Below, piece after piece: positions 1 through 64,000 of a stretch of DNA of 64,000 bases. The position numbers and the translations under genes were made by a program. The notes below the pieces were generated by a model, which was given only the letters and a program-made list of their open reading frames with translations, ran no database searches and was not told the origin of the DNA. Origin of the DNA: Parvicella tangerina (GTDB lineage: Bacteria > Bacteroidota > Bacteroidia > Flavobacteriales_D > Parvicellaceae); contig NZ_OU015584.1 of the NCBI RefSeq assembly GCF_907165195.1, positions 3,234,978 to 3,298,977 of the forward strand, given 5' to 3'. Position 1 is the first letter of the stretch, and every line of letters begins with the position of its first letter.

Positions 1-810
1 GTCTTTTACTTAGGGATTGTATATGTTGTCTTTTCCCTAATTTGGTTTTTCATCGCGCAGGGACTCAAGCTTATTTTGCGCTCCGGAAGGGAAGAGCAAC
101 CGTGGGAAGGTTATGTACTGAAATCTATACAGTATTACTTTATTGCTTCGTTGACCCTGCTTAAAGCTGAGGAGTATGTCTCCTCGAAAGTGGATATGGA
201 CATCAATTCTGCTTTACTATTTGTTCTAGGAGGAATAGTTCTTTACCTCTACTTATATGGTAAATACGAGCGAACGAAACAGTTCGCTGGTTTTAAAGCT
301 ACTTTTGCGATGATGAAAAACGGAAAGGTTAGCACAACAAGTACGGCTGATAGAACGAAATACGAACCTCATATCATTGGGGTGACCACGCTATTTTACC
401 TCATCGCTCTTCAGTTTCCGGTATTAATCGATCATAAGTTGAATCTTTGGTTTCTGACCAACATCAATGACTTTTATGACACCTTCTTAATCAAGTGGAT
501 TCTAGGAATCATTGGTTTTTTCTTCATGATCAGTATGGTGATTAAAGGAATCTCGGCAACGGGAGAATTGATTCAGGTGGTCATTGGATTGATCACTGGC
601 AAACCCCACCAGAAGAAACAACCTAAAAACCCTTTCGAAAACATGGGAAACTTCGGACCTTTCGGAGAAATGAATAAAAACAATCCTTTCGGACAACAAC
701 AAGCACCTCAGCAAGATCAAGAAGAGGAAGAAGTTGATCTTGAAGGCGAATACGTTGACTTCGAGGTAGTGGATGATGAGGACGAAGACGAAGAAGACAA
801 GAATAATTAA
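1..810 (+). CDS. Membrane protein of unknown function, 5' truncated by window edge
   Basis: The reading frame is open from base 1, so the true start lies outside the window; the internal TTG at 76 is not a likely start because the hydrophobic stretch before it (bases 1-60) belongs to the same protein. The visible 269 residues contain about four membrane segments: the first 20 residues, one near residues 70-90, one near 120-140 and one near 160-180. The last 60 residues are soluble, rich in Asn, Pro, Phe and Gln, and end in a strongly acidic Glu/Asp tail. The family was not recognised. It ends 9 bases before the RNA methyltransferase gene, so the two may be co-transcribed, which says little about function. 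An integral inner-membrane protein with an acidic cytosolic or periplasmic tail is all that can be supported. Confidence 0.75.
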   Translation, partial: VFYLGIVYVVFSLIWFFIAQGLKLILRSGREEQPWEGYVLKSIQYYFIASLTLLKAEEYVSSKVDMDINSALLFVLGGIVLYLYLYGKYERTKQFAGFKATFAMMKNGKVSTTSTADRTKYEPHIIGVTTLFYLIALQFPVLIDHKLNLWFLTNINDFYDTFLIKWILGIIGFFFMISMVIKGISATGELIQVVIGLITGKPHQKKQPKNPFENMGNFGPFGEMNKNNPFGQQQAPQQDQEEEEVDLEGEYVDFEVVDDEDEDEEDKNN

Positions 811-819
811 TCATTTTTT

Positions 820-1971
820 ATGAAGCTTATTGCCAGGACATTTGCCGGCTTGGAAGAACTGCTGGAAAAAGAGATCACTCAATTAGGAGGAGAAAAGGTT
901 AAGACACACAAAAGAGCAGTCTCTTTCCTGGGTGATCAGCGACTGATGTATAAGGTGAATATGTTCTCAAGAGTTGCTCTTGACGTACTAACTCCTATTG
1001 CAAAGTTTGAAGCTAAGAATCCGGAGCATCTCTACAAAGAGATCATGAAGATCAAATGGGACAAGTATATGTCTGCTGATGCTACTTTTTTCATTTCTAC
1101 CATCGTTTACTCTTCTGTGTTTACACATTCGCAATTTGTAGCGCTGAAGACTAAAGATGCTATAGTAGATCAATTCAGAGAAGAATTTGACAGACGGCCT
1201 GATATTGATAAGTCGCGTCCAGACTTGAGGATCACGATAAGGGTTAACGAAACGAAATGTGAAGTTCTGCTTAATTCTAGTGGCGCACCACTTTTTAAAC
1301 GAGGGTACCGAACAAAAACAGGTAAAGCGCCCTTGAACGAAATCCTTGCTGCTGGAATTATTCTTAAAACTAACTGGGATAAAAAAACTCCCTTCATCGA
1401 CCCCATGTGTGGTTCTGGAACCATTCCGATTGAAGCGGGTATGATTGCCAGAAACATCGCTCCATGTCTAATCAGAAAGGACTATGGTTTCCAAAAATGG
1501 AAAGACTATGACCGAAGGGCCTTTGAAGACCTCATGAAGGAGGCTGAGGACCAAGTAGTCGAAAATCGAGTAGTTATAAAAGGGTTTGATCAGGACCTAT
1601 ACGTCTTGGGACTTGCAAAAAGAAATCTTAAAAACGTTCCTCGACTTGCCGGAAATATTACCTTGGAGAAAGCTGATTTCTTCCAGAGTGATAAAATCTT
1701 CGATAAAGGTATTTTGGTGTTTAACCCGCCTTATGACCGAAGAATTGCAATCTATGATGCGGATGAATACTATAGTAAAATTGGTACGCACCTGAAACAT
1801 ACGTTTGATGGCTACCACGCATGGATCCTATCAGGAAACTGGATGGCGCTCAAACATGTTGGCCTAAAGCCTACGGAAAAGATCACACTCTTTAACGGAG
1901 CAGAAGAATGTAAATTGATGCACTACACTCTTTATCAGGGATCGAAGAAAAGGAAATCAAACCGCAATTAG
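820..1971 (+). CDS. THUMP-domain class I SAM-dependent RNA methyltransferase (RlmL/Trm14-like)
   Basis: This 383-residue protein should methylate a guanine N2 in RNA, by analogy with the RlmL N-terminal half and related THUMP methyltransferases; the exact substrate is inferred. The N-terminal half (about residues 40-155) fits a THUMP RNA-binding domain. The C-terminal half is a Rossmann methyltransferase: the SAM-binding motif DPMCGSGTIPIEAG lies near residue 193 and the catalytic NPPYDRR motif near residue 302. The length matches the stand-alone Bacteroidota form, which lacks the fused RlmK half of enterobacterial RlmL. The start is the only ATG before the THUMP region and has no Shine-Dalgarno, as usual here. 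It sits between two membrane-protein genes with gaps of 9 and 15 bases, suggesting one transcript for 1-4824. Confidence 0.9.
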   Translation: MKLIARTFAGLEELLEKEITQLGGEKVKTHKRAVSFLGDQRLMYKVNMFSRVALDVLTPIAKFEAKNPEHLYKEIMKIKWDKYMSADATFFISTIVYSSVFTHSQFVALKTKDAIVDQFREEFDRRPDIDKSRPDLRITIRVNETKCEVLLNSSGAPLFKRGYRTKTGKAPLNEILAAGIILKTNWDKKTPFIDPMCGSGTIPIEAGMIARNIAPCLIRKDYGFQKWKDYDRRAFEDLMKEAEDQVVENRVVIKGFDQDLYVLGLAKRNLKNVPRLAGNITLEKADFFQSDKIFDKGILVFNPPYDRRIAIYDADEYYSKIGTHLKHTFDGYHAWILSGNWMALKHVGLKPTEKITLFNGAEECKLMHYTLYQGSKKRKSNRN

Positions 1972-1986
1972 TATATTAGTCCCTCC

Positions 1987-3513
1987 ATGGCGGTATCAGA
2001 ACTATTCCAAAATATTGTAGGCAACCTGAAAACAAGAATCTTGCTCATTGTTTTCGCGACAATTTTTGGCGTGGCTTCCTTCTTTATTGTGTTTGGATAT
2101 TTCAATCAGTTGGCAAATTACGAAGAAGCTGTACTGAACCAATTGATGGGTGTAGTCAGCGGTCTTGGCACAAATTTAGACGGAGACCAACACGAGGAGT
2201 TGATGAAGAAATACCCCTGGCGTGATGACATCTCTGCCTACGGTCAGGACTCCGATTATGACAGTCTTGCCTTATCACTTTCAAAAGTGCAGGAAGCTAA
2301 CGAACTGTCCTCCCCTATTTTCACCATGTACTATGATGATGAAGAGCGTATCTTTTTGTATGCCATCACTTCAGACACTTCGAAAACTATTTTCAGACAC
2401 AAATATGAGATGTATCCAAACGTCTTGCTTGAAAAAATGGCTACAGGAGGCAAGATCGAAACGTACGACACAGAAAGTGGCGAATGGATATCAGCTTTTT
2501 ATCCCATCAAGAATACTCAAGGAGAAGTCGTAGGACTTATCCAGGCAGATATGGAGTTCGGTGCTTTCAAAGAAAAAGCATTTGATCAATTCAAAACGCA
2601 GGCACTCATCTCATTTGGGGTAATACTCCTGATTTCTATTGGTATATACCCCTACGTTAGAAGCGTATTGAGGGAGGATGAACAACTCAAAGTTGAACTG
2701 TTTGAGCAAAAACAAGTTATTGAAGAACACAATCAACTGATCGAAGAGCGAAACAAAGATTTACGTGAAAGCTTGAATTACGCCAGTCAGATTCAGGAGA
2801 CCATGTTGCCTAGTCCCAAAGTGATGCAAAACGTATTGGAGAATTCCTTTGTTTTCTATCAACCCAAAGAAAAGATCAGTGGTGACTTTTTCTGGGTCAG
2901 AAAAGATGGTAACCATGTTTACCTTGCCTTATCAGACTGTTCAGGGCACGGCATTCCAGGGGCATTAATGAGTATGATCGGCTTATCAAAATTAACCAGC
3001 ATTCACGCCCATCATCCAGAGTTTGCACCTCACGAAATGCTTAACAAAATGGACGATGAAGTAACCGAGAGTTTAACGGTTAAAAGCTATCGATCCTCAA
3101 CTACTGACAGTATGGATGTGGGAATTTGTAAAATTGATACGGCAGCCAAAAAAGTCATATTTGCAGGAGGACAAGTTGACCTCTACCAGATCAGAAACGG
3201 AGAGATTACCGAATATAAAGGAGATCGTTTTCCAATAGCGGGTGGTGACGCCTATGACAAAGGAAAATTCAATCAAACGATCATCAAAGCAGAGGCTGGA
3301 GATGACTTTTACTTGTTCTCCGATGGTTTTGCAGATCAGTTCGGTGGTCCAAAGCAAAAGAAGTTTATGAACAAGAACTTCAAGAAATTATTAATCGAGA
3401 TTCAAGGCCAAACAGCAGACGAAAAGCGAGAGCGACTTTCTAAAGAGTTCAACACCTGGAAAGGTGATTTAGAACAGCTGGACGATGTTTTGGTGATTGG
3501 GTTTACACTTTAA
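1987..3513 (+). CDS. Membrane-bound SpoIIE-family PP2C serine/threonine phosphatase
   Basis: This 508-residue signalling protein has an N-terminal membrane helix (about residues 17-38), an extracytoplasmic region of about 160 residues that may sense a ligand, a second helix (about 203-222), a charged coiled-coil linker (about 228-265) and a C-terminal SpoIIE/PP2C domain (about 290-505). Metal-binding motifs are visible: SGDFFW near residue 296, LSDCSGHGIPGALM near 316 and FSDGFADQ near 443. Such proteins dephosphorylate anti-anti-sigma-like partners; no STAS partner or serine kinase is encoded nearby, so the target is unknown. There is no response-regulator receiver domain. The gene is 15 bases after the RNA methyltransferase and 9 bases before the DUF819 gene, consistent with an operon. 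Confidence 0.9.
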   Translation: MAVSELFQNIVGNLKTRILLIVFATIFGVASFFIVFGYFNQLANYEEAVLNQLMGVVSGLGTNLDGDQHEELMKKYPWRDDISAYGQDSDYDSLALSLSKVQEANELSSPIFTMYYDDEERIFLYAITSDTSKTIFRHKYEMYPNVLLEKMATGGKIETYDTESGEWISAFYPIKNTQGEVVGLIQADMEFGAFKEKAFDQFKTQALISFGVILLISIGIYPYVRSVLREDEQLKVELFEQKQVIEEHNQLIEERNKDLRESLNYASQIQETMLPSPKVMQNVLENSFVFYQPKEKISGDFFWVRKDGNHVYLALSDCSGHGIPGALMSMIGLSKLTSIHAHHPEFAPHEMLNKMDDEVTESLTVKSYRSSTTDSMDVGICKIDTAAKKVIFAGGQVDLYQIRNGEITEYKGDRFPIAGGDAYDKGKFNQTIIKAEAGDDFYLFSDGFADQFGGPKQKKFMNKNFKKLLIEIQGQTADEKRERLSKEFNTWKGDLEQLDDVLVIGFTL

Positions 3514-3522
3514 CAACAATTT

Positions 3523-4824
3523 ATGGGCGAGATAGCAGGAAAATTGGGACAAATCGGAGATATTTTAATCACTGGACTTGTTCGTGAAAACACAATACTC
3601 TTTGGAATGCTTGCCGTTGTTTTAGGTGCCATCTTCTACACGAGTTCACTAAAGAGTTGGAAGAGCTTCTACAAGTTTGTTCCAGCGCTTCTATTATGCT
3701 ACTTAATACCAGCTCTACTTTCTGAATTTAACCTTGTAGATGCTTCCATTCGTGATGTTCCTTACAAAAGTTTAGCCAAGCCTTTTCTATTGCCTGCCGC
3801 TCTTGTTCTAATGACACTAGGAATTGATTTTCAAGGATTGAAAAAACTGGGATGGAGAGCTATTGTCATGTTTTTGGCAGGAACAATTGGTGTAATCATA
3901 GGAGGTCCTGTTGCTGTCCTTGCTACTGACTTGATTTCATCTGACACTGTAATTGGAGACACCATAATAGAGGGTGTAAATCAATACGATGCTACCTGGA
4001 GAGGACTGAGTACTCTTGCAGGAAGCTGGATTGGTGGAGGCGCAAATCAGGCAGCGATGCTTGAAACTTATAAGTACAAACAGGAGTTATACGGGCAAAT
4101 GGTAACAGTAGATATCGTAGTAGCTAATCTATGGATGGCTGTCTTGCTATTTAGTGCTGGGCATTACAAAAAGATAGACAACTGGCTTAAAGCCGACAAC
4201 TCTGCGATGGAAAATTTAAAGAACAGAATAAAGGACTATCAGTCTTCAACAGCTAAAGTAGCCTCAACAACAGATCTGATGGTGATTATGGCGATTGCCT
4301 TTGGTGCTGTAGGGCTTTCGCACTTCCTGAGTTCGATTATTTCTGATGCAATGGTGTCTATTCTAGGAAAAGAGCACCCATTTGCTTCAAGCTTTTTATG
4401 GTTAGTTGTACTAACAACTACTATCGGACTCAGCCTTTCTTTCACCAAAATGCGCAAATATGAGGGAGCAGGTGCTTCAAAAATCGGAAGCTTATTCATC
4501 TATATTCTTGTTGCAGCAATCGGTTTACGAATGGATCTCATGCAGGCATTAGACAACCCGCTTTTGATTCTTCTTGGAGTTATTTGGATGATTATCCATG
4601 TCGCAATTATGTTGGGAGTTGCCAAACTAATCAAGGCCCCATTATTCTACGTGGCTGTTGGTTCAAAAGCGAATATCGGAGGAGCAGCATCGGCACCAGT
4701 TGTGGCTTCAGCCTTTGATCCCTCGCTGGCTTCTGTTGGTGCGCTGATGGCTATTCTTGGATATGCTGTAGGTACTTATGGTGCTATTGCCTGTGCTGAG
4801 TTGATGAGAATGGTTTCCTTGTAG
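3523..4824 (+). CDS. DUF819 family integral membrane protein
   Basis: The 433-residue product is hydrophobic throughout with roughly 11-12 membrane helices and short loops. Its pattern, with glycine-rich conserved stretches such as GSWIGGGANQAAM near residue 170 and GSKANIGGAASAPV near 385, is that of the DUF819 (YjcL-like) family, which resembles a transporter but whose substrate is unknown. It is the last gene of a tight plus-strand series and is followed by the 3' end of the RNase P RNA gene on the opposite strand, so the two transcripts converge about 12 bases apart. The start ATG is 9 bases after the phosphatase stop. Identification of the family is fairly secure; function is not. Confidence 0.85.
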   Translation: MGEIAGKLGQIGDILITGLVRENTILFGMLAVVLGAIFYTSSLKSWKSFYKFVPALLLCYLIPALLSEFNLVDASIRDVPYKSLAKPFLLPAALVLMTLGIDFQGLKKLGWRAIVMFLAGTIGVIIGGPVAVLATDLISSDTVIGDTIIEGVNQYDATWRGLSTLAGSWIGGGANQAAMLETYKYKQELYGQMVTVDIVVANLWMAVLLFSAGHYKKIDNWLKADNSAMENLKNRIKDYQSSTAKVASTTDLMVIMAIAFGAVGLSHFLSSIISDAMVSILGKEHPFASSFLWLVVLTTTIGLSLSFTKMRKYEGAGASKIGSLFIYILVAAIGLRMDLMQALDNPLLILLGVIWMIIHVAIMLGVAKLIKAPLFYVAVGSKANIGGAASAPVVASAFDPSLASVGALMAILGYAVGTYGAIACAELMRMVSL

Positions 4825-4835
4825 AAAGAAAAAAA

Positions 4836-5137
4836 ACGCCAAACCTATAAGCCGGATTCTGTCGAGTCCTATCATTTATCTGGGTGCATTGTTACCAATA
4901 CACTCAAGCTGCTTACCCCTCGGCAACGGACGGACAATCCTTAAAGCCGATATACATAGCATTTCACCGTATAGAGTTTACCTGATTTCACTACAGCATT
5001 ACCTGTACATTCTTTCTGCTGCACTTGTCCTATAATGACGCGAGGGTCATTATGACGGGCGTTACCCGCTATACTGTCCTATGGTGTCCGGACTTTCCTT
5101 ACAGACAAATGCCTGTACGATAGAACGGTTTGGCACT
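4836..5137 (-). ncRNA. rnpB: RNase P RNA, bacterial class A
   Basis: Read on the minus strand, this region has the signatures of the catalytic RNA of RNase P, which matures tRNA 5' ends. The 5' part carries GGAAAGTCCGGAC (complement of 5088-5100), the universally conserved P4-region strand, followed by CATAGGACAG and GGGTAACGCCCG. The 3' part carries ACAGAATCCGGCTTATAG (complement of 4846-4863), the partner strand. The two ends form helix P1: GCCAAACC at the RNA 5' end (5134-5127) pairs with GGTTTGGC near the 3' end (4845-4838), which sets the limits at about 300 nt. A run of T on the minus strand follows P1 and can end transcription. The protein subunit gene rnpA is also in the window at 12795. 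Confidence 0.96.
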
Positions 5138-5138
5138 G

Positions 5139-5165
5139 CAAAAGTACTACCTTTGTTGAAAACAA
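5139..5165 (-). promoter_or_regulatory. Promoter of rnpB
   Basis: On the minus strand TACTTTTG (complement of 5139-5146) matches the Bacteroidota -7 box TAnnTTTG and ends 4 bases before the start of helix P1, where transcription should begin. A TTG (complement of 5163-5165) lies 16 bases upstream, slightly closer than the usual 19. Confidence 0.6.
5148..5155 (+). promoter_or_regulatory. -7 box for the S4-domain gene
   Basis: TACCTTTG matches TAnnTTTG on the plus strand, 15 bases before the ATG at 5171. It lies inside the minus-strand rnpB promoter, so the two start sites overlap. The -33 element is weak (TTG at 5130-5132). Confidence 0.45.
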
Positions 5166-5170
5166 AAAAC

Positions 5171-5380
5171 ATGGAGTTCCAACTCAACGGACAAGAGTAT
5201 ATTCAACTGAATGATCTGTTAAAGGTTTTATCACTTGTGGGCACAGGCGGGGAGGCCAAAATTCGCATTCTGGAAGGTGAAGTTTTTTTGAATGGTGAAG
5301 TCTGTCAGGTTATTCGTAAAAAACTTCGAGAAGGAGATGTAGTGCAGCTTGGAGAAATGGAGATCTTAATCAGTGCTTAG
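5171..5380 (+). CDS. Small S4-domain RNA-binding protein (YbcJ/YaaA-like)
   Basis: This 69-residue protein is essentially one S4 RNA-binding domain: an N-terminal beta element, the helix-turn with LNDLLKVLSLVGTGGEAK, then the strand motif EVFLNGEV and a terminal VVQLGEMEI strand. Stand-alone proteins of this kind bind structured RNA; the target is unknown. The reading frame is open upstream to 5081, but that extension runs antisense through the conserved core of RNase P RNA and has no S4 similarity, so the ATG at 5171 is the start. It is divergent from rnpB with about 33 bases between them, and its stop overlaps the 3' end of the convergent HD gene by 4 bases. Confidence 0.85.
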   Translation: MEFQLNGQEYIQLNDLLKVLSLVGTGGEAKIRILEGEVFLNGEVCQVIRKKLREGDVVQLGEMEILISA

Positions 5381-6018
5381 GCCGTACCACTCCATTCAGC
5401 GTAAAATTGTTCCAGATAAGCTTCCATGAACTGATGGCGTTGCTCCGCCATCTTGCGTCCGGTCTCTGTCTGCATCATATCTTTTAGTTTTAGCAACTTT
5501 TCATAGAAATGATTAATGGTATGTCCCTTATCATTTTTATACTCCTCAAAAGATTGAAATTCTTTTGGCGCTTCATCGGGATGGTAGATCATTCTATTTT
5601 TACTACCACCGTAGGCGAATGCTCTTGCTATTCCTATTGCCCCTAATGCATCTAATCGATCTGCATCTTGAACCACTTTGGCTTCAAGAGAATCCACTTC
5701 TCGGTTTACTTCACCTCCTTTGAAAGAAACTTGCTTCACAACGCCTAAAACAACTTTGATTTTTTGACTCTCAGCACCGAGATCAGTCATCAGTTGAGTA
5801 ATCAATTTTTCTTGTGCCTCCTTCTCTTTATGAAATTTATGATCCCCAACATCATGCAACAAAGCAGCTAATTCAATCAACTCTTCATCTCCACCCTCCA
5901 CTTCTTGGATGGATCTTGCGTTATTCACCACTCGATGAATGTGCCACCAATCATGACCGGTTCCTTCTCCAGAGAAATCATTTTTGATCTGTTCTCTTAC
6001 CTTTTCAATCAAACTCAT
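5377..6018 (-). CDS. HD-domain metal-dependent phosphohydrolase (YedJ-like)
   Basis: The 213-residue protein has the HD superfamily signature in order: a first His in GHDWWHIHRV near residue 20, the paired His-Asp in AALLHDVGDHKFH near residue 54, and a distal Asp in VQDADRLDALGAIGIARAF near residue 123. Such proteins hydrolyse phosphoesters or nucleotides with bound divalent metal in the cytosol; the substrate is not known. The frame allows an upstream ATG at 6033, but the ATG at 6018 (MSLIEKV) fits family N-termini better. It is divergent from mutA with 66 bases between, which hold the mutA promoter, and convergent with the S4 gene with a 4-base overlap. Confidence 0.85.
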   Translation of the reverse strand: MSLIEKVREQIKNDFSGEGTGHDWWHIHRVVNNARSIQEVEGGDEELIELAALLHDVGDHKFHKEKEAQEKLITQLMTDLGAESQKIKVVLGVVKQVSFKGGEVNREVDSLEAKVVQDADRLDALGAIGIARAFAYGGSKNRMIYHPDEAPKEFQSFEEYKNDKGHTINHFYEKLLKLKDMMQTETGRKMAEQRHQFMEAYLEQFYAEWSGTA

Positions 6019-6040
6019 AAATGTAGGTTCCAAAATTCCA

Positions 6041-6069
6041 TTGTCAAAGCTAGTGGTTTGTTATCTTTG
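6041..6069 (+). promoter_or_regulatory. Promoter of mutA-mutB
   Basis: TTG at 6041-6043, an 18-base spacer and TATCTTTG at 6062-6069 give a good Bacteroidota -33/-7 promoter. It places the start of transcription about 10 bases before the mutA ATG at 6085 and argues against the longer upstream frame. Confidence 0.65.
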
Positions 6070-6084
6070 TATAAAGACTTTTTT

Positions 6085-7356
6085 ATGGATTTCAACCAAT
6101 TTTTTAAAGGTTCCTCGGAACAAGAATGGAAAGAAAAGATCATTAAAGATCTGAAAGGAGGAAGTTTGGATGACCTCATCTGGCAAAGTGAAATTGGACC
6201 GATAGATCCAATTCTATTTACTTATGAGAATAAATATGGAAGAGTTGTTCCCAAACCAGATCAAGCGGATAATAGCTGGGAAATAGCTGCTTCATTTGAC
6301 TGTTCCAATCCCATTCAAGCCAACAAGGAAATCCTAAAAGCACTGGAAGGAGGTGTTAACCATATTCGTTTGCACCACTGCTCTCCCGCAGATATCAAAA
6401 CAGTTTTGGAAGGAGTTATGGTTGACATCATCAAGACAACTATTTTTACAAACGAAGCTAATTTTGAAGACTTAAGTTCAGTTCTGACAGCGTTCGATGC
6501 TGAAAGCATCACCATTACAGCCAGCCCGATCGCGGAGGGACTGAGGACAGGATCGCAAACCAACTTAATCGGAGATCACTTTACGGTTAATGGCGCATAT
6601 TTAGCAGATTTAGGGCTAAACCTGGATCATCAGGTTGGTATGATGCTCGCGATGGGTCACGAATACTTTCTAAAACTGGTCGAAGGAGGTCAATCTGCAG
6701 ATTTAGCAGCTCAGCATATCGCCTTTGAAATTGGAATTGGAATTTCCTATTTCCCAGAAATTGCTAAAATCGGAGCTTTTCGACTACTTTGGAAGACATT
6801 AATGAATGAATATGGGGCTTCAAACGCTTATGCTACCCTTCATGCCAGAACTTCTAACTTTTATTATGCCAACCTCGACATCAATAACAATCAGCTGAGA
6901 GGAACTACGGCAGCTATGGCAGCAAGTATTGCTGGTGCAGAAAGCATTGAAGTTTTACCATACGATCACAACCTTTCAGAGAAGTTCAGTGACGGCCTCC
7001 GGTTAGCAAAAAACATTCAATTACTGCTGCAAGAAGAATCCTATTTTAATCAGGTAAAAGATGCGGCTGCAGGATCATATTACATCGAACAACTAACTGA
7101 TCTATTAATCGAACGAGGTTGGTCTTATTTTCAAGAAATTGACAAACAGGGTTCTTTTCAAAATGCGAAGGAAAATGGACTGATTGCGGCAACTATAAAA
7201 GCCGATATTGATTTAAAGAAAAAGGACTTCAATGCAGGAGAACTCAAGTTGGTTGGTGTAAACTTCCAACTAAATTCTGCCGATAAAATAACGGAAGAAG
7301 CACCTTCTGAAAACATCATGAATGCTAACCGTTTGGCACAATTAAAAGCACACTAA
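6085..7356 (+). CDS. mutA: Methylmalonyl-CoA mutase small (beta) subunit
   Basis: Partner of the catalytic subunit encoded next; together they interconvert methylmalonyl-CoA and succinyl-CoA. The 423-residue protein matches the acyl-CoA-binding TIM-barrel part of the mutase: recognisable segments are [10 protein letters not shown] near residue 190, [20 protein letters not shown] near 255 and [20 protein letters not shown] near 275. It is shorter than actinobacterial or propionibacterial MutA (about 600 residues) because the C-terminal pseudo-cobalamin domain is missing, as is common in Flavobacteriia. No cobalamin motif DxHxxG is present, so it is a structural subunit. The start at 6085 follows a good promoter; the frame is open further upstream into the divergent HD gene but without similarity. 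It is separated from mutB by one base, so the two are translationally coupled. Confidence 0.92.
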
Positions 7357-7357
7357 A

Positions 7358-9475
7358 ATGAGAAAGTCATTTCAAAATATTACACCTTCAAAAAACAACA
7401 CGACTAATAAAGCTGTGAAAACATTTGAAGCCCCAGAAAAGATCGAGATCAAATCTTATTATTCCGCAGCGGATGCAGAAAAATTAAGTCATCTTGACTA
7501 TGTAAGTGGTATTGCCCCAAACCTAAGGGGTCCGTACTCTACTATGTACATTAAAAGACCATGGACAATTCGTCAATATGCTGGATTTAGTACGGCAGAA
7601 GAATCGAATGCTTTTTATCGCAGAAACTTAGCTGCAGGACAAAAAGGCTTGTCGGTAGCTTTTGACCTGGCAACGCATAGAGGGTACGATAGTGATCACC
7701 CAAGAGTAACTGGAGATGTAGGTAAGGCTGGTGTTGCCATTGATTCTGTTCTGGACATGAAAATCCTTTTCGACCAGATTCCATTGGACAAAATGTCGGT
7801 ATCAATGACCATGAACGGTGCAGTTATTCCAATTATGGCTTTTTACATCATTGCCGCAGAAGAACAAGGTGTTAGTCAGGAACAACTGGCAGGCACAATA
7901 CAGAATGATATTTTGAAGGAGTTTATGGTGCGTAACACGTATATCTACCCACCAAAACACTCTATGAAGATCATCGCAGACATATTTGAGTACACCTCGC
8001 AGCACATGCCAAAATTCAACTCCATATCTATCTCTGGATATCACATGCAAGAAGCAGGAGCCACAGCTGATATAGAATTGGCTTACACCCTAGCTGATGG
8101 ATTAGAGTATTTGAGAACAGGCGTCAAAGCCGGATTAGATATTGATGCGTTTGCACCTCGGCTATCCTTTTTCTGGGCGATAGGTATGAACCATTTCATG
8201 GAGATCGCAAAAATGCGTGCGGCAAGAATGCTTTGGGCAAGAATCGTAAAGAAGTTTGACCCAAAGAACCCAAAATCGATGGCGTTGAGAACGCACTGCC
8301 AAACGAGTGGATGGAGTTTGACAGAACAAGATGCTTTCAATAATGTATCACGAACATGCATTGAAGCGATGGCTGCAACACTGGGGGGAACACAATCATT
8401 GCATACCAATGCTTTAGATGAAGCGATTGCTTTACCCACAGACTTTTCAGCGAGGATTGCACGAAACACACAATTGTTTATTCAAAACGAAACCGATATC
8501 TGTAAGGCAGTGGACCCCTGGGCAGGAAGTCATTACGTTGAAAAACTGACTAATGAAATTGCTGATAAAGCCTGGGCTTTGATTGAAGAAATTGAAGAGT
8601 TGGGTGGAATGGCTAAAGCGATCGAAAGTGGTATTCCTAAGATGAGAATTGAGGAAGCTGCGGCTCGAAAGCAAGCTCGCATTGATTCAATGAGAGATAT
8701 ATTAGTCGGTGTAAACGCTTACCAAACCGATGAAGAACAAGCTTTCGACATATTGGAAGTAGACAATACCAAAGTTCGTGATTCGCAGATCGCTCGTTTG
8801 AAGAAGATGAGAGCAGAAAGAGATGAGGGACATGTACAGATTGCGCTGGCTGAGTTGAGCGAATGTGCCCGAACAGGTGAAGGCAACTTGCTCGAAAAAG
8901 CGGTGGTTTGTGCCAGAGCTAGAGCTTCCTTAGGTGAAATTTCAGATCACATGGAGCAACACTTTGGAAGGTATAAAGCGACCATTAAATCCATTTCAGG
9001 AGTATATTCGTCAGAAGCTATGGAAGATAAAGATTTCAAAAGAGCTCAGGAATTAGTTCAGGAGTTTGAAAAACAAGAAGGTCGCAGACCCAGAATCATG
9101 ATTGCTAAAATGGGGCAGGATGGTCATGACCGAGGAGCTAAAGTAGTTTCTACCGGATATGCAGATATTGGATTTGACGTGGATATTGGACCTTTGTTCC
9201 AAACACCGCATGAAAGTGCGAAGCAAGCAGTAGAGAATGATGTTCACTTCTTAGGAGTATCCTCATTAGCAGCGGGGCACAAGACCTTGGTGCCAGAAGT
9301 GATTGCTGAGCTAAAACAAATGGGACGTGAAGACATAGTGGTAATTGCCGGTGGTGTGATTCCACAACAGGATTATCAATTCCTATTTGATGCTGGTGTT
9401 GCTGCAGTTTTTGGACCTGGAACAAAAGTGAGTAAAGCAGCTATTGAGTTATTGGAGATGTGGTTGGAAGATTAA
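7358..9475 (+). CDS. mutB: Methylmalonyl-CoA mutase large (alpha) subunit, B12-dependent
   Basis: The 705-residue catalytic subunit has a substrate-binding TIM barrel (about residues 30-560) with the conserved [18 protein letters not shown] near residue 67 and [15 protein letters not shown] near 106, and a C-terminal cobalamin domain (about 575-700) with the cobalt-ligand motif DGHDRG near residue 587. Length and order are those of standard MutB. The reaction feeds propionate or branched-chain and odd-chain carbon into the TCA cycle as succinyl-CoA, which sdhCAB in this window can oxidise further. It is co-transcribed with mutA. The G-protein chaperone MeaB and the epimerase are not adjacent. 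Only 14 bases separate it from the convergent gene that follows. Confidence 0.97.
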
Positions 9476-9489
9476 CAAAGTACTTTTTG

Positions 9490-10611
9490 TTATTCACTCA
9501 ATTGCCAAGCAAATCCAAGTCCAGGTTTCCAATTTTCGTATTGAACATAGATCCCAAACCTAAACTTGTTTGTTGGAATTGATACAGTTCCTCTAATTCT
9601 TGGAAAGAATTCCTTTTCCAATGGAAAATCACAAAAATATTTTCCAAATCCTGCTTCAAGATCGAAAATCTTTGTTGGACTATAATTGATAAATCCTGAA
9701 ACTCCAAAAAGCGGAGCAGTATATCGAACATTAGAAGTAAATAAAGAAACGAACTGAGGAGAAACTCCAAATGATAGATTAGGCAGAACAGAATACATCA
9801 TCCCTACATCACCACCAACTCCTACACCTTCATCATACAAATAAGCTCCAACCGTATTACGCAGTCTAAATTTATCTAAATCACTTTTACTCTCCTGTTC
9901 TGTTGTGTTCTTCAAACCAAACTGGAAATACAGCGTATGCCAAGAATCCATAGTGTAATCACCCCATATTCTCACGTCTGCAATTGAATAATCATATCCA
10001 ATACTCATATAGTAGATTTCTTTATCTAGAAATCTATAACTAAATCCAAAATTGAATCCCCAAAAGAAATACTTCGTTTTTGCTTCAATGTTCTTGTAGT
10101 AATATTCATCCACGTATACTACATTCCAAGTTGTGGAATCCAGTATTTCATCTCTATAGTAAGCCTGTTTTATTGATTTCAATTGAAAGATTCCGTGAAA
10201 TCCAATGCTAAAATTAAATCTATTTTTATCTCCACTTAATTCAAGAGAATTGCTGAACTGAATCCATTGATGAAAATTATTTGACTGCATGTAGTAATTA
10301 TGATACTCATAATCTGAATATAAAATAGAATTTCCGTCATAATGTTTTAAAGTTTCTCTTTTGTATCCTTCGGAATATTGTAAAAAATTGAGTTTGGAAC
10401 TCATTTTTACATTCTCTTCGCTACATAACCGCAAACCAAGACCTGGTGAAGCTAATAAAGGTGAAAATGAAAATTCCTGACTATCGTACATCCTGCCATT
10501 ATTAAGTGAAGACTCTCTCAACCTCACTCCTCCCATTTCGCCAAAAAATGACAATTGAGAAATTCCGCTCAGGTTCACTAAAAATACTATTGCAAGAAAA
10601 GATATTCTCAT
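9490..10611 (-). CDS. Exported protein, probable outer-membrane beta-barrel, unknown function
   Basis: The product of about 373 residues starts with a typical signal peptide (hydrophobic stretch then GISQ) and continues as alternating polar and aromatic residues rich in Tyr, Phe and Gly, the look of an outer-membrane barrel. Short segments such as YYMSIGYDYSIADV and FGVSPQFVSLF resemble transmembrane strands. No catalytic motif was recognised. The ATG at 10611 (MRISFLAIVF) is preferred to one 15 bases upstream because it begins the signal peptide directly. It lies 33 bases downstream of the thioesterase gene on the same strand and may be co-transcribed with it. Confidence 0.65.
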   Translation of the reverse strand: MRISFLAIVFLVNLSGISQLSFFGEMGGVRLRESSLNNGRMYDSQEFSFSPLLASPGLGLRLCSEENVKMSSKLNFLQYSEGYKRETLKHYDGNSILYSDYEYHNYYMQSNNFHQWIQFSNSLELSGDKNRFNFSIGFHGIFQLKSIKQAYYRDEILDSTTWNVVYVDEYYYKNIEAKTKYFFWGFNFGFSYRFLDKEIYYMSIGYDYSIADVRIWGDYTMDSWHTLYFQFGLKNTTEQESKSDLDKFRLRNTVGAYLYDEGVGVGGDVGMMYSVLPNLSFGVSPQFVSLFTSNVRYTAPLFGVSGFINYSPTKIFDLEAGFGKYFCDFPLEKEFFPRIRGTVSIPTNKFRFGIYVQYENWKPGLGFAWQLSE

Positions 10612-10644
10612 CAAATAAAAACTCAAATACAGAAATTCTATTGC

Positions 10645-11127
10645 CTACTCCAAATAAGGCTTCATCTCATCCTCAATACTCTTACGAAGTCCCATTAGTT
10701 TAATTGCGTACGCTTCCAATTGCTCTTCTCTCTCATTGTGTGGCGTCCATTTTGGAACGGTCAATTTATTTCCATCATCATCAATGGCTACAAATACAAT
10801 AATACAATGCGTTGTTTTCTGAAACTTCTTTTCCTTGATATTCTTTGAAGATACATCAATGGCAATATGCATACTTGAATTCCCAGTATAAATGATCTGC
10901 GCATCTACTTTGACCAAATCTCCAATTTTTACGGGCTTATAAAAACGTATACCTCCCACATAAACCGTCACACAATACGCCTCTGCCCAACTTCCAGCAC
11001 AAGCAAAAGCAGCCTGATCAATCCATTTCATCACTACTCCACCGTGGACCTTACCACCAAAATTAACATCTGTTGGCTCGCTTAAGAATTGAAAGCTGAT
11101 CTTCCCTTTAAAGTTGTTGGTCTCCAT
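10645..11127 (-). CDS. Hotdog-fold acyl-CoA thioesterase (YciA/Acot-type)
   Basis: The 160-residue protein is a single hotdog domain hydrolysing acyl-CoA to free acid and CoA. Visible signatures are NFGGKVHGGVVMKWIDQAAF near residues 22-41, with the central helix Asp and the preceding Gly-rich turn, and VYVGGIRFYKPVKIGDLV near 71-88. Length and motifs are those of the cytosolic BFIT/Acot12/YciA group, so long- or medium-chain CoA is a likely substrate, which is inference. It precedes the barrel protein on the minus strand and is divergent from the DUF4271 gene with about 158 bases between them. Confidence 0.9.
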   Translation of the reverse strand: METNNFKGKISFQFLSEPTDVNFGGKVHGGVVMKWIDQAAFACAGSWAEAYCVTVYVGGIRFYKPVKIGDLVKVDAQIIYTGNSSMHIAIDVSSKNIKEKKFQKTTHCIIVFVAIDDDGNKLTVPKWTPHNEREEQLEAYAIKLMGLRKSIEDEMKPYLE

Positions 11128-11240
11128 GAGTTTTGTTTTTCCGAAGTTACTAAAAAGCAGCTATTCACTGCTTTCTCATTTCAATATTAAAGCGACACCT
11201 TCGAATAATAACTATTCAGTAACTGTCTTTTATAAAGTCT

Positions 11241-11248
11241 TACTTTTG
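11241..11248 (+). promoter_or_regulatory. -7 box upstream of DUF4271-hemD
   Basis: TACTTTTG matches the TAnnTTTG box, 37 bases before the ATG at 11286. No clear TTG at the -33 distance is seen. Confidence 0.4.
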
Positions 11249-11285
11249 TACCATCGAAACATTTGCGAGACATACAGACCACTTG

Positions 11286-11939
11286 ATGCTACTCTACATT
11301 CCTGTTATTGTAAGTTTGATTCTTTTAATATACGTTAGGGTACAGTCCGCTCGAAAATTAAATTCCATTGTTCAGGGATTTTTTGATCTGCGTGCTTTTA
11401 GAAGAGTAATCAGAGAGGAAAGTACTATTCACAGCACCACAGCGTCACTATTACTGATCAACGCAGCCATAACGGTCACAACTGGGATTACCTACATTCT
11501 TTTTCAACGAACCAACAGCTTTGAACTCACTGATCTATTTTTTGTTTTTGGGGTTATTGCAGGAGGACTAATCGTATACTACTGGCTCAGACGAATCCTT
11601 TTTACCCTCATTGGTTATTTTACGGAGAAGAAAGAAATTGCTCACGAGATACAAGTCTACAATCACTTCTTTTATCAGGTTCTTGGAGTCGCCATTCCGC
11701 CCATCATTGTTTTTTTGAATTTCAGGCTGGATAGCAGTTCAACAGCATGGTTATCCATTTTCTACAACGGTGTTCTATTACTTCTGGTCTTAACGTTTGT
11801 TTTTATTTATCTATTCAAGATAGTTCAGGAATTCAGACAAACTAGTCAGTTAAAGATTTCGGGGTATTATTTATTTTTGTACTTTTGCACCCTCGAAATT
11901 CTTCCGTTGGTCGCATTAATCATGTGGTTCATTGGCTAA
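11286..11939 (+). CDS. DUF4271 integral membrane protein
   Basis: The 217-residue protein has about six membrane segments: one at the N-terminus, then near residues 48-65, 75-95, 120-145, 155-180 and 195-215. It fits the Bacteroidota-specific DUF4271 family by size, helix pattern and its usual place just before hemD. Function is unknown. A TTG precedes the ATG directly (11283), but ATG at 11286 is the likely start. The hemD GTG follows after 54 bases, so the pair is probably one transcript ending at the hairpin at 12757. Confidence 0.8.
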   Translation: MLLYIPVIVSLILLIYVRVQSARKLNSIVQGFFDLRAFRRVIREESTIHSTTASLLLINAAITVTTGITYILFQRTNSFELTDLFFVFGVIAGGLIVYYWLRRILFTLIGYFTEKKEIAHEIQVYNHFFYQVLGVAIPPIIVFLNFRLDSSSTAWLSIFYNGVLLLLVLTFVFIYLFKIVQEFRQTSQLKISGYYLFLYFCTLEILPLVALIMWFIG

Positions 11940-11993
11940 AATTCGAGATTAAACAGTAACAACTAGTACAAACACGCAACTAAATTTGACACT

Positions 11994-12734
11994 GTGGCAG
12001 TAAAAACAATTTTAGTATCGCAACCAGAACCTGCAAAAGAGAAAAATCCTTACAATTCTCTTTCTGAAAAGACCAAAGTCAAAATTGATTTCCGATCTTT
12101 CATTCACGTAGAAGGTGTAGATGCACAAGACTTTAGAAAGGAGAGAATTAACCTGGCTGATTTTACAGCAGTAATCCTTACCTCTCGCAACGCTATTGAT
12201 CATTATTTCAGGATTGCCAAGGAAATGCGTTTTCAAGTACCTGATGAAATGAAATACTTCTGCGTCTCAGAGGCAGTAGCTTATTATTTACAGAATTATG
12301 TTGTTTATAGGAAGCGAAAGATCTTTCATGGAACAAGAGGTATTGCTGGATTGGTAGATACTTTAAAGAAACACAAGAAAGAAAAGTTCTTAGTTCCGTG
12401 CTCCAATATCCAAAATGGTTCTATTCCAGCCACCTTGGATAAAGAAGGGTTGGATTATACGAACGCCATGATGTACAAAACTGTTTGTAGTGACCTATCG
12501 GATCTATCAGATGTGAAGTATGACATGCTGGTCTTTTATTCTCCTTCAGGAATTGAGTCGCTTTTGAAAAACTTCCCTGATTTCAAGCAGAACGGGACAA
12601 AAATTGCGGCATTCGGAACCACAACTTCAAAAGCGGTGGAAGAAGCGGGGCTTAGATTAGATGTTCATGCTCCTCAGCCAGGAGTACCTTCAATGACCAT
12701 GGCTATTGAAAAATACATCAAATCGAACAAATAG
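11994..12734 (+). CDS. hemD: Uroporphyrinogen-III synthase
   Basis: The 246-residue protein should close the linear tetrapyrrole hydroxymethylbilane to uroporphyrinogen III in heme and cobalamin synthesis; the cobalamin branch may matter to the B12-dependent mutase here, though that is inference. The two-lobed HemD pattern is visible: an N-terminal VSQPEP start, FTAVILTSRNAIDHYF near residue 55, then VFYSPSGIESLL near 177 and AAFGTTTSKAVEEAG near 204. The start is GTG at 11994, giving the typical flavobacterial N-terminus MAVKTILVSQ. A strong hairpin terminator follows, separating it from rnpA. Sequence is diverged from enterobacterial HemD, as is normal for this family. Confidence 0.88.
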   Translation: MAVKTILVSQPEPAKEKNPYNSLSEKTKVKIDFRSFIHVEGVDAQDFRKERINLADFTAVILTSRNAIDHYFRIAKEMRFQVPDEMKYFCVSEAVAYYLQNYVVYRKRKIFHGTRGIAGLVDTLKKHKKEKFLVPCSNIQNGSIPATLDKEGLDYTNAMMYKTVCSDLSDLSDVKYDMLVFYSPSGIESLLKNFPDFKQNGTKIAAFGTTTSKAVEEAGLRLDVHAPQPGVPSMTMAIEKYIKSNK

Positions 12735-12756
12735 AAGTGAACAAATTTATGAGTAG

Positions 12757-12782
12757 AGGTCGGCTGGTGCCGACCTTTTTTA
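12757..12782 (+). terminator. Intrinsic terminator after hemD
   Basis: A perfect 8-bp stem, AGGTCGGC (12757-12764) with GCCGACCT (12769-12776) around a TGGT loop, is followed by a run of T. It ends the DUF4271-hemD transcript just before rnpA. Confidence 0.9.
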
Positions 12783-12794
12783 TTTTTTTGTACT

Positions 12795-13175
12795 ATGAAC
12801 TTCAAATTCCCCAAATCAGAGAGGCTTTCTTCAGAAACTGAAATTACCAACCTGTTTGGGAGCACTCAAAAGTTCACGCTTTATCCTTTTAAAGTTCAGT
12901 GGGAGCAGAACAACCATACCGTCAATAAACTACTGATCAGTTGTCCGAAGCGAAAGTTTAAAAAGGCTGTGGACCGAAATTTGATAAAGAGAAGAATGCG
13001 AGAGGCATATCGCTTAAACAAACATACACTACTTGAATATTGTCAAACAACCAATAAATTCTATAACATTGCTATTATCTTTATTGGTAACGAAATCCTG
13101 GATTCTGACGTTATACACAAGAAACTAAGTCAATCATTGGATAAACTGAAAGAAGAATTACTTGACCATGAATAA
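12795..13175 (+). CDS. rnpA: Ribonuclease P protein component
   Basis: The 126-residue basic protein binds RNase P RNA and helps recognise precursor-tRNA leaders. The diagnostic arginine-rich RNR motif AVDRNLIKRRMREAYR is at about residues 59-74, preceded by KRKFKK; the N-terminal FPKSERLSSETEI fits the family's usual opening. It is not next to rpmH or yidC as in many bacteria. Its RNA partner is encoded about 7.7 kb away at 4836-5137. The last 8 bases overlap the start of the S41 protease gene, so the two are translated in a coupled way. Confidence 0.95.
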   Translation: MNFKFPKSERLSSETEITNLFGSTQKFTLYPFKVQWEQNNHTVNKLLISCPKRKFKKAVDRNLIKRRMREAYRLNKHTLLEYCQTTNKFYNIAIIFIGNEILDSDVIHKKLSQSLDKLKEELLDHE

Positions 13176-14832
13176 AAAACTCACATATTTCGTCCTCATT
13201 TTAACAGTCATTTCAGGTGGGATCATTTTCACTTCTACCAGAGAAATGAATGAGAACGATGAAAACCTATTCGAAATCTCCAAAAACATTCGGGTAATGG
13301 CTGGGGTCTATGAAAAGCTAAATACTTATTACGTGGATGAGCCCATTCCAGGAGAGTTAATGAAAACAGGCATCGATGCCATGCTGTCGTCTTTGGATCC
13401 TTACACCGTTTACATTCCTCAAAGCAAAATAGAGGATTATCGATACATGACAACTGGGCAATACGGAGGTATCGGGTCTTTGATTCAAAAACATGGAGAG
13501 TATATTGTCATCTCAGAACCTTATCAAAATTCTCCCGCTGCTAAAGCTGGTCTCAAAGCAGGAGATATTATTCTTGAAGTTGATGGAGAAGATGTGACCG
13601 GTAAGGAAGTGCCTGAGATGAGTTTATACCTGAAAGGCGGGCCAGGGACTGAGCTAACCATAAAGTACAAACGAGGATCTGAAGTAGGAGAAGTTACTTT
13701 TGAGCGAGAAGAGATCAAGGTTCCAGATGTACCCTACTACGGCATGCTTGATGAAAAAACAGGTTACGTTAAACTTAATTCATTCACGCAAACAGCCAGT
13801 CAGGAAGTAGGTGCTGCGATTCATAGCCTAAAGGATTCTAGTGGAATGACTCAGTTGGTATTTGACCTAAGAGGAAATGGCGGAGGATTACTTCATGAAG
13901 CCGTTAATATTGTGAACTTTTTTGTCCCAAAGGGACAACTAGTGGTAGAAACAAAAGGACGATTAAGCGAAATGAACCGAGCGTATAAAACACAAAACAA
14001 TCCCATCGATCTGGAGATGCCCGTTGTAGTTTTAATCGATGATCACTCTGCTTCTGCAAGTGAAATTGTGAGTGGTAGTTTACAAGACCTCGATCGAGCA
14101 GTTATTATTGGTGAGAGAAGTTATGGAAAAGGACTGGTTCAGCAAACAAAGGAGCTTGAGTTTGGCAGCATGGTGAAATTGACAGTTGCTAAATACTACA
14201 CCCCAAGTGGAAGATGTATTCAAAAACTAGATTATTCTCACAAGAACGCCTATGGACTTGCTGAGGAAGTGCCAGATAGTCTTATTGCTACGTTTACGAC
14301 CAAAAATGGCCGGATTGTTCAAGATGGTAGAGGTGTTGCTCCCGACATCAAGATCCCTGCTGAATTCTTAAGCGTTCTCTCAACTGAACTAATAATTGGG
14401 CATCATATTTTTGATTACGCAACAGACTATGAATCAGCGCACGCAAGTATTGCTCCCGCCAAAGAATTCAGGTTAACCGATGAAGAGTTCATGGATTTCG
14501 TTGACTTTGTAAAGCTCAAAGACATCAAACATACTTCCCAATCTATGGAGGTAATGAATGAACTGAAGGAAGTAGCCAAAGAAGAAAAGTATTACGAAGA
14601 TTCTAAGGAAGAGTTTGAGGCGCTTTTTAAGAAACTAACTCCTAGTCTTGAATCTGACTTACTTCGTTACAAGGTGGAGCTCAAGGAAATTCTGGAAAGC
14701 GAAATTGTTTCCAGGTACTATTATTCATCAGGAAGACTTGAAAACGCACTAGATCAAGATGAATACATCAGCGCAGCTTTAGAAGTATTTAACAATTCTG
14801 GTGAGTACAACAAAATATTATCTGGTGAGTAG
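13168..14832 (+). CDS. S41-family carboxy-terminal processing protease with PDZ domain
   Basis: The 554-residue protein acts in the periplasm: an N-terminal signal anchor (residues 1-25), a PDZ domain (about 85-165, with SPAAKAGLKAGDIILEVDGE) and an S41 catalytic domain. The catalytic serine lies in DDHSASASEIVSG near residue 295 and the general-base lysine in GERSYGKGLVQQ near residue 317. A C-terminal helical region of about 130 residues follows, as in Bacteroidota CtpA-like proteins. Substrates are unknown; these enzymes trim C-termini of envelope proteins. The ATG at 13168 overlaps the rnpA stop; a TTG 6 bases upstream is less likely. Confidence 0.92.
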   Translation: MNKKLTYFVLILTVISGGIIFTSTREMNENDENLFEISKNIRVMAGVYEKLNTYYVDEPIPGELMKTGIDAMLSSLDPYTVYIPQSKIEDYRYMTTGQYGGIGSLIQKHGEYIVISEPYQNSPAAKAGLKAGDIILEVDGEDVTGKEVPEMSLYLKGGPGTELTIKYKRGSEVGEVTFEREEIKVPDVPYYGMLDEKTGYVKLNSFTQTASQEVGAAIHSLKDSSGMTQLVFDLRGNGGGLLHEAVNIVNFFVPKGQLVVETKGRLSEMNRAYKTQNNPIDLEMPVVVLIDDHSASASEIVSGSLQDLDRAVIIGERSYGKGLVQQTKELEFGSMVKLTVAKYYTPSGRCIQKLDYSHKNAYGLAEEVPDSLIATFTTKNGRIVQDGRGVAPDIKIPAEFLSVLSTELIIGHHIFDYATDYESAHASIAPAKEFRLTDEEFMDFVDFVKLKDIKHTSQSMEVMNELKEVAKEEKYYEDSKEEFEALFKKLTPSLESDLLRYKVELKEILESEIVSRYYYSSGRLENALDQDEYISAALEVFNNSGEYNKILSGE

Positions 14833-14846
14833 TCGTTAACTGAAGC

Positions 14847-16418
14847 GTGATTCATCCCAAGTTTCCACATCGGCTACTTTATGTGCTGTTCATTAGCTTA
14901 ATTGCTTTTGGCCTTTCCATGGGAAAATCTCTCATGAGTATTGGTGTCATCGCTATTTCTGCCAATTGGATCCTGGAAGGCAATTTCAAAGAAAAGTGGA
15001 ACACGTTGAAAGACCGAAAGTTCTTGGTGGTTATTTTTCTACTATTCTTTTTAATTCATGTAGTGTGGGGAGTACTTTCAGACAACTTTACCGATGTTCT
15101 GGATGACCTTAGAAGAAAACTACCCTTTCTCGCTCTGCCTGTTACTATTGGCACTTCCAAGAAACTCAACCAAAAGGAGTTATCTGCCATTCTCATCTTT
15201 TTCCTGCTTGGATTAATGATCAGCTCAAGCATTGGATTCTATAAGTTCGTTAATCACGACTACGAGAATTATCGTGATTTATCCATCTTTATCAGCCACA
15301 TACGGTTTGGACTATTCTTAGGAATGGGCGTAGGAGTAGCCTTATATTTATTTACCATAACCCAACATCTTGGTAAGTACCTCTATCTGTTACCGACCAT
15401 TTACTTTCTCCTGTTCATTCGTGTGTTAGGCTCGGGAACTGGATACTTAGCTGGTGGGCTAGCTCTTGCGCTATCGCTGATCTATATTGCTAAATCCGTT
15501 AATAAGAAGTGGGTTTATTACGGTTCTATAGCTCTTTTGTTTTTAGGCGTATTTTCTGTTGGATTCTATACCTATCGTGAATACCAATCATTCATGACTC
15601 CAAGAGAGGGCGTATTTGAAAACCCTCCAGTTTATACAGCTCAAATGAACCTATACGAGCATCATCCAGAACTCGAAATTTATGAGAATGGCTATCCTGT
15701 TTTTATGAATTACTGCCCGCTCGAACTGGAGGAATCATGGAATAAAAGAAGTTTAATCCCGATAGATTCTCTGGACCAAAAGGGACAAATTATCCAAGGG
15801 ACCATACTGCGCTACATGACTTCTAAAGGACTCTATAAAGATGCTAAAGGAGTAGCTCAATTGACAGCTGAAGACATTAAGAACATTGAGAATGGAATCA
15901 CTTCTATAGCCCCCCCGAAATCAGGTTTTAGCGCAAGAGTTCAAGAATCTGTTTTGGAGTATGTAATGTTTAAAAATAACCTCAACCCAAATGGTCATTC
16001 TCTAGTACAGCGACTTTACTACTTGCAAGCAGGCTGGCATATCGCTTCGACAAATTTGTTAGCTGGGGTCACAATAGGAGGTGAAGAGAAGGCCTATCAA
16101 GATTATTACAAAAGTGTAAACAGTCCATTATCAGATGAGCACCGCCTCAAAGCACACAATCAATTTCTTTCGTTTTTTGTTTGTTTCGGAATTATTGGAA
16201 CACTCATCTTACTCTTCTCCTTGGTGTATCCAATTATCAAGACACCAATCAATTTCATGGGGATACTCTTTATCTCTCTATCTCTAATCGGTTTTTTTAC
16301 TGATGATATGTTAAACAGACAAGCTGGTGTAACATTTATCGCCTTGTTCTATTCACTCATCTTTCTGAGCGGAACAAATCTAAAGCGAGATAATTTCATA
16401 CCCGACACCGTCAACTAG
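14847..16418 (+). CDS. O-antigen ligase/polymerase-like membrane protein
   Basis: The 523-residue protein has about 10 membrane helices and one large extracytoplasmic loop (about residues 250-400). The loop ends in the pattern typical of Wzy/WaaL-type proteins, HRLKAHNQFLSFFVCFGIIG near residue 430. Such proteins join or ligate surface polysaccharide units at the outer face of the inner membrane; no glycosyltransferase cluster surrounds it, so the role is inferred from family only. The start is GTG at 14847, 14 bases after the protease stop; the next Met is inside the first helix. The last 39 bases overlap the end of the convergent WG-repeat gene. Confidence 0.8.
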   Translation: MIHPKFPHRLLYVLFISLIAFGLSMGKSLMSIGVIAISANWILEGNFKEKWNTLKDRKFLVVIFLLFFLIHVVWGVLSDNFTDVLDDLRRKLPFLALPVTIGTSKKLNQKELSAILIFFLLGLMISSSIGFYKFVNHDYENYRDLSIFISHIRFGLFLGMGVGVALYLFTITQHLGKYLYLLPTIYFLLFIRVLGSGTGYLAGGLALALSLIYIAKSVNKKWVYYGSIALLFLGVFSVGFYTYREYQSFMTPREGVFENPPVYTAQMNLYEHHPELEIYENGYPVFMNYCPLELEESWNKRSLIPIDSLDQKGQIIQGTILRYMTSKGLYKDAKGVAQLTAEDIKNIENGITSIAPPKSGFSARVQESVLEYVMFKNNLNPNGHSLVQRLYYLQAGWHIASTNLLAGVTIGGEEKAYQDYYKSVNSPLSDEHRLKAHNQFLSFFVCFGIIGTLILLFSLVYPIIKTPINFMGILFISLSLIGFFTDDMLNRQAGVTFIALFYSLIFLSGTNLKRDNFIPDTVN

Positions 16419-18284
16419 CACCTTTACTTTATTACGCCCCAGCGCTTCTGGAGGTTTTCTATATTTCATCTTTAACACTTCCCTACCCCGGACATCGATC
16501 AACCCCCATTTCTTATCAACTTTTACCGCAGCATAGCCATGTTTGAAGGGCCTTACATCATCATACTTTGCTGGCAAGATCTCTTTCCCCTTAAAGTCAA
16601 TATAACACCAGGCAGTGTCTTTATAGCATGGAGCCAAACCATTTCCAAAGTTCCCGATAAGATCATACTTTGGAGGCAGAGAGACCTTTCCCTTATAATT
16701 GATCACGCCATATTTATCTCCCTTTCGATAAACAGCCTTTCCATTCGTCATGCTAGAAGTGTACTCAAGTTTGCATGCTAGCCTCAAGTCTCCGTTCCAG
16801 TCCATAAATCCATAACGCATATCTGGAATCTTAAAAGTAATTCCATTAACCTCCTTCACAATAGTATCTTCTGAATACAAGTTAGAAACAAGAGCCATTC
16901 CATCGTAAAAATCTCCACCATTAAACCGTAATACATCACCATCTAGCTCCAAATCATATATGAATATGGATTGAAAAAACGTCTTTTCAATATAATAAGG
17001 ACTCTTCGGTTGATGAAGAAAGTGATAGATACTGTCTTTAAGTTTAAAGTCATCCACCTCGATCTTGATCTCATGAGTAGGTCTCCAATGTGACAACACT
17101 TCCCCTGTACTATCTACAATGTAGTTATAGAAAATCTTCTTTTCCCAGCCGTTTTCCGTTTCTACGTATTCATCATCCAAGACTCTGTAATAAGCACTGC
17201 TTTTTGGGTAGATCTTCAAATACCAACCACTTTTTTGATTCCCATCATAATCGAACAAAGCTTCTTTATACTGGCGGTCATCACCAATTTCCTCCATCGA
17301 ATAACCGATCAAATGATCTTCATCGAAGATATCGTAACCATGAAACTCTTTACCTATTCGCTCACCCTTGTAATTTAACAGAACAAAGCTCTCCTCCGAT
17401 ATCTGCGCTACGCAATAATCATCATTGAGTCTTCTCACCTCACGAAAGTCGAGCGGTGTTACTTCATTGTACTCAGCGTCAATAAAGCAATAACGATGAT
17501 CTCTTCTAACAACGGCATAGCCCAGGTGATAATCCCTGATCTCTCGATACCATTTGGAAGCCACCTCTCCCTGCTCATTCAGATATGCAAACAAATAAAA
17601 CTCCGACTCACTCAACAAGATGTCATCTGGGTTGAAACTATCATCATCTGCAGCCGTCACACGAATCATTTGTCTTTTCTTTCCCAACTCATAGTCATCC
17701 AATGACCATGGAGAAATCAGTTTGCCGTCCTTATCGACATAACAATAAATGTATTGTTTGTTTGATTTTTGAGAGATAATATGATAGTATCCATTTCGTT
17801 TTTCACGTTTCAAATGAGGTGGGGATAACTGCTTTCCCTTTTCGTTGATTACAATTACCTGATGGGGCAACATACCGGGCAGCTTTACTTCACACTCGTT
17901 GTTTTTAAACTTCTTCACCCCACTAAAAGCTGGAGCAATTATTGGCAGGCCCTGACGATCTATAAATCCCCAAAGCCCATTAGACTTCTTTAGCCAGACC
18001 ACCCCTGCTTTACCTTCAGAAAAGGAGGTAACTTTTGAAAATCTTGGTTTAATAGCCCATTTACCCGACTCAAATATGAACCCCCACTTATCCTTTTTTC
18101 TAACCGCAGCCAGATCTTCGCTAAACGGTTTCACCTCATCATACTTTGCCTTAACAACCCACTCTCCCTTGTCGTTTACAAAGCCCCACTTACCTTCCAA
18201 CTGCCTTGGCTCAGGTTGAGTAAAACCATCTAGTGAGACCAATAGCATCAAGACTAAAGCGCCATATTTGAGAAAGCTATTCAT
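16380..18284 (-). CDS. WG-repeat exported protein
   Basis: The 634-residue protein begins with a signal peptide (MNSFLKYGALVLMLLV) and holds many WG beta repeats with the pattern G-x-W/Y-G-F-I/V-D-x-x-G. Clear copies include KWGFVNDKGEWV near residue 32, KWGFIFESGKWAI near 65, LWGFIDRQGLPII near 103, and near the C-terminus RYGFMDWNGDL, KYGVINYKGKVS and KWGLIDVRGREVL. WG repeats form beta structures thought to mediate binding; no enzymatic motif is seen. The upstream ATG at 18323 is not preferred because 18284 begins the signal peptide. Its 3' end overlaps the ligase-like gene by 39 bases; a terminator of the upstream lipoprotein gene lies before it. Confidence 0.88.
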   Translation of the reverse strand: MNSFLKYGALVLMLLVSLDGFTQPEPRQLEGKWGFVNDKGEWVVKAKYDEVKPFSEDLAAVRKKDKWGFIFESGKWAIKPRFSKVTSFSEGKAGVVWLKKSNGLWGFIDRQGLPIIAPAFSGVKKFKNNECEVKLPGMLPHQVIVINEKGKQLSPPHLKREKRNGYYHIISQKSNKQYIYCYVDKDGKLISPWSLDDYELGKKRQMIRVTAADDDSFNPDDILLSESEFYLFAYLNEQGEVASKWYREIRDYHLGYAVVRRDHRYCFIDAEYNEVTPLDFREVRRLNDDYCVAQISEESFVLLNYKGERIGKEFHGYDIFDEDHLIGYSMEEIGDDRQYKEALFDYDGNQKSGWYLKIYPKSSAYYRVLDDEYVETENGWEKKIFYNYIVDSTGEVLSHWRPTHEIKIEVDDFKLKDSIYHFLHQPKSPYYIEKTFFQSIFIYDLELDGDVLRFNGGDFYDGMALVSNLYSEDTIVKEVNGITFKIPDMRYGFMDWNGDLRLACKLEYTSSMTNGKAVYRKGDKYGVINYKGKVSLPPKYDLIGNFGNGLAPCYKDTAWCYIDFKGKEILPAKYDDVRPFKHGYAAVKVDKKWGLIDVRGREVLKMKYRKPPEALGRNKVKVLVDGVGYEIISL

Positions 18285-18320
18285 TGCGCCCAAAGTTAAG
18301 GAATTAGAAATGACTGGAAA

Positions 18321-18352
18321 CAAAAAATCCTGACCTTAGTGAAGGTCAGGAT
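18321..18352 (-). terminator. Intrinsic terminator after the small lipoprotein gene
   Basis: An 11-bp perfect stem, ATCCTGACCTT (18327-18337) with AAGGTCAGGAT (18342-18352), is followed on the minus strand by a run of six T. It separates the lipoprotein gene from the WG-repeat gene. Confidence 0.88.
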
Positions 18353-18372
18353 TCCAATATGTTTTTCTGTGT

Positions 18373-18747
18373 TTAACAGCCAATACAGTAGGTTTCTTCA
18401 GTAGTCGTTTCTTCTTCAACTCTAATAATACCTACTTCTGTTCCATTTACTTTTACATCAAGCACAAAAACCCCTGCTTGACCAGACTTGTATAACTCGT
18501 TGAAGTTAAAAGACACTTTACCCGAGCCATCTGTAGTTCCCGTTTGGTCTAAACCTTCTCTGTGCTCATAAGTACCCGTTCCATCAATGTAATCTATCGT
18601 TACCTCAACACCATTTACAGGATCATCGTTTGCATCGACAAACGTCAAAATCGCGATCGTATCCTTTTTCTTGTAGCAAGATGATAAGGCGGTAGAAATT
18701 CCTACAAACAACATCAACGCTAAACTAATTTTCAAAAACTTTTTCAT
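18373..18747 (-). CDS. Small lipoprotein of unknown function
   Basis: The 124-residue product has a lipoprotein signal (MKKFLKISLALMLFVGIS) with lipobox LSSC, so the mature protein is anchored by Cys at about residue 23. The rest, about 100 residues, looks like one beta-sandwich domain with the segment AILTFVDANDDPVNGVEV followed by GTTDGSGKVSF; this resembles carboxypeptidase-regulatory or Ig-like folds seen in Bacteroidota surface lipoproteins. The C-terminus carries two Cys (CIGC). A strong terminator follows. It stands alone between the WG-repeat and cyclophilin genes. Confidence 0.75.
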   Translation of the reverse strand: MKKFLKISLALMLFVGISTALSSCYKKKDTIAILTFVDANDDPVNGVEVTIDYIDGTGTYEHREGLDQTGTTDGSGKVSFNFNELYKSGQAGVFVLDVKVNGTEVGIIRVEEETTTEETYCIGC

Positions 18748-18833
18748 CGTTTTTCCTATTTAGGGTTATTCAAAGTTAGTACAATTCTCTCAGAAAATTC
18801 AAGGATAAGACGAAAATTTCATGAATGGTTGCT

Positions 18834-18841
18834 TATCTTTG
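18834..18841 (+). promoter_or_regulatory. -7 box upstream of the cyclophilin-pheS-arsA genes
   Basis: TATCTTTG matches TAnnTTTG, 24 bases before the ATG at 18866. The -33 element is not clear. Confidence 0.45.
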
Positions 18842-18865
18842 CTTAAGAATAAACCCAATTTATAT

Positions 18866-19849
18866 ATGAAAATTACATTTTTTACATTTTTAATCAGCTC
18901 ATCGTTAGTTTTTATGAATGCTTCATGCCAAGCGGCAAATGAAGAGTCTAAAGAAGGAAACGAGCAGACTGCTTCCGAGAATACATCTGATAATGAAGAA
19001 CCAGATAACTTGGTAGCGGATACTGAAAATTCTGAAAATGAAAACAATATTCCTCCTTCAGGCATGACTGGTGTTAAGATAAAAATGAAAACCAACATGG
19101 GAGACATTACCATGCTGTTGTATGATGAAACTCCTTTACACCGAGACAATTTCGTAAAACTAGTCAAAGAGGGCTTTTATGAAGGCTTGTTATTCCACAG
19201 GGTAATTAAAGACTTCATGATTCAAGGTGGAGATCCAGAGTCAAAGGATGCAGCTCCAGGCACTCAACTAGGTGGAGGTGGTCCTGGGTATACAATTCCT
19301 AACGAGATCCAACCTGGACTATATCACAAAAAAGGAGCTCTATCTGCTGCCAGACAAGGCGATCAGGTGAATCCAGAAAAAAGATCAAGTGGATCTCAGT
19401 TTTATATTGTAACTGGTAAAGTTACTTCAGCGCAACAACTCAAGTCTATGGCGCAAACGGCTAACCAAAAAATGGAAGATCAATTGTTGGGGGCGTTTTT
19501 ACAAAACCCTGAAAACCAGGAATACATTGACAAATATACCGAACTTCAAAAAATGTATCAAACTGGTGACGCTGCTAAACAAAAAGAAGCTGAAGAAGCT
19601 TTTGTGAAATTGATTGAAGAGATCAAACCAATAGCGCTTGCTGGTTATGAACCGTTTGAGTATACTGAAGAGCAGATAGCAACTTACACCTCTGTTGGAG
19701 GAACTCCATTCTTAGACAACAATTACACCGTTTTTGGTGAAGTAATTGAAGGAATGGATATTGTAGACCAAATTGGTGTTGTGGAGACCGCACCAGGAGA
19801 TCGACCTAAAAAAGATGTTGTTATTTTATCCATGGAAATTATTGAATAA
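18866..19849 (+). CDS. Cyclophilin-type peptidyl-prolyl isomerase, lipoprotein
   Basis: The 327-residue protein catalyses proline cis-trans isomerisation during folding in the envelope. It has a lipoprotein signal ending in NASC (Cys near residue 21), an acidic low-complexity linker to about residue 65, then the cyclophilin domain. Active-site segments are GLLFHRVIKDFMIQGGDP near residue 110, GSQFYIVTG near 177 and LDNNYTVFGEV near 285. Between the last two lies an insert of about 80 residues, helical and charged, present in many Bacteroidota homologues. The ATG at 18866 begins the signal peptide; an earlier in-frame ATG at 18821 lies upstream of the -7 box. It precedes pheS by 3 bases, so the genes are likely co-transcribed. 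Confidence 0.9.
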   Translation: MKITFFTFLISSSLVFMNASCQAANEESKEGNEQTASENTSDNEEPDNLVADTENSENENNIPPSGMTGVKIKMKTNMGDITMLLYDETPLHRDNFVKLVKEGFYEGLLFHRVIKDFMIQGGDPESKDAAPGTQLGGGGPGYTIPNEIQPGLYHKKGALSAARQGDQVNPEKRSSGSQFYIVTGKVTSAQQLKSMAQTANQKMEDQLLGAFLQNPENQEYIDKYTELQKMYQTGDAAKQKEAEEAFVKLIEEIKPIALAGYEPFEYTEEQIATYTSVGGTPFLDNNYTVFGEVIEGMDIVDQIGVVETAPGDRPKKDVVILSMEIIE

Positions 19850-19852
19850 TCG

Positions 19853-20869
19853 ATGCTAGAGAAAGTTGAAAGTCTGCTAAAAGAAGTTGAAGGTTTCACC
19901 ACAAGTGACCTAAAGGCTGTTGAGGAGTTCAGAATCAAAATGCTTGGAAAAAAAGGTGCTGTAACTGCTCTCATGGGCGAGTTTCGAAATGTACCCAATG
20001 AGCAGAAGAAGATGTTTGGTCAAAAGCTCAACCTTTTAAAATCGGCTGCGCAGGAAAAGGTGAACTTATTGAAAGAAGAACTTTCTCACACTTCCACTTC
20101 AGCTGGAGAAAAATTAGACCTTACTCGACCTGCAGAATTCACCCCCCTTGGTGCGAGACATCCGCTGTCTGTAGTAAGAAAAGAAATTCTTGACATTTTT
20201 AGCAGAATAGGATTTTCTATTTCTGAAGGTCCTGAGATTGAAGATGACTTTCATAACTTTACCGCCTTGAACTTTCCTCCTGAGCATCCTGCCAGGGATA
20301 TGCAGGACACCTTTTTTATTGATGAAGAAATCGCATTGAGGACGCATACTTCATCTGTTCAGGTGAGGGTAATGGAAAACTCTACTCCTCCGATTAGAAC
20401 CGTTTCCCCGGGAAGAGTTTTTAGGAATGAAGCCATTTCGGCAAGAGCGCATTGTATCTTCCATCAGGTGGAGGGACTGTACATTGATAAAGGAGTTTCT
20501 TTTGCTGATCTCAAACAGACTTTATTATACTTTGCTCAGGAAATGTTTGGAGAGAAGACCGAAATTCGCTTAAGACCATCTTATTTTCCCTTTACTGAAC
20601 CAAGTGCTGAAGTGGATGTTTCCTGCCAAATCTGTAACGGAAAAGGATGTAATGTTTGCAAGCACACAGGCTTTCTGGAGATTATGGGATGTGGAATGGT
20701 AGATCCGAATGTCTTAGAAAATTGTGGAATAGACTCCAATGTATATTCTGGTTTTGCATTTGGAATGGGTATCGAACGAATTACCATGTTAAAGTACCAA
20801 ATCAATGACCTAAGACATTTCTTTGAGAATGATCTTCGTTTCTTGAATCAATTTAAATCCGCGTATTAA
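19853..20869 (+). CDS. pheS: Phenylalanyl-tRNA synthetase alpha subunit
   Basis: The 338-residue class II synthetase subunit charges tRNA-Phe together with PheT, which is not adjacent; separated pheS and pheT are usual in Bacteroidota. An N-terminal coiled-coil tRNA-binding arm (about residues 1-85) is followed by the catalytic core with RHPLSVVRKEI near residue 102, motif 2 PGRVFRNEAISARAHCIFHQ near 184, PSAEVDVSCQICNGKGCNVC near 246 and motif 3 FGMGIERITMLKY near 300. Length is standard. The stop codon shares one base with the start of the ArsA-like gene. Confidence 0.97.
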   Translation: MLEKVESLLKEVEGFTTSDLKAVEEFRIKMLGKKGAVTALMGEFRNVPNEQKKMFGQKLNLLKSAAQEKVNLLKEELSHTSTSAGEKLDLTRPAEFTPLGARHPLSVVRKEILDIFSRIGFSISEGPEIEDDFHNFTALNFPPEHPARDMQDTFFIDEEIALRTHTSSVQVRVMENSTPPIRTVSPGRVFRNEAISARAHCIFHQVEGLYIDKGVSFADLKQTLLYFAQEMFGEKTEIRLRPSYFPFTEPSAEVDVSCQICNGKGCNVCKHTGFLEIMGCGMVDPNVLENCGIDSNVYSGFAFGMGIERITMLKYQINDLRHFFENDLRFLNQFKSAY

Positions 20870-22026
20870 TGCGAATTATACTATTCACCGGTAAAGGAGG
20901 AGTTGGTAAAACGACAACTGCTGCCGCTACCGCAATTCAATGTGCAAAACAAGGAAAGAAAACGCTTGTCATCTCCACTGATCCTGCTCATAGTTTGTCT
21001 GATGCTATGGACATGGATCTCACTCCAGAACCTACAGAAATCCATGAGAACCTTTGGTGCATGGAGTTTGATGTTTACTACTCCATGAAGAAATATTGGG
21101 GCAACATGAAAGAGATGATGCGTGCCATATTCAAATTTCAAGGGGTAGACAATGTTATTGCTGATGAATTGTCTGTACTACCTGGAATGGAGGAAGGGGC
21201 AGCTTTTTTGTGGATCGAAAAGTTCTATCGAGACAACATGTTTGATGTCATAGTGATTGATAGCGCTCCAACTGGTGAAACGCTGACGCTTTTAAGTTTA
21301 CCTCAAGTCACCAAATCGTGGTTAACGAAAGCTTTCCCTGGTCAGAAATTTGCCATTAAGACTTTAGGAAAAGTAGTCAGAACTACCACAGGCATTCCTC
21401 TGGATAAAGGGTATGATGAGATGCAGACGCTTTTTGATAAATTAGAATTTATTCAACAGGTATTTTTAGATCCAGAAGTAACTTCCATCAGAATTGTTGC
21501 CAACCCAGAACGCATGGTGGTTCAGGAAGCAAAAAGAGCCTATTCTTACCTTCAGCTCTACGGCTATAATGTGGATGCTGTTGTGGTTAATCGTGTCATT
21601 CCTCCTGTTAACGATGAATGGCTCAAAACCTATATTTATAAACAAAAGAGTTATCTAGAAGAGATCGAAGAGAGTTTTGAGCCGATTCCAATCTACAAAG
21701 TCCCCCATCAAGGAGATGAAGTTTTTGGATTAAAACTCCTGGAACGAATTGGAGAAACGATCTATGCTGACCAAGATCCTACACAAGTTTTTCATAAGGA
21801 ACAGCCCATAGAGGTTACGAATCTGGATGACGGTTATGAAATAAAGCTTCGAATTCCATTCATTAAAGATGAAGAGTTTGAACTCAGAAAATTTGGTGAT
21901 GAGCTAATCATTGACATTAATAATCGGAGAAAATCAATGTTTTTACCCAAGTTCTCGAATTATATGACACTTGTTGGCCATCATTATGAAGAACCCTATT
22001 TGACAGTTACCTTGAAAAAGGTCTAA
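20869..22026 (+). CDS. ArsA/Get3-family ATPase with C-terminal HSP20-like domain
   Basis: The 385-residue protein is a deviant-Walker ATPase: P-loop GKGGVGKTT at residues 7-15, switch I VISTDPAHSLSDAMD near 34 and DSAPTGETLTLLSLPQ near 127. The last 75 residues form the HSP20-like domain found in bacterial ArsA homologues, starting near DGYEIKLRIPF. The cysteine triad used for arsenite by plasmid ArsA is not evident and no arsB, arsC or arsR is nearby, so arsenite export is unlikely. A Get3-like role in guiding membrane proteins is a reasonable but unproven alternative. Its start overlaps the pheS stop by one base and its stop overlaps the end of the convergent rnr gene by four. Confidence 0.88.
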   Translation: MRIILFTGKGGVGKTTTAAATAIQCAKQGKKTLVISTDPAHSLSDAMDMDLTPEPTEIHENLWCMEFDVYYSMKKYWGNMKEMMRAIFKFQGVDNVIADELSVLPGMEEGAAFLWIEKFYRDNMFDVIVIDSAPTGETLTLLSLPQVTKSWLTKAFPGQKFAIKTLGKVVRTTTGIPLDKGYDEMQTLFDKLEFIQQVFLDPEVTSIRIVANPERMVVQEAKRAYSYLQLYGYNVDAVVVNRVIPPVNDEWLKTYIYKQKSYLEEIEESFEPIPIYKVPHQGDEVFGLKLLERIGETIYADQDPTQVFHKEQPIEVTNLDDGYEIKLRIPFIKDEEFELRKFGDELIIDINNRRKSMFLPKFSNYMTLVGHHYEEPYLTVTLKKV

Positions 22027-24185
22027 AACATCAAATCATCTGGAAGAATCAAGTCCATTTGCTTCTTCACAAGATCCACATTTTTTACAACTACTTCAAC
22101 AGCCATTCCCAGGTGGTAATTTTCATGACCTTCTTTAGAGACCAAATGTTTGATTTTTGTGTCTAGCACGTAACGACCGGGCAAATTATTAATGTGCAGC
22201 AATCCTTCACATTTTGTCTCATCCAACTCCACAAAAATGCCCCAATCAGTCACACCAGTGACTTTACCTGAATAAGTTCTTCCCACTTTATCCTCCATGA
22301 ATTTGACCTGCATATACTTGATCGACTCGCGTTCCGCTTCGGTAGCACTTTTTTCAGTCCCAGAAATATGTTTGCACCAATCATCCAACATATTGCTGTC
22401 TTTGTAGGTACGTCCATTCAGTTGCTCAAACAAGATTCTATGCACCAATAGATCAGCATACCTTCTTATGGGAGAAGTAAAATGGGTATAATAATCAAAG
22501 GCTAAACCGTAATGCCCTATGTTATCCGTTTCATAAACCGCTTTAGACATGGAACGAATAACTAGCGGACCAATAATGTGGAGTTCGTCTTTTTCCTTAG
22601 CCTTTTCCATCACCTGATTCAACCCATAAGAAATAGGTTTGTTTTTGACTTGCGGAATAGAATAACCGAACTCAGCCAGGAAACCTTTAAGATCGGAGAT
22701 TTTTGCTTCATCAGGTTCGTCATGCGTTCGATACACAAAAGGAATCACTTTTTTCCCTTTTTTCGGTTCTCCAATATATGATGCTACCTTTCTGTTTGCT
22801 AAGAGCATAAACTCCTCGATCAGCTTATTCGCATCCTTAGACACTTTAATTTTCAGTCCAACGGGATTCCCTTTCTCGTCTAATTCAAAACGCACCTCCT
22901 GACTCTCTACGTTCAGTGCACCAGCTTGCAAACGTTTTTTTCGCAATATCTTGGCGACCTTATCCATGGTAAGGATGACATCTCCGAATTCTTTATTCTC
23001 AGCCTGTCCTTCAATGATTTCCTGCGCTTGCTCATACGTAAACCGGTGATCAGAGTAAATAACTGTTTTACCAAACCATTCGTTGACCACTTTTGCATCA
23101 GGAGTGATTTCGAACACTGCTGAGAAAGTTAGTTTCTCCTCCTTGGGTCGGAGACTGCACAACTTATTGCTCAACACCTCAGGAAGCATAGGAATTACGC
23201 GATCAACCAAATAAACTGAATTTCCTCTACTGTAGGCCTCAAGATCCAATTTTGAGCCAGGTGTTACGTAATGTGACACATCCGCAATGTGAATACCTAT
23301 TTCATAATTTCCGTTCTTTAACTCTTGAAAAGATAACGCGTCATCAAAATCTTTCGCATCAATAGGATCAATGGTGAAAGTTAGTGTTTTTCTAAAGTCT
23401 CTTCTCTTTTTGGCTTCTTCATTATAGTTGGGTTCCTGAATAGCATCTGCTTCAAGCTCCACTGCTCTTGGGAAATGAGTAGGAAAGCCATTTTCCGCAA
23501 GAATAACATTCATATCCACATCCATATTTCCTGGTTTCCCTAGCCTTTCTATCACACCTCCCAAAGGACTTTTACTTCCTCCTGGCCAGCTTAAGAACTT
23601 CACAATGACCTTATCCCCGTGTTTGGCGTTCTTCAGATGTCCTTTTTCAATAAAAAAGTCAACAGGCATTCTAGACTCCTCTGGACGTACAAAAACTGTG
23701 GATTTTCCAACATCAACGGTTCCCACAAATTCCGTACGTTTTCGTTCAACAACATCAATCACCTTCCCTTCGATCTTGCCTTGTCTTTTGAATAACTCAA
23801 CGCGAACCTTATCTTGATGAAAAGCCTTTCCAGTGTTGTTTGAGTGAATAAAAATATCGTCCTCCATTCCATCAACGATTAAATATGCCGCTCCACGTTG
23901 ATTAAAATCTATTGTACCTTCTACTACATTTTCAGCATTATGCCTTTCACTTCCTTGTGCTATTCGATATACTCCCCTTTGAACCGCTTTTACGATATTG
24001 AAAGTCGTCAACTCGATAAGCACATCATGAATAAGTTTTCGGTCTGATGTGCTCTTGACTCCCATTATCTGGATGATCTCCTTTTCACTAAAATTTTTGT
24101 GAGGGTGCGATTCAAAAAGGTGAACCAATTTCTTGGTGAATTTGTACTTCAGTTTAGACTGAGGTTTCTTTTTCTTTTTAGCCAT
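22023..24185 (-). CDS. rnr: Ribonuclease R
   Basis: The 720-residue 3'-5' exoribonuclease degrades structured RNA in the cytosol. Domains in order: a basic N-terminal winged-helix region (about residues 1-75), cold-shock OB domains (about 80-240), the RNB catalytic domain (about 265-590) and a C-terminal S1 domain (about 635-715). The catalytic aspartates are in TIDPIDAKDFDDALSF near residue 273; HYGLAFDYYTHFTSPIRRYA near residue 555 is the conserved end of RNB. Length is normal for RNase R and longer than RNase II. The first residues are nearly all lysine. It is convergent with the ArsA-like gene with a 4-base overlap and divergent from the gene at 24346. Confidence 0.96.
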   Translation of the reverse strand: MAKKKKKPQSKLKYKFTKKLVHLFESHPHKNFSEKEIIQIMGVKSTSDRKLIHDVLIELTTFNIVKAVQRGVYRIAQGSERHNAENVVEGTIDFNQRGAAYLIVDGMEDDIFIHSNNTGKAFHQDKVRVELFKRQGKIEGKVIDVVERKRTEFVGTVDVGKSTVFVRPEESRMPVDFFIEKGHLKNAKHGDKVIVKFLSWPGGSKSPLGGVIERLGKPGNMDVDMNVILAENGFPTHFPRAVELEADAIQEPNYNEEAKKRRDFRKTLTFTIDPIDAKDFDDALSFQELKNGNYEIGIHIADVSHYVTPGSKLDLEAYSRGNSVYLVDRVIPMLPEVLSNKLCSLRPKEEKLTFSAVFEITPDAKVVNEWFGKTVIYSDHRFTYEQAQEIIEGQAENKEFGDVILTMDKVAKILRKKRLQAGALNVESQEVRFELDEKGNPVGLKIKVSKDANKLIEEFMLLANRKVASYIGEPKKGKKVIPFVYRTHDEPDEAKISDLKGFLAEFGYSIPQVKNKPISYGLNQVMEKAKEKDELHIIGPLVIRSMSKAVYETDNIGHYGLAFDYYTHFTSPIRRYADLLVHRILFEQLNGRTYKDSNMLDDWCKHISGTEKSATEAERESIKYMQVKFMEDKVGRTYSGKVTGVTDWGIFVELDETKCEGLLHINNLPGRYVLDTKIKHLVSKEGHENYHLGMAVEVVVKNVDLVKKQMDLILPDDLMF

Positions 24186-24282
24186 TCAGTTTTATAGTTT
24201 GTTGCAAGTTAAGGCTTTCTGGATGAAACATACATGAAATTGGATGAATAGTTGTTAATATCATTTACTTGACAATTTTTCT

Positions 24283-24290
24283 TATTTTTG
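24283..24290 (+). promoter_or_regulatory. -7 box before the 24346 gene, with a downstream hairpin
   Basis: TATTTTTG matches TAnnTTTG, 55 bases before the ATG at 24346. A 6-bp hairpin, TGTCCC (24310-24315) with GGGACA (24322-24327), lies in the leader. Confidence 0.45.
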
Positions 24291-24345
24291 AAGGCAACCA
24301 ATGATCCATTGTCCCGTCAAAGGGACATATAACCAAAAGAAACCT

Positions 24346-24849
24346 ATGAAAAAGAGAAGCATCATACGCATTGTCTTAGCGAATTTTCTATTCATATATA
24401 CCGCTACCGCACTAGCACAGACCAGCACAGAACGACCACATCTGGTTAAGCCGGCTAAAGCCGAAGTGGAGAAAATAAATGAAGCAGCACCTGCTGATGA
24501 GGTAAAAAAGGAAAATGCTCAACCTTCCGATGAAAAGAAAACGGTTCTTCAACTGACTACGGGAGAGAAACCTGATGGTGCAAGTGGGACATACATCCCC
24601 AAAGAAGAAATAAAACCTTTTACTCCCGTTTCGGCTAGTGGATACACCGATGAGAACTATCAGAAAAACAAGGAAAAATCAAAAGCAGTAGCTGAGCAGT
24701 TGAACAAACCAGCTGGACAACAATCAAAACTCACTAAACCAACCTTGGAAGAATATATCCAATTAAGGGATTCTTACCCTGCTAACTCAAATGAGTATTT
24801 TCTTATTCAAGCAAAGATTGACAATTTGAAGGAACAAGAAGAGAAGTAA
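24346..24849 (+). CDS. Small exported protein upstream of the SprB-repeat protein, unknown function
   Basis: The 167-residue product has a signal peptide (MKKRSIIRIVLANFLFIYTA, cleavage near ALAQ). The mature part is hydrophilic and low in complexity, rich in Lys, Glu, Ala and Pro, with no recognised domain; the C-terminal 40 residues are predicted helical and contain EEYIQLRDSYPANSNEYFLI. An ATG at 24301 in the same frame lies within the leader hairpin region and is not preferred. It ends 29 bases before the giant surface protein and likely shares its transcript, so a role in that protein's export, anchoring or folding is possible but not shown. Confidence 0.65.
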   Translation: MKKRSIIRIVLANFLFIYTATALAQTSTERPHLVKPAKAEVEKINEAAPADEVKKENAQPSDEKKTVLQLTTGEKPDGASGTYIPKEEIKPFTPVSASGYTDENYQKNKEKSKAVAEQLNKPAGQQSKLTKPTLEEYIQLRDSYPANSNEYFLIQAKIDNLKEQEEK

Positions 24850-24878
24850 TGTCATACCTTACTTATTAAGATTTAACC

Positions 24879-27800
24879 ATGAAACAACTTATATATATTT
24901 TTTTACTTGTAGTCGGATCACTCGTGTCGGTCTCAGCACAGCTAACTGGAAACGGGGCGGACAATAGCGTATCGACTTCTTACACCAACGGAGCATCAAA
25001 CGATCAGATTTATATTTATTGCTCTACACCATCGAACCCTGTAACAGGATCTTTGACTGCAACTCCCCCCTCTGGTACGGCACCGTTTTCATTTTCATGG
25101 TATGAATATGATTCAGGAGGTAATGGTTGGGCAGCTATGTCAACTTCTGTTGGGAACACCTCTACCGTTAACAACTTAGCTAACGGTGGATATCTTGTAG
25201 CAATACAAGATGCGGGTGGAAACCCTGTAGGATGCTATAGAGCATGGGTTTTTATCAATGAAACTACCGTTGATGCTGGTGCCCCTGTAAATGGGTGTAC
25301 GCCTTTCAGTTTAACGGCAACTCCAGATGCAGTGGCTAACTTCGTTTATTACAATCCTCCACCAGATCCTTTACTTATTGATGCAAATACGGAAATAACC
25401 GTTTGTTTTGATGCTATTCACACGTATGTTTCTGATTTAGGATTTTTCTTGGTTTCTCCAGCAGGAAATGTTGTTGAACTCTCTCCCAATCCAGGCGCTA
25501 CTGGAAACTCTGGCGGTTCAGTTTGTAATTCTGGAGACAATGTGAACGGTCTTTGTTTTACCACTAATCCAGCAGGAAACTTTGACCCTTGTACAGAGGC
25601 TGCTCCTTACTCTGGAACATTTGATTCCTATGGAGAGACTCCTACCCCTATTGACTGGTCACCTATTTATGGCGAAGAAGCTTCTCAAGGAGGTTGGGCC
25701 GTCCAAATTTACGATTGTATTGGTGCAGATGTTGGATACATGTCTGGAGCGGATATCAGCTTCTCTGGAACAGGAACTTGTGGACCGATTAACGTGAGCT
25801 ATAATTCAGGAGCAATCAGTTCTGACATTAATGACAACTCATGCGATGCAGCTTCGGCTTCGATCTTTCAAGTACCTCAAAATCCCTCGGTTACAACCCC
25901 TATTACTCTCAATAACTCAATTTCGAACATTTCATGGAGTACCGGTGATAATACGGCTACCACTTCAATCAACCCTGCACCTTCAGGGAGTCAGATGTAC
26001 TATGTAACAGTAACGGATAATTTTGGGTGTACAGCAACAGACTCTGTCCTGTTTACCAATACCTGTGTATGTAATATAGATTATTTTGAAGCCAATATTG
26101 GCGCTCCCGATTGTGGCGGAACTAACACGTTTGATATAACTGGTGAAGTGCAATATTCTAATGCACCGACCTCTGGAGATCTGATTATAGAAAACTGTTC
26201 TGGAGATCAAGTGGTCTATTCTTACCCTTTCCCAGCTTCACCTATTAACTACACGATTTCTGGAATTCCTGCAGACGGCACTCCGAACTGCGATGTTACG
26301 GTATACTTTACTGACGATGCGGCATGTACGCAAGTTGTTGGCCCCTATACAGAACCACAATGTGTCTGTGCTTTTACCTACATAGATGTTAATATCGGGC
26401 TATGTGACCCTAACACCAATGATTTTGAAATCACTGGAACAGTAGAGTTCGACTCTCCTCCAACCTCTGGAAATCTCGTGATTGAAGATTGCAACGGTAA
26501 TACCGTGAGTTATCCAGTTGGGACAATTTCAAGCCCTTGGAATTATACGCTTTCTGGAATCAATTCGGATGGAACAACAAATTGTTCAATCACAGCCACT
26601 TTTGATGCAGACCCAACATGTACAGTAACATCCCCTCAGTATGACAACCCAGCTTCTTGTGCTTGTGCTGCAGATGTCGGAACATTCAATGCTACTATCA
26701 ACGGTTCTGGCACAACTACCACCCCTTATATGTTGTGTTTCAATGACGAAATGACCATTACTTCTGACAATAACTTGAACCCGCCAGAAGATTTCTCACC
26801 GATTAGTGATGGAACAGGGACTCCTATTAACTATAATCCAGGAATTGCTTATGCTGTTTTTGAATGTCCTCCTACAGTTACGGTTCCAGATGATATCACA
26901 ACAGACCCTTGTCTAGTTGGGTTTATTTTCCCCACTACAGGTAATGACTTTAGTGACTTGAACGATTTAGGAGACGTGCCATGGGCTGGAAATTACACTA
27001 ACCAAACTGTTTATTATGTTCCTATCACAACCTATGGCGATAATGCAAACGGAAATTATTATGCCATATCAATTAATGGCGGAGATTGGTGTTACGATAT
27101 GGGTAATACTTACTCTGTTCAGTACTTACCGGAAATCACATACACGGAGACACCAGACTGTCAGAACGGAAGTGTTGCGATAACTATTAATGGTGGTAGT
27201 CCTGAGCTGAACGGCACAGACTTCACTGCAAGTAACCTTCTTCCTGCATCGGCTAGTTTTAGTAACACCACAACGGGTAATGGTGGGGATATTGTTATCA
27301 CGGGACTACAAGACGGTGACATGTATTCTTTTGATGTAGTAGATGAAAATGGCTGTCCAGTAGCGGTTAGTGGAGGTCCTTTTGTCGGACTGCCAACAGC
27401 AGATGCTGGTGCAGATGATGATGTCTGTTCATTGACTTACACTTTAGCTGCAACACCTTCGATCGGTACAGGTACCTGGACAGGTCCTGCTGGTGCAGTA
27501 TTTAGCAATGCGAATAGCGCAACAAGTGATGTTACCGTTCCCGCAGCTGGATCATACACGTTTACCTGGACAGAAGATAACGGTGGTGGTTGTACTGACA
27601 GTGATGACGTCACAGTTCAATTCTCAAATCTGCAATACGCTGAAGTTGTTAATGACCCTACTTGTGGAAATGCTGACGGAGATATCACCCTGAACGCTTC
27701 CAATGGTATTACTGCTTACACCTACAGCATTGACAACGGAGCCAATACCCAAGGAACTGGTTCTTTTGCTGGACTTGCCTCTGGAACCTACGACATTCTG

Positions 27801-30038
27801 GTTGAAGATGCAATTGGTTGTCAAGCAACTGGAACTATTACGCTTACTGACCTTGGCGGACCAACCATTGATAACATTAACAGTAACGATATTTCATGTA
27901 ACGCAGCCTGTGATGGTGACATTTCTATCTCTGCAACAGGAGCTACTCAATTTAGCATTGATAATGGGGCTAACTTTGTTGCTAATAATACCTTCAATAG
28001 TTTATGCGCTGGAACCTACGACATTGTTGTTGAAGATGCCCTCGGTTGTTCTGTATCTGGCAGTGTTACCTTAACCGAACCTACGGCACTCACCCACTCA
28101 ACGACACAGGTTGATCTGCTGTGTGCTAATGATTGCAATGGGGAGATTGATATTACCGAAGACGGAGGTACAGGACCATATCAGTATAGCATTGATAACG
28201 GTGCAACTAATCAGGGAACTGGTCTCTTTCAAAACCTGTGTGTAGGAACCTATGATATTTTAGTTACTGATGCCAGTGGATGTACTTCTACTTCTCAGGT
28301 TACCTTAACAGAGCCAGCGCCTCTAAGCGTAACGATTGGTATCACTGATGCAACCTGCTATGGTCAGTGCGATGGTATGATGAACTCTATTCCTACTGGA
28401 GGTACAGGGCCAGGAACTTACAACTACAGTTGGACGCCAGCTGTTGGTGGTAATGTTCCATTAGTTACTAACCTTTGTGCAGGAGCCTATGATCTGTCCA
28501 TCACAGATGGCAATGGTTGTGTCTTAGACACTAACGGAATTGTTGTTGGAGCTCCTCAGGCGGTTACCATTGACAATGTGGCAACAGTAGATGAAACGTG
28601 TGGTGGTGATTGTGATGGTAGTTTAACCATTAACTCAACAGGAGCTACTGAATGGAGTCTTGATGGCATAACTTATGGAGCGAATAATACTTTTAACAAC
28701 TTGTGCGCAGGTACATATACGGTTTATGCACAGGATGTAAATGGGTGTTCTGCCAATGATCAGGTTACTATTCAAGGACCTCCACCAGTGGAAGTAGTAG
28801 CTAATGGTTCTACTACAATTTGTATTGGTCAAAGCACAACACTTACCTCTCTTGCCTCAGGTGGTGTTGGAGGATATACTTATGCCTGGGATAATGGAGG
28901 TAACACACAAGATATTAATGTTACTCCAGCAGGTTCGCAAGCTTATTGTGTTGTCGCAACTGATGCGAATGGTTGTAACTCACCAGCTTCTTGTGTCAAT
29001 GTGAACCTGAACCCACCTTTAAGTGTGGTTGCACTGTCAGATCAATCCATCTGTGAAGGGGATGATGCCCAGATCAATGCAATTGGAAGTGGAGGTAACG
29101 GAGGTCCGTATACCTACACTTGGGATCAAGGCATTGGCACTGGCCAAAATCAAACGGTATCACCAGCATTTACCACTATTTATACGGTTAGTGTATCTGA
29201 TGGATGTACAACTCCAAATGCAACAGCTAACGTTACAATCACAGTAAACACCATCCCTAATGTGTCTTTCAACGCTGATAACTTAGACGGATGTGCACCT
29301 GTAGATGTCAACTTTACAGAAACAAATGTCCCAGCAGGATCAAGCTGTTTGTGGTCGTTTGGTGATGGTGGTGCAAGCACTGATTGCAGCAACGTAAATT
29401 ATTCTTTTGAAAATCCTGGGTGTTGGGATGTGACATTGCAAGTAACGACTCCTGAAGGATGTCAGACGTCCAGCACGATTACAGATTACATTTGTGTATA
29501 TGATTATCCTGATCCAGACTTTGTATTTGGACCACAACCTACAACGATCCTTGAGCCTACCATTAATTTTACCAATTTAACATCTGGGGCTACCACCTAC
29601 ACATGGACCTTTGATACAGCAGGTAATCAAGATCAGAGTACAGCAACGAATCCAAGCTACGCTTTTGGAGATGTTGGAACCTTTGAGGTTTGTTTGGATG
29701 CAGTAAGCGCAGAAGGGTGCCCTGCACAGGCATGTGATAGCGTAATTATTTCTGAAGAGTTTATCGTTTATGTTCCAAATGCATTTACACCAGATGGTGA
29801 CGAAGTAAATAATGAGTTTGTTCCAATTATTAGTGGAATTATTCCTGACTCTTATGAATTTATGGTATTCAACCGATGGGGAGAGCTTATCTTCCAAACA
29901 CAAATCGTTGGAGATGGTTGGGACGGTACTTATAAGAATGTAATGTCTCAGGAAGACGTTTACGTTTGGAAACTAAAAGTTGAAGATCAAGTAGGGGAAT
30001 CCCATGAATACATTGGGCACGTAACCTTGATCAAATAG
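24879..30038 (+). CDS. Giant T9SS type B-sorted surface protein with SprB-like repeats and a PKD domain
   Basis: This 1719-residue protein has a signal peptide ending in SVSA, a domain resembling the P/proprotein-convertase beta-sandwich (about residues 140-300), several cysteine-rich repeat segments (about 400-600), SprB-type repeats (about 920-1330), a PKD domain (about 1462-1545 with CLWSFGDGG) and a C-terminal gliding-motility-associated tail (about 1630-1719, starting VPNAFTPDGDEVNNEF and containing FNRWGELIF). The SprB repeats follow the pattern C-x-G-x-C-D-G-x-I-x-I ... YSIDNG ... LCAGTYDIVVEDALGC. Such proteins are exported by type IX secretion and act as adhesins or gliding tracks; motility itself cannot be judged here. 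Its last 8 bases overlap the convergent methyltransferase gene. Confidence 0.93.
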   Translation: MKQLIYIFLLVVGSLVSVSAQLTGNGADNSVSTSYTNGASNDQIYIYCSTPSNPVTGSLTATPPSGTAPFSFSWYEYDSGGNGWAAMSTSVGNTSTVNNLANGGYLVAIQDAGGNPVGCYRAWVFINETTVDAGAPVNGCTPFSLTATPDAVANFVYYNPPPDPLLIDANTEITVCFDAIHTYVSDLGFFLVSPAGNVVELSPNPGATGNSGGSVCNSGDNVNGLCFTTNPAGNFDPCTEAAPYSGTFDSYGETPTPIDWSPIYGEEASQGGWAVQIYDCIGADVGYMSGADISFSGTGTCGPINVSYNSGAISSDINDNSCDAASASIFQVPQNPSVTTPITLNNSISNISWSTGDNTATTSINPAPSGSQMYYVTVTDNFGCTATDSVLFTNTCVCNIDYFEANIGAPDCGGTNTFDITGEVQYSNAPTSGDLIIENCSGDQVVYSYPFPASPINYTISGIPADGTPNCDVTVYFTDDAACTQVVGPYTEPQCVCAFTYIDVNIGLCDPNTNDFEITGTVEFDSPPTSGNLVIEDCNGNTVSYPVGTISSPWNYTLSGINSDGTTNCSITATFDADPTCTVTSPQYDNPASCACAADVGTFNATINGSGTTTTPYMLCFNDEMTITSDNNLNPPEDFSPISDGTGTPINYNPGIAYAVFECPPTVTVPDDITTDPCLVGFIFPTTGNDFSDLNDLGDVPWAGNYTNQTVYYVPITTYGDNANGNYYAISINGGDWCYDMGNTYSVQYLPEITYTETPDCQNGSVAITINGGSPELNGTDFTASNLLPASASFSNTTTGNGGDIVITGLQDGDMYSFDVVDENGCPVAVSGGPFVGLPTADAGADDDVCSLTYTLAATPSIGTGTWTGPAGAVFSNANSATSDVTVPAAGSYTFTWTEDNGGGCTDSDDVTVQFSNLQYAEVVNDPTCGNADGDITLNASNGITAYTYSIDNGANTQGTGSFAGLASGTYDILVEDAIGCQATGTITLTDLGGPTIDNINSNDISCNAACDGDISISATGATQFSIDNGANFVANNTFNSLCAGTYDIVVEDALGCSVSGSVTLTEPTALTHSTTQVDLLCANDCNGEIDITEDGGTGPYQYSIDNGATNQGTGLFQNLCVGTYDILVTDASGCTSTSQVTLTEPAPLSVTIGITDATCYGQCDGMMNSIPTGGTGPGTYNYSWTPAVGGNVPLVTNLCAGAYDLSITDGNGCVLDTNGIVVGAPQAVTIDNVATVDETCGGDCDGSLTINSTGATEWSLDGITYGANNTFNNLCAGTYTVYAQDVNGCSANDQVTIQGPPPVEVVANGSTTICIGQSTTLTSLASGGVGGYTYAWDNGGNTQDINVTPAGSQAYCVVATDANGCNSPASCVNVNLNPPLSVVALSDQSICEGDDAQINAIGSGGNGGPYTYTWDQGIGTGQNQTVSPAFTTIYTVSVSDGCTTPNATANVTITVNTIPNVSFNADNLDGCAPVDVNFTETNVPAGSSCLWSFGDGGASTDCSNVNYSFENPGCWDVTLQVTTPEGCQTSSTITDYICVYDYPDPDFVFGPQPTTILEPTINFTNLTSGATTYTWTFDTAGNQDQSTATNPSYAFGDVGTFEVCLDAVSAEGCPAQACDSVIISEEFIVYVPNAFTPDGDEVNNEFVPIISGIIPDSYEFMVFNRWGELIFQTQIVGDGWDGTYKNVMSQEDVYVWKLKVEDQVGESHEYIGHVTLIK

Positions 30039-30858
30039 TTTTAAGGTAAACGATCTTTCCAGCTTTCGCAATGAAAGGGATAATTGACCCAAATTGATGA
30101 CTTAAAGGCACTCTTCGGAGTGCTTTTTTGTGCTTTAGAAAATAGCTATCCTTGTGGTGTCTAATTTTATCCGACCACTTTTCAAAGTCCTTGCCCGTGT
30201 ATACTCCCCAAGGATTTTCAAACTTTCTTGCACCTGTTCGCAAAACATCTGGATGAGGTCGTAGCAAAGCAAACTTCGAGTAGACTTCCATAACAATGTG
30301 CGCACTTACTATTTTATTGGCGATTTTGTTGATGATCTCTTGAACCTGTTCTTTTGAGAAATACATAAAAAGACCTTCGGCAATAAAAAGGACCTCCTGG
30401 CCTTTTATACCTTGAATTTTATTCAGCCATTCATCTTCAAAAATACTATCAGTCCAATAGGCGTGTTGTTCTGTCTCTTGATAGAAGTTTTCCCAGGCTT
30501 TCTTGACAGGAGGCAAGTCTATTTCAATCCAGACGAGATCCTCATCCAACTTACGCATCCGTTCATATCGGGTACATAGTCCCGCTCCTAAGTTGACTAC
30601 CACAGGATGATCAGTTGATTCGATATAAGAGGAGACGAAAGCATCTATTTCTAGCGACCTCCAGATCATAAGACCTTGAGATTCTTTGGACAAGGCTTTC
30701 CACCATTTGTTCAACTCAGGCCTAAGCTCAACCGCTTTATTAGCAATTTCCAAGGCCTTAAGATCAGTAATCTGTGAGTTGCTTCGCTTTGTTTCGATCG
30801 CCTTTCCAAACAACGGAATCCAAAGTGTTTCAGAGACACTTTTCAGATCAAGACTCAT
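30031..30858 (-). CDS. Class I SAM-dependent methyltransferase, leucine carboxyl methyltransferase-like
   Basis: The 275-residue protein resembles the LCMT/PPM family. Visible parts are the SAM-binding strand PVVVNLGAGLCTRYERM near residue 84, an acidic second motif LVWIEIDLPPVKKA near 105 and EVLFIAEGLFMYFSKEQVQ near 150. Bacterial members of this family methylate carboxyl groups of small molecules or polyketide and peptide products; the substrate is unknown. It is separated by 10 bases from the upstream esterase gene on the same strand, so they are probably co-transcribed. Its final codons hold the terminator hairpin of the opposite gene, with the protein segment HKKALRRVPL. Confidence 0.85.
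   Translation of the reverse strand: MSLDLKSVSETLWIPLFGKAIETKRSNSQITDLKALEIANKAVELRPELNKWWKALSKESQGLMIWRSLEIDAFVSSYIESTDHPVVVNLGAGLCTRYERMRKLDEDLVWIEIDLPPVKKAWENFYQETEQHAYWTDSIFEDEWLNKIQGIKGQEVLFIAEGLFMYFSKEQVQEIINKIANKIVSAHIVMEVYSKFALLRPHPDVLRTGARKFENPWGVYTGKDFEKWSDKIRHHKDSYFLKHKKALRRVPLSHQFGSIIPFIAKAGKIVYLKTI
30104..30129 (+). terminator. Intrinsic terminator for the giant surface protein, inside the opposite gene
   Basis: Stem GCACTC (30108-30113) and GAGTGC (30118-30123) closes a TTCG tetraloop, with A residues before and a run of T after it. It lies 70 bases past the plus-strand stop but within the coding part of the convergent methyltransferase. Confidence 0.7.
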
Positions 30859-30868
30859 GAAGTTATGA

Positions 30869-31990
30869 TTAATGTTGAAGGACTACTTTTTGTGTGGTGC
30901 TGAGCCCTTTTAAATTATCTACGACCTTTATAAAATACGTTCCACTCGGCAAGTCTCCAAGATCTAGGGACTCAGTCAGCGCATTTGCTTTCTGGTTAAT
31001 TAACTCATTCCCTAAAAGGTCATACAACTTAATGGAAGCGTTATTTATTTCAGTCAGCTCAAGCTGCAACATTGCATTGGTTGGGTTTGGATAAACCGAA
31101 AAACTAGGTGTTTCCACCTCATCAACAGAAACGCTTTCGAAAGAATGCTTCATAAAAAACTTCCATATCTCAGTGGTGTAAAAAATATCATTAGCAGGTG
31201 TAAGCCATACGTGTTCAGCGCTATCTACTCGAAATAACTCCACTTCAGCACCATCATCGCAAGAGGAATAAAGCGAATGCGTTACGGTCAGTCCATCGCT
31301 CATGATATCCGGTAATGCTGTAACAGTTGGCGTTCCTCCGCAATTGTTATTCGTTGCCCAAAACGTGGCTAAATCTTCTGCATCATTACCGTATAAGTTT
31401 CCTTCATAATAGACGGTTGAGTCTCCTGTTCCATGAAAATGACATGCGGGAACTGCCCTTCCGGGTGTACAGTTAAGAGCTCCACCAATAGTACCTGCTA
31501 CAGAAGCAATTGCTGCAATGCGATCGTTCATTTCACACCCCAATCGATTGGTCATAAACCCTCCCATAGAAAAACCACAAGAGAACACCTTTGATTGATC
31601 AATGTTATAGTCAGCTATCAAAGTGTCTAAAATCGCTCCAAAAAAGCCAATATCATCTACGGAGCCGTTGAGCGTGTAACCTAAATAACTAGCGCCAGAA
31701 TTCCATGCAGAAGACCCAATCAATGGATCTACAATTGCCTGTGGTGTAATTACAATAAAGTTAGCCGTGTCAGCAACGTAGTTCATTCCGATTCCTGTAA
31801 AGTTGTTCATGTTATCTCCTAGACCATGCAAGCAGAAGACTACAGGAACAGCCGAAGAGCCATCATAGGAAGCTGGAACATACTTAATGTACTCACGAGT
31901 GAGTCCGTCCCATGTAAAAGAATGCGTGGTTTGTTGTGAAAACGTGTTTAGCGCAAGCACTAAAGACAAGAGGGTAAATAATTGTTTCAT
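30869..31990 (-). CDS. Secreted PHB-depolymerase/feruloyl-esterase-like hydrolase with T9SS type A tail
   Basis: The 373-residue alpha/beta hydrolase has a signal peptide (MKQLFTLLSLVLALNTFSQ), an oxyanion segment VFCLHGLGDNMNNF near residue 50 and the nucleophile motif SCGFSMGGF (Ser near residue 142). A late His in DSAEHVWLTP near residue 260 completes a likely triad. The last 75 residues are a Por-type sorting domain (SVYPNPTNAMLQLEL ... GTYFIKV), so export goes through type IX secretion. Family members cleave polyhydroxybutyrate, feruloyl or acetyl esters; which applies cannot be told. The ATG at 31990 begins the signal peptide; one 27 bases upstream overlaps the -7 box. Confidence 0.87.
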   Translation of the reverse strand: MKQLFTLLSLVLALNTFSQQTTHSFTWDGLTREYIKYVPASYDGSSAVPVVFCLHGLGDNMNNFTGIGMNYVADTANFIVITPQAIVDPLIGSSAWNSGASYLGYTLNGSVDDIGFFGAILDTLIADYNIDQSKVFSCGFSMGGFMTNRLGCEMNDRIAAIASVAGTIGGALNCTPGRAVPACHFHGTGDSTVYYEGNLYGNDAEDLATFWATNNNCGGTPTVTALPDIMSDGLTVTHSLYSSCDDGAEVELFRVDSAEHVWLTPANDIFYTTEIWKFFMKHSFESVSVDEVETPSFSVYPNPTNAMLQLELTEINNASIKLYDLLGNELINQKANALTESLDLGDLPSGTYFIKVVDNLKGLSTTQKVVLQH

Positions 31991-32006
31991 CGGATTATAA
32001 TTTACC

Positions 32007-32014
32007 CAAATATA
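32007..32014 (-). promoter_or_regulatory. -7 box of the esterase-methyltransferase pair
   Basis: On the minus strand TATATTTG (complement of 32007-32014) matches TAnnTTTG and lies 16 bases before the ATG at 31990. Confidence 0.45.
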
Positions 32015-32037
32015 CAATTTCTTCCTGTATAAAAGAT

Positions 32038-32064
32038 GAAAGCCCTCCGAAACGGAGAGCTTTC
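32038..32064 (-). terminator. Probable hairpin terminator after the glucosaminidase gene
   Basis: GAAAGC-C-CTCCG (32038-32049) pairs with CGGAG-A-GCTTTC (32053-32064) around an AAA loop, with one internal mismatch. A modest T-rich stretch follows on the minus strand. It lies about 80 bases after the glucosaminidase stop. Confidence 0.55.
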
Positions 32065-32145
32065 AACAACAAACAAACAAAAACAAACCACACTAATCAA
32101 CCACCACTTCTTAAATACGTTAAATCAAGATAAAAGGTTGTCTGA

Positions 32146-33096
32146 CTACCTCAGGTTAATCTGCTGGCCTTCTTCAAGACTCTTGCCAAACATTCCTTCA
32201 TTACGCTTATACAGTTTTTTTAGCTTCACACCATATTGTTGAGCAATATCATTCATGGTCTCACCTTTTTTAGCAATATGGTATTTCTCTTTCGCTTTAT
32301 TCTTTTTCGGCTGAAGGTAGATGATATCGCCTGGTAGTAGCACGTCCTCTTTGGTTAAGTCGTTATACTTATATAACTGCCATAGCCCAAGATCAAATTC
32401 CTTCGCAATCTTATAATACGTATCACCAGTCTTAACAGTTACAAACTTAATTTTGTTTTTTGACACTTCTATCATGTGCACATTAACCATAGATGAAGCT
32501 TCAATTTCAAGCAGCTCAGTCATCCCTGGGGTCGAAGCTAGTTCTGGGTCCTTCGGTTCAAATGAATCCTGCATTTTATCATACTTATACAATTCATGTT
32601 GTTCAATCAGTTTGATCAGCAAATCAGGATATTTTGGGTTAGTTGCATAACCAGCTTTTTTCAACCCCTTTGCCCATGACTTGTAATCCGTAACATCATA
32701 CTCATATAGAAATTGATACCTGCTTTTCTGAAGAAAAACCGAATGATCTTCGAACGACTCGTGGGCAGTTAAATATTTTCTAAAACAATCATCTTTGTGA
32801 TCATCATCCTTATTAATTGTCTCTCCTGTCCAACCATGACACTTGATGCCGAAATGGTTATTCGCGTATCTCGCCAATTCAGAATTTCCGTTTGCACTTT
32901 CCAGAATTCCCTGTGCTAGAGTGATTGATGCAGGAATATTATACTCTACCATCTGGCGAATAGCTTCATCCTTCCACATCTCTATGTATTCATTTCTTGA
33001 GATCACGCGCTCTGAAGGTTGTGCCCAAGTATTTAATGAATAGTAAAATACTGCTGTAAATAAAAGAAGATATCTTTTAAATCCTTTCGTTGACAT
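32146..33096 (-). CDS. Secreted glucosaminidase (peptidoglycan hydrolase) with two LysM domains
   Basis: The 316-residue protein should cut peptidoglycan glycan strands. It has an N-terminal signal (about residues 1-25), a glucosaminidase domain (about 35-180) with PASITLAQGILESANGNSEL near residue 56, including the catalytic Glu, and HFGIKCHGW near 82, then two LysM domains (about 217-262 with TYYKIAKEFDLGLWQLYKYN; about 270-315 with TMNDIAQQYGVKLKKLYKRN) that bind the cell wall. This arrangement is common in Bacteroidota. It lies between the esterase and OmpA-family genes on the same strand, with 76 bases to the OmpA gene, so transcription may be independent. Confidence 0.93.
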   Translation of the reverse strand: MSTKGFKRYLLLFTAVFYYSLNTWAQPSERVISRNEYIEMWKDEAIRQMVEYNIPASITLAQGILESANGNSELARYANNHFGIKCHGWTGETINKDDDHKDDCFRKYLTAHESFEDHSVFLQKSRYQFLYEYDVTDYKSWAKGLKKAGYATNPKYPDLLIKLIEQHELYKYDKMQDSFEPKDPELASTPGMTELLEIEASSMVNVHMIEVSKNKIKFVTVKTGDTYYKIAKEFDLGLWQLYKYNDLTKEDVLLPGDIIYLQPKKNKAKEKYHIAKKGETMNDIAQQYGVKLKKLYKRNEGMFGKSLEEGQQINLR

Positions 33097-33172
33097 TGTA
33101 TTGTTTTTGTTGTTTGCGAGGTCTGTTACGCAAGGTTATTAACAATGGTTACGAAAAATGTTAAAAACTTTT

Positions 33173-34231
33173 TTATTTTTCAAAAAGATGAATGACCACT
33201 CGTCTGTTTCTAGCCCTATTTGCACTTGAATCATTCGCAACCATGGGCTTATCTTCACCGTAGCCAACGGTATTGATCGTGTTAGGCACTTTTTGATATT
33301 CAAAGAATGACTTTACAAACAAGGCTCTTTCTTGAGACAATTGAAGATTATCTTGACTACTACCAACATCATCTGTGTGTCCCTCGATCACCACTTCCAT
33401 CATAGGGTTCTCTTTGAGATACTGGATCAGATCACTAAATTGTTCAAACTCCTCCTCACTACTACTGAAATCACCAGAGTCAAAATTAATGTTCTCAAAT
33501 ACTAAAGTTTTGACTGGCTTTCCCTGCATTGGGCTTTGAACAGGTATCAGGGAGAGGTTATCAACGATGTAATAGGCATCTCGATATCCGGTCTTCTTAC
33601 TAAATGCTATACGATCCTGATATTTCCGATACAACAGATCTGTTTCAGCAAGAAAACACCCCAGATGTAAAAATTTCTCACCGCCTTTAGCCGTGTAATT
33701 CACCTTAATCGTGCTCCAAACATCATTCAGATCTAAAAACTTTTCTCCTTTAATAGCAATATCTGAAGGCACAACCATCTCCATGAGTAAGGTCTCTGGT
33801 TTAGCGCTATCCTTTGTAAAAACAACTCCCAACTCATTCAAGTAATACAACGCCATTTTTGGTTGCGTGAGACTAATTGAGAACTGATAAACCTCTCCTG
33901 CCTTTAAAGGCTCATTTAGTCGGGTTGAAATATACTCTCTGTAATGATCGTAGGGATTATACCCTACCAAACCTGCATAAGAATTCCCTTCGAACGGAAC
34001 TACATTTATAATGTAGCTTTTTGGATTAGAATACGCATCTTCAGCTGCACATGTACTGATTAAATCTGGCGTAGTTCTGGTTCCATGCGTTCCAAACCAA
34101 CCTGAAGGATAAAACTCTCCCAATGTCTGAGGACACTGATCCATCTCCTCAAAACCGCCATTGACGATCAAGTTCTGAGACCAACTCTTTACTGCAACTA
34201 AAACTATAAGTACTACTAATAATTTCTTCAT
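33173..34231 (-). CDS. OmpA-family outer-membrane/peptidoglycan-linking protein
   Basis: The 352-residue protein has a signal peptide (MKKLLVVLIVLVAVKSWSQ), an N-terminal beta-sandwich region (about residues 20-225; it opens NLIVNGGFEEMDQCPQ, like carbohydrate-binding sandwich domains) and a C-terminal OmpA domain (about 240-350). The OmpA domain shows EGHTDDVGSSQDNLQLSQER near residue 290 and NRARNRRVVIHL at the end, residues that bind diaminopimelate in peptidoglycan. There is no eight-stranded barrel, so it is likely a periplasmic or outer-leaflet protein tied to the wall. It is followed on its strand by the LysM glucosaminidase, a sensible functional neighbour. Confidence 0.9.
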   Translation of the reverse strand: MKKLLVVLIVLVAVKSWSQNLIVNGGFEEMDQCPQTLGEFYPSGWFGTHGTRTTPDLISTCAAEDAYSNPKSYIINVVPFEGNSYAGLVGYNPYDHYREYISTRLNEPLKAGEVYQFSISLTQPKMALYYLNELGVVFTKDSAKPETLLMEMVVPSDIAIKGEKFLDLNDVWSTIKVNYTAKGGEKFLHLGCFLAETDLLYRKYQDRIAFSKKTGYRDAYYIVDNLSLIPVQSPMQGKPVKTLVFENINFDSGDFSSSEEEFEQFSDLIQYLKENPMMEVVIEGHTDDVGSSQDNLQLSQERALFVKSFFEYQKVPNTINTVGYGEDKPMVANDSSANRARNRRVVIHLFEK

Positions 34232-34338
34232 GGTGAACTACACCATAACGTAAAAACTTTGCAAAAGGATACAACAGAAAAGTTGAAAGTTTAATAATTG
34301 GTCTTTATTAACGTCAAGTGTTTAAAATCAGGTTCTTC

Positions 34339-34375
34339 CTCCGTTCCGAAGTTTCGGAATCGGAGTCAGCATGAC
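34339..34375. repeat. REP-like palindrome with GTCATGCTGA tail
   Basis: CTCCG-TTCCGAA (34339-34350) pairs with TTCGGAA-T-CGGAG (34353-34365), leaving a minimal loop, and is followed by TCAGCATGAC (34366-34375). Read on the minus strand this is GTCATGCTGA joined to a hairpin, the layout of dispersed intergenic palindromes in many bacteria. It sits in the 285-base gap between the divergent genes ending the OmpA gene start at 34231 and beginning at 34517; the rest of this gap is AT-rich with nothing else recognised. Confidence 0.5.
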
Positions 34376-34516
34376 AACCTATAATTTTTTGAACGAGTCG
34401 CCCAACCACTTGGAAAAAATCTCCTTAAGCGGAATTAAGCTTTTCGGAAAAACTTTTGGAATTGCGTGTATAAATACTTAATATATAAATAGTTAAACTT
34501 AAAAAACAAATATTCT

Positions 34517-35011
34517 ATGCAATATCCAAAAACATTGTCTCTAATTTTAGGCTTAGCCGCTACATCTTTGATGATTGGTCAAAATTACGCTCCAATCAAG
34601 GATGTATCTACACTCAAAAAGCACGAAATAGTGTTATCGAAAACATTTCCAAGCAAATTTGAACACCTGAAAATAAAGAATGTCTATAAGATTAATGACA
34701 AACATACGGCAGTGGGCTATCTAGAAGATGAGACGTACCACGAAGTTGTTGTAAACAACAATAAGGAAGAAATGTTATTAGTGGCTAATTCCGTTGAGGT
34801 GACAACTAAGGAAGTTCCAGGTATTATTCAGCAAAATTGGAAAGAATCCTTTGGCAAGAAATGGAAAATGGACAAGGTACTTTATTCAAAAACACCCTAT
34901 GGAGAGGATTTCTATACTGTAGTAATGTACCAAACTAATAAAGACAATTCAAAAGAATGGAATCGTGAACATTACGATGAATACGGTAAGGAACACCGTG
35001 TGGCATTTTAA
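34517..35011 (+). CDS. Small exported protein of unknown function
   Basis: The 164-residue product has a signal peptide (MQYPKTLSLILGLAATSLMI, cleavage near GQNYA). The mature domain of about 140 residues mixes strands and helices and contains TFPSKFEHLKIKNVYKI and VPGIIQQNWKESFGKKWKMD; the spacing of a short helix, then strands, faintly recalls PepSY-like domains, but this is not secure. It stands alone, after a 285-base gap and convergent with the DUF1801 gene, 24 bases away. Its upstream region is very AT-rich without a clear TAnnTTTG box. Confidence 0.65.
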   Translation: MQYPKTLSLILGLAATSLMIGQNYAPIKDVSTLKKHEIVLSKTFPSKFEHLKIKNVYKINDKHTAVGYLEDETYHEVVVNNNKEEMLLVANSVEVTTKEVPGIIQQNWKESFGKKWKMDKVLYSKTPYGEDFYTVVMYQTNKDNSKEWNREHYDEYGKEHRVAF

Positions 35012-35035
35012 CAAATCCAGCCAAGAAGTATGCTT

Positions 35036-35491
35036 TTATCGCTTAAGGTTATTCTCATACAGGTCAATCCATTCCTCAGGCGACATTTTTTGAATAAGTT
35101 CACCAAGTAGGTCATAAGGAATATCATCCATGCGCTTAAAACGAATACAGCTTTTACCCATATCTAGCTTGTACTTTGAATGTTTGTAATACTCATCCAC
35201 AAACCAATCATACAATTCCTTGTTTGCATAGATCCCCATGTGATAAAAGCCAATAAAGTTCTTTTGAGAGGCAATACTCAAAAACGGCAAGGGGAGTTTT
35301 GGATCACAATGGTAACCCTCTGGATAAACACTATGCGGTACTACATAACCAATCATACCATACGAAAGTTCTTCTTGAAAGCCATCTGGAAGATTCTTCA
35401 AAATGACCTCCCTCAACTTATTCATATAAGGCTTTCTTTCTTCCGGAATATTCTCCAGATACTCTTGAACGGTCGCAGCTTCAACACGCAT
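35036..35491 (-). CDS. DUF1801-domain protein
   Basis: The 151-residue protein fits the DUF1801 (YdhG-like) family: TVQEYLENIPEERKPYMNKL at the N-terminus, then EELSYGMIGYVVP near residue 40, FLSIASQKNFIGFYHMGIY near 71 and a conserved MGKSCIRFKRMDDIPYDLL near 110. Structures in this family are small alpha/beta domains and some members were proposed to bind iron; activity is not established. It lies downstream of the acyl-CoA dehydrogenase gene on the same strand but is cut off from it by a strong terminator, so it has its own promoter. Confidence 0.85.
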   Translation of the reverse strand: MRVEAATVQEYLENIPEERKPYMNKLREVILKNLPDGFQEELSYGMIGYVVPHSVYPEGYHCDPKLPLPFLSIASQKNFIGFYHMGIYANKELYDWFVDEYYKHSKYKLDMGKSCIRFKRMDDIPYDLLGELIQKMSPEEWIDLYENNLKR

Positions 35492-35522
35492 AATCTTGTT
35501 TTTGGTTTCACTAAAGATACAA

Positions 35523-35555
35523 AAAAGGGTGGGACGTAAAAATACCCACCCTTTT
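35523..35555 (-). terminator. Intrinsic terminator after the acyl-CoA dehydrogenase gene
   Basis: An 11-bp stem, AAAAGGGTGGG (35523-35533) with CCCACCCTTTT (35545-35555), lies 17 bases after the stop; on the minus strand it ends in a run of T. Confidence 0.88.
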
Positions 35556-35572
35556 CACAAAGTCGTTTTTTC

Positions 35573-36751
35573 TTATTTAAATGCCGCAATTCCTGTCACG
35601 TCCATTCCAGTAATCAATAAATGAATATCATGTGTACCCTCATAAGTAATTACAGACTCCAGGTTAGCCATGTGTCTCATGATTGAGTATTCATTTGTGA
35701 TTCCCATCGCTCCGTGAATTTGTCTGGCTTCCCGGGCGATTTTCAATGCCATGTCAACATTATTTCTTTTTGCCATAGAAATTTGAGCAGATGTCGCTCT
35801 TCCTTCATTTCTCAACTGACCCAGTCTATACGTCAGCAACTGTGCTTTAGTGATCTCTGTGATCATCTCGGCTAATTTTTTTTGAACCAGCTGAAAACTT
35901 GCAATTGGTTTGTCAAATTGAATTCTCTCTTTTGAATACCTCAAGGCTGAATCATAACAATCCAATGCTGCTCCAATAGCTCCCCATGCAATCCCATACC
36001 TAGCTGAATCCAAACATTGAAGTGGTGCACCTAAACCATCTTTACCTGGTAATAAGTTCTCCTTGGGAACTTTCACATCGTTAAAGATCAACTCACCCGT
36101 AGCTGATGCTCTCAGTGAGTGCTTACCATGCATTTCAGGTGTTTCGAAGCCTTCCATACCTCTCTCTACGATCAACCCTTTGATTCTTCCCGTTTCATCT
36201 TTGGCCCAAACTACTGCAACTTGCGCAAATGGAGCATTTGAGATCCACATTTTAGCCCCGTTCAACAGATAGTGATCACCCATATCTTTAATGTTCGTGA
36301 TCATGCCTCCTGGGTTACTTCCATGATCTGGCTCAGTCAAGCCAAAACACCCCATGTATTCACCTGTAGCTAACTTAGGAAGGTATTTTTTTCTTTGTTC
36401 TTCATTACCAAACTTCCAAATTGGGTACATTACCAATGAACTCTGAACAGAACTCGTAGAACGTAATCCTGAATCACATCTTTCTAACTCTTGCATAATC
36501 AAGCCATAACTGATCTGATCCAGACCAGCACCACCATATTCCGCAGGGATATACGGTCCGAAACCGCCTATCTCTCCAAGACCTGGAATGATTTGAGAAG
36601 GGAAATCCGCTCGTTCGTAATAATCTTCAATGATCGGACTCACCTCTTTCTTCACCCATGCTCTAGCTGAATCTCGGATCAACTTATGCTCATCAGTAAG
36701 CAGCTCGTCCATCAAATAATAATCGTGTGCTTCGTATCTATCTGTACCCAT
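35573..36751 (-). CDS. Acyl-CoA dehydrogenase, glutaryl-CoA dehydrogenase-like
   Basis: The 392-residue flavoenzyme matches glutaryl-CoA dehydrogenase, which oxidises and decarboxylates glutaryl-CoA to crotonyl-CoA in lysine and tryptophan breakdown. Diagnostic parts are CDSGLRSTSSVQSSLVMYPI near residue 92 (substrate Arg and Ser), GCFGLTEPDHGSNPGGM near 134, and the catalytic Glu in YEGTHDIHLLITGMDVTGI near residue 370, the GCDH form of this motif rather than that of short-chain dehydrogenases. Length is standard. It is monocistronic: a terminator follows and the gene upstream is divergent. Assignment to glutaryl-CoA rests on these motifs; another acyl-CoA substrate cannot be excluded. Confidence 0.88.
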   Translation of the reverse strand: MGTDRYEAHDYYLMDELLTDEHKLIRDSARAWVKKEVSPIIEDYYERADFPSQIIPGLGEIGGFGPYIPAEYGGAGLDQISYGLIMQELERCDSGLRSTSSVQSSLVMYPIWKFGNEEQRKKYLPKLATGEYMGCFGLTEPDHGSNPGGMITNIKDMGDHYLLNGAKMWISNAPFAQVAVVWAKDETGRIKGLIVERGMEGFETPEMHGKHSLRASATGELIFNDVKVPKENLLPGKDGLGAPLQCLDSARYGIAWGAIGAALDCYDSALRYSKERIQFDKPIASFQLVQKKLAEMITEITKAQLLTYRLGQLRNEGRATSAQISMAKRNNVDMALKIAREARQIHGAMGITNEYSIMRHMANLESVITYEGTHDIHLLITGMDVTGIAAFK

Positions 36752-36895
36752 AGTTTTTACTAAAAAAGTTTGTGCAAAAGTAACAATTTATCAACCAGGT
36801 GGTTCGATATTTTACGATCAAAAACCACCACCTCTTGAATTGCTAATTATTGTTAAGCAGGTTGAAGCACCATGTTTTTTTTCTACCTTGTTGCT

Positions 36896-37972
36896 ATGAA
36901 ATTGGACAAGCTCTGGATAGCGGCAATTCTGAACATCATCTTTCTGGCCTCTAGCTTCATTTTAGCGAAAGAGGTTGTAGACAAAGGACAAGCCTATGAT
37001 TCACTGATGCATGAACATGTAAAGATCTTAGGTTTTAAAGATCGACTATTAAATCAGGATGAATGGGTGCTTTTAATCTCTGGAAAAGTAATCACTAGTG
37101 TGAAAGACACCGTTTGGCTCGAGAAGAAAAAGACTTCTGAGCTCAAACTTAGAGCAGCTCAGGAAAACTATGAACAGGCTCTTGAGATGTCTAAGTTCAT
37201 CTGGTATGCTGCTGCTGGCCTATTACTATTAACGATATTCATTTATGCTGGAGGTAAAAAACTATTTCATGCCATTGGAGCTAGCTTCACGAGTATGTCT
37301 TTAGTTTTCCTTTACATCGGGGTTTTTGCTCCCCTGTTACAAATTCATGCCTATGATGAAGACCTTAAAGTTCCTATTGTCATCAAGTTTGATGAAATGG
37401 CTGCCTGGGCGGATAAAAAAATTAACGACAGTGCAAATTGGTTAGAGGATCTATCCAGTGACTATCTGGGCTATGACTTTGATATCCCTGAATATAATGC
37501 CCTAAGTTTCTTGATTGATGGCTACCAATACGATCACTCCGTTGTATTTGAGGGTCGGACCTACTATTATTTCCAGAGTAAATCTATAGACTCTATTATT
37601 CGTTTACTGTACAAAGACAACAACCGCTTAATCGCCAATATTATTCTTGCTTTTTCGGTAATTATTCCCTTATTCAAATTGCTCTTCACCATTCTTCTTT
37701 TGTATTGGGAAAAGGCCCGAAAGAACAAAACGATTACCATCATCTTGACCTTAATAGGAAAGTGGAGCATGGCAGACGTGTTCGTTACGGGAGTATTTGT
37801 AGCCTATTTCTCCTTTCACTCCATGCACATGGGACAAATAGAAACTGAAAGTAGTGTCTTACTCGGGTTCTACTTTTTTCTAAGCTATGCGATCATTAGC
37901 ATTTTAGCGTCTATCATGCTATGGATAGCTGCTGGTAAAGAAATGCAACTAAAACTCTACGAAGCTGTTTAA
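36896..37972 (+). CDS. Membrane protein with PqiA-like C-terminal domain
   Basis: The protein of about 358 residues has a first membrane helix at residues 5-24, a charged region, a helix pair near residues 105-165, an extracytoplasmic region of about 90 residues, and a C-terminal helical bundle. That bundle holds SVIIPLFKLLFTILLLYW near residue 250 and GKWSMADVFVTGVFVAYF near 285, the conserved signature of paraquat-inducible protein A; PqiA-type proteins serve lipid traffic across the envelope in Proteobacteria. No PqiB-like MCE protein is present, so the role here is open. A start at 36872 is possible but adds only an extra hydrophobic octapeptide. The next gene starts one base after its stop. 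Confidence 0.72.
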   Translation: MKLDKLWIAAILNIIFLASSFILAKEVVDKGQAYDSLMHEHVKILGFKDRLLNQDEWVLLISGKVITSVKDTVWLEKKKTSELKLRAAQENYEQALEMSKFIWYAAAGLLLLTIFIYAGGKKLFHAIGASFTSMSLVFLYIGVFAPLLQIHAYDEDLKVPIVIKFDEMAAWADKKINDSANWLEDLSSDYLGYDFDIPEYNALSFLIDGYQYDHSVVFEGRTYYYFQSKSIDSIIRLLYKDNNRLIANIILAFSVIIPLFKLLFTILLLYWEKARKNKTITIILTLIGKWSMADVFVTGVFVAYFSFHSMHMGQIETESSVLLGFYFFLSYAIISILASIMLWIAAGKEMQLKLYEAV

Positions 37973-37973
37973 C

Positions 37974-38672
37974 TTGATTAATTGCATAGTAACTACCCTA
38001 CTTGTATCGCTGCAGCTGGGTTGTTTATTTGGCCAGGTTCAAAGCCAGGAAATTCTGAAGCACAATCATGTTTCAGGGATAGTTGGTTATACTTATTTTT
38101 TTAACCAGTCAGGCGCACTCAGGGAGGAACATTTTGACGTTGATTCTTCTGGAAGGATTGTTGGCACTTTTGTTTATGATGACTCAACATCTCAGAGACA
38201 TTATACCTACACCCTGGAGTATGACACCAACAAACACTACTTTAGAGAAAGTCATTTTTGGAGCAATGGAGAACCTATTTATGAAATCACGAAAATACTG
38301 CATTCCGATTCTATTGAACTTTTCTACATGGAAGGAGATTCCCTGAGCAGAGAAGTCCACTATATTCCAAACAAGGAAAAAAAGTGGATTAAAGTCTTCG
38401 CAGATAACGACTTGATCAGAAAGTATAAATTTCGACACCATAAAGAAATCTCTATTGATTTACGTTCTAATATAAAATCGATTACTCGTTATAAAAAAGA
38501 TGAATTTGATCAAATTGTTGAGGTCAGCTATTTCGAAAAGTATCATTGCAAAAAACACCTCATCTCCAAAGAGGAAATTGTTTACACCGAAAATGGACTT
38601 TACTTGGAAAAGCGCAATTATATCGGTGATTCATTATACTCAAACACCCTATATGAATACACTTTCAGATAA
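37974..38672 (+). CDS. Exported protein of unknown function with TTG start
   Basis: The 232-residue product has no ATG before the middle of the frame; the TTG at 37974 gives a plausible signal peptide (MINCIVTTLLVSLQLGCLFG) directly after the stop of the PqiA-like gene, so coupled translation is likely. The mature part has repeated short beta elements with the pattern aromatic-x-x-x-G and charged turns (for example EHFDVDSSGRIVGTFVYDD and YTENGLYLEKRNYIGDSLYS), reminiscent of antitoxin-like YwqK or YD-type repeats but too divergent to assign. No catalytic residues are recognised. A Cys near residue 17 makes a lipoprotein possible but the lipobox is poor. Confidence 0.62.
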   Translation: MINCIVTTLLVSLQLGCLFGQVQSQEILKHNHVSGIVGYTYFFNQSGALREEHFDVDSSGRIVGTFVYDDSTSQRHYTYTLEYDTNKHYFRESHFWSNGEPIYEITKILHSDSIELFYMEGDSLSREVHYIPNKEKKWIKVFADNDLIRKYKFRHHKEISIDLRSNIKSITRYKKDEFDQIVEVSYFEKYHCKKHLISKEEIVYTENGLYLEKRNYIGDSLYSNTLYEYTFR

Positions 38673-38754
38673 TGTCTGTGACTGAATGCGACTCGTATGG
38701 TTTTTAGATATCTTTACCTTCAAAAGCGGTTGCGAACGTTCGAAAAACTAAATC

Positions 38755-39123
38755 ATGAAGGACAAAACACTTATCATTGGAGCCAGCAACAATCCGAACA
38801 GGTACAGCTATAAAGCGGCCTTTTCCTTGCAATATAATGGATACGAGTTCATCCCATTTGGAGTGAAACGTGGAGATGTGATTGGTAGAAAAATCCATAA
38901 CGAGTGGAAAGAAGATTGGAAAGATGAAGTAGACACGGTTACAATGTATATCAACCCTTCTCTGCAGGAACAATACTATGATCGGATCATTAAGTTGTCT
39001 CCCAGAAGAGTCATCTTTAACCCTGGAACAGAAAATGTAGACTTCGAGATGCGTCTAAAAGAAAATGGAATCGATTATGAGAATGCCTGCACCTTAGTAC
39101 TGCTAAACACTAGTCAATACTAG
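38755..39123 (+). CDS. CoA-binding-domain protein (YccU-like)
   Basis: The 122-residue protein is a single Rossmann CoA-binding domain of the YccU type: TLIIGASNNPNRYSYKAAF at the N-terminus forms the nucleotide loop, followed by FIPFGVKRGDVIGRKIHNEW near residue 40 and RVIFNPGTENVDFEMRL near 85. Family members bind CoA in the cytosol; a catalytic role is not known. The final 14 bases overlap the end of the convergent rsmE gene. The 82-base gap before it contains a degenerate TATCTTTA only. Confidence 0.85.
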   Translation: MKDKTLIIGASNNPNRYSYKAAFSLQYNGYEFIPFGVKRGDVIGRKIHNEWKEDWKDEVDTVTMYINPSLQEQYYDRIIKLSPRRVIFNPGTENVDFEMRLKENGIDYENACTLVLLNTSQY

Positions 39124-39811
39124 ATTTTAATAATGTTACACCAACAATTCCTGCTGTTTCTGTTCGTAAACGGTGCTTCCCCAAGTTAACACGTGTAAAA
39201 TCATTTTGCTCACATTGTTTTACCTCATCAGACGTAAAATCACCCTCTGGACCTATTAACAACAACTTATTCTCTTGTAGTGATGAATAATTCAAGATAC
39301 TCTCCTCTGGTAAATCCTCGCAATAGGCAATCAACTTTTTAAACCCATTCCAGTTCTCTTGTAAAAGTTCTTCAAGCTTCATGGGTTCATAGATTGATGG
39401 CATCCAAACTCTTTTAGACTGTTTCATTGCGGAAAGAATCACTTTGCGCCAGCGATCAAGGTTCACTTTTGTGCGCTCACTATTTTTAGTCAACAGAGGT
39501 ATAACACCGTCCAACCCAATTTCTGTAGCCTTTTCAAGAAAGAACTCAATTCTATCGTTAGATTTGGTAGGCGAAATAGCGATGTAAACTTTTGCAGAAA
39601 CTTCTTCGCTTTGCTCTACATTCAGCATATTAACAACACATCTTTTGTGGTGTGCTTCAACAATTTCCCCAACAGCTCTAGCTCCTTTTCCATTGATCAC
39701 TATAACGCGATCTCCCACACTGGACCGCATCACTTTGATTGCGTGATTGCTCTCTACCTCTGACAAGGTGATTTGATCCGTAAATATGCCTTCAAAAAAG
39801 TACGTATGCAT
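39110..39811 (-). CDS. rsmE: 16S rRNA (uracil-1498-N3)-methyltransferase
   Basis: The 233-residue SPOUT methyltransferase adds a methyl group to U1498 of 16S rRNA. The N-terminal PUA-like barrel begins MHTYFFEGIF and contains NHAIKVMRSSVGDRVIVING near residue 25. The C-terminal trefoil-knot domain shows AISPTKSNDRIEFFLEKATE near 75, KLLLIGPEGDFTSDEV near 185 and VNLGKHRLRTETAGIVGV near 208, the SAM-binding knot. The frame is open to an ATG at 39847, but that lies upstream of a terminator hairpin for the preceding gene, so 39811 is the start. It overlaps the convergent CoA-binding gene by 14 bases. Confidence 0.95.
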   Translation of the reverse strand: MHTYFFEGIFTDQITLSEVESNHAIKVMRSSVGDRVIVINGKGARAVGEIVEAHHKRCVVNMLNVEQSEEVSAKVYIAISPTKSNDRIEFFLEKATEIGLDGVIPLLTKNSERTKVNLDRWRKVILSAMKQSKRVWMPSIYEPMKLEELLQENWNGFKKLIAYCEDLPEESILNYSSLQENKLLLIGPEGDFTSDEVKQCEQNDFTRVNLGKHRLRTETAGIVGVTLLKSSID

Positions 39812-39814
39812 AGC

Positions 39815-39844
39815 AACAAAAAAGGCCGGAATAAACCGACCTTT
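39815..39844 (-). terminator. Intrinsic terminator after the RMDN-like TPR gene
   Basis: AAAGG-C-CGG (39821-39829) pairs with CCG-A-CCTTT (39836-39844) around AATAAA, and on the minus strand is followed by a run of six T. It separates the TPR gene from rsmE and decides the rsmE start. Confidence 0.78.
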
Positions 39845-39864
39845 CAAATGTAAAAATTTTTGTC

Positions 39865-40626
39865 TTATCTCAGTTTATTCAACAACTCTTCACACTTTTT
39901 GTAGCAAAGTTTCGCGTCTTCATAATCCTGAGGAAGTTTCATCGCTTTCTCAACATACTTTTTAGCATATTCTTCATTATCCATTTCGTAGTAAGTCATC
40001 GCTAACTCATATACATGTAGCATATACCATGGTTCGATCTCGATTGCTTTTTGAAACATTTTCAAAGCATCTGCATAGGTTCCTCCTTTTGGAGTTCCTC
40101 CGAAAAATGTATTCACCATTGCTTTTTCCATGTTGTTAAACCCAGCAAACGTTCTATGCCACCTTCCCATGATATGATAAGCTCCTGCTTCCTCAGGGTT
40201 TAAGCTAATCGCTTTGTCACATTCAGACTTAATCTCCTTTGCATTAGCAATTTTTACTTTTGTTTTGGCATTCTCATTTTCTCTTGCTAGGGCCAATGCA
40301 TACGCATAGTGAGAAAAAGCGTGCCCTGACTTCAACTTCTTAGACTTGTCAGCAACTTCTTTAGCCTTTGCGTAATATTTTAACTTCAACTCCTCATCAT
40401 CCAAGTTAGCCCCTACTTTACTGTAAGCAAAACTCAAGTGCGAGAGGTAGTCTTGGTTGTCACCATCCACTTCAACTAACTTTTTCATAACTTGAAGTAG
40501 CTTAACATTGTCTACTTCTTTTTTATATTTCATGGCTAGCTGCCACATTTCGCTTTCAGACTGTCCAAAAGCCATTGACCCCATTAAAAATGCAAGTCCT
40601 AAAAAAACCAGTTTAATACTTTTCAT
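39865..40626 (-). CDS. Exported TPR protein resembling eukaryotic RMDN (regulator of microtubule dynamics) proteins
   Basis: The 253-residue protein has a signal peptide (cleavage near MAFGQ) and TPR-like helical pairs over the rest. The order AHFSYAYALA-like segment near residue 105, KVKIANAKEIKSECDKAISL near 122, EEAGAYHIMGRWHRTFAGF near 145 and KGGTYADALKMFQKAIEIEP near 175 is the pattern shared by RMDN1-3 and their bacterial homologues, including the HxxGRW motif. The function in bacteria is unknown; a scaffold role in the periplasm is inferred from the signal peptide. A -7 box lies just upstream and a terminator follows, so it is monocistronic. Confidence 0.8.
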   Translation of the reverse strand: MKSIKLVFLGLAFLMGSMAFGQSESEMWQLAMKYKKEVDNVKLLQVMKKLVEVDGDNQDYLSHLSFAYSKVGANLDDEELKLKYYAKAKEVADKSKKLKSGHAFSHYAYALALARENENAKTKVKIANAKEIKSECDKAISLNPEEAGAYHIMGRWHRTFAGFNNMEKAMVNTFFGGTPKGGTYADALKMFQKAIEIEPWYMLHVYELAMTYYEMDNEEYAKKYVEKAMKLPQDYEDAKLCYKKCEELLNKLR

Positions 40627-40663
40627 GTTGTAATTTTTATGTTCCTTCTTTCAAAGTTCTTGC

Positions 40664-40671
40664 CAAAGATA
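40664..40671 (-). promoter_or_regulatory. -7 box of the TPR gene
   Basis: On the minus strand TATCTTTG (complement of 40664-40671) matches TAnnTTTG, 37 bases before the ATG at 40626. Confidence 0.45.
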
Positions 40672-40682
40672 TTCAAAAGGAA

Positions 40683-41633
40683 TCAAATTTCCATTTGTTT
40701 TTCTTCCTCGAGTTTCTTTCGTTGTCTATCCTTTAGAGTATGCAACTCAAAACCAATTAAAAGCACATAACATACCGCATTTAGCCAGATCAGGACCATC
40801 ATTAAGGTACCTATGGAACCGTACAGCTCATTGTACTTTCCGAAGTTAGTAAAGAAATAACTGATGATAATTGACACCAAAATAATCAAAACACTCGCAA
40901 GACTACTTCCTGGCGAAAACCACTTGGAAGAAGAAAAGTCCGGGTTTCCAAGGTTGTAGAGAGTTCCTACCGCTAGAATCATTGAAAGAAGCATTATGAG
41001 CCATTTACCAAGCTGAAAGGCGAATTGCATGAACCCTCCCAGATTCTTGTATGCAACACTTTGAACAAAAACCTCTCCGTAGGTAATTGCTGCCAACATT
41101 ATGATCACAAACAAGCTAAATGCGGCAAAAATTGCAAGAGAGATCAACCGTTGTTTAATTGGGTTTCTTCTTAAGTTGATTTGATGAGAAGTATTAAACA
41201 CCATCAGCATATGATTAATACCATTACTTGCGTAAAATATCGTTAGAACTCCACCAAGACCAAGTACCCAATGATGTTTGTTAACCACCAAATCGTTTAC
41301 GGTTTTTTCGATAACGGCATAAATGTTTGGCGGAGTGATGTTCTCAATATCCAACATCAAATTTTGCTGAAAATTCTCAATTGGAACAAACGGGATCAAC
41401 GACAAAAAGAATAATAGCCCTGGAAATATTGCCAAAAAGAACTTAAAGGCAATCGCAGAACTTCTCATCCCATAATTTGACTGGGTAAATGTGGTGATCA
41501 GAAAGTTCAGCACACCATAAAGCGACATTCCGTAAAACCCGGGAAGCCTCAAACGTTTGCTCCATTTCACAACCGTTTTAACCATCCTACTCTTGAGGAA
41601 GGCATTGATCCAACTTTTGATTTTTTCGATCAC
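40683..41633 (-). CDS. YihY/BrkB-family inner-membrane protein
   Basis: The 316-residue protein has six or so membrane helices and the family motifs SSAIAFKFFLAIFPGLLFFL near residue 78 and GLGGVLTIFYASNGINHM near residue 145; the C-terminal part has LYGSIGTLMMVLIWLNAVCY near 268. The family was once thought to be RNase BN but is now treated as membrane proteins of unknown role. A basic N-terminal extension of about 55 residues precedes the first helix. Its first 4 bases overlap the end of nadC, so the two are translationally coupled; this nadC-yihY order is common in Flavobacteriia. Confidence 0.9.
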   Translation of the reverse strand: MIEKIKSWINAFLKSRMVKTVVKWSKRLRLPGFYGMSLYGVLNFLITTFTQSNYGMRSSAIAFKFFLAIFPGLLFFLSLIPFVPIENFQQNLMLDIENITPPNIYAVIEKTVNDLVVNKHHWVLGLGGVLTIFYASNGINHMLMVFNTSHQINLRRNPIKQRLISLAIFAAFSLFVIIMLAAITYGEVFVQSVAYKNLGGFMQFAFQLGKWLIMLLSMILAVGTLYNLGNPDFSSSKWFSPGSSLASVLIILVSIIISYFFTNFGKYNELYGSIGTLMMVLIWLNAVCYVLLIGFELHTLKDRQRKKLEEEKQMEI

Positions 41634-42466
41634 TTCACCGCTTTAAGACTCAAGTCCATGTTATAAACCGAATGCGTTAAAGCTCCAACCGAAACATAGT
41701 CTACACCACATTCTGCAAAGACCCTCACCGTATCTAAGTTAATCCCCCCCGAAGCTTCAGTCTCATACTTTCCATCAATTAGCTTAACCGCCTCTCGTAT
41801 CTCATCGTAACTAAAATTATCTAACATTATTCGATGAATCCCTCCTTCTTCGAGCACCATTCTTACTTCATTCAAATTACGCGTCTCTACTTCAATTTTA
41901 AGGTTAAGATCATTCGCTTTCAAGTACGCCTTTGTTTTTTGAATCGCCTGTTTCACTCCTCCAGCAAAATCAATGTGATTATCTTTCAGCATAATCATGT
42001 CATACAATCCCATTCGATGATTTTCACCACCACCGATCTTAACAGCTTGTTTTTCTAAAAAACGGATTAGCGGGGTGGTTTTTCTGGTATCCAACACTTT
42101 AGTACTCAATTCACCAACCGCATCTACAAAATCTCGCGTTTTTGTAGCAATAGCACTCATCCTTTGCATTACATTCAATACTAGTCGTTCAGCACTCAAC
42201 AAAGCTCTTGAATTACAAACTACATAAAAAGCTATATCTCCATACTTTACTCTATCCCCATCATTTAAGAGTTGTTCAATTTCAACATTGGGGTCAAATT
42301 CTTTAAAAAGCGCTTTAGCCACCTCAATTCCAGCAATTATTCCATCTGCCTTTACTAAAAGTTTCGCTTTATCGACTTCGTTTTCGGGGATGCATGCTAA
42401 TGCAGAATGATCTCCATCTTTAATATCTTCCTCCTTGCAGAGTTTTACAAACTGTTCAATTGTCAT
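41630..42466 (-). CDS. nadC: Nicotinate-nucleotide pyrophosphorylase (quinolinate phosphoribosyltransferase)
   Basis: The 278-residue enzyme converts quinolinate and PRPP to nicotinate mononucleotide in de novo NAD synthesis. Conserved parts are MQRMSAIATKTRDFVDAV near residue 98, LDTRKTTPLIRFLEKQAVKI near 122 with active-site Arg and Lys, GGGENHRMGLYDMIMLKDNH near 144, and EASGGINLDTVRVFAECGVD near 238. The frame starts 18 bases earlier, but ATG at 42466 (MTIEQF) fits the family and lies 12 or so bases after a likely transcription start. It overlaps yihY by 4 bases. nadA and nadB are not in the window. Confidence 0.95.
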   Translation of the reverse strand: MTIEQFVKLCKEEDIKDGDHSALACIPENEVDKAKLLVKADGIIAGIEVAKALFKEFDPNVEIEQLLNDGDRVKYGDIAFYVVCNSRALLSAERLVLNVMQRMSAIATKTRDFVDAVGELSTKVLDTRKTTPLIRFLEKQAVKIGGGENHRMGLYDMIMLKDNHIDFAGGVKQAIQKTKAYLKANDLNLKIEVETRNLNEVRMVLEEGGIHRIMLDNFSYDEIREAVKLIDGKYETEASGGINLDTVRVFAECGVDYVSVGALTHSVYNMDLSLKAVK

Positions 42467-42483
42467 GACGATTACTTTGAACA

Positions 42484-42505
42484 CAAAGTTAGTACTTTTT
42501 AGTAC
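42484..42505 (-). promoter_or_regulatory. nadC -7 box with adjoining palindrome
   Basis: On the minus strand TAACTTTG (complement of 42484-42491) matches TAnnTTTG. Immediately upstream is a perfect palindrome, GTACT-TTTT-AGTAC (42492-42505), which overlaps the sanA stop codon and is placed where an operator could act. The regulator is unknown. Confidence 0.4.
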
Positions 42506-43164
42506 AAAGAAATTGGTTCCTTCTTACCCAAAAACTTAGGCGAGGTAAACAAAATTGAACAATCTAAAACTGCTTTAAACTTGGCCAATGGTTCTCTTAG
42601 GTTGATCCCGTTGTAGTCCACATTTTTTGCGGTGTAACCAATTGCTTTAATATTGTTTGCATTTGCAATATATAATGCTCTTTGCAAGTGGTATTCTTGA
42701 GAGACCACAATAATATCATCTACTCCAAAGATCTCTTTAGCCCGGATCATTGAATCAAACGTTCTGAAACCAGCGTAATCAAGTGTTATCCGACTGGCTG
42801 GCACTCCAAGTTCTACGAGTTTATTCAACATATCTTCAGGCTCATTATAGCTGTGAACATGATTATCTCCGGATACCAGAATATGCTCAACTTTTCCACT
42901 GAGATAAAGTTCTGCTGCTGCTTCCATGCGATAGGTGAAATACGGATTTTCGTAATCCCTGTATCCCTTAATTGTTCCTAAAACGAGTGCAACTTTTTTC
43001 TGTGGCACTTCATTCAGCTCATGATAAATTTGGGATTTAGTTGTGGCTATCACATACCAATTGGAGCACCAAGTCCCTCCTATCGCCAACAGCGCTAGAA
43101 TTAAAAATTTTAGCCAAAAGCGTCTAACAAGCAGACGAATAAATATATCTTTGATTTTTCTCAT
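42499..43164 (-). CDS. SanA/YdcF-family DUF218 membrane protein
   Basis: The 221-residue protein has one N-terminal membrane helix (about residues 17-38) and a DUF218 domain outside the cytosol. Typical elements are KVALVLGTIKGYRDYENPYF near residue 49, HILVSGDNHVHSYNEPEDM near 84, and DDIIVVSQEYHLQRALYIAN near 140. E. coli SanA affects the envelope barrier to vancomycin at high temperature; a similar envelope role is inferred. The start ATG has the usual basic residues before the helix. It precedes nadC by 32 bases on the same strand. Confidence 0.88.
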   Translation of the reverse strand: MRKIKDIFIRLLVRRFWLKFLILALLAIGGTWCSNWYVIATTKSQIYHELNEVPQKKVALVLGTIKGYRDYENPYFTYRMEAAAELYLSGKVEHILVSGDNHVHSYNEPEDMLNKLVELGVPASRITLDYAGFRTFDSMIRAKEIFGVDDIIVVSQEYHLQRALYIANANNIKAIGYTAKNVDYNGINLREPLAKFKAVLDCSILFTSPKFLGKKEPISLY

Positions 43165-43237
43165 GTAGCTAAGAAAAGTAATGTGGGTGGAACAGGATTA
43201 GCTCTCTTAGTATTAGATGGAAATGAGTGATTAATTG

Positions 43238-44017
43238 CTAATATCTAACCAGCAGCTCTTCCTTCTTCAACTTCGGATCCAGGAACAAAAGCCCCATTTC
43301 AAAAAGGTTGATAGCCAGTGTCGTTTCTTTTCTATTAACCAATTCAATCCATGCTTCTTTCATCCCTGCAGACCAGTTAATGTCGTCCACAACTACAATC
43401 GACTGATCATTGAGCTTTGGTAAAATCCAATCGAAGTACTTTAAAGTGGCTTCCTTTCGGTGATTACCATCCAAGTAGGCAAGATCAATCTTATCCAAGC
43501 GACCTACTAAACTTTGTAGTGTATCATTGAAGTCACCTTCAATTAACTCTACATTCGTCAATTTCATCAGCTTAAAATTCTCGCGAGCAACATTTGCTAT
43601 CTCAGAGGCACCTTCCAATGTGTATACTTTTGCATCTTTATTCGCCTTTGATAGATAACCTGTTGTAATTCCCAGAGAAGTACCTAGTTCAAGCACAGTG
43701 CTTGACTGAAAAGACTCCACCAAACGGAACATCAATTCCGCATATTTCTTAGTCTTAACAGCACTATCAGCAATAGATTTAACTGAACGCTGATCACGCT
43801 TTGTCGATTTACTCCCCGCGCCCAGATCATTAACCTTGAGAACACGCTCATCCATGCGATTTTTGTTGCGAACGACATCAAGAGCTAAAAATGAATAAAA
43901 CGTTCTATCCTTATCGAAAACTTTCTTCAGACTTTCTGAAATATTCAAATCCTCCACACCCTTGAAAGGTTTGGCTTGAAGTAGATACTTGCCGTATGTT
44001 GTTGCCTGACGAAACAA
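43238..44017 (-). CDS. Class I SAM-dependent O-methyltransferase-like protein
   Basis: The 259-residue protein has a methyltransferase core from about residue 85: the SAM loop STVLELGTSLGITTGYLS near residue 105, an acidic strand KVYTLEGASEIANVA near 130, KIDLAYLDGNHRKEATLKYF near 175 and SIVVVDDINWSAGMKEAW near 202. This resembles caffeoyl-CoA O-methyltransferase-type enzymes; the substrate is unknown. The only early start is a TTG at 44017; an internal Met occurs near residue 54, before the core, so the true start is uncertain. It is divergent from the amidohydrolase gene with 35 bases between. Confidence 0.82.
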   Translation of the reverse strand: MFRQATTYGKYLLQAKPFKGVEDLNISESLKKVFDKDRTFYSFLALDVVRNKNRMDERVLKVNDLGAGSKSTKRDQRSVKSIADSAVKTKKYAELMFRLVESFQSSTVLELGTSLGITTGYLSKANKDAKVYTLEGASEIANVARENFKLMKLTNVELIEGDFNDTLQSLVGRLDKIDLAYLDGNHRKEATLKYFDWILPKLNDQSIVVVDDINWSAGMKEAWIELVNRKETTLAINLFEMGLLFLDPKLKKEELLVRY

Positions 44018-44052
44018 TTTGTTACTTTTAGACCATAAAAATAACTAAATAA

Positions 44053-47000
44053 ATGAAGGTCAGATTTGCACTTTTACTCTCCTACCTATTGTCTGTAGCA
44101 GCTTTTTTTGGTCAAAACACAATGGCTACGAACGGTGTTCACTCCAAGAACAAACCCATCACGGCATTTCACAATGCGGTGATTCATCAAGATGGTGACC
44201 GAGTAATCAAGAATGGTAGTTTGTTCATTCAAGACGGTAAGATCATTTACGTTGGCGGGAAGAAGAAAACTCCAGAAAACGGGATAGAAATAGACTTGGA
44301 AGGCAGACATATCTACCCCTCTTTTATTGAGCTGAATAGTACATTTGGTATTAAGAAAGAAGAGAAAAAGAAAGATCAATTTGGCCCTCAATATGAAAGC
44401 AGTAAAAAAGGACCTTACTACTGGAATGAAGCCATCCATCCAGAAGAAAATGCGATAGAAAAGTTCACATTTGATACTAAAGAAGCTGAGAAGCTCAGAA
44501 AAATGGGCTTTGGAACTGTTCTTACTCAAACTGGGGATGGTATTGCAAGAGGAACAGGATGTCTGATTTCACTAACCGATAATGATCAAACGCAAATTCA
44601 AGAAGACAAAATAAGTTCTCACTTCTCTTTTCAAAAAGGATCTAGTACTCAAGCTTATCCTACATCGTTAATGGGGTGTATTGCTTTGCTAAGACAATAC
44701 CATATTGATCTCAACTATTATGAGCAATATGGTGGAAAAAAGAACTTATCGCTGGAAGCTGGAATAGCCAACAAAGAGCTACCTGCATTTTTTCATTCAA
44801 AAGATGAACTTGAGGTGCTAAGAGCACAAAAAATTGCCTCTGAATACGGGTTGAGTTATATACATGTTGGAAATGGGGATGAATATCAACAATTAAACGA
44901 AATCCAATATTCCCCATTTAATGACTTTCCAAGCATCAAACCCAATGGAGTAGAAAAAGGTAAAGGATTAGTACTTCCGCTTAACTTCCCCAAGCCTTTT
45001 GACATTGAGGACCCTTTCGAAGCAATGTATGTCTCTTTACAAGATCTCAAACATTGGGAAATTGCCCCTTCTAATCCAATGCTAATGAATCAAAACGGTT
45101 TTGATTTTTCATTTAGCGGGGCTGGCATCGAAAAAACAGGAGAATTCCTTACCAACCTTCGAAAATCTGTATCGAGAGGACTTCCTGAGAACATAGCAAT
45201 AAATGCCTTAACAAAGACACCCGCTCAACTCATCGGAAGAGATGATATTGGCACTTTAGATGAAGGAACGTTGGCAAATTTCATCATCACCTCAAATGAC
45301 CTAATCAACGCTGAAGGAGAAATTCTTGAAAACTGGGTGCAAGGTGATCGATTTGAAATCATGCCCTGGGACATTATTGACATTCGAGGAAAATACAACC
45401 TGAATGCCAGACAGATCATAAGAACGTTAGAGGTTACTGGTGACATCAACAACCCAAAAGGGAAGTTAGTCTATGACATGATTTCTGATAGTATTTCTTC
45501 TAACGGTGATCTTGTTTTAGATCCAGTTACTGGAAAGCCGATTAAAGTCACTAAACAGAAAGAAGTTAATGTAAATATCTCTTACAGTCAAAACTATATC
45601 AACCTATCCTACCAGCTTGCCGAGGGCACTTACCGCCTTAGTGGGAATATTAACTTTGATTCAGGGAGCTGGGATGGAAAAGGTCAACTACCTGATGGCA
45701 GATGGATTAACTGGACGGCAATTCGAAAAGAAAAAGAGAAGAAGAGTGTTGATCAAAAACCACTAACTAAAGACTCTGTCAATCTAGAGAAGCTAATGTT
45801 TCCAATGATGGCTTACGGATGGGATTCCCTGCCTAAACAAAAACCCATCCTCATCAAAAACGCAACCGTTTGGACTTTAGAAGAACAGGGGACATTAAAG
45901 ACCAATATATTCATTCGAGATGGGAAGATCCATACCATTGGAGACATTCAAGATGCAGCAGATCCAGAAACCATTGTTATTGATGGGACGGATATGCACT
46001 TAACACCTGGCATTATTGATGAGCATTCTCACATTGCGATCAGCAGAGGTGTTAATGAAGGCTCACATGCTGTAACCGCAGAAGTAAGGATAGGCGATGT
46101 CATCAACAATCAAGACATCAATATATACAGGCAACTAGCTGGTGGTGTGACCGCATGTCAACTGTTACACGGGTCAGCGAATCCTGCAGGAGGACAAAGC
46201 GCACTGATCAAATTAAGGTGGGGAGCACCTCCAGAAGCTATGAAAATTGACAACGCAGATGGGTTCATCAAATTTGCTTTGGGAGAAAATGTTAAGCAAT
46301 CCAACTGGGGTGACTTTAACACCATCCGTTTTCCGCAAACAAGGATGGGTGTAGAACAAGTTTACTATGATGCTTTTACGAGAGCAAGAGAGTATGGTCA
46401 ACTCTGGGAACGTTATGAAAAGGAAAGTTCAAAAAAGAAGTCAAAAGCTGTTCCTCCAAAAAAAGACCTACAAATGGAAGCGATGCTGGAAATCTTGAAT
46501 AAAGAACGATTCATCACTTGCCATTCTTACGTTCAGTCAGAGATCAATATGCTCATGCATGTGGCTGACTCCATGGGCTTCACTTTAAACACATTTACGC
46601 ACATCCTGGAAGGATATAAGGTAGCTGACAAAATGAAAAAACATGGGGCTGGTGGTTCTACTTTTAGTGATTGGTGGGCATATAAGTATGAGGTTAAAGA
46701 TGCTATACCATACAACGCTTCATTACTCAATCAAATGGGGATTGTAACGGCAATTAACTCTGATGATGCTGAAATGGGACGAAGATTAAACCAGGAAGCT
46801 GCGAAGGGCATAAAGTATGGAGGCATGACTGAGGAGGAAGCGCTAAAGATGGTCACCTTAAACCCGGCTAAATTACTTCATCTAGACCAGAGAATGGGAA
46901 GTATCAAAGTCGGTAAGGATGCGGACTTGGTGTTGTGGACAGCGAACCCGTTAAGCATCTACGCAAAATCTAGATTTACTATCGTAGACGGTATTATTTA

Positions 47001-47169
47001 CTACGATGCTGAAAGAGATAAAAAACTGAGAGAGGAAGTAGAAAAAGAACGCATGCGAATCATTCATCTAATGATCGAAGCTAAAAATGACGGAAGCAGC
47101 ACACAGCCAATTAAGGCTCAAACGAAGGGTGTGCATGTCTGTACAAGCCTAAGTGATGATGGGAACTAA
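44053..47169 (+). CDS. Exported two-domain amidohydrolase-superfamily protein
   Basis: The 1038-residue protein has a signal peptide (about residues 1-25) and two amidohydrolase-type halves. The N-terminal half (about 30-440) lacks the metal-binding His-x-His: the expected place reads HIYPSFIELNSTFGI. The C-terminal half (about 600-1010) keeps it in TPGIIDEHSHIAISRG near residue 654, with further ligands in ITCHSYVQSE near 818, THILEGYKVA near 847 and INSDDAEMGRR near 900. So only the second domain should be a metal-dependent hydrolase. Bacteroidota homologues are annotated as imidazolonepropionase-like or dipeptidase-like; the substrate is unknown. A similar gene follows after 15 bases and is likely in the same operon. 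Confidence 0.9.
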   Translation: MKVRFALLLSYLLSVAAFFGQNTMATNGVHSKNKPITAFHNAVIHQDGDRVIKNGSLFIQDGKIIYVGGKKKTPENGIEIDLEGRHIYPSFIELNSTFGIKKEEKKKDQFGPQYESSKKGPYYWNEAIHPEENAIEKFTFDTKEAEKLRKMGFGTVLTQTGDGIARGTGCLISLTDNDQTQIQEDKISSHFSFQKGSSTQAYPTSLMGCIALLRQYHIDLNYYEQYGGKKNLSLEAGIANKELPAFFHSKDELEVLRAQKIASEYGLSYIHVGNGDEYQQLNEIQYSPFNDFPSIKPNGVEKGKGLVLPLNFPKPFDIEDPFEAMYVSLQDLKHWEIAPSNPMLMNQNGFDFSFSGAGIEKTGEFLTNLRKSVSRGLPENIAINALTKTPAQLIGRDDIGTLDEGTLANFIITSNDLINAEGEILENWVQGDRFEIMPWDIIDIRGKYNLNARQIIRTLEVTGDINNPKGKLVYDMISDSISSNGDLVLDPVTGKPIKVTKQKEVNVNISYSQNYINLSYQLAEGTYRLSGNINFDSGSWDGKGQLPDGRWINWTAIRKEKEKKSVDQKPLTKDSVNLEKLMFPMMAYGWDSLPKQKPILIKNATVWTLEEQGTLKTNIFIRDGKIHTIGDIQDAADPETIVIDGTDMHLTPGIIDEHSHIAISRGVNEGSHAVTAEVRIGDVINNQDINIYRQLAGGVTACQLLHGSANPAGGQSALIKLRWGAPPEAMKIDNADGFIKFALGENVKQSNWGDFNTIRFPQTRMGVEQVYYDAFTRAREYGQLWERYEKESSKKKSKAVPPKKDLQMEAMLEILNKERFITCHSYVQSEINMLMHVADSMGFTLNTFTHILEGYKVADKMKKHGAGGSTFSDWWAYKYEVKDAIPYNASLLNQMGIVTAINSDDAEMGRRLNQEAAKGIKYGGMTEEEALKMVTLNPAKLLHLDQRMGSIKVGKDADLVLWTANPLSIYAKSRFTIVDGIIYYDAERDKKLREEVEKERMRIIHLMIEAKNDGSSTQPIKAQTKGVHVCTSLSDDGN

Positions 47170-47184
47170 TAAAGTAGAAGAAAC

Positions 47185-48486
47185 ATGAAATTACAAAGCT
47201 TAATAGCATTAATATTTGCAGCTGCCATTGGAACCGCACAACCAACCCCAGCGCCTGCTAATAATCAAAAAATACTGATTCTGAACGGGACTTGCCATGT
47301 TGGAACAGGCAAAGTGATCAAGAAATCAGCCATTGGAATAGATGGAGACGAAATCGTGATGGTGAAAGACGCCTTGGCACTTACAATTGACACGACAGGG
47401 TATGATGAAATCATAGATGCTACAGGTCATCACGTCTACCCCGGCTTCATAGCCGCAAATAGCACGCTTGGGTTGGCAGATATCGATGCAGTAAGAGCTA
47501 ACCGTGACTACCGAGAAGTGGGAACTTACAACCCACATGTAAGGTCAATCATCGCATATAATACAGACAGCGACATTACTCCAACGGTCAGAACCAACGG
47601 TATTTTAATGGGTCAAATTACTCCTCGCGGTGGACGGATAAGTGGCAGTTCTTCAATTGTACAGTTTGATGCATGGAACTGGGAAGATGCTGTAATAAAA
47701 ATGGATGACGGTATTCACTTGAACTGGCCTAGAGCCATACAACAGACGGGCTGGTGGGCAGAACCCGGTCCAGCAAAGAAATCAGAGAAATATGAAGAGC
47801 AAGTAAAAGAAGTAGAACAATTCTTCAAAGAAGCGAAAGCTTATGCTGAAGCCAAGGATCACGGTGAGATTGATCTTAGAATGAAGGCTATGGAAGGATT
47901 GTTTGACGGTAGTAAGACGCTATTCATTCACGCATCGCTATACAGAGAAATCAATGACCTGCTCAATCTCAAGAAAAAGTTTGACCTTGAAAAAGTGGTC
48001 ATCGTTGGCGGATATGATGCCCATTTGCATGCCAAACGCATAAGTTCAGAAAATGTAAGTGTAGTCCTTCAAAGAGTGCATAGTTTGCCTGAGAGGTCTC
48101 AAGAAGATATTTACCTACCTTACAAAATGGCCGCTATACTGCACGATGCAAACGTGAAGTTTTGTCTGGAGGGTGCCGGAGACATGGAACGTATGAATAC
48201 AAGGAACCTACCTTTCTATGCAGGAACCGCAGTTGCTCATGGCCTACCTTATGAAGATGCTGTTCGATCAATCACATTGTCAGTTGCCGAAATTTTGGGG
48301 CTAGACAAAGACTATGGAAGTATCGAGAAAGGAAAAAAGGCAACGCTGTTTATATCAAAGGGAGATGCTTTGGACATTACTTCCAACGATGTGAGCTATG
48401 CTTTTATCGATGGCAGAAAAATAGACCTGAACAACCATCAGAAGGAGAATTACGAAAAATATAAAGCGAAATATGAGCTGAAATAA
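47185..48486 (+). CDS. Exported amidohydrolase-family protein without metal ligands
   Basis: The 433-residue protein has a signal peptide ending near GTAQ and the fold of the N-terminal half of its upstream neighbour: VYPGFIAANSTLGLADIDAV near residue 85 is in the position of the metal-binding His-x-His but has none. RNYREVGTYNPH-like text at residue 110, TPRGGRISGSSSIVQF near 148 and a C-terminal IEKGKKATLFISKGD near 390, typical of the amidohydrolase beta-sandwich end, support the family. It may be an inactive partner forming a heteromer with the active domain encoded upstream, which is inference. It begins 15 bases after the first gene and is followed by a 111-base gap. Confidence 0.85.
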   Translation: MKLQSLIALIFAAAIGTAQPTPAPANNQKILILNGTCHVGTGKVIKKSAIGIDGDEIVMVKDALALTIDTTGYDEIIDATGHHVYPGFIAANSTLGLADIDAVRANRDYREVGTYNPHVRSIIAYNTDSDITPTVRTNGILMGQITPRGGRISGSSSIVQFDAWNWEDAVIKMDDGIHLNWPRAIQQTGWWAEPGPAKKSEKYEEQVKEVEQFFKEAKAYAEAKDHGEIDLRMKAMEGLFDGSKTLFIHASLYREINDLLNLKKKFDLEKVVIVGGYDAHLHAKRISSENVSVVLQRVHSLPERSQEDIYLPYKMAAILHDANVKFCLEGAGDMERMNTRNLPFYAGTAVAHGLPYEDAVRSITLSVAEILGLDKDYGSIEKGKKATLFISKGDALDITSNDVSYAFIDGRKIDLNNHQKENYEKYKAKYELK

Positions 48487-48597
48487 TTTTTTAGCATTTC
48501 AAGTCTTAATCCGTTTCTGAATTTCTTGCTTAGGCAACTATTGCTAACTTTAGTTCTTATTACTAGTGTTAACCGAAACCTATTTAACCAAAAAAAC

Positions 48598-51462
48598 ATG
48601 AGAAGAATTTTACTTTCCGCTTTTGTTGCTGTAGCTGCGATGAACCTTTTTGCGCAGCAGTCAACAGAAAAGTTTGGACCAACCGTTGTCGTGCAGTGTG
48701 AAAACTTTAAGGAGACGCCTGTACTTGGAGATCTTGAACCAACCACTTCTGAATTTGACGAGTCTGAATTTGTTTATACCGTACCCAACAAATTACGTAG
48801 ATATCGACACGTTAAGCCTGCAAATCTTCCAGGAGGAGTTGACCCTGTTCTTCAAAAACAAGGAGCATCACACTGGTCAAGGGCACCAATTGAGAACTGG
48901 GAAGGAACTAGCTTTACGGCCTTTCCGCCCGATCCAAGTGGAGCAGCTGGTCCCAATCACTATGTGCACATGGTGAATTCAAAATACACCGTTTATGACA
49001 AAACTGGAACCGTGCTTGGTGGTCCGTATAACCTCGGAACACTTCTAGGTGGAGGTAATGACGGTGACCCAATTGTGATGTATGACACAGATGCTGACCG
49101 CTGGTTCTTGAGTCAATTTAAGCAAAGTAATAATTCATTGCAAGTTGCCGTTTCTCAGACTTCCGACCCTCTTGGCTCTTATTACTCTTATGAATTCTCA
49201 TTAAACTCCTTTCCTGATTACCCGAAATATTCAGTTTGGGGAAATGCCTACTTTGTTTCTGCCAATAAATCTGCTCCTCAGTTATACGCTCTGGAACGAG
49301 ACAAAATGTTAGCTGGTGATCCAACTGCAACCATTCAAGGCTTTACAGTTCCATCGTTGACTACCAATGGCTTTTTCTCTATTCTACCTGCACATGCAAC
49401 CTCAGCATTGCCAAACGCATCAACCCCAGGTTATGTGTTTTACTTTCAAGATGACGGATGGGGTGGAGTTGCTGCAGACGAAATCAAAATTTGGGAAGTT
49501 GATCTCGACTGGGTGAACACCTCTAACAGCTCAATTTCAACACCTGAACAATTAGCCGTTTCTCCTTTTGACAGTGAATTTACCACATCATGGGACGATA
49601 TTGAACAGCCAGGAACATCTCAGAAGCTTGATGGTATCCCTACAGCTTTCATGTACATGGCTCAGTATCGAGAGTTTTCAGGTTACGCTTCAGTGGTTTT
49701 AAATCATACCGTAGACGTAGATGGAACTGACCATGCTGGAATCAGATGGTATGAACTTCGAAAAGTAGGTTCAAACCCATGGACACTATATCAGGAAGGG
49801 ACTTTTGCTCCCGATGCTGAAAGCCGATGGTTAGGTAGTATTTGTATGGATTATCAAGGAAATATTGGTCTTGCCTACTCGGTATCAGGCCCAACAGTTT
49901 ATCCATCCATTCGTTATACAGGAAGATATGCTGCAGATCCACTTGGTCAAATGACGTTAGCCGAAGAAGATATTGTAGTAGGAACGAGTGTTCAGACGGG
50001 CGCAAATCGCTGGGGTGACTATGCTCAAATGACGATTGACCCGGCCGATGATGCCACGTTTTGGTATACCGGAGAATATGTGGTTGGCAACAATGACAGA
50101 AAATCGAGAATTGCCTCTTTCAAATTAGCAAGCGATGAAGATGATGACATTGGAGTTGTTTCCATTGACGCCCCTAATAACGGCTCTTTATCCACTACTG
50201 AAGCGATTACTGTAACCATTTACAACTTTGGTCTGAATGATCAATCTAATTTCCCCGTGTCCTTCCAAGTTGACGGAGGAACACCAGTGACAGAAACTTA
50301 CACAGGAACAATTACTTCGGGGACTTCGGCTCAGTATACATTTACTGGAACGGCCAATCTAGGCACACCAGGTCATTATGAAATCAAAGCCTATTCTGGG
50401 CTTTCAGCAGACACCTATAACCCTAATGATACAACCGTTAAAGATGTTCAACATTTATTTGCAGATGATGTTGGGGTTATCGCCATGACTTCTCCGGATG
50501 GTAGTGGGACCTATACGGGAGCTGAAACCATTACGGTAACAATAGAGAACTTTGGAACATCAACCCAGACCTCCATTCCAGTTTCTTACGAAGTTAATGG
50601 CGGTGTTGTAGTCTCTGAAACGTACACAGGTTCGATAGCTGCAGGTGGAACGGATACCTATTCATTTACTAACCCTATTGATATGTCAAGTTTAGGCACT
50701 TATGATTTCATCGCGTACACAGAGCTATCTGGAGATGGCGACTTAACCAATGATACAATTATGGTGTCACGAGAACATGAAATTTGTCAGCCTCAGGCGG
50801 ATTGTAGTTTTGGAACTGGCTTCGAGTTATTCAAGTTGGAGTCGATTAATAATTCCAGTTCATGTTCAGCCAACGGTTATGGCGATTTCACAAGTATGAC
50901 TACGAGCCTTGAGCAAAGTGCCAACTACACCATTCAAGTGCAATCAGGTGTTGGTTCGCCTGTCGCCAGTGTTTGGATTGACTTTAACGACAACTTTGCT
51001 TTTGAAGCTTCAGAAAGATTAATCACAGATGAAGCATTTAGTACCTCTCCTACTGACATCACTTTATCAATTCCATCAACTGCACCCCTTGGAGAACATC
51101 TTCTTCGAGCGCGATCTGCTTGGAACTGGAGTGGTGCAACCGTTACAGATCCTTGTATAAATGTTCCATATGGAGAAACTGAGGATTACAAGGTTGAAAT
51201 CATATCTTTCTCGGGTATTGAGGAGAACGGAATTGAAATGAAGGTAATTGAGCTAAACGATGGTCAGTTCCAAGTTAACTTAACTGGTGTAAATGATGAC
51301 GCACAGATTGAGATTCATAACTCGGTTGGTCAACTGGTTTACAACAAACCGTTCGTCAATTCCAATATGGTTGTGGATCTCTCAGATCAAGCCTACGGAT
51401 ACTATCTGATCAAAGTTTACAACGATGACTTTTCGAAAATTCAGAAGGTGATTGTAAAATAA
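48598..51462 (+). CDS. T9SS type A-sorted exported protein with CARDB-like and GEVED domains
   Basis: The 954-residue protein has a signal peptide (MRRILLSAFVAVAAMNLF). The first 500 residues look like a propeller-type region with repeated short motifs such as FPPDPSGAAGPNHYVHM near residue 108. Two CARDB-like beta-sandwich domains follow (about 515-610 and 620-715, each with a VTIYNFG- or VTIENFG-type strand), then a GEVED domain (about 755-865) with VWIDFNDNFAFE and the family ending GETEDYKVEI. The last 80 residues are a Por secretion tail (LVYNKPF ... YYLIKVYNDDFSKIQKVIVK). The ATG at 48598 begins the signal peptide; an upstream ATG at 48526 adds a second hydrophobic stretch. A strong terminator follows. 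Confidence 0.88.
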   Translation: MRRILLSAFVAVAAMNLFAQQSTEKFGPTVVVQCENFKETPVLGDLEPTTSEFDESEFVYTVPNKLRRYRHVKPANLPGGVDPVLQKQGASHWSRAPIENWEGTSFTAFPPDPSGAAGPNHYVHMVNSKYTVYDKTGTVLGGPYNLGTLLGGGNDGDPIVMYDTDADRWFLSQFKQSNNSLQVAVSQTSDPLGSYYSYEFSLNSFPDYPKYSVWGNAYFVSANKSAPQLYALERDKMLAGDPTATIQGFTVPSLTTNGFFSILPAHATSALPNASTPGYVFYFQDDGWGGVAADEIKIWEVDLDWVNTSNSSISTPEQLAVSPFDSEFTTSWDDIEQPGTSQKLDGIPTAFMYMAQYREFSGYASVVLNHTVDVDGTDHAGIRWYELRKVGSNPWTLYQEGTFAPDAESRWLGSICMDYQGNIGLAYSVSGPTVYPSIRYTGRYAADPLGQMTLAEEDIVVGTSVQTGANRWGDYAQMTIDPADDATFWYTGEYVVGNNDRKSRIASFKLASDEDDDIGVVSIDAPNNGSLSTTEAITVTIYNFGLNDQSNFPVSFQVDGGTPVTETYTGTITSGTSAQYTFTGTANLGTPGHYEIKAYSGLSADTYNPNDTTVKDVQHLFADDVGVIAMTSPDGSGTYTGAETITVTIENFGTSTQTSIPVSYEVNGGVVVSETYTGSIAAGGTDTYSFTNPIDMSSLGTYDFIAYTELSGDGDLTNDTIMVSREHEICQPQADCSFGTGFELFKLESINNSSSCSANGYGDFTSMTTSLEQSANYTIQVQSGVGSPVASVWIDFNDNFAFEASERLITDEAFSTSPTDITLSIPSTAPLGEHLLRARSAWNWSGATVTDPCINVPYGETEDYKVEIISFSGIEENGIEMKVIELNDGQFQVNLTGVNDDAQIEIHNSVGQLVYNKPFVNSNMVVDLSDQAYGYYLIKVYNDDFSKIQKVIVK

Positions 51463-51483
51463 GTTATAAGACATCTCATAAAT

Positions 51484-51518
51484 AAAAAGAGGCCTCTCGT
51501 TTGAAGCCTCTTTTTTTG
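51484..51518 (+). terminator. Intrinsic terminator after the T9SS protein gene
   Basis: AAAAAGAGGC (51484-51493) pairs with GCCTCTTTTT (51506-51515), followed by more T. The 200 bases from here to 51720 hold no other gene; nothing further was recognised there. Confidence 0.88.
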
Positions 51519-51720
51519 TTAACCTACCTTACTTTTAAGGAAACCATAAAACCTTGAAAAGAAAAGTGCAGACGTGCATTGCGCTTACCCCTGCATCTTT
51601 TTGTATAACGTAAAATTACCCCCAAACATTTCATAAAAAAACCGTTAATGAAGGAACGGTGGAATGCAGTCAGAAAACGGTCATCAGGTAAACTCAAAAA
51701 AAAACTTATTTTTACCCAAT

Positions 51721-52497
51721 ATGAGTCCTACAACTTTAAATGTCCTAGTCATTGATGACGAGCAACTCGCTCGTGAAAATCTAAAATTGCTTCTAGAGGA
51801 ATTCTGTGATGGAGTGAATGTAGTTGGAATGGCTGGCAATATTCGTGATGCCAAAGCACTCATCGAGCGTAAACATCCAGATGTTATTTTTTTAGATATC
51901 AGGATGCCTTCAGGAGCCGAAGGGTTTGATCTTCTTGACTCCCTCAAGGACATTAATTTTGAAGTCGTCTTCGTTACCGCTTTTAAAGACTATGCGATTC
52001 AGGCTTTCAAAGCCAACGCAATTGACTACATTCTCAAACCGGTTGAAATAGAAGAGCTCCAAAAAACGGCTGAGCGACTCCATGAGCGCATCTCCGGAAA
52101 CAAAGTAAGGCAAGACGTAAAGCCACAAATCACATCAGCATTTGACAGCATAAGACGCAAACAGATCGATCGAATTACCATTCCTCAAAAAAGTGGCGTC
52201 AAAATAATTGAGACTAAAAACATTTCTCATCTGGAAAGTAAGGGGAACTATACGATTATTCATTTCACCGGTAAAGAGCCTTTTCTTGACTCAAGAACTC
52301 TAAAAGTGTATCAAGAAATACTACCAAAGGATTTTATTCGCGTTCACAACTCCCACATCGTAAACGGATCAGAAATAGTAGAATATACCGTGGAAGATGG
52401 TCACTCACTAGTTATGAAAAATGGCGACATGGTGCCGATCAGCAGGACTTATCTCAAAAATGTTAAAGACTATTTAAACGCTATTTCATTTAAGTAG
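51721..52497 (+). CDS. LytTR-family response regulator
   Basis: The 258-residue regulator has an N-terminal receiver domain (about residues 6-125) with the phospho-acceptor Asp in DVIFLDIRMPSGAEGF near residue 58, the conserved Thr/Lys strands VVFVTAFKDYAIQAF near 80 and DYILKPVEIEEL near 102, and a C-terminal LytTR DNA-binding domain (about 145-250) with HLESKGNYTIIHFTG and FIRVHNSHIVN. It should activate transcription when phosphorylated by a LytS-type histidine kinase, but no kinase gene is adjacent. The frame extends upstream to 51664, but ATG at 51721 fits the family. It is separate from sdhC, 112 bases downstream. Confidence 0.93.
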   Translation: MSPTTLNVLVIDDEQLARENLKLLLEEFCDGVNVVGMAGNIRDAKALIERKHPDVIFLDIRMPSGAEGFDLLDSLKDINFEVVFVTAFKDYAIQAFKANAIDYILKPVEIEELQKTAERLHERISGNKVRQDVKPQITSAFDSIRRKQIDRITIPQKSGVKIIETKNISHLESKGNYTIIHFTGKEPFLDSRTLKVYQEILPKDFIRVHNSHIVNGSEIVEYTVEDGHSLVMKNGDMVPISRTYLKNVKDYLNAISFK

Positions 52498-52576
52498 AAT
52501 CTTTCTAAATAGGTTTTAAAACAATTCGTTCGTCTAAATTGTTATTACCTCAGAGAATGAAATGAATCACAAATCT

Positions 52577-52584
52577 TATATTTG
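52577..52584 (+). promoter_or_regulatory. -7 box of the sdhCAB operon
   Basis: TATATTTG matches TAnnTTTG, 25 bases before the sdhC ATG at 52610. Upstream, AACAATT (52520-52526) and AATTGTT (52537-52543) form an inverted repeat. Confidence 0.5.
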
Positions 52585-52609
52585 CGAACAAATAATTAAA
52601 TCAACATTC

Positions 52610-53305
52610 ATGAGTAATAATGGAATCACCAAGTCATCGGTTGGAAGAAAAATCCTTATGGCTTTATCTGGTTTTTTTCTTTTAGTTTTCTTACTCCAGC
52701 ATTTTGCTGTCAACTTCTTATCGGTTTTAAGTCCAGGGACATTCAACTCAGTTTCTGACTTTATGGGATATAACCCAGTCGTTCAGTTTGCATTGCAGCC
52801 GATACTGATTTTTGGTGTTATTTTTCATCTTGCGATGGGAATTAGTTTAGAGCTTCAAAACAGAAAGGCTAGACCAGTTAAATATGGACAATACAATGGA
52901 GCAGCAAATGCAACGTGGATGTCACGAAACATGATCATTACGGGACTGATGGTACTTGCCTTCCTCGGTCTACACATGTATGATTTCTGGGCACATGAGA
53001 TGACAGAAAAGTACATTGAGGGTGGAGCTGAAGCCTTTGGAAGCGACATGAGAAACCCAACTAGATATTATCACGAACTTCAGGAGAAATTTGTTGATGT
53101 ATGGCGAGTAATTATTTATGTGGTTTCATTTGTATTATTGTCACTACACTTAATGCATGGCTTTCAATCAGCATTCCAATCTGTAGGATTCCGTCACTCG
53201 AAGTACACCCCAATAATTAAGAAATTAGGTAATGTATATGCAATTTTGATTCCATTAGGGTTCATTTTCATAGCATTATATCACTATATTGATCAATTGA
53301 ATTAA
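52610..53305 (+). CDS. sdhC: Succinate dehydrogenase/fumarate reductase cytochrome b subunit
   Basis: The 231-residue membrane anchor has five helices, the type B (two-heme, single-subunit) form used by Bacteroidota, so no sdhD is expected. Likely heme-ligand His residues are in LLQHFAVNF near residue 29, [11 protein letters not shown] near 71, [10 protein letters not shown] near 108 and [13 protein letters not shown] near 170. It passes electrons between the soluble subunits and menaquinone in the inner membrane. The ATG at 52610 ([14 protein letters not shown]) is preferred over 52562, which lies upstream of the -7 box. sdhA follows after 10 bases. Confidence 0.93.
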
Positions 53306-53315
53306 TAGCATAAAT

Positions 53316-55331
53316 ATGGCTACATTAGATTCTAAAATACCAGAAGGACCATTAAAAGATAAATGGACTAAACATAAGGATACGATTAACCTTGTAAATC
53401 CCGCTAACAAACGATTAATTGATGTTATCGTAGTTGGTACTGGACTTGCAGGAGGGTCTGCAGCTGCTTCACTTGCCGAAATGGGCTACAATGTGAAAGC
53501 ATTTTGCTATCAGGATTCTCCAAGAAGAGCGCACTCTATCGCGGCTCAAGGCGGTATTAACGCAGCTAAGAACTATCAAAACGATGGTGATAGTGTTTAT
53601 CGCTTATTCTATGATACGGTTAAAGGAGGGGATTACAGAGCAAGAGAAGCAAACGTTTATCGTTTAGCGGAAGTATCGGCCAACATCATTGATCAATGTG
53701 TGGCTCAAGGAGTTCCATTCGCAAGAGAATACGGAGGGCTATTAGACAACCGATCATTTGGAGGGGTGTTGGTATCTAGAACCTTCTACGCTAAAGGTCA
53801 AACAGGACAGCAATTATTGCTTGGGGCGTATTCAGCTTTGAGCAGACAAATTGGAAAGGGTAAAGTACAAATGTTCGGAAGACATGAAATGCTTGACCTG
53901 GTTGTTGTTGAAGGAAAAGCGAGAGGAATTATCGCTAGAGATATGATTACTGGTGAGATCACAAGACATTCAGCACATGCTGTAGTAATTGCGTCTGGTG
54001 GTTATGGTAACGTTTTCTTCTTGTCGACCAATGCAATGGGATCAAATGCCACTGCGGCATGGAAAATCCACAAGAAAGGGGCCTATTTTGCGAACCCATG
54101 TTATACGCAAATTCACCCGACTTGTATTCCAAGATCAGGAGATCATCAGTCTAAATTGACGTTGATGTCTGAGTCATTGAGAAATGATGGTAGAATCTGG
54201 GTTCCTAAGAAAATGGAAGATGTAATGGCGATCCGAGAAGGGAAAAAGAAGCCAACAGATCTTTCAGAAGACGAAAGAGATTATTACTTAGAGAGAAGAT
54301 ACCCAGCGTTTGGTAACTTAGTTCCTAGAGATGTTGCCTCGAGAGCAGCTAAAGAGAGATGTGATGCAGGGTTTGGCGTGAACCAAACTGGAGAAGCGGT
54401 TTATCTTGATTTCAAGAGTGCTATTCACAGATATGGAAAGGAAAAAGCGTTAGTTGAGGGTATTAGTAACCCATCTGAAGCGCAGATTATAAAATTAGGA
54501 GAAGAAGTAGTTGAAGCGAAGTACGGGAACTTATTCCAGATGTATTACAAAATTACAGATGAGAACCCATACAAAACACCCATGAAGATCTATCCTGCAG
54601 TTCACTACACGATGGGAGGAATCTGGGTTGATTATAACTTGATGACAACTGTTCCAGGTTGTTATGCTGCTGGAGAAGCCAACTTCTCGGATCATGGAGC
54701 TAACAGGTTAGGAGCCTCTGCGCTAATGCAAGGGTTGGCCGATGGTTACTTTGTACTACCATACACGATTGGCGACTACTTATCACACGAAATTAGAACT
54801 GGAAAAATTTCTACTGATCTTCCAGAATTCGTGGAAGCAGAAAAAGCAGTTCAAGATCAGATCGATCGTTTAATGAATATCAAAGGTTCTAAATCTGTTG
54901 ACCACTTCCACAAAAGACTTGGAAAAGTGATGTGGGACAAAGTTGGTATGGCAAGAAACGAGCAAGGCTTAAAAGAAGCCATGGAAGAAATTCGTCAAAT
55001 CAGAGAAGAGTTTTGGAGTGATGTTAGAATTCCTGGAGATGCCAATGGATTAAACCCCGAGCTTGAAAAAGCAGGAAGGGTTGCTGATTTCTTAGAATTA
55101 GGAGAGTTATTTGCAAAAGATGCATTACATAGAACTGAATCTTGTGGAGGTCACTTTAGAGAAGAATCCGTTGAGTTAGACGGCCCTCAAAAAGGAGAAG
55201 CAAAACGTGATGATGTGAATTTCGCATACGTTGCTGCGTGGGAATGGACAGGAGATCCAAAAGATGCAAAACTGCACAAAGAAGAGTTAGAATTTAAGGA
55301 CATTGAGTTGAAACAGAGGTCTTATAAGTAA
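53316..55331 (+). CDS. sdhA: Succinate dehydrogenase/fumarate reductase flavoprotein subunit
   Basis: The 671-residue subunit oxidises succinate to fumarate with covalently bound FAD. Visible parts are the dinucleotide loop [19 protein letters not shown] near residue 41, the flavinylation His in [17 protein letters not shown] near residue 72, [10 protein letters not shown] near 268, the active-site area [14 protein letters not shown] near 340 and [15 protein letters not shown] near 428, followed by [20 protein letters not shown] near 452. The capping and C-terminal helical domains are complete. Length is typical of Bacteroidota type B enzymes. The stop codon is directly followed by the inverted repeat of the element at 55332-55769. 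Confidence 0.97.
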
Positions 55332-55769
55332 TTAGCTCCTAGCAGGAAGCACTTAGCACTTAGTAATTGATAAATGAGTGAAGGAAAGTCATATCAGGAT
55401 TTATTAGTTTGGCAAAAAGCAGTCACACTTACTTCCGATGTGTATAAAACAACAGGCTTTTTCCTGGATGAAGAAAAATTTTCACTTACTCAACAAATTA
55501 AACGAAGTGCGGTTTCTGTACCTTCAAATATTGCAGAAGGCTGGGGCAGAAATACGGATAGAAGCTTTGGGCATTTCCTTTCAATAGCTAAAGGATCATT
55601 GTACGAGTTACAAACTCAACTGATCATTGCTAATCGATTGGATTATATTAATGAACAAACTTTAAATGAATTGGATTCCAAAATTGTTGAAATCAGCAAA
55701 ATGACGAGTTCACTTATGAAAAAATTAAATTAGAATTTGCTCTACTAAGCGCTATGGGCTAGGAGCTAA
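55332..55769. mobile_element. Inverted-repeat-bounded S23/IVS-like insertion between sdhA and sdhB
   Basis: A perfect 12-bp inverted repeat, TTAGCTCCTAGC (55332-55343) and GCTAGGAGCTAA (55758-55769), encloses the four-helix-bundle gene. After 4 unpaired bases, AGCACTTAG (55348-55356) and CTAAGCGCT (55745-55753) pair at 8 of 9 positions, so about 20 of 25 positions form one stem. The left repeat begins on the base after the sdhA stop codon; without the 438-bp unit, sdhA and sdhB would be 12 bases apart, like sdhC and sdhA (10 bases). The layout recalls intervening sequences in 23S rRNA genes, where an S23-type gene lies in the loop of a stem. Mobility is inferred from this layout, not shown. 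Confidence 0.6.
55374..55733 (+). CDS. Four-helix-bundle protein (S23/IVP family)
   Basis: The 119-residue protein has the family opening YQDLLVWQKAVTLTSDVY near residue 7, then SLTQQIKRSAVSVPSNIAEG at about 37-56 with the conserved SVPSNIAEGWGR, and SFGHFLSIAKGSLYELQTQL near 65-84. Members form pentameric four-helix bundles; some are encoded in 23S rRNA intervening sequences and a related protein (Avd) accompanies diversity-generating retroelements. No reverse transcriptase or variable repeat is present here. Function is unknown; nucleic-acid binding is inferred from relatives. It lies in the sdhA-sdhB gap, in the same direction as the operon, inside an inverted repeat. Confidence 0.93.
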   Translation: MSEGKSYQDLLVWQKAVTLTSDVYKTTGFFLDEEKFSLTQQIKRSAVSVPSNIAEGWGRNTDRSFGHFLSIAKGSLYELQTQLIIANRLDYINEQTLNELDSKIVEISKMTSSLMKKLN

Positions 55770-55781
55770 AAACTAAGTATT

Positions 55782-56552
55782 ATGGCTGAAAAGTTTATCA
55801 ATATTAAATTAAAAATCTGGCGTCAGAAGGATAGTAAGTCTGCTGGTAAGTTTGTAGAGTATCCACTGTCAAATGTATCCACAGATTCGTCTTTCTTGGA
55901 AATGCTAGACTTATTGAACGAATCACTTGTTGAAAAAGGAGAAGAACCCGTTGCGTTCGACCATGATTGTCGTGAAGGTATTTGTGGTATGTGTTCACTT
56001 TTCATCAATGGTGAAGCTCACGGTCCTGACAGAGGCGTAACAACGTGTCAGTTGCACATGAGAATGTTCAAGGATGGTGAAACAATTACTATAGAGCCAT
56101 TCAGAGCTAGTCCTTTCCCTGTAATAAAAGATTTGGTAGTTGACAGAACTCCATTTGATAGAATTATGCAGAAAGGTGGGTTTGTCTCTGTAAACACTTC
56201 AGGGAATACGCAAGATGCAAATGCACTACCCGTTCCTAAAGCTGATGCGGACAAAGCATTTGATGCTGCAACATGTATTGGATGTGGTGCTTGCGTAGCT
56301 ACATGTAAAAATGCAAGTGCTATGCTGTTTGTTTCTGCAAAAGTTTCTCAAATGGCGCTATTGCCTCAGGGAAGAGTGGAAGCGAAAGAGCGCGTATTAA
56401 ACATGGTTCACCAAATGGACATGGAAGGTTTTGGTAACTGTACGAATACTGGGGCATGTGAGGTTGAATGTCCTAAAGGAATTTCATTGGAGAATATTGC
56501 TAGAATGAATAGAGAGTATTTAAAGGCCGTTGCTACTTCAGAAGAACACTAA
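55782..56552 (+). CDS. sdhB: Succinate dehydrogenase/fumarate reductase iron-sulfur subunit
   Basis: The 256-residue subunit carries electrons from FAD to the quinone site. Cysteine motifs are visible for each cluster: [12 protein letters not shown] near residue 66 with a later Cys in GVTTCQLHM near 87 ([2Fe-2S]), [12 protein letters not shown] near 164 ([4Fe-4S]) and [14 protein letters not shown] near 222 ([3Fe-4S] plus the last ligand). Length is that of type B enzymes. It is the last gene of the operon and is followed by a strong terminator. Its 12-base leader after the right inverted repeat means its expression depends on readthrough of the inserted unit. Confidence 0.97.
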
Positions 56553-56572
56553 TCTGACCATATTAGAGTTTG

Positions 56573-56608
56573 AGCCGCTACTCACCATGAGCCAGCGGCT
56601 TTTTTTTG
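56573..56608 (+). terminator. Intrinsic terminator of the sdhCAB operon
   Basis: AGCCGCT (56573-56579) pairs with AGCGGCT (56594-56600) and an inner CTCA/TGAG pair extends the stem; eight T follow. Confidence 0.9.
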
Positions 56609-56654
56609 GCATGATAATTCCTTACTTTTGAGTGAAATAAAATAACTCATCAGG

Positions 56655-58217
56655 ATGAAGAAACTCTCTACCCTAGCACTTACAATCCTATTCATATCAA
56701 CATTCGGTCAGCATTTTGAACTTGGGGAACCTCCAAAAACAGTTTATACTAAGGAGCTAAAAAGTTACCTCTCGCAAGCCGTTTTAACTTCATCCAACCA
56801 GCTGGTTTATGGTAAAGATGAAATTGAAATAGTGGATGTTCATTCAGGGGATCTGCTTTATCATTGGGACCCTAAAGGGAAATATGGGACTTCAACGATA
56901 AGTAATGATGGGAAGTATGTGGCCAATAGGTCTCAGAACTATGATCATCCAGACTTAGGTTACGTGGATGTCTTTCAGGTATTAAACACAGAGACCAAAC
57001 AAGCATACATGGTGCCCGTTCCTGATGAACTCTGGCAAAAGATGGGCTTTGCTAATACAAGAGAGGAAGTTGCAATACAAACTTCTAAATACGATGGAAC
57101 AGATGATAAAGTCAGGCTCATAACCTTTGATTTTGTCAACGGAAATGAAATTAACACCTTATTTAAGTCATCAAAATCATCAACCGTAATCCTCGATATT
57201 GAATACTCTTTGGACGATCAATTCATTTACGCAACAATCGCATTCGGCTCTTCTGTGAGTACCTTTTATGTTTTTGATGCTACATCTGGAGAGGTTCGTA
57301 AAAAAGTTGAATTGCCTCATCAATGTGATGTCATACTGGTTAGAGAAGATAAGATCTTTCTTTCAGGAGCCCACGGCATTAACACAACTGAGTACATTAC
57401 TATTTTGTCTTCGAAGGACTTCTCTGAAATCAAAGAATGGAAAGGAGAGAACGCCTATAATGTAGATCCTAAAGGGGAATATTTTATCAAGTATAATTGG
57501 GAAGACAAAAACCTGTATACGTTTGATCTTACCTCAGGGGAAGAAAAGCTGCTAATGGAAGGCAAAGACATGAACTTCTACATATTGGCAAGTTCTTTTG
57601 ACCCAACAGGAAATTACTTTGCCATTGCCAGAGATAATTCATACGAATATTACCAAAAGAATAAAGACCTAAACAAGTTTCCTCGGGCCTATATTTTTGA
57701 CAATAGTCTTATCAAAAATTCATTTGTAAGCGAGTCAGTCCAAAACGATGAAGATGAGCCTTCTGTTAACTCTAACTCATCCAACGCTCCTGACAAATGG
57801 ATCAGCTACTCACACGCCAACCCTCAAATAAATGTAAACTTACCTGCTGAAGCAAAAGTTAAAGAAGAAAAGAATAGTAAAGGCCACAACACCATTACCA
57901 TAACCGGTGCAACGGAGACAGAAGCTGCTATGATCAGTGCGATTGAGATTCCAACCATTAAGAAAAAGAAATACACACTGGCAGCAAAAAAAATAGGAGA
58001 AGACTTCATCAAAAAGAAGTCTCCAACTGAAATAAAGAAGACTCCCTATTCTTACAAGGACCAAGAAGGCATTCAATATACCTTTAGGATCGGAAAGTTT
58101 GAATACATCTACCGTGTATTTTGTGTGGATGGTTATGCTTATCAGCTGTTTTATCTGGCTCCAACGCTAGCAGAAGTGGATTATGACACTTTCTTGAACA
58201 GTTTTAAGCTAAAATAA
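56655..58217 (+). CDS. Exported protein with WD40-like propeller, unknown function
   Basis: The 520-residue protein has a signal peptide (MKKLSTLALTILFISTFG). From about residue 30 to 330 it holds repeated blade-like units such as EIEIVDVHSGDLLYHWDPKG near residue 55, FYVFDATSGEVRKKVELP near 203 and LYTFDLTSGEEKLLMEGK near 287, consistent with a beta-propeller. A low-complexity linker near residues 360-385 leads to a C-terminal domain of about 130 residues (starting SHANPQINVNLPAEAKVK) that is not recognised. No catalytic motif was seen. It is convergent with the pspC gene, with one base between their ends. Confidence 0.75.
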   Translation: MKKLSTLALTILFISTFGQHFELGEPPKTVYTKELKSYLSQAVLTSSNQLVYGKDEIEIVDVHSGDLLYHWDPKGKYGTSTISNDGKYVANRSQNYDHPDLGYVDVFQVLNTETKQAYMVPVPDELWQKMGFANTREEVAIQTSKYDGTDDKVRLITFDFVNGNEINTLFKSSKSSTVILDIEYSLDDQFIYATIAFGSSVSTFYVFDATSGEVRKKVELPHQCDVILVREDKIFLSGAHGINTTEYITILSSKDFSEIKEWKGENAYNVDPKGEYFIKYNWEDKNLYTFDLTSGEEKLLMEGKDMNFYILASSFDPTGNYFAIARDNSYEYYQKNKDLNKFPRAYIFDNSLIKNSFVSESVQNDEDEPSVNSNSSNAPDKWISYSHANPQINVNLPAEAKVKEEKNSKGHNTITITGATETEAAMISAIEIPTIKKKKYTLAAKKIGEDFIKKKSPTEIKKTPYSYKDQEGIQYTFRIGKFEYIYRVFCVDGYAYQLFYLAPTLAEVDYDTFLNSFKLK

Positions 58218-58218
58218 G

Positions 58219-59790
58219 TTAACTATCGATAAAGATCATTCTATCATTATCATTCTTCCAGGTAGTATTTTCAAACGATTTTCTGGATTTACTCTCTCTA
58301 TTCTTTTCAGAAATTGGCACGAGTATGCGCTCAATGTTTTTCCCTAGTTTAACCGAATGACCCTCTGGAACTCTAATAATCACCTCGAGATCCTGTCCTC
58401 TAAAATTCTCATCCGCTGCCAATGTCATGTAGGGGTCCAACTTAACTATTGATCCCACAACATCAACGTTATAGGATATTTTTTCCGCATTCAATATGGC
58501 TTCTTTGTAGTTTAGCCCTCTCGCTTCTTTGTTAATTACTATCTTAAAAGTAGAATCCTTAGACGACTCAATTATTTTAAGCTTTGGATATCCCAAATAG
58601 ATGATATCATTTTGAATATCCATAAGGTTCATTCCATCCCAGTATTCGTTATAGCCAATACTATTAGAGAACACCTCATCATTGCCCACTTCAATCGTGA
58701 TTTCTGTTGCTGTTGGAACCTCTATTGTTTCAGACACGTTTCCTCCTTCTTTAAGTTCTAGTCCAATTGGAATCGTGGTTATGGCAACAACTCCTACTGA
58801 TAAGAACCAGACCACAGCACCTGTGATCGCCAAATACTTGATAGAACCTTTTATATCGAAAAGCATCTTTATTCCCAAGTAAATCATAGTCAGAATTGGA
58901 ATAAAAATAATCAGTAATATGGAGTAATAAGCCAATGCACTTTGGTAATCCGTATTATAAAAAACATCCATTCGTTCACCCACATTCATCATCTGTCGAT
59001 CACCCCAAAAAGAGATCAAACCACCATCTCCGATAAACACATTAATCAAGATAAATAAGGCAAAGAGTCCTCCTACCAATAAACCAAACCCAAAAACTTT
59101 TGAAATGACTCTAACAAACTTTGAACTAGACTTCACGCCACGCTCTATTGTTTTGGAGACTTTCTTCCCAAAGTTGTTTCTGTGGGCAGCATCCTTCACA
59201 CTATCCTTAAACTCTTTCGCTGATTGTTTAAGCGTTTCTACATTGATGGGTTCACCACGCATTCTCAATTTCTCAGCCGTTGTTTTTGCTTCGGGAGTGA
59301 TAAAAAACAAGATCAGATAAATAAAAACACCTGAAAGACCAAACAAAACGAGCATCACAAAAATGATCCTAACAATAACCGGATCGATACCAAAATACGC
59401 TCCAAGACCACTACAAACTCCTCCAATAACTGCATTTTCCTCATCTCGATACAGCTTCTTTTCTGTAGAATACGTGTCTTGTTCCCCACTCGATTCATTC
59501 GTTGATGTGGTTGCTTCTTCAAATTCTTCTGCCTGATAGTCTTCAGGTTCTCCCATGATGGAAACAACTTCTTCTACATCCTCCAGACTTACAACTTCCT
59601 TTCTACTTCCATTTCGTTCTTGAAAAAGCTCAGCAATTCTTGCTTCAATATCCCGCATAATCTCTATGCGCTCTTCTGCATTGGTGAAATTTGCCTCAAT
59701 GTTTTTCAAGTAATTCTGTAACAATTCATAGGCAGATTCTTCAATGTAAAAAACCAACCCGGCAATATTTGCGTTGACTGTTTTATTCAT
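58219..59790 (-). CDS. PspC-domain membrane protein
   Basis: The 523-residue protein opens with a cytosolic region of about 105 residues containing ANFTNAEERIEIMRDIEARI, then a PspC domain (about 110-170) with NAVIGGVCSGLGAYFGIDP and a hydrophobic helix, and three more membrane helices to about residue 345. The C-terminal 180 residues are extracytoplasmic and beta-rich (TEITIEVGNDEVFSNSIGYN near 370). PspC proteins act in envelope-stress responses; in Bacteroidota they often form a pair with a PadR regulator, as here, 10 bases downstream of padR. Regulation by the adjacent PadR is therefore likely. The pairing is typical; the stimulus is unknown. Confidence 0.88.
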   Translation of the reverse strand: MNKTVNANIAGLVFYIEESAYELLQNYLKNIEANFTNAEERIEIMRDIEARIAELFQERNGSRKEVVSLEDVEEVVSIMGEPEDYQAEEFEEATTSTNESSGEQDTYSTEKKLYRDEENAVIGGVCSGLGAYFGIDPVIVRIIFVMLVLFGLSGVFIYLILFFITPEAKTTAEKLRMRGEPINVETLKQSAKEFKDSVKDAAHRNNFGKKVSKTIERGVKSSSKFVRVISKVFGFGLLVGGLFALFILINVFIGDGGLISFWGDRQMMNVGERMDVFYNTDYQSALAYYSILLIIFIPILTMIYLGIKMLFDIKGSIKYLAITGAVVWFLSVGVVAITTIPIGLELKEGGNVSETIEVPTATEITIEVGNDEVFSNSIGYNEYWDGMNLMDIQNDIIYLGYPKLKIIESSKDSTFKIVINKEARGLNYKEAILNAEKISYNVDVVGSIVKLDPYMTLAADENFRGQDLEVIIRVPEGHSVKLGKNIERILVPISEKNRESKSRKSFENTTWKNDNDRMIFIDS

Positions 59791-59800
59791 GGCTTTGTGA

Positions 59801-60127
59801 TTATTTGCTACTAATTTTTGTGACGGCAGTACTCAGGTCTTTCCAGGTACTCTTAAGTTCTTCGAGAAAAGATGATCCTTCTTCGGTTAGCGTATAGTAT
59901 TTTCTCGGTGGACCGGACACTGATTCCTCCCATCGATAAGCTAAAATCCCTGCGTTTTTCAAGCGGGTAAGTAATGGATAAAGCGTTCCTTCCTTAACGA
60001 TCATCTTAGAAGCTTTTAACTCCTCAATGATATCTGAAGGGTAAGCTTCTTGCTTGTCTAGGATAGCTAAGATACAGAGTTCCAGCACTCCCTTTCTCAT
60101 CTGCGCTTTTGTATTTTCGATCTTCAT
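59801..60127 (-). CDS. PadR-family transcriptional regulator
   Basis: The 108-residue protein is a single winged-helix PadR domain: QMRKGVLELCILAILDKQEA near residue 9, YPSDIIEELKASKMIVKEGT near 29, LYPLLTRLKNAGILAYRW near 49 and the wing GPPRKYYTLTEEG near 72, with a short C-terminal dimerisation helix. PadR proteins repress their own operon and release DNA on binding an effector. It is the first gene of a padR-pspC operon, and a palindrome lies between its -33 and -7 boxes. The effector is unknown. Confidence 0.93.
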   Translation of the reverse strand: MKIENTKAQMRKGVLELCILAILDKQEAYPSDIIEELKASKMIVKEGTLYPLLTRLKNAGILAYRWEESVSGPPRKYYTLTEEGSSFLEELKSTWKDLSTAVTKISSK

Positions 60128-60143
60128 ACAGAACTATTTTATG

Positions 60144-60175
60144 CAAATATATATGTTTTATTTAGTACTATGCAA
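60144..60175 (-). promoter_or_regulatory. padR-pspC promoter with internal palindrome
   Basis: On the minus strand TTG (complement of 60173-60175), a 21-base spacer and TATATTTG (complement of 60144-60151) form a Bacteroidota promoter, 16 bases before the padR start. The palindrome TAGTACTA (60163-60170) lies in the spacer and is a candidate operator. Confidence 0.6.
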
Positions 60176-60272
60176 TACATAATACCATAAATTTCAGAAA
60201 AAGTATTTACACTCCCTATGGGAGTGAGATCATCAGATTTTTTCAAAAAGGTTATTTTTTAAGAATTAGTAT

Positions 60273-60302
60273 TTGTCAGAATCGAAAAAAGAACTATTTT
60301 TG
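60273..60302 (+). promoter_or_regulatory. Promoter of tRNA-Gln
   Basis: TTG (60273-60275), a 19-base spacer and TATTTTTG (60295-60302) match the Bacteroidota consensus closely; the tRNA starts 54 bases later. A 7-bp hairpin, CACTCCC (60210-60216) with GGGAGTG (60220-60226), lies further upstream. Confidence 0.7.
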
Positions 60303-60356
60303 CCGTCCCAACAAACACCACAAGGTACTTTTAGGTACTGGAGAACGTTGTGAAAC

Positions 60357-60429
60357 TGTCCCATGGTGTAACTGGCAACACGTCTGGTTTTGGTCCAGAA
60401 GAGTCTAGGTTCGAGCCCTAGTGGGACAA
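60357..60429 (+). tRNA. tRNA-Gln (anticodon TTG)
   Basis: The 73-nt sequence folds as a cloverleaf: acceptor TGTCCCA (60357-60363) with TGGGACA (60422-60428), anticodon stem TCTGG/CCAGA around loop TTTTGGT with anticodon TTG, and T stem CTAGG/CCTAG around TTCGAGC, then discriminator A. CCA is not encoded. It is the likely attachment site for the element whose integrase begins 270 bases downstream. Confidence 0.97.
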
Positions 60430-60430
60430 C

Positions 60431-60460
60431 AAAAAGGCACTCATTTCGAGTGCCTTTTTT
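60431..60460 (+). terminator. Intrinsic terminator after tRNA-Gln
   Basis: GGCACTC (60436-60442) pairs with GAGTGCC (60448-60454), flanked by A-run and T-run. Confidence 0.88.
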
Positions 60461-60550
60461 GTTTTTTACCAGCAAATAAAAGGAAAACCCGCACTTTTAC
60501 TGAGTTTTAGATTTTTCAAGAAATCAATTAAAATCAAATGATATGCGAAA

Positions 60551-60604
60551 AATCAGACAACAAATCAGACAACAACTTTTTTGAAATATTTTGTTGTCGG
60601 ATTC
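60551..60604. repeat. Direct and inverted 12-mers upstream of the integrase
   Basis: AATCAGACAACA occurs twice in tandem (60551-60562 and 60563-60574), and an inverted copy with one mismatch, TTGTTGTCGGATT, follows at 60591-60603. These resemble arm-type recombinase or excisionase binding sites. The rest of the gap from 60461 to 60699 holds a small hairpin (CCGTAA 60606-60611 with TTACGG 60617-60622) and no gene. Confidence 0.5.
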
Positions 60605-60699
60605 TCCGTAATTCCTTTACGGTGTTGGGTTGTAGACTTGTATAAATTTTCGTGAATTGGATAGTGTTGAGCAAAAACGCAATTTAAAAACACAACAAT

Positions 60700-61974
60700 A
60701 TGAACACAAGTCAGAAATTCTACACGCTGTTTCACATCAACAAGCAACGTGTAAAAGATGGAAAAGCTCCTTTGTACATGAGAGTTTACGTAAACGGTAC
60801 TCGTACCGAAATCTCAACACCTTTCAAAGTAAATGTGAAAGACTGGCATCCAAAACTTCAACGCATCAAATCAGGACGAAAAGATGCTATGTTGATCAAC
60901 GCCTTTTTGGATGAATCTCAGAGCAAACTAAATAAACTGTTTATCGTTTCTGTTGCTTCTGGGGAAGTGATCAACGCCAAAGAACTTCGTGACCGTTTCC
61001 AAGGCAAAAAAGAAACTGAACCGGAACACAAAACAATCATCGATGCATTTGAATACCACAACAAAAAAATGGAAGAGAAAGTCAACATTGGTAAGATCAC
61101 TCGAAAGACATCGTTGCGTTATCAGTCCACCCAGAATAAAGTGGTGACCTTCATAAAACGTCAGTATAAAGTAGAAGATATGGCGCTAAAAGATATTCGC
61201 CTGGCATTCATCACTGAGTTTGATCACTACCTTTTGACCGTTGAAAAATTACAGTCTAATACTGCTCACAAGATCATTAAGATTGTCAAGAAGATCATGA
61301 ACCAGGCAGTTGCTTTAGATTGGATCAATTCCAATCCCTTTAATCAGTTCAAATGCACTTACAAGAATCCTGAACGAATCGTATTGACGCAGATGGAATT
61401 GGATGCATTGATGAACAAAGAGTTCGACACACCACGTTTGGAGGAGGTTAGAGATGTTTTCATTTTTCAATGTTATACGGGTTTCGCATACACAGATATG
61501 TACAATTTCACAAAAAACGACATCTCTATCGGGATGGATGGAGAATATTGGTTGTCCACTTATCGACAAAAGACGGGGACTAAGGAGAATGTTCCCTTAT
61601 TACCTGTTGCACTTCAACTCATCGAAAAATACCAAGATCATCCCTATTGTGTGACACACGATAAACTCCTACCAGTTAACTCAAATCAGCGCTATAATGC
61701 TTACCTGAAAGAGATTGCAGATTTATGCGGAATCAAAAAGCGAATCACTACTCACATTGCTCGTCACACTTTTGCGACCACCGTTACTTTGTCTAATGGT
61801 GTACCGATTGAAACCGTATCTCGAATACTGGGACATACCCGATTGGCAACCACGCAGATCTATGCGAAAGTATTGGAGAAGAAAGTAAGTGAAGACATGC
61901 AATTGCTGAAGGAGAAAATGAATCAAAAGACGATTGTAGAAAAAGAAAATACAAAACGTAAAACGATTACGTAA
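60700..61974 (+). CDS. Tyrosine recombinase (integrase)
   Basis: The 424-residue protein has an N-terminal arm-binding region (about residues 1-100), a SAM-like core-binding domain (about 105-200) and a catalytic domain (about 215-400). Catalytic motifs are KRITTHIARHTFATTV near residue 347, with His and Arg, and ILGHTRLATTQIYAKV near residue 378, with the nucleophilic Tyr; a Lys lies in YRQKTGTKENVP near 288. The first catalytic Arg position reads FQCYTGFAYTDMY near 252, which lacks Arg; many Bacteroidota integrases have this TGxAY form. It reads away from tRNA-Gln and is followed 58 bases later by rteC. Confidence 0.95.
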   Translation: MNTSQKFYTLFHINKQRVKDGKAPLYMRVYVNGTRTEISTPFKVNVKDWHPKLQRIKSGRKDAMLINAFLDESQSKLNKLFIVSVASGEVINAKELRDRFQGKKETEPEHKTIIDAFEYHNKKMEEKVNIGKITRKTSLRYQSTQNKVVTFIKRQYKVEDMALKDIRLAFITEFDHYLLTVEKLQSNTAHKIIKIVKKIMNQAVALDWINSNPFNQFKCTYKNPERIVLTQMELDALMNKEFDTPRLEEVRDVFIFQCYTGFAYTDMYNFTKNDISIGMDGEYWLSTYRQKTGTKENVPLLPVALQLIEKYQDHPYCVTHDKLLPVNSNQRYNAYLKEIADLCGIKKRITTHIARHTFATTVTLSNGVPIETVSRILGHTRLATTQIYAKVLEKKVSEDMQLLKEKMNQKTIVEKENTKRKTIT

Positions 61975-61991
61975 CTACGCTGGACCTTTGT

Positions 61992-62009
61992 AATCTTCTG
62001 TAGAAGATT
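61992..62009. promoter_or_regulatory. Palindrome between integrase and rteC
   Basis: AATCTTCT (61992-61999) and AGAAGATT (62002-62009) form a perfect inverted repeat with a 2-base centre, 23 bases before the rteC ATG. It is too tight for a terminator loop and is a candidate protein-binding site. Confidence 0.4.
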
Positions 62010-62032
62010 TAGAACTTAAAGGATCAGAGATT

Positions 62033-62857
62033 ATGCAAGACTTCATTACGGCAACCAAATCATTATGCGAACAGCTGGAGTTGCTACACATGGAGGAAGC
62101 TAATGTGAGTACGCGAAGTACTAAAGCTGCAAAACTGATCCGAAAGGTGCTAACTACTTTTAGGAAGAAAATAAGCGATAGCGGCTTTGTCAATGAAGAA
62201 GATGAGATTCACTTTTTTAAGTATGTAAAACCTAGGGTTAATTCCTACCTCATCTTCTTCTCTGTCTTAGATGAAATTGAAACAGAACGATTGCTGGCTA
62301 ATGACAAAGAGTACAATGATTGCATCGACAAGAAACAACGGATGTTCCGATATATCATGCGAGAAAACCGAGAGTTTGTGACCTACTATAAAAATGGTTT
62401 GACTCACTTGGATCGGATCTATTTCTTGAGAGGTGCCAATCCCCTATCGTTATCTAAGCACTCCACTAAGCAATTAGATGATCCAGACTTCAACACTTCT
62501 CATGATACAATTGCTGCCAACATCATGGCTTTTGACCTGTTTCAAAAGCATCTGTTCCCTAAATCTAAATTGAGTCCTAACTCACCTCCTCCACCTAAAC
62601 TCAAGTGGACGGCCAACAAGTTGGACCTGGTGGAATTGATCTACGCGCTTCAATCTTCTGGTGCTCTCAATTATGGTGAGGCGGATCTTAAAGATATTTG
62701 CGAAGCTTTTGAACAGATCTTTCAGTTCAAAGTAGGCGACTTATATCGATCATTTCATGATATCTCCAACCGAAAGAAACAACAGGTAAAATTTGTAAAT
62801 CGATTTGAGGAATTGATTACTAAAAAGATTGAGGAGTTGGCCATGCCCTCAACATGA
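62033..62857 (+). CDS. RteC-domain protein
   Basis: The 274-residue protein matches RteC, the regulator that activates excision genes of conjugative transposons such as CTnDOT. Visible parts are an N-terminal helical region with STRSTKAAKLIRKVLTTFRK near residue 24, the segment NREFVTYYKNGLTHLDRIYF near 115, WTANKLDLVELIYALQSSGA near 198 and FEQIFQFKVGDLYRSFHDIS near 225, which is the DNA-binding end. The two-component partners RteA/RteB are not in view. Its place after the integrase supports an integrative element; the regulatory role here is inferred. Confidence 0.9.
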   Translation: MQDFITATKSLCEQLELLHMEEANVSTRSTKAAKLIRKVLTTFRKKISDSGFVNEEDEIHFFKYVKPRVNSYLIFFSVLDEIETERLLANDKEYNDCIDKKQRMFRYIMRENREFVTYYKNGLTHLDRIYFLRGANPLSLSKHSTKQLDDPDFNTSHDTIAANIMAFDLFQKHLFPKSKLSPNSPPPPKLKWTANKLDLVELIYALQSSGALNYGEADLKDICEAFEQIFQFKVGDLYRSFHDISNRKKQQVKFVNRFEELITKKIEELAMPST

Positions 62858-62953
62858 GTACAAAAACACTTCCTGTTACAACAGTGTAATTTGACTTGTA
62901 TCGTCAGCATATTATAAAGCAATCATCTTTTAATATTAGGACGTCATATTTCG

Positions 62954-63379
62954 CTATTCACCATTCCCCCTTGTAAAAAAGAAAGCAGAGTACTTTTTAT
63001 TTTTCACAAAAAAGATAACTTCAACTTTAAGGGGATCGTTAGAATCCAAGTGAACTCTGTAAGATTCATCGTCAATTTTATTCGTAATAACTTCAACTTT
63101 CTTTTCATTGTTTATTATTGAAACTTTACATGACACTTTTTTTTTAGTTACTATTTTTCCTGCATAATTCATTAAGTAAATAGTTGTATTATTGCTTTTT
63201 TGCATCCAATTGGTAACTACTTCGATATAATATTTTCCTGCTTTTTCCACTACACCATTATGAGGTGGATGATTTACTAGATTATATAAATCATTATCAT
63301 GGTTATGTCCGGAGTGATCATGTTGTGAAAATGATGAAATAGAGATTAATACATAAATTGTAAGTATTAGAAGTTTCAT
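62954..63379 (-). CDS. Exported His-rich protein beside a metal ATPase, unknown function
   Basis: The 141-residue product has a signal peptide (MKLLILTIYVLISISSFS) directly followed by the His-rich stretch QHDHSGHNHDND, a likely metal-binding sequence, then a domain of about 110 residues with HPPHNGVVEKAGKYYIEVV and predicted beta structure. No enzyme motif is seen. It starts 18 bases after the stop of the P-type ATPase on the same strand, so it is probably in its operon and may bind metal in the periplasm; this is inference. The 96 bases between rteC and its stop hold nothing recognised. Confidence 0.7.
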   Translation of the reverse strand: MKLLILTIYVLISISSFSQHDHSGHNHDNDLYNLVNHPPHNGVVEKAGKYYIEVVTNWMQKSNNTTIYLMNYAGKIVTKKKVSCKVSIINNEKKVEVITNKIDDESYRVHLDSNDPLKVEVIFFVKNKKYSAFFFTRGNGE

Positions 63380-63397
63380 TTTATTAATTTTTAGTTA

Positions 63398-64000
63398 TTA
63401 CCATTTCATTCGTTGTATTCTAATGGCATTCAATATTGCCAATAAGGCAACACCTACATCCGCAAAAACAGCTTCCCACATAGTGGCAATTCCGCCTGCA
63501 CCTAAAGCAAGTACAATTAACTTTACACCAAAAGCCAAGATGATATTTTGAATAACGATTTTCTTGGTCGCATGACTAATGGAAATAGCAGTATTGATCT
63601 TTGATGGATGGTCTGTTTGAATGACAACATCTGCAGTTTCTATGGCTGCATCACTACCCATTGCACCCATGGCGACACCAACATCACTAATGGCCAAAAC
63701 CGGTGCATCATTGATTCCATCACCAATAAAGGCAACAACTTTACTAGTATCAGCTTTAATGTCTTGAACCTTGCTCACTTTGTCTTCAGGTAGTAAACCT
63801 CCAAAAGCTTGTTGAATATTCAGGGTATTAGCCACTTTGGAAACAATACTTTTCTTATCACCTGACAGCATAACAGGAGTAATGTTCTGTTCGTGCAAGC
63901 TAGCTATAGTTTCTTTTGCATCTGCCTTAATTTGATCAGAAACAGTGATATACCCTTCATACTTTCCGTTCAAAGACACAACCACGATACTTTCAATAAT
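63398..64000 (-). CDS. P1B-type heavy-metal-transporting ATPase, 5' truncated by window edge
   Basis: The frame is open to the window edge; 200 C-terminal residues are visible and the GTG at 63985 is internal. The text covers the end of the P domain and the last membrane helix pair: PVMLSGDKKSIVSKVA near visible residue 43, the hinge VAFIGDGINDAPVLAISDVG near 86 with the magnesium-binding GDGxND, and AMGSDAAIETADVVIQTD near 110, followed by two helices and a short basic tail (RIQRMKW). These are typical of Zn/Cd/Co/Pb exporters (CadA/ZntA type); the metal-selecting motif in helix 6 is outside the window. It is cargo of the element beside tRNA-Gln. Confidence 0.92.
   Translation of the reverse strand: MIESIVVVSLNGKYEGYITVSDQIKADAKETIASLHEQNITPVMLSGDKKSIVSKVANTLNIQQAFGGLLPEDKVSKVQDIKADTSKVVAFIGDGINDAPVLAISDVGVAMGAMGSDAAIETADVVIQTDHPSKINTAISISHATKKIVIQNIILAFGVKLIVLALGAGGIATMWEAVFADVGVALLAILNAIRIQRMKW

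Follow-up and report, generated by a model that had tools for sequence, protein, structure and literature searches.

The intervening sequence (IVS) in the 23S rRNA of Coxiella is described as carrying tandem GACAGAT heptamers before the start of its S23p gene, with a copy number that varies by strain; its excision by RNase III has been shown, and the S23p reading frame is described as decaying and probably unexpressed (PMC4990558). In cas loci, 18 IVP genes have been reported, one of them between Cmr3 and Cmr2, and were read there as CRISPR-associated (PMC3936711). Heptamers of the GGGAATC and GGGGA(C/T)T types in Xanthomonas and Nostoc lie mostly between aligned genes and near stop codons; inverted pairs of them number 70 and 75 in two Xanthomonas genomes and are few in Nostoc, the preferred unit number of the Xanthomonas repeats is four, not five, and the text mentions neither S23 nor four helix (PMC4692102). 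The S23 family (PF05635) is named after rRNA and has matches in 235 of the 296 Bacteroidota genomes that we sampled (221 of them over the cut-off). Here we describe a 438-bp segment between sdhA and sdhB of Parvicella tangerina that is probably a copy of a widespread family of IVS-like mobile S23 elements in mRNA operons.

The segment lies in the 64,000-nt stretch of DNA that we analysed (the window), and sdhA, the S23 gene and sdhB are all on the plus strand (Table 1). An earlier note on this DNA had placed an S23-like gene enclosed by inverted repeats exactly at the sdhA-sdhB junction, and the coordinates, together with PF05635 and TIGR02436, confirm that placement. In particular, the stop codon of sdhA is the TAA at 55329-55331, the left repeat begins at the next base, 55332, and 12 bases separate the end of the right repeat at 55769 from the sdhB start at 55782. 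The left arm fills the space between the sdhA stop and the S23 start and consists of the units TTAGCTC, CTAGCAG, GAAGCAC, TTAGCAC, TTAGTAA and TTGATAA; the right arm, read on the opposite strand, consists of CTTAGTT, TTTAGCT, CCTAGCC, CATAGCG and CTTAGTA. As 7-nt arrays, the arms of this element count five to six units on the left and five on the right, and they are the top two 42-nt segments of the 64-kb window for 7- or 8-nt periodicity, both at lag 7. That the ends pair over about 20 of 25 positions, as had also been claimed, held up: counted by hand, complementarity of the cores is 20 of 25, and the extended inverted repeat spans 37 nt at 70%. None of 1000 single-base shuffles of both spacers matched the pairing seen at sdhA-sdhB, and the folded RNA of the element had a z of -3.8, with none of 100 shuffles as stable.

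Table 1. Features of the S23 element and its host genes at the sdhA-sdhB junction (window positions).
Feature	Position	Strand	Basis
sdhA, succinate dehydrogenase flavoprotein subunit, upstream host gene	53316..55331	+	NCBIfam NF005749, E 0
Left arm, six 7-nt units	55332..55373	+	Sequence; lag-7 match 23/35
Left inverted repeat core	55332..55356	+	20/25 complementary to 55745-55769
S23/IVP four-helix-bundle gene, 119 aa	55374..55733	+	PF05635, TIGR02436, PDB relatives
Right arm, five 7-nt units on opposite strand	55743..55777	+	Sequence; lag-7 match 22/35
Right inverted repeat core	55745..55769	+	20/25 complementary to 55332-55356
sdhB, iron-sulfur subunit, downstream host gene	55782..56552	+	NCBIfam NF005746, E 1.6e-128

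The S23 protein of the window matches PF05635 with an E value of 2.8e-40 (137.2 bits against a curated cut-off of 33.8) and TIGR02436 with 130.9 bits against a cut-off of 24; its solved relatives in the PDB, 2gsc and 2rld, have five chains each. Its gene is the sole reading frame of at least 60 aa within the element, in which we found no transposase or other DNA-moving enzyme. No group I or group II intron family was found in the window with Rfam at gathering scores, at which the matches were RNase P RNA and a tRNA and nothing else. (The former is a bacterial RNase P RNA of class A at window positions 4832-5136 on the minus strand.) A search for phage carriage gave no match to the window S23 among 50,697 phage records at an E value of 1e-5; plasmid records with an S23 match numbered 37, many from Nostocales.

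PF05635 genes number nine in this genome, each between two same-strand genes, at junctions that include sdhA-sdhB, cysD-cysN, scoA-scoB, hemB-hemL and fatty-acid oxidation genes. (Note that the junction genes were named from profile matches for some representatives, and scoA-scoB and others by eye from translations.) The repeat words differ among the nine copies, except for a GTAAAAC word common to two elements, L002 and L004, which have related S23 genes that each precede a thiolase. The arms pair beyond chance in seven of the nine (at most 4 of 1000 shuffles as good) and do not in L003 and L004 (118 and 140 of 1000 shuffles). The word TTAGCTCCTAGC occurs three times in the 3.98-Mb genome, twice in the sdhA-sdhB element and once within another reading frame; as a genome-wide marker of further copies it was rejected, and it marks only this element, because repeat words differ between lineages. 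The earlier note would have counted it against its reading if the repeat pair were found often without such a gene. For TTAGCTCCTAGC itself, with its one copy elsewhere, this is not the case, but hairpins built alike, from other words and without the gene, do exist in this genome. Heptad arrays scoring at least 14 numbered seven in 400 kb, two of them in coding frames, against none in one simulated sequence. Two gene-less heptad hairpins on the minus strand, L285 (G000:C1:119022-119129) and L286 (121056-121161), fill the paaA-paaB and kmo-tdo gaps (names assigned by eye), with 0 and 3 of 300 shuffles as good, and a third gap (G000:C1 123036-123111) has strong 7-nt periodicity too. Such gene-less hairpins may be remnants of S23 elements. 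A separate intergenic stretch, L289 (G000:C1:189600-190100), contains several heptad arrays and no S23 gene, and adjoins small nucleotidyltransferase-like and HEPN-like frames (names by eye).

The earlier note considered the setting in an operon gap unusual. It is not: the layout is general, and sdhA-sdhB is a recurrent address. PF05635 was found in 8 of 39 genomes of the family and in 163 of 245 genomes of the order, and of 241 sampled elements 207 lie between genes on their own strand: 116 of the 131 order-level rows, 26 of the 30 loci from the phylum, 52 of the 58 from named Bacteroidota and 13 of the 22 from other phyla. About 30% would be expected at random (from 101 codirectional gaps among 166 in 400 kb). 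For the order rows the excess has a nominal p of 1e-43, the rows being related to one another. Note that the 131 rows count the element L095 twice and that 10 non-central and 5 short frames had been dropped before them. Weak S23 genes are under-sampled because the loci were drawn from best matches: the order loci come from the upper part of the match list, the phylum loci are the best of 30 genomes, and for the named loci the best 80 out of 577 were taken. (Some species may be represented among both named and unnamed loci.) The most frequent junctions among the 131 order rows were fadB-thiolase (24), sdhA-sdhB (21) and sufB-sufC (14); the count for the 241 elements was 102 junction types, a figure that includes contig ends and misread neighbours, and 22 of these types were seen more than once.

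Loci from other phyla include Bacillota, Planctomycetota and two metagenome contigs named Methanophagales archaea. The arms of one archaeal locus are paired (L210, 0 of 100 shuffles) and those of the other are not (L213, 100 of 100); these two contigs could be misbinned. Antisense copies were seen in 2 of the 131 order rows, in 2 of the 30 phylum loci and on two cyanobacterial plasmids, of Nostoc (L318) and Calothrix (L320), in which S23 lies antisense between two same-strand genes (ribonucleotide reductase and secretion, respectively), an orientation that contrasts with the sense rule in Bacteroidota. A Nostoc plasmid S23 has arms of the AGGGAGT type. At L314 (genome G059) the left spacer holds an array, the first ten codons of S23 and a second array, followed by the S23 gene, and by eye this looks like a nested or partly duplicated element.

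The 7-nt periodicity of the arms is a property of the family. In the order set, the self-match of the arms was 0.43 at lag 7, 0.38 at lag 8, 0.37 at lag 14 and 0.32 at lag 15, with 0.27-0.30 at the remaining ten lags; in 47 control gaps it was 0.31 at lag 7, and the profiles of control gaps and S23 frames were nearly flat. The lag-7 peak appeared in every set (0.43, 0.40, 0.46 and 0.39). Moreover, 66 of 101 arm pairs in the order set beat all 100 shuffles and in 81 at most 5 of 100 shuffles were as good, leaving 20 that fail this level, L003 and L004 included. (The arm test left out 30 of the 131 rows on account of orientation or short spacers.) At the same level the arms pair in 48 of the 58 named Bacteroidota loci and in 14 of the 22 loci from other phyla. 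The pairing is between the two arms of the same element: across the 101 elements the median arm score was 28 for cognate and 14 for non-cognate arms. The same was found within single junctions, with 25.5 against 16.1 at sdhAB (19 non-redundant elements) and 25.3 against 13.9 at fadBA (n = 21), each excess reached in 0 of 10,000 permutations; it was weak or absent at dinB-dnaE, sufBC, cysDN, aT-ugd and ettA-pepD (386, 601, 1248, 1711 and 4964 of 10,000 permutations, respectively). That an ordinary small gene with terminator or repeat hairpins came to lie here by chance is an explanation to which we give hardly any credence. In its favour, intergenic hairpins are common: of 45 codirectional gaps measuring 60-160 nt within 400 kb, 3 have a hairpin that scores at least 21. 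These three, however, lack heptad periodicity, and the 7-nt periodicity, the cognate pairing and the recurrence in several phyla contradict it, as does the census.

Predicted RNA folds agree with the arm scores. The two spacers were joined by at least 10 pairs in 78 of 90 elements, which were drawn from the 111 that fit the size limits, and in 26 of the 90 when the right spacer was swapped in from another element; the suggestion in the earlier note of an IVS-like layout is supported by this difference. Among arrays scoring at least 12, taken from 207 elements, five was the commonest number of units, on the left in 22 of 102 arrays and on the right in 33 of 110; the distribution is long-tailed and leaves out weaker arrays. 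(Note that in 28 of the 207 left spacers a score of 12 was reached also by one of 20 shuffles.) Left arms abut the upstream stop codon: the start of the left array lay at a median of 0.5 nt from the stop, with quartiles of -2 and +4 (80 of the 102 arrays), in a search that began 3 nt before the end of the stop, so that lower values could not appear. The filled and empty sites that we compared are too distant for a target-site duplication to be judged.

A comparison with empty sites in related genomes, as the earlier note had proposed, bears on how such an element comes to be at sdhA-sdhB. Within the family, the gene is absent from 28 of the 30 sdhA-sdhB loci examined (from 36 matches in 35 of 39 genomes), at which the two genes are 7 to 105 nt apart; the two filled loci are those of this genome and of G026, which belongs to the same genus. 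The nearest sister, G027, with 89% SdhB identity, has no S23 gene there. The arms of the G026 element (L044) have other letters and still pair with one another (0 of 100 shuffles), and at L020, an sdhA-sdhB site that lacks the gene, a heptad hairpin stands alone (matched by 7 of 300 shuffles). A repeat word fixed by the site was rejected, because words change within sdhAB and fadBA and accompany S23 elsewhere in two groups of elements. S23 lineages cluster by junction: the S23 tree requires 10 changes for the ten larger junction types, where the minimum is 9 and the mean of shuffled assignments is 57, and the sdhAB group of S23 spans six families. This clustering also fits old residence with losses.

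The ratio dN/dS of S23 had a median of 0.11 in the 12 of 21 pairs that were in range and was 0.28 between this genome and G026. (Set aside among the 21 were three saturated pairs, five with dS above 1.5, whose ratios were 0.06-0.10, and L073-L106, with a ratio of 0.60 at a dS of 0.03.) By these ratios, purifying selection acts on S23 in the pairs tested, and the protein is kept for a function, either of the element or of the host. If the function were one of the host, the S23 gene and the stem could form an operon device that sets when, or in what ratio, sdhA and sdhB are expressed; besides the selection on S23, such a device would suit the recurrence of sites between subunits or pathway partners, and an arm pairing that is maintained despite changing words. 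We nonetheless think this improbable in view of the patchy occupation of the junction (2 of 30 loci in the family, and not in the nearest sister), the limited spread of PF05635 in the family (8 of 39 genomes), the many unlike junctions (102 types as counted) and, at sdhAB, a history of S23 that differs from that of the host genes.

This last point comes from tree tests. At sdhAB, S23 and its flanking genes each rejected the tree of the other, with a p-AU of 9e-12 for the flank tree on the S23 alignment. Simple vertical inheritance with the flanks was rejected at this junction by the AU test, a result to be taken with caution because the S23 alignment has only 155 columns and evolves fast. Identity along close pairs points to exchange as well. 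At fadB-fadA, the elements L139 and L167 are 97-100% identical where both flanks are 73-90% identical; the change occurs at the arms, the left arrays differ by one 7-nt unit, and donor flank extends no further than about 30 nt on either side. The same jump in identity separates L140 and L167, S23 is 98% identical between L073 and L106 at sdhAB (flanks 87 and 92%), and the value for G065 is 93% against flanks of 83 and 84%. Note that all cases of an identity jump, G065 included, belong to one genus, g16, that S23 DNA was at least five points above both flanks in only 3 of 40 close same-junction pairs, and that vertical descent remains compatible with most of these pairs (37 of 40).

Leftovers of earlier elements were also found. 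Genus g16 has two S23 lineages at fadB-fadA, and in G066 (right spacer L300) a right arm left over from the second lineage stands behind an element of the first. This leftover arm is 95% identical over 61 nt to the right arm in G067, the flanking genes being 83% identical. In the genome of the window, at the thiolase - acyl-CoA dehydrogenase junction, a C-terminal fragment of S23 lies behind an intact element; compared with the 130 other S23 rows, this fragment best matches the S23 that G027 has at the same junction.

Arms and gene have, in a few cases, stayed together at different junctions. The cross-junction arm score was 29.8 for 9 pairs with S23 at least 70% identical and 13.3 for 12,448 pairs with S23 below 50%. 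All nine come from two groups of related elements, and when every cross-junction pair is taken, arm and S23 similarity have a rank correlation of only 0.03. The first group unites the Flavobacterium element L206 with L204, L207, L208 and L201, and the second unites L217 (sdhAB) with L232 and L265 (fadBA) and L264. (The junction of L204 and its like was taken to be gmk-nadD by comparison with PMC5524665, where this gene set appears.) Among 19,997 cross-context pairs, 12 reached 70% S23 identity; one of the partners, L243, runs into a contig end.

We considered whether these observations could be accounted for by old resident elements that have been swapped by ordinary homologous recombination in short tracts and that have no transposition of their own. 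Arms and flanking genes would supply the homology by which the S23 segment of a junction is exchanged for incoming DNA from that junction, and the arrays at a site share words that could serve as crossover points; the ties of S23 lineages to junctions and the 37 of 40 close pairs without S23 DNA five points above both flanks speak for this explanation. We regard it as rather unlikely, however, because identity between L139 and L167 drops at both arms with no donor flank past about 30 nt, and because in both groups (L204/L207/L208, L206 and L201; L217 and L232/L264/L265) the arms are found with the gene at more than one junction. Each line of evidence for movement is arguable singly. Together they support a unit of arms and gene that has been exchanged and replaced, and the proposal in the earlier note of a mobile unit gains from elements that differ from their flanks in history and identity. 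(A reverse transcriptase acting in trans was rejected as a requirement: such genes were found in 3 of 8 S23-bearing and 4 of 31 other genomes of the family, p 0.14, one of the four matches in other genomes being under the cut-off. This genome has two reverse transcriptase genes, neither of them in the window.)

We therefore favour the reading in which the segment belongs to a family of very small mobile elements, each consisting of one S23/IVP gene between inverted arrays of diverged 7-8-nt repeats, that lie just past the stop codon of an operon gene and are usually read with the operon. To judge from the comparisons above, an element would be inherited at its junction over long times, would sometimes pass between species at the same junction and, more rarely, would reach a new one, and an incoming element could replace a resident one. 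In the mRNA, the arms are predicted to close a long stem around the S23 gene. By analogy with the 23S rRNA IVS, RNase III probably cuts this stem; sdhA and sdhB would then be translated from separate pieces, and the insertion would be nearly harmless. We infer that S23 probably binds the arms or the RNA of the element and serves its upkeep or movement, and the moving activity may be a host enzyme.

The element is real and general. If our reading of it is right, PF05635 genes are carried by a mobile element that ranks among the smallest known and resides in core-metabolism mRNA operons, and of its addresses the rRNA IVS is only the best known. S23 elements could then also be where inverted heptamer repeat pairs come from, and the presence of IVP genes in cas loci would be explained without a CRISPR role. 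Among the open-access papers listed, with few subscription papers covered, we recognised no description of S23 elements with heptad arms at operon junctions, which is a weak negative.

Several known systems resemble the element in part. MITEs and REP/RAYT are likewise short and intergenic and have inverted ends. The ends of a MITE are copies of transposon ends, whereas the words of S23 elements vary between lineages and the S23 element has a conserved gene of its own. Avd of diversity-generating retroelements belongs to a distantly homologous four-helix-bundle family (PMC10053308), and the window S23 does match Avd profiles (bAvd, E 1.8e-5 and 25.6 bits against 40; NF033474, DivGenRetAVD, 22.3 bits against 80); identity as Avd was rejected, as these scores are below the curated cut-offs, the neighbours are sdhA and sdhB, and no reverse transcriptase adjoins. 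The TAACTGA heptamers of Beggiatoaceae, cyanobacteria and Bacteroidetes form intergenic 7-nt arrays, some of which overlap the upstream stop codon; they are nearly all direct, whereas the arms of S23 elements are inverted, and that text mentions neither S23 nor a four helix bundle (PMC4679880). The heptamers of Xanthomonas and Nostoc, compared here by their published description, have 7-nt units as well, and gene-less heptad hairpins occur also in the genome of the window. As for the cas loci, S23 lies between cas6 and cas4 in a type I-D CRISPR operon on a plasmid of Anabaena sp. 90 (L317), behind a long left array of GGTGACA-type units, though the arms there show no pairing beyond chance (90 of 200 shuffles as good). 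The census suggests that IVP genes in cas loci are insertions at operon junctions, and these genes and the inverted heptamer pairs of Xanthomonas may belong with the S23 elements.

A more speculative reading, which we think unlikely, would make S23 at operon junctions, the IVS of rRNA, IVP in cas loci and many heptamer pairs one minimal class of mobile element in bacteria and perhaps archaea, in which a ring of five subunits reads about five units, one 7-nt unit per subunit. Such a ring might compete with the stem, much as TRAP acts on repeated RNA triplets, and its binding might both control the operon transcript and mark the ends for movement, perhaps via an RNA or single-strand intermediate.

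The element also resembles the IVS of 23S rRNA (Coxiella, Leptospira and others): both have one S23 gene, a length of about 430 nt (438 bp here), complementary ends and a patchy distribution. The GACAGAT heptamers, which are described for the Coxiella IVS only, tie the IVS of rRNA to the heptad design of the S23 elements. The ends of the sdhAB element are complementary and close a stem around its reading frame, and patchiness and horizontal transfer are seen in the 2 of 30 filled loci, in the tree conflict at sdhAB and, for other copies, in the jump in identity. The two differ in that the IVS lies inside an rRNA helix and the sdhAB element between two protein genes, and in that S23p is reported to decay in Coxiella whereas S23 is here under purifying selection in the pairs tested. 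Because it does not lie inside an rRNA gene, we do not call the sdhAB element an rRNA IVS, though it looks built like one.
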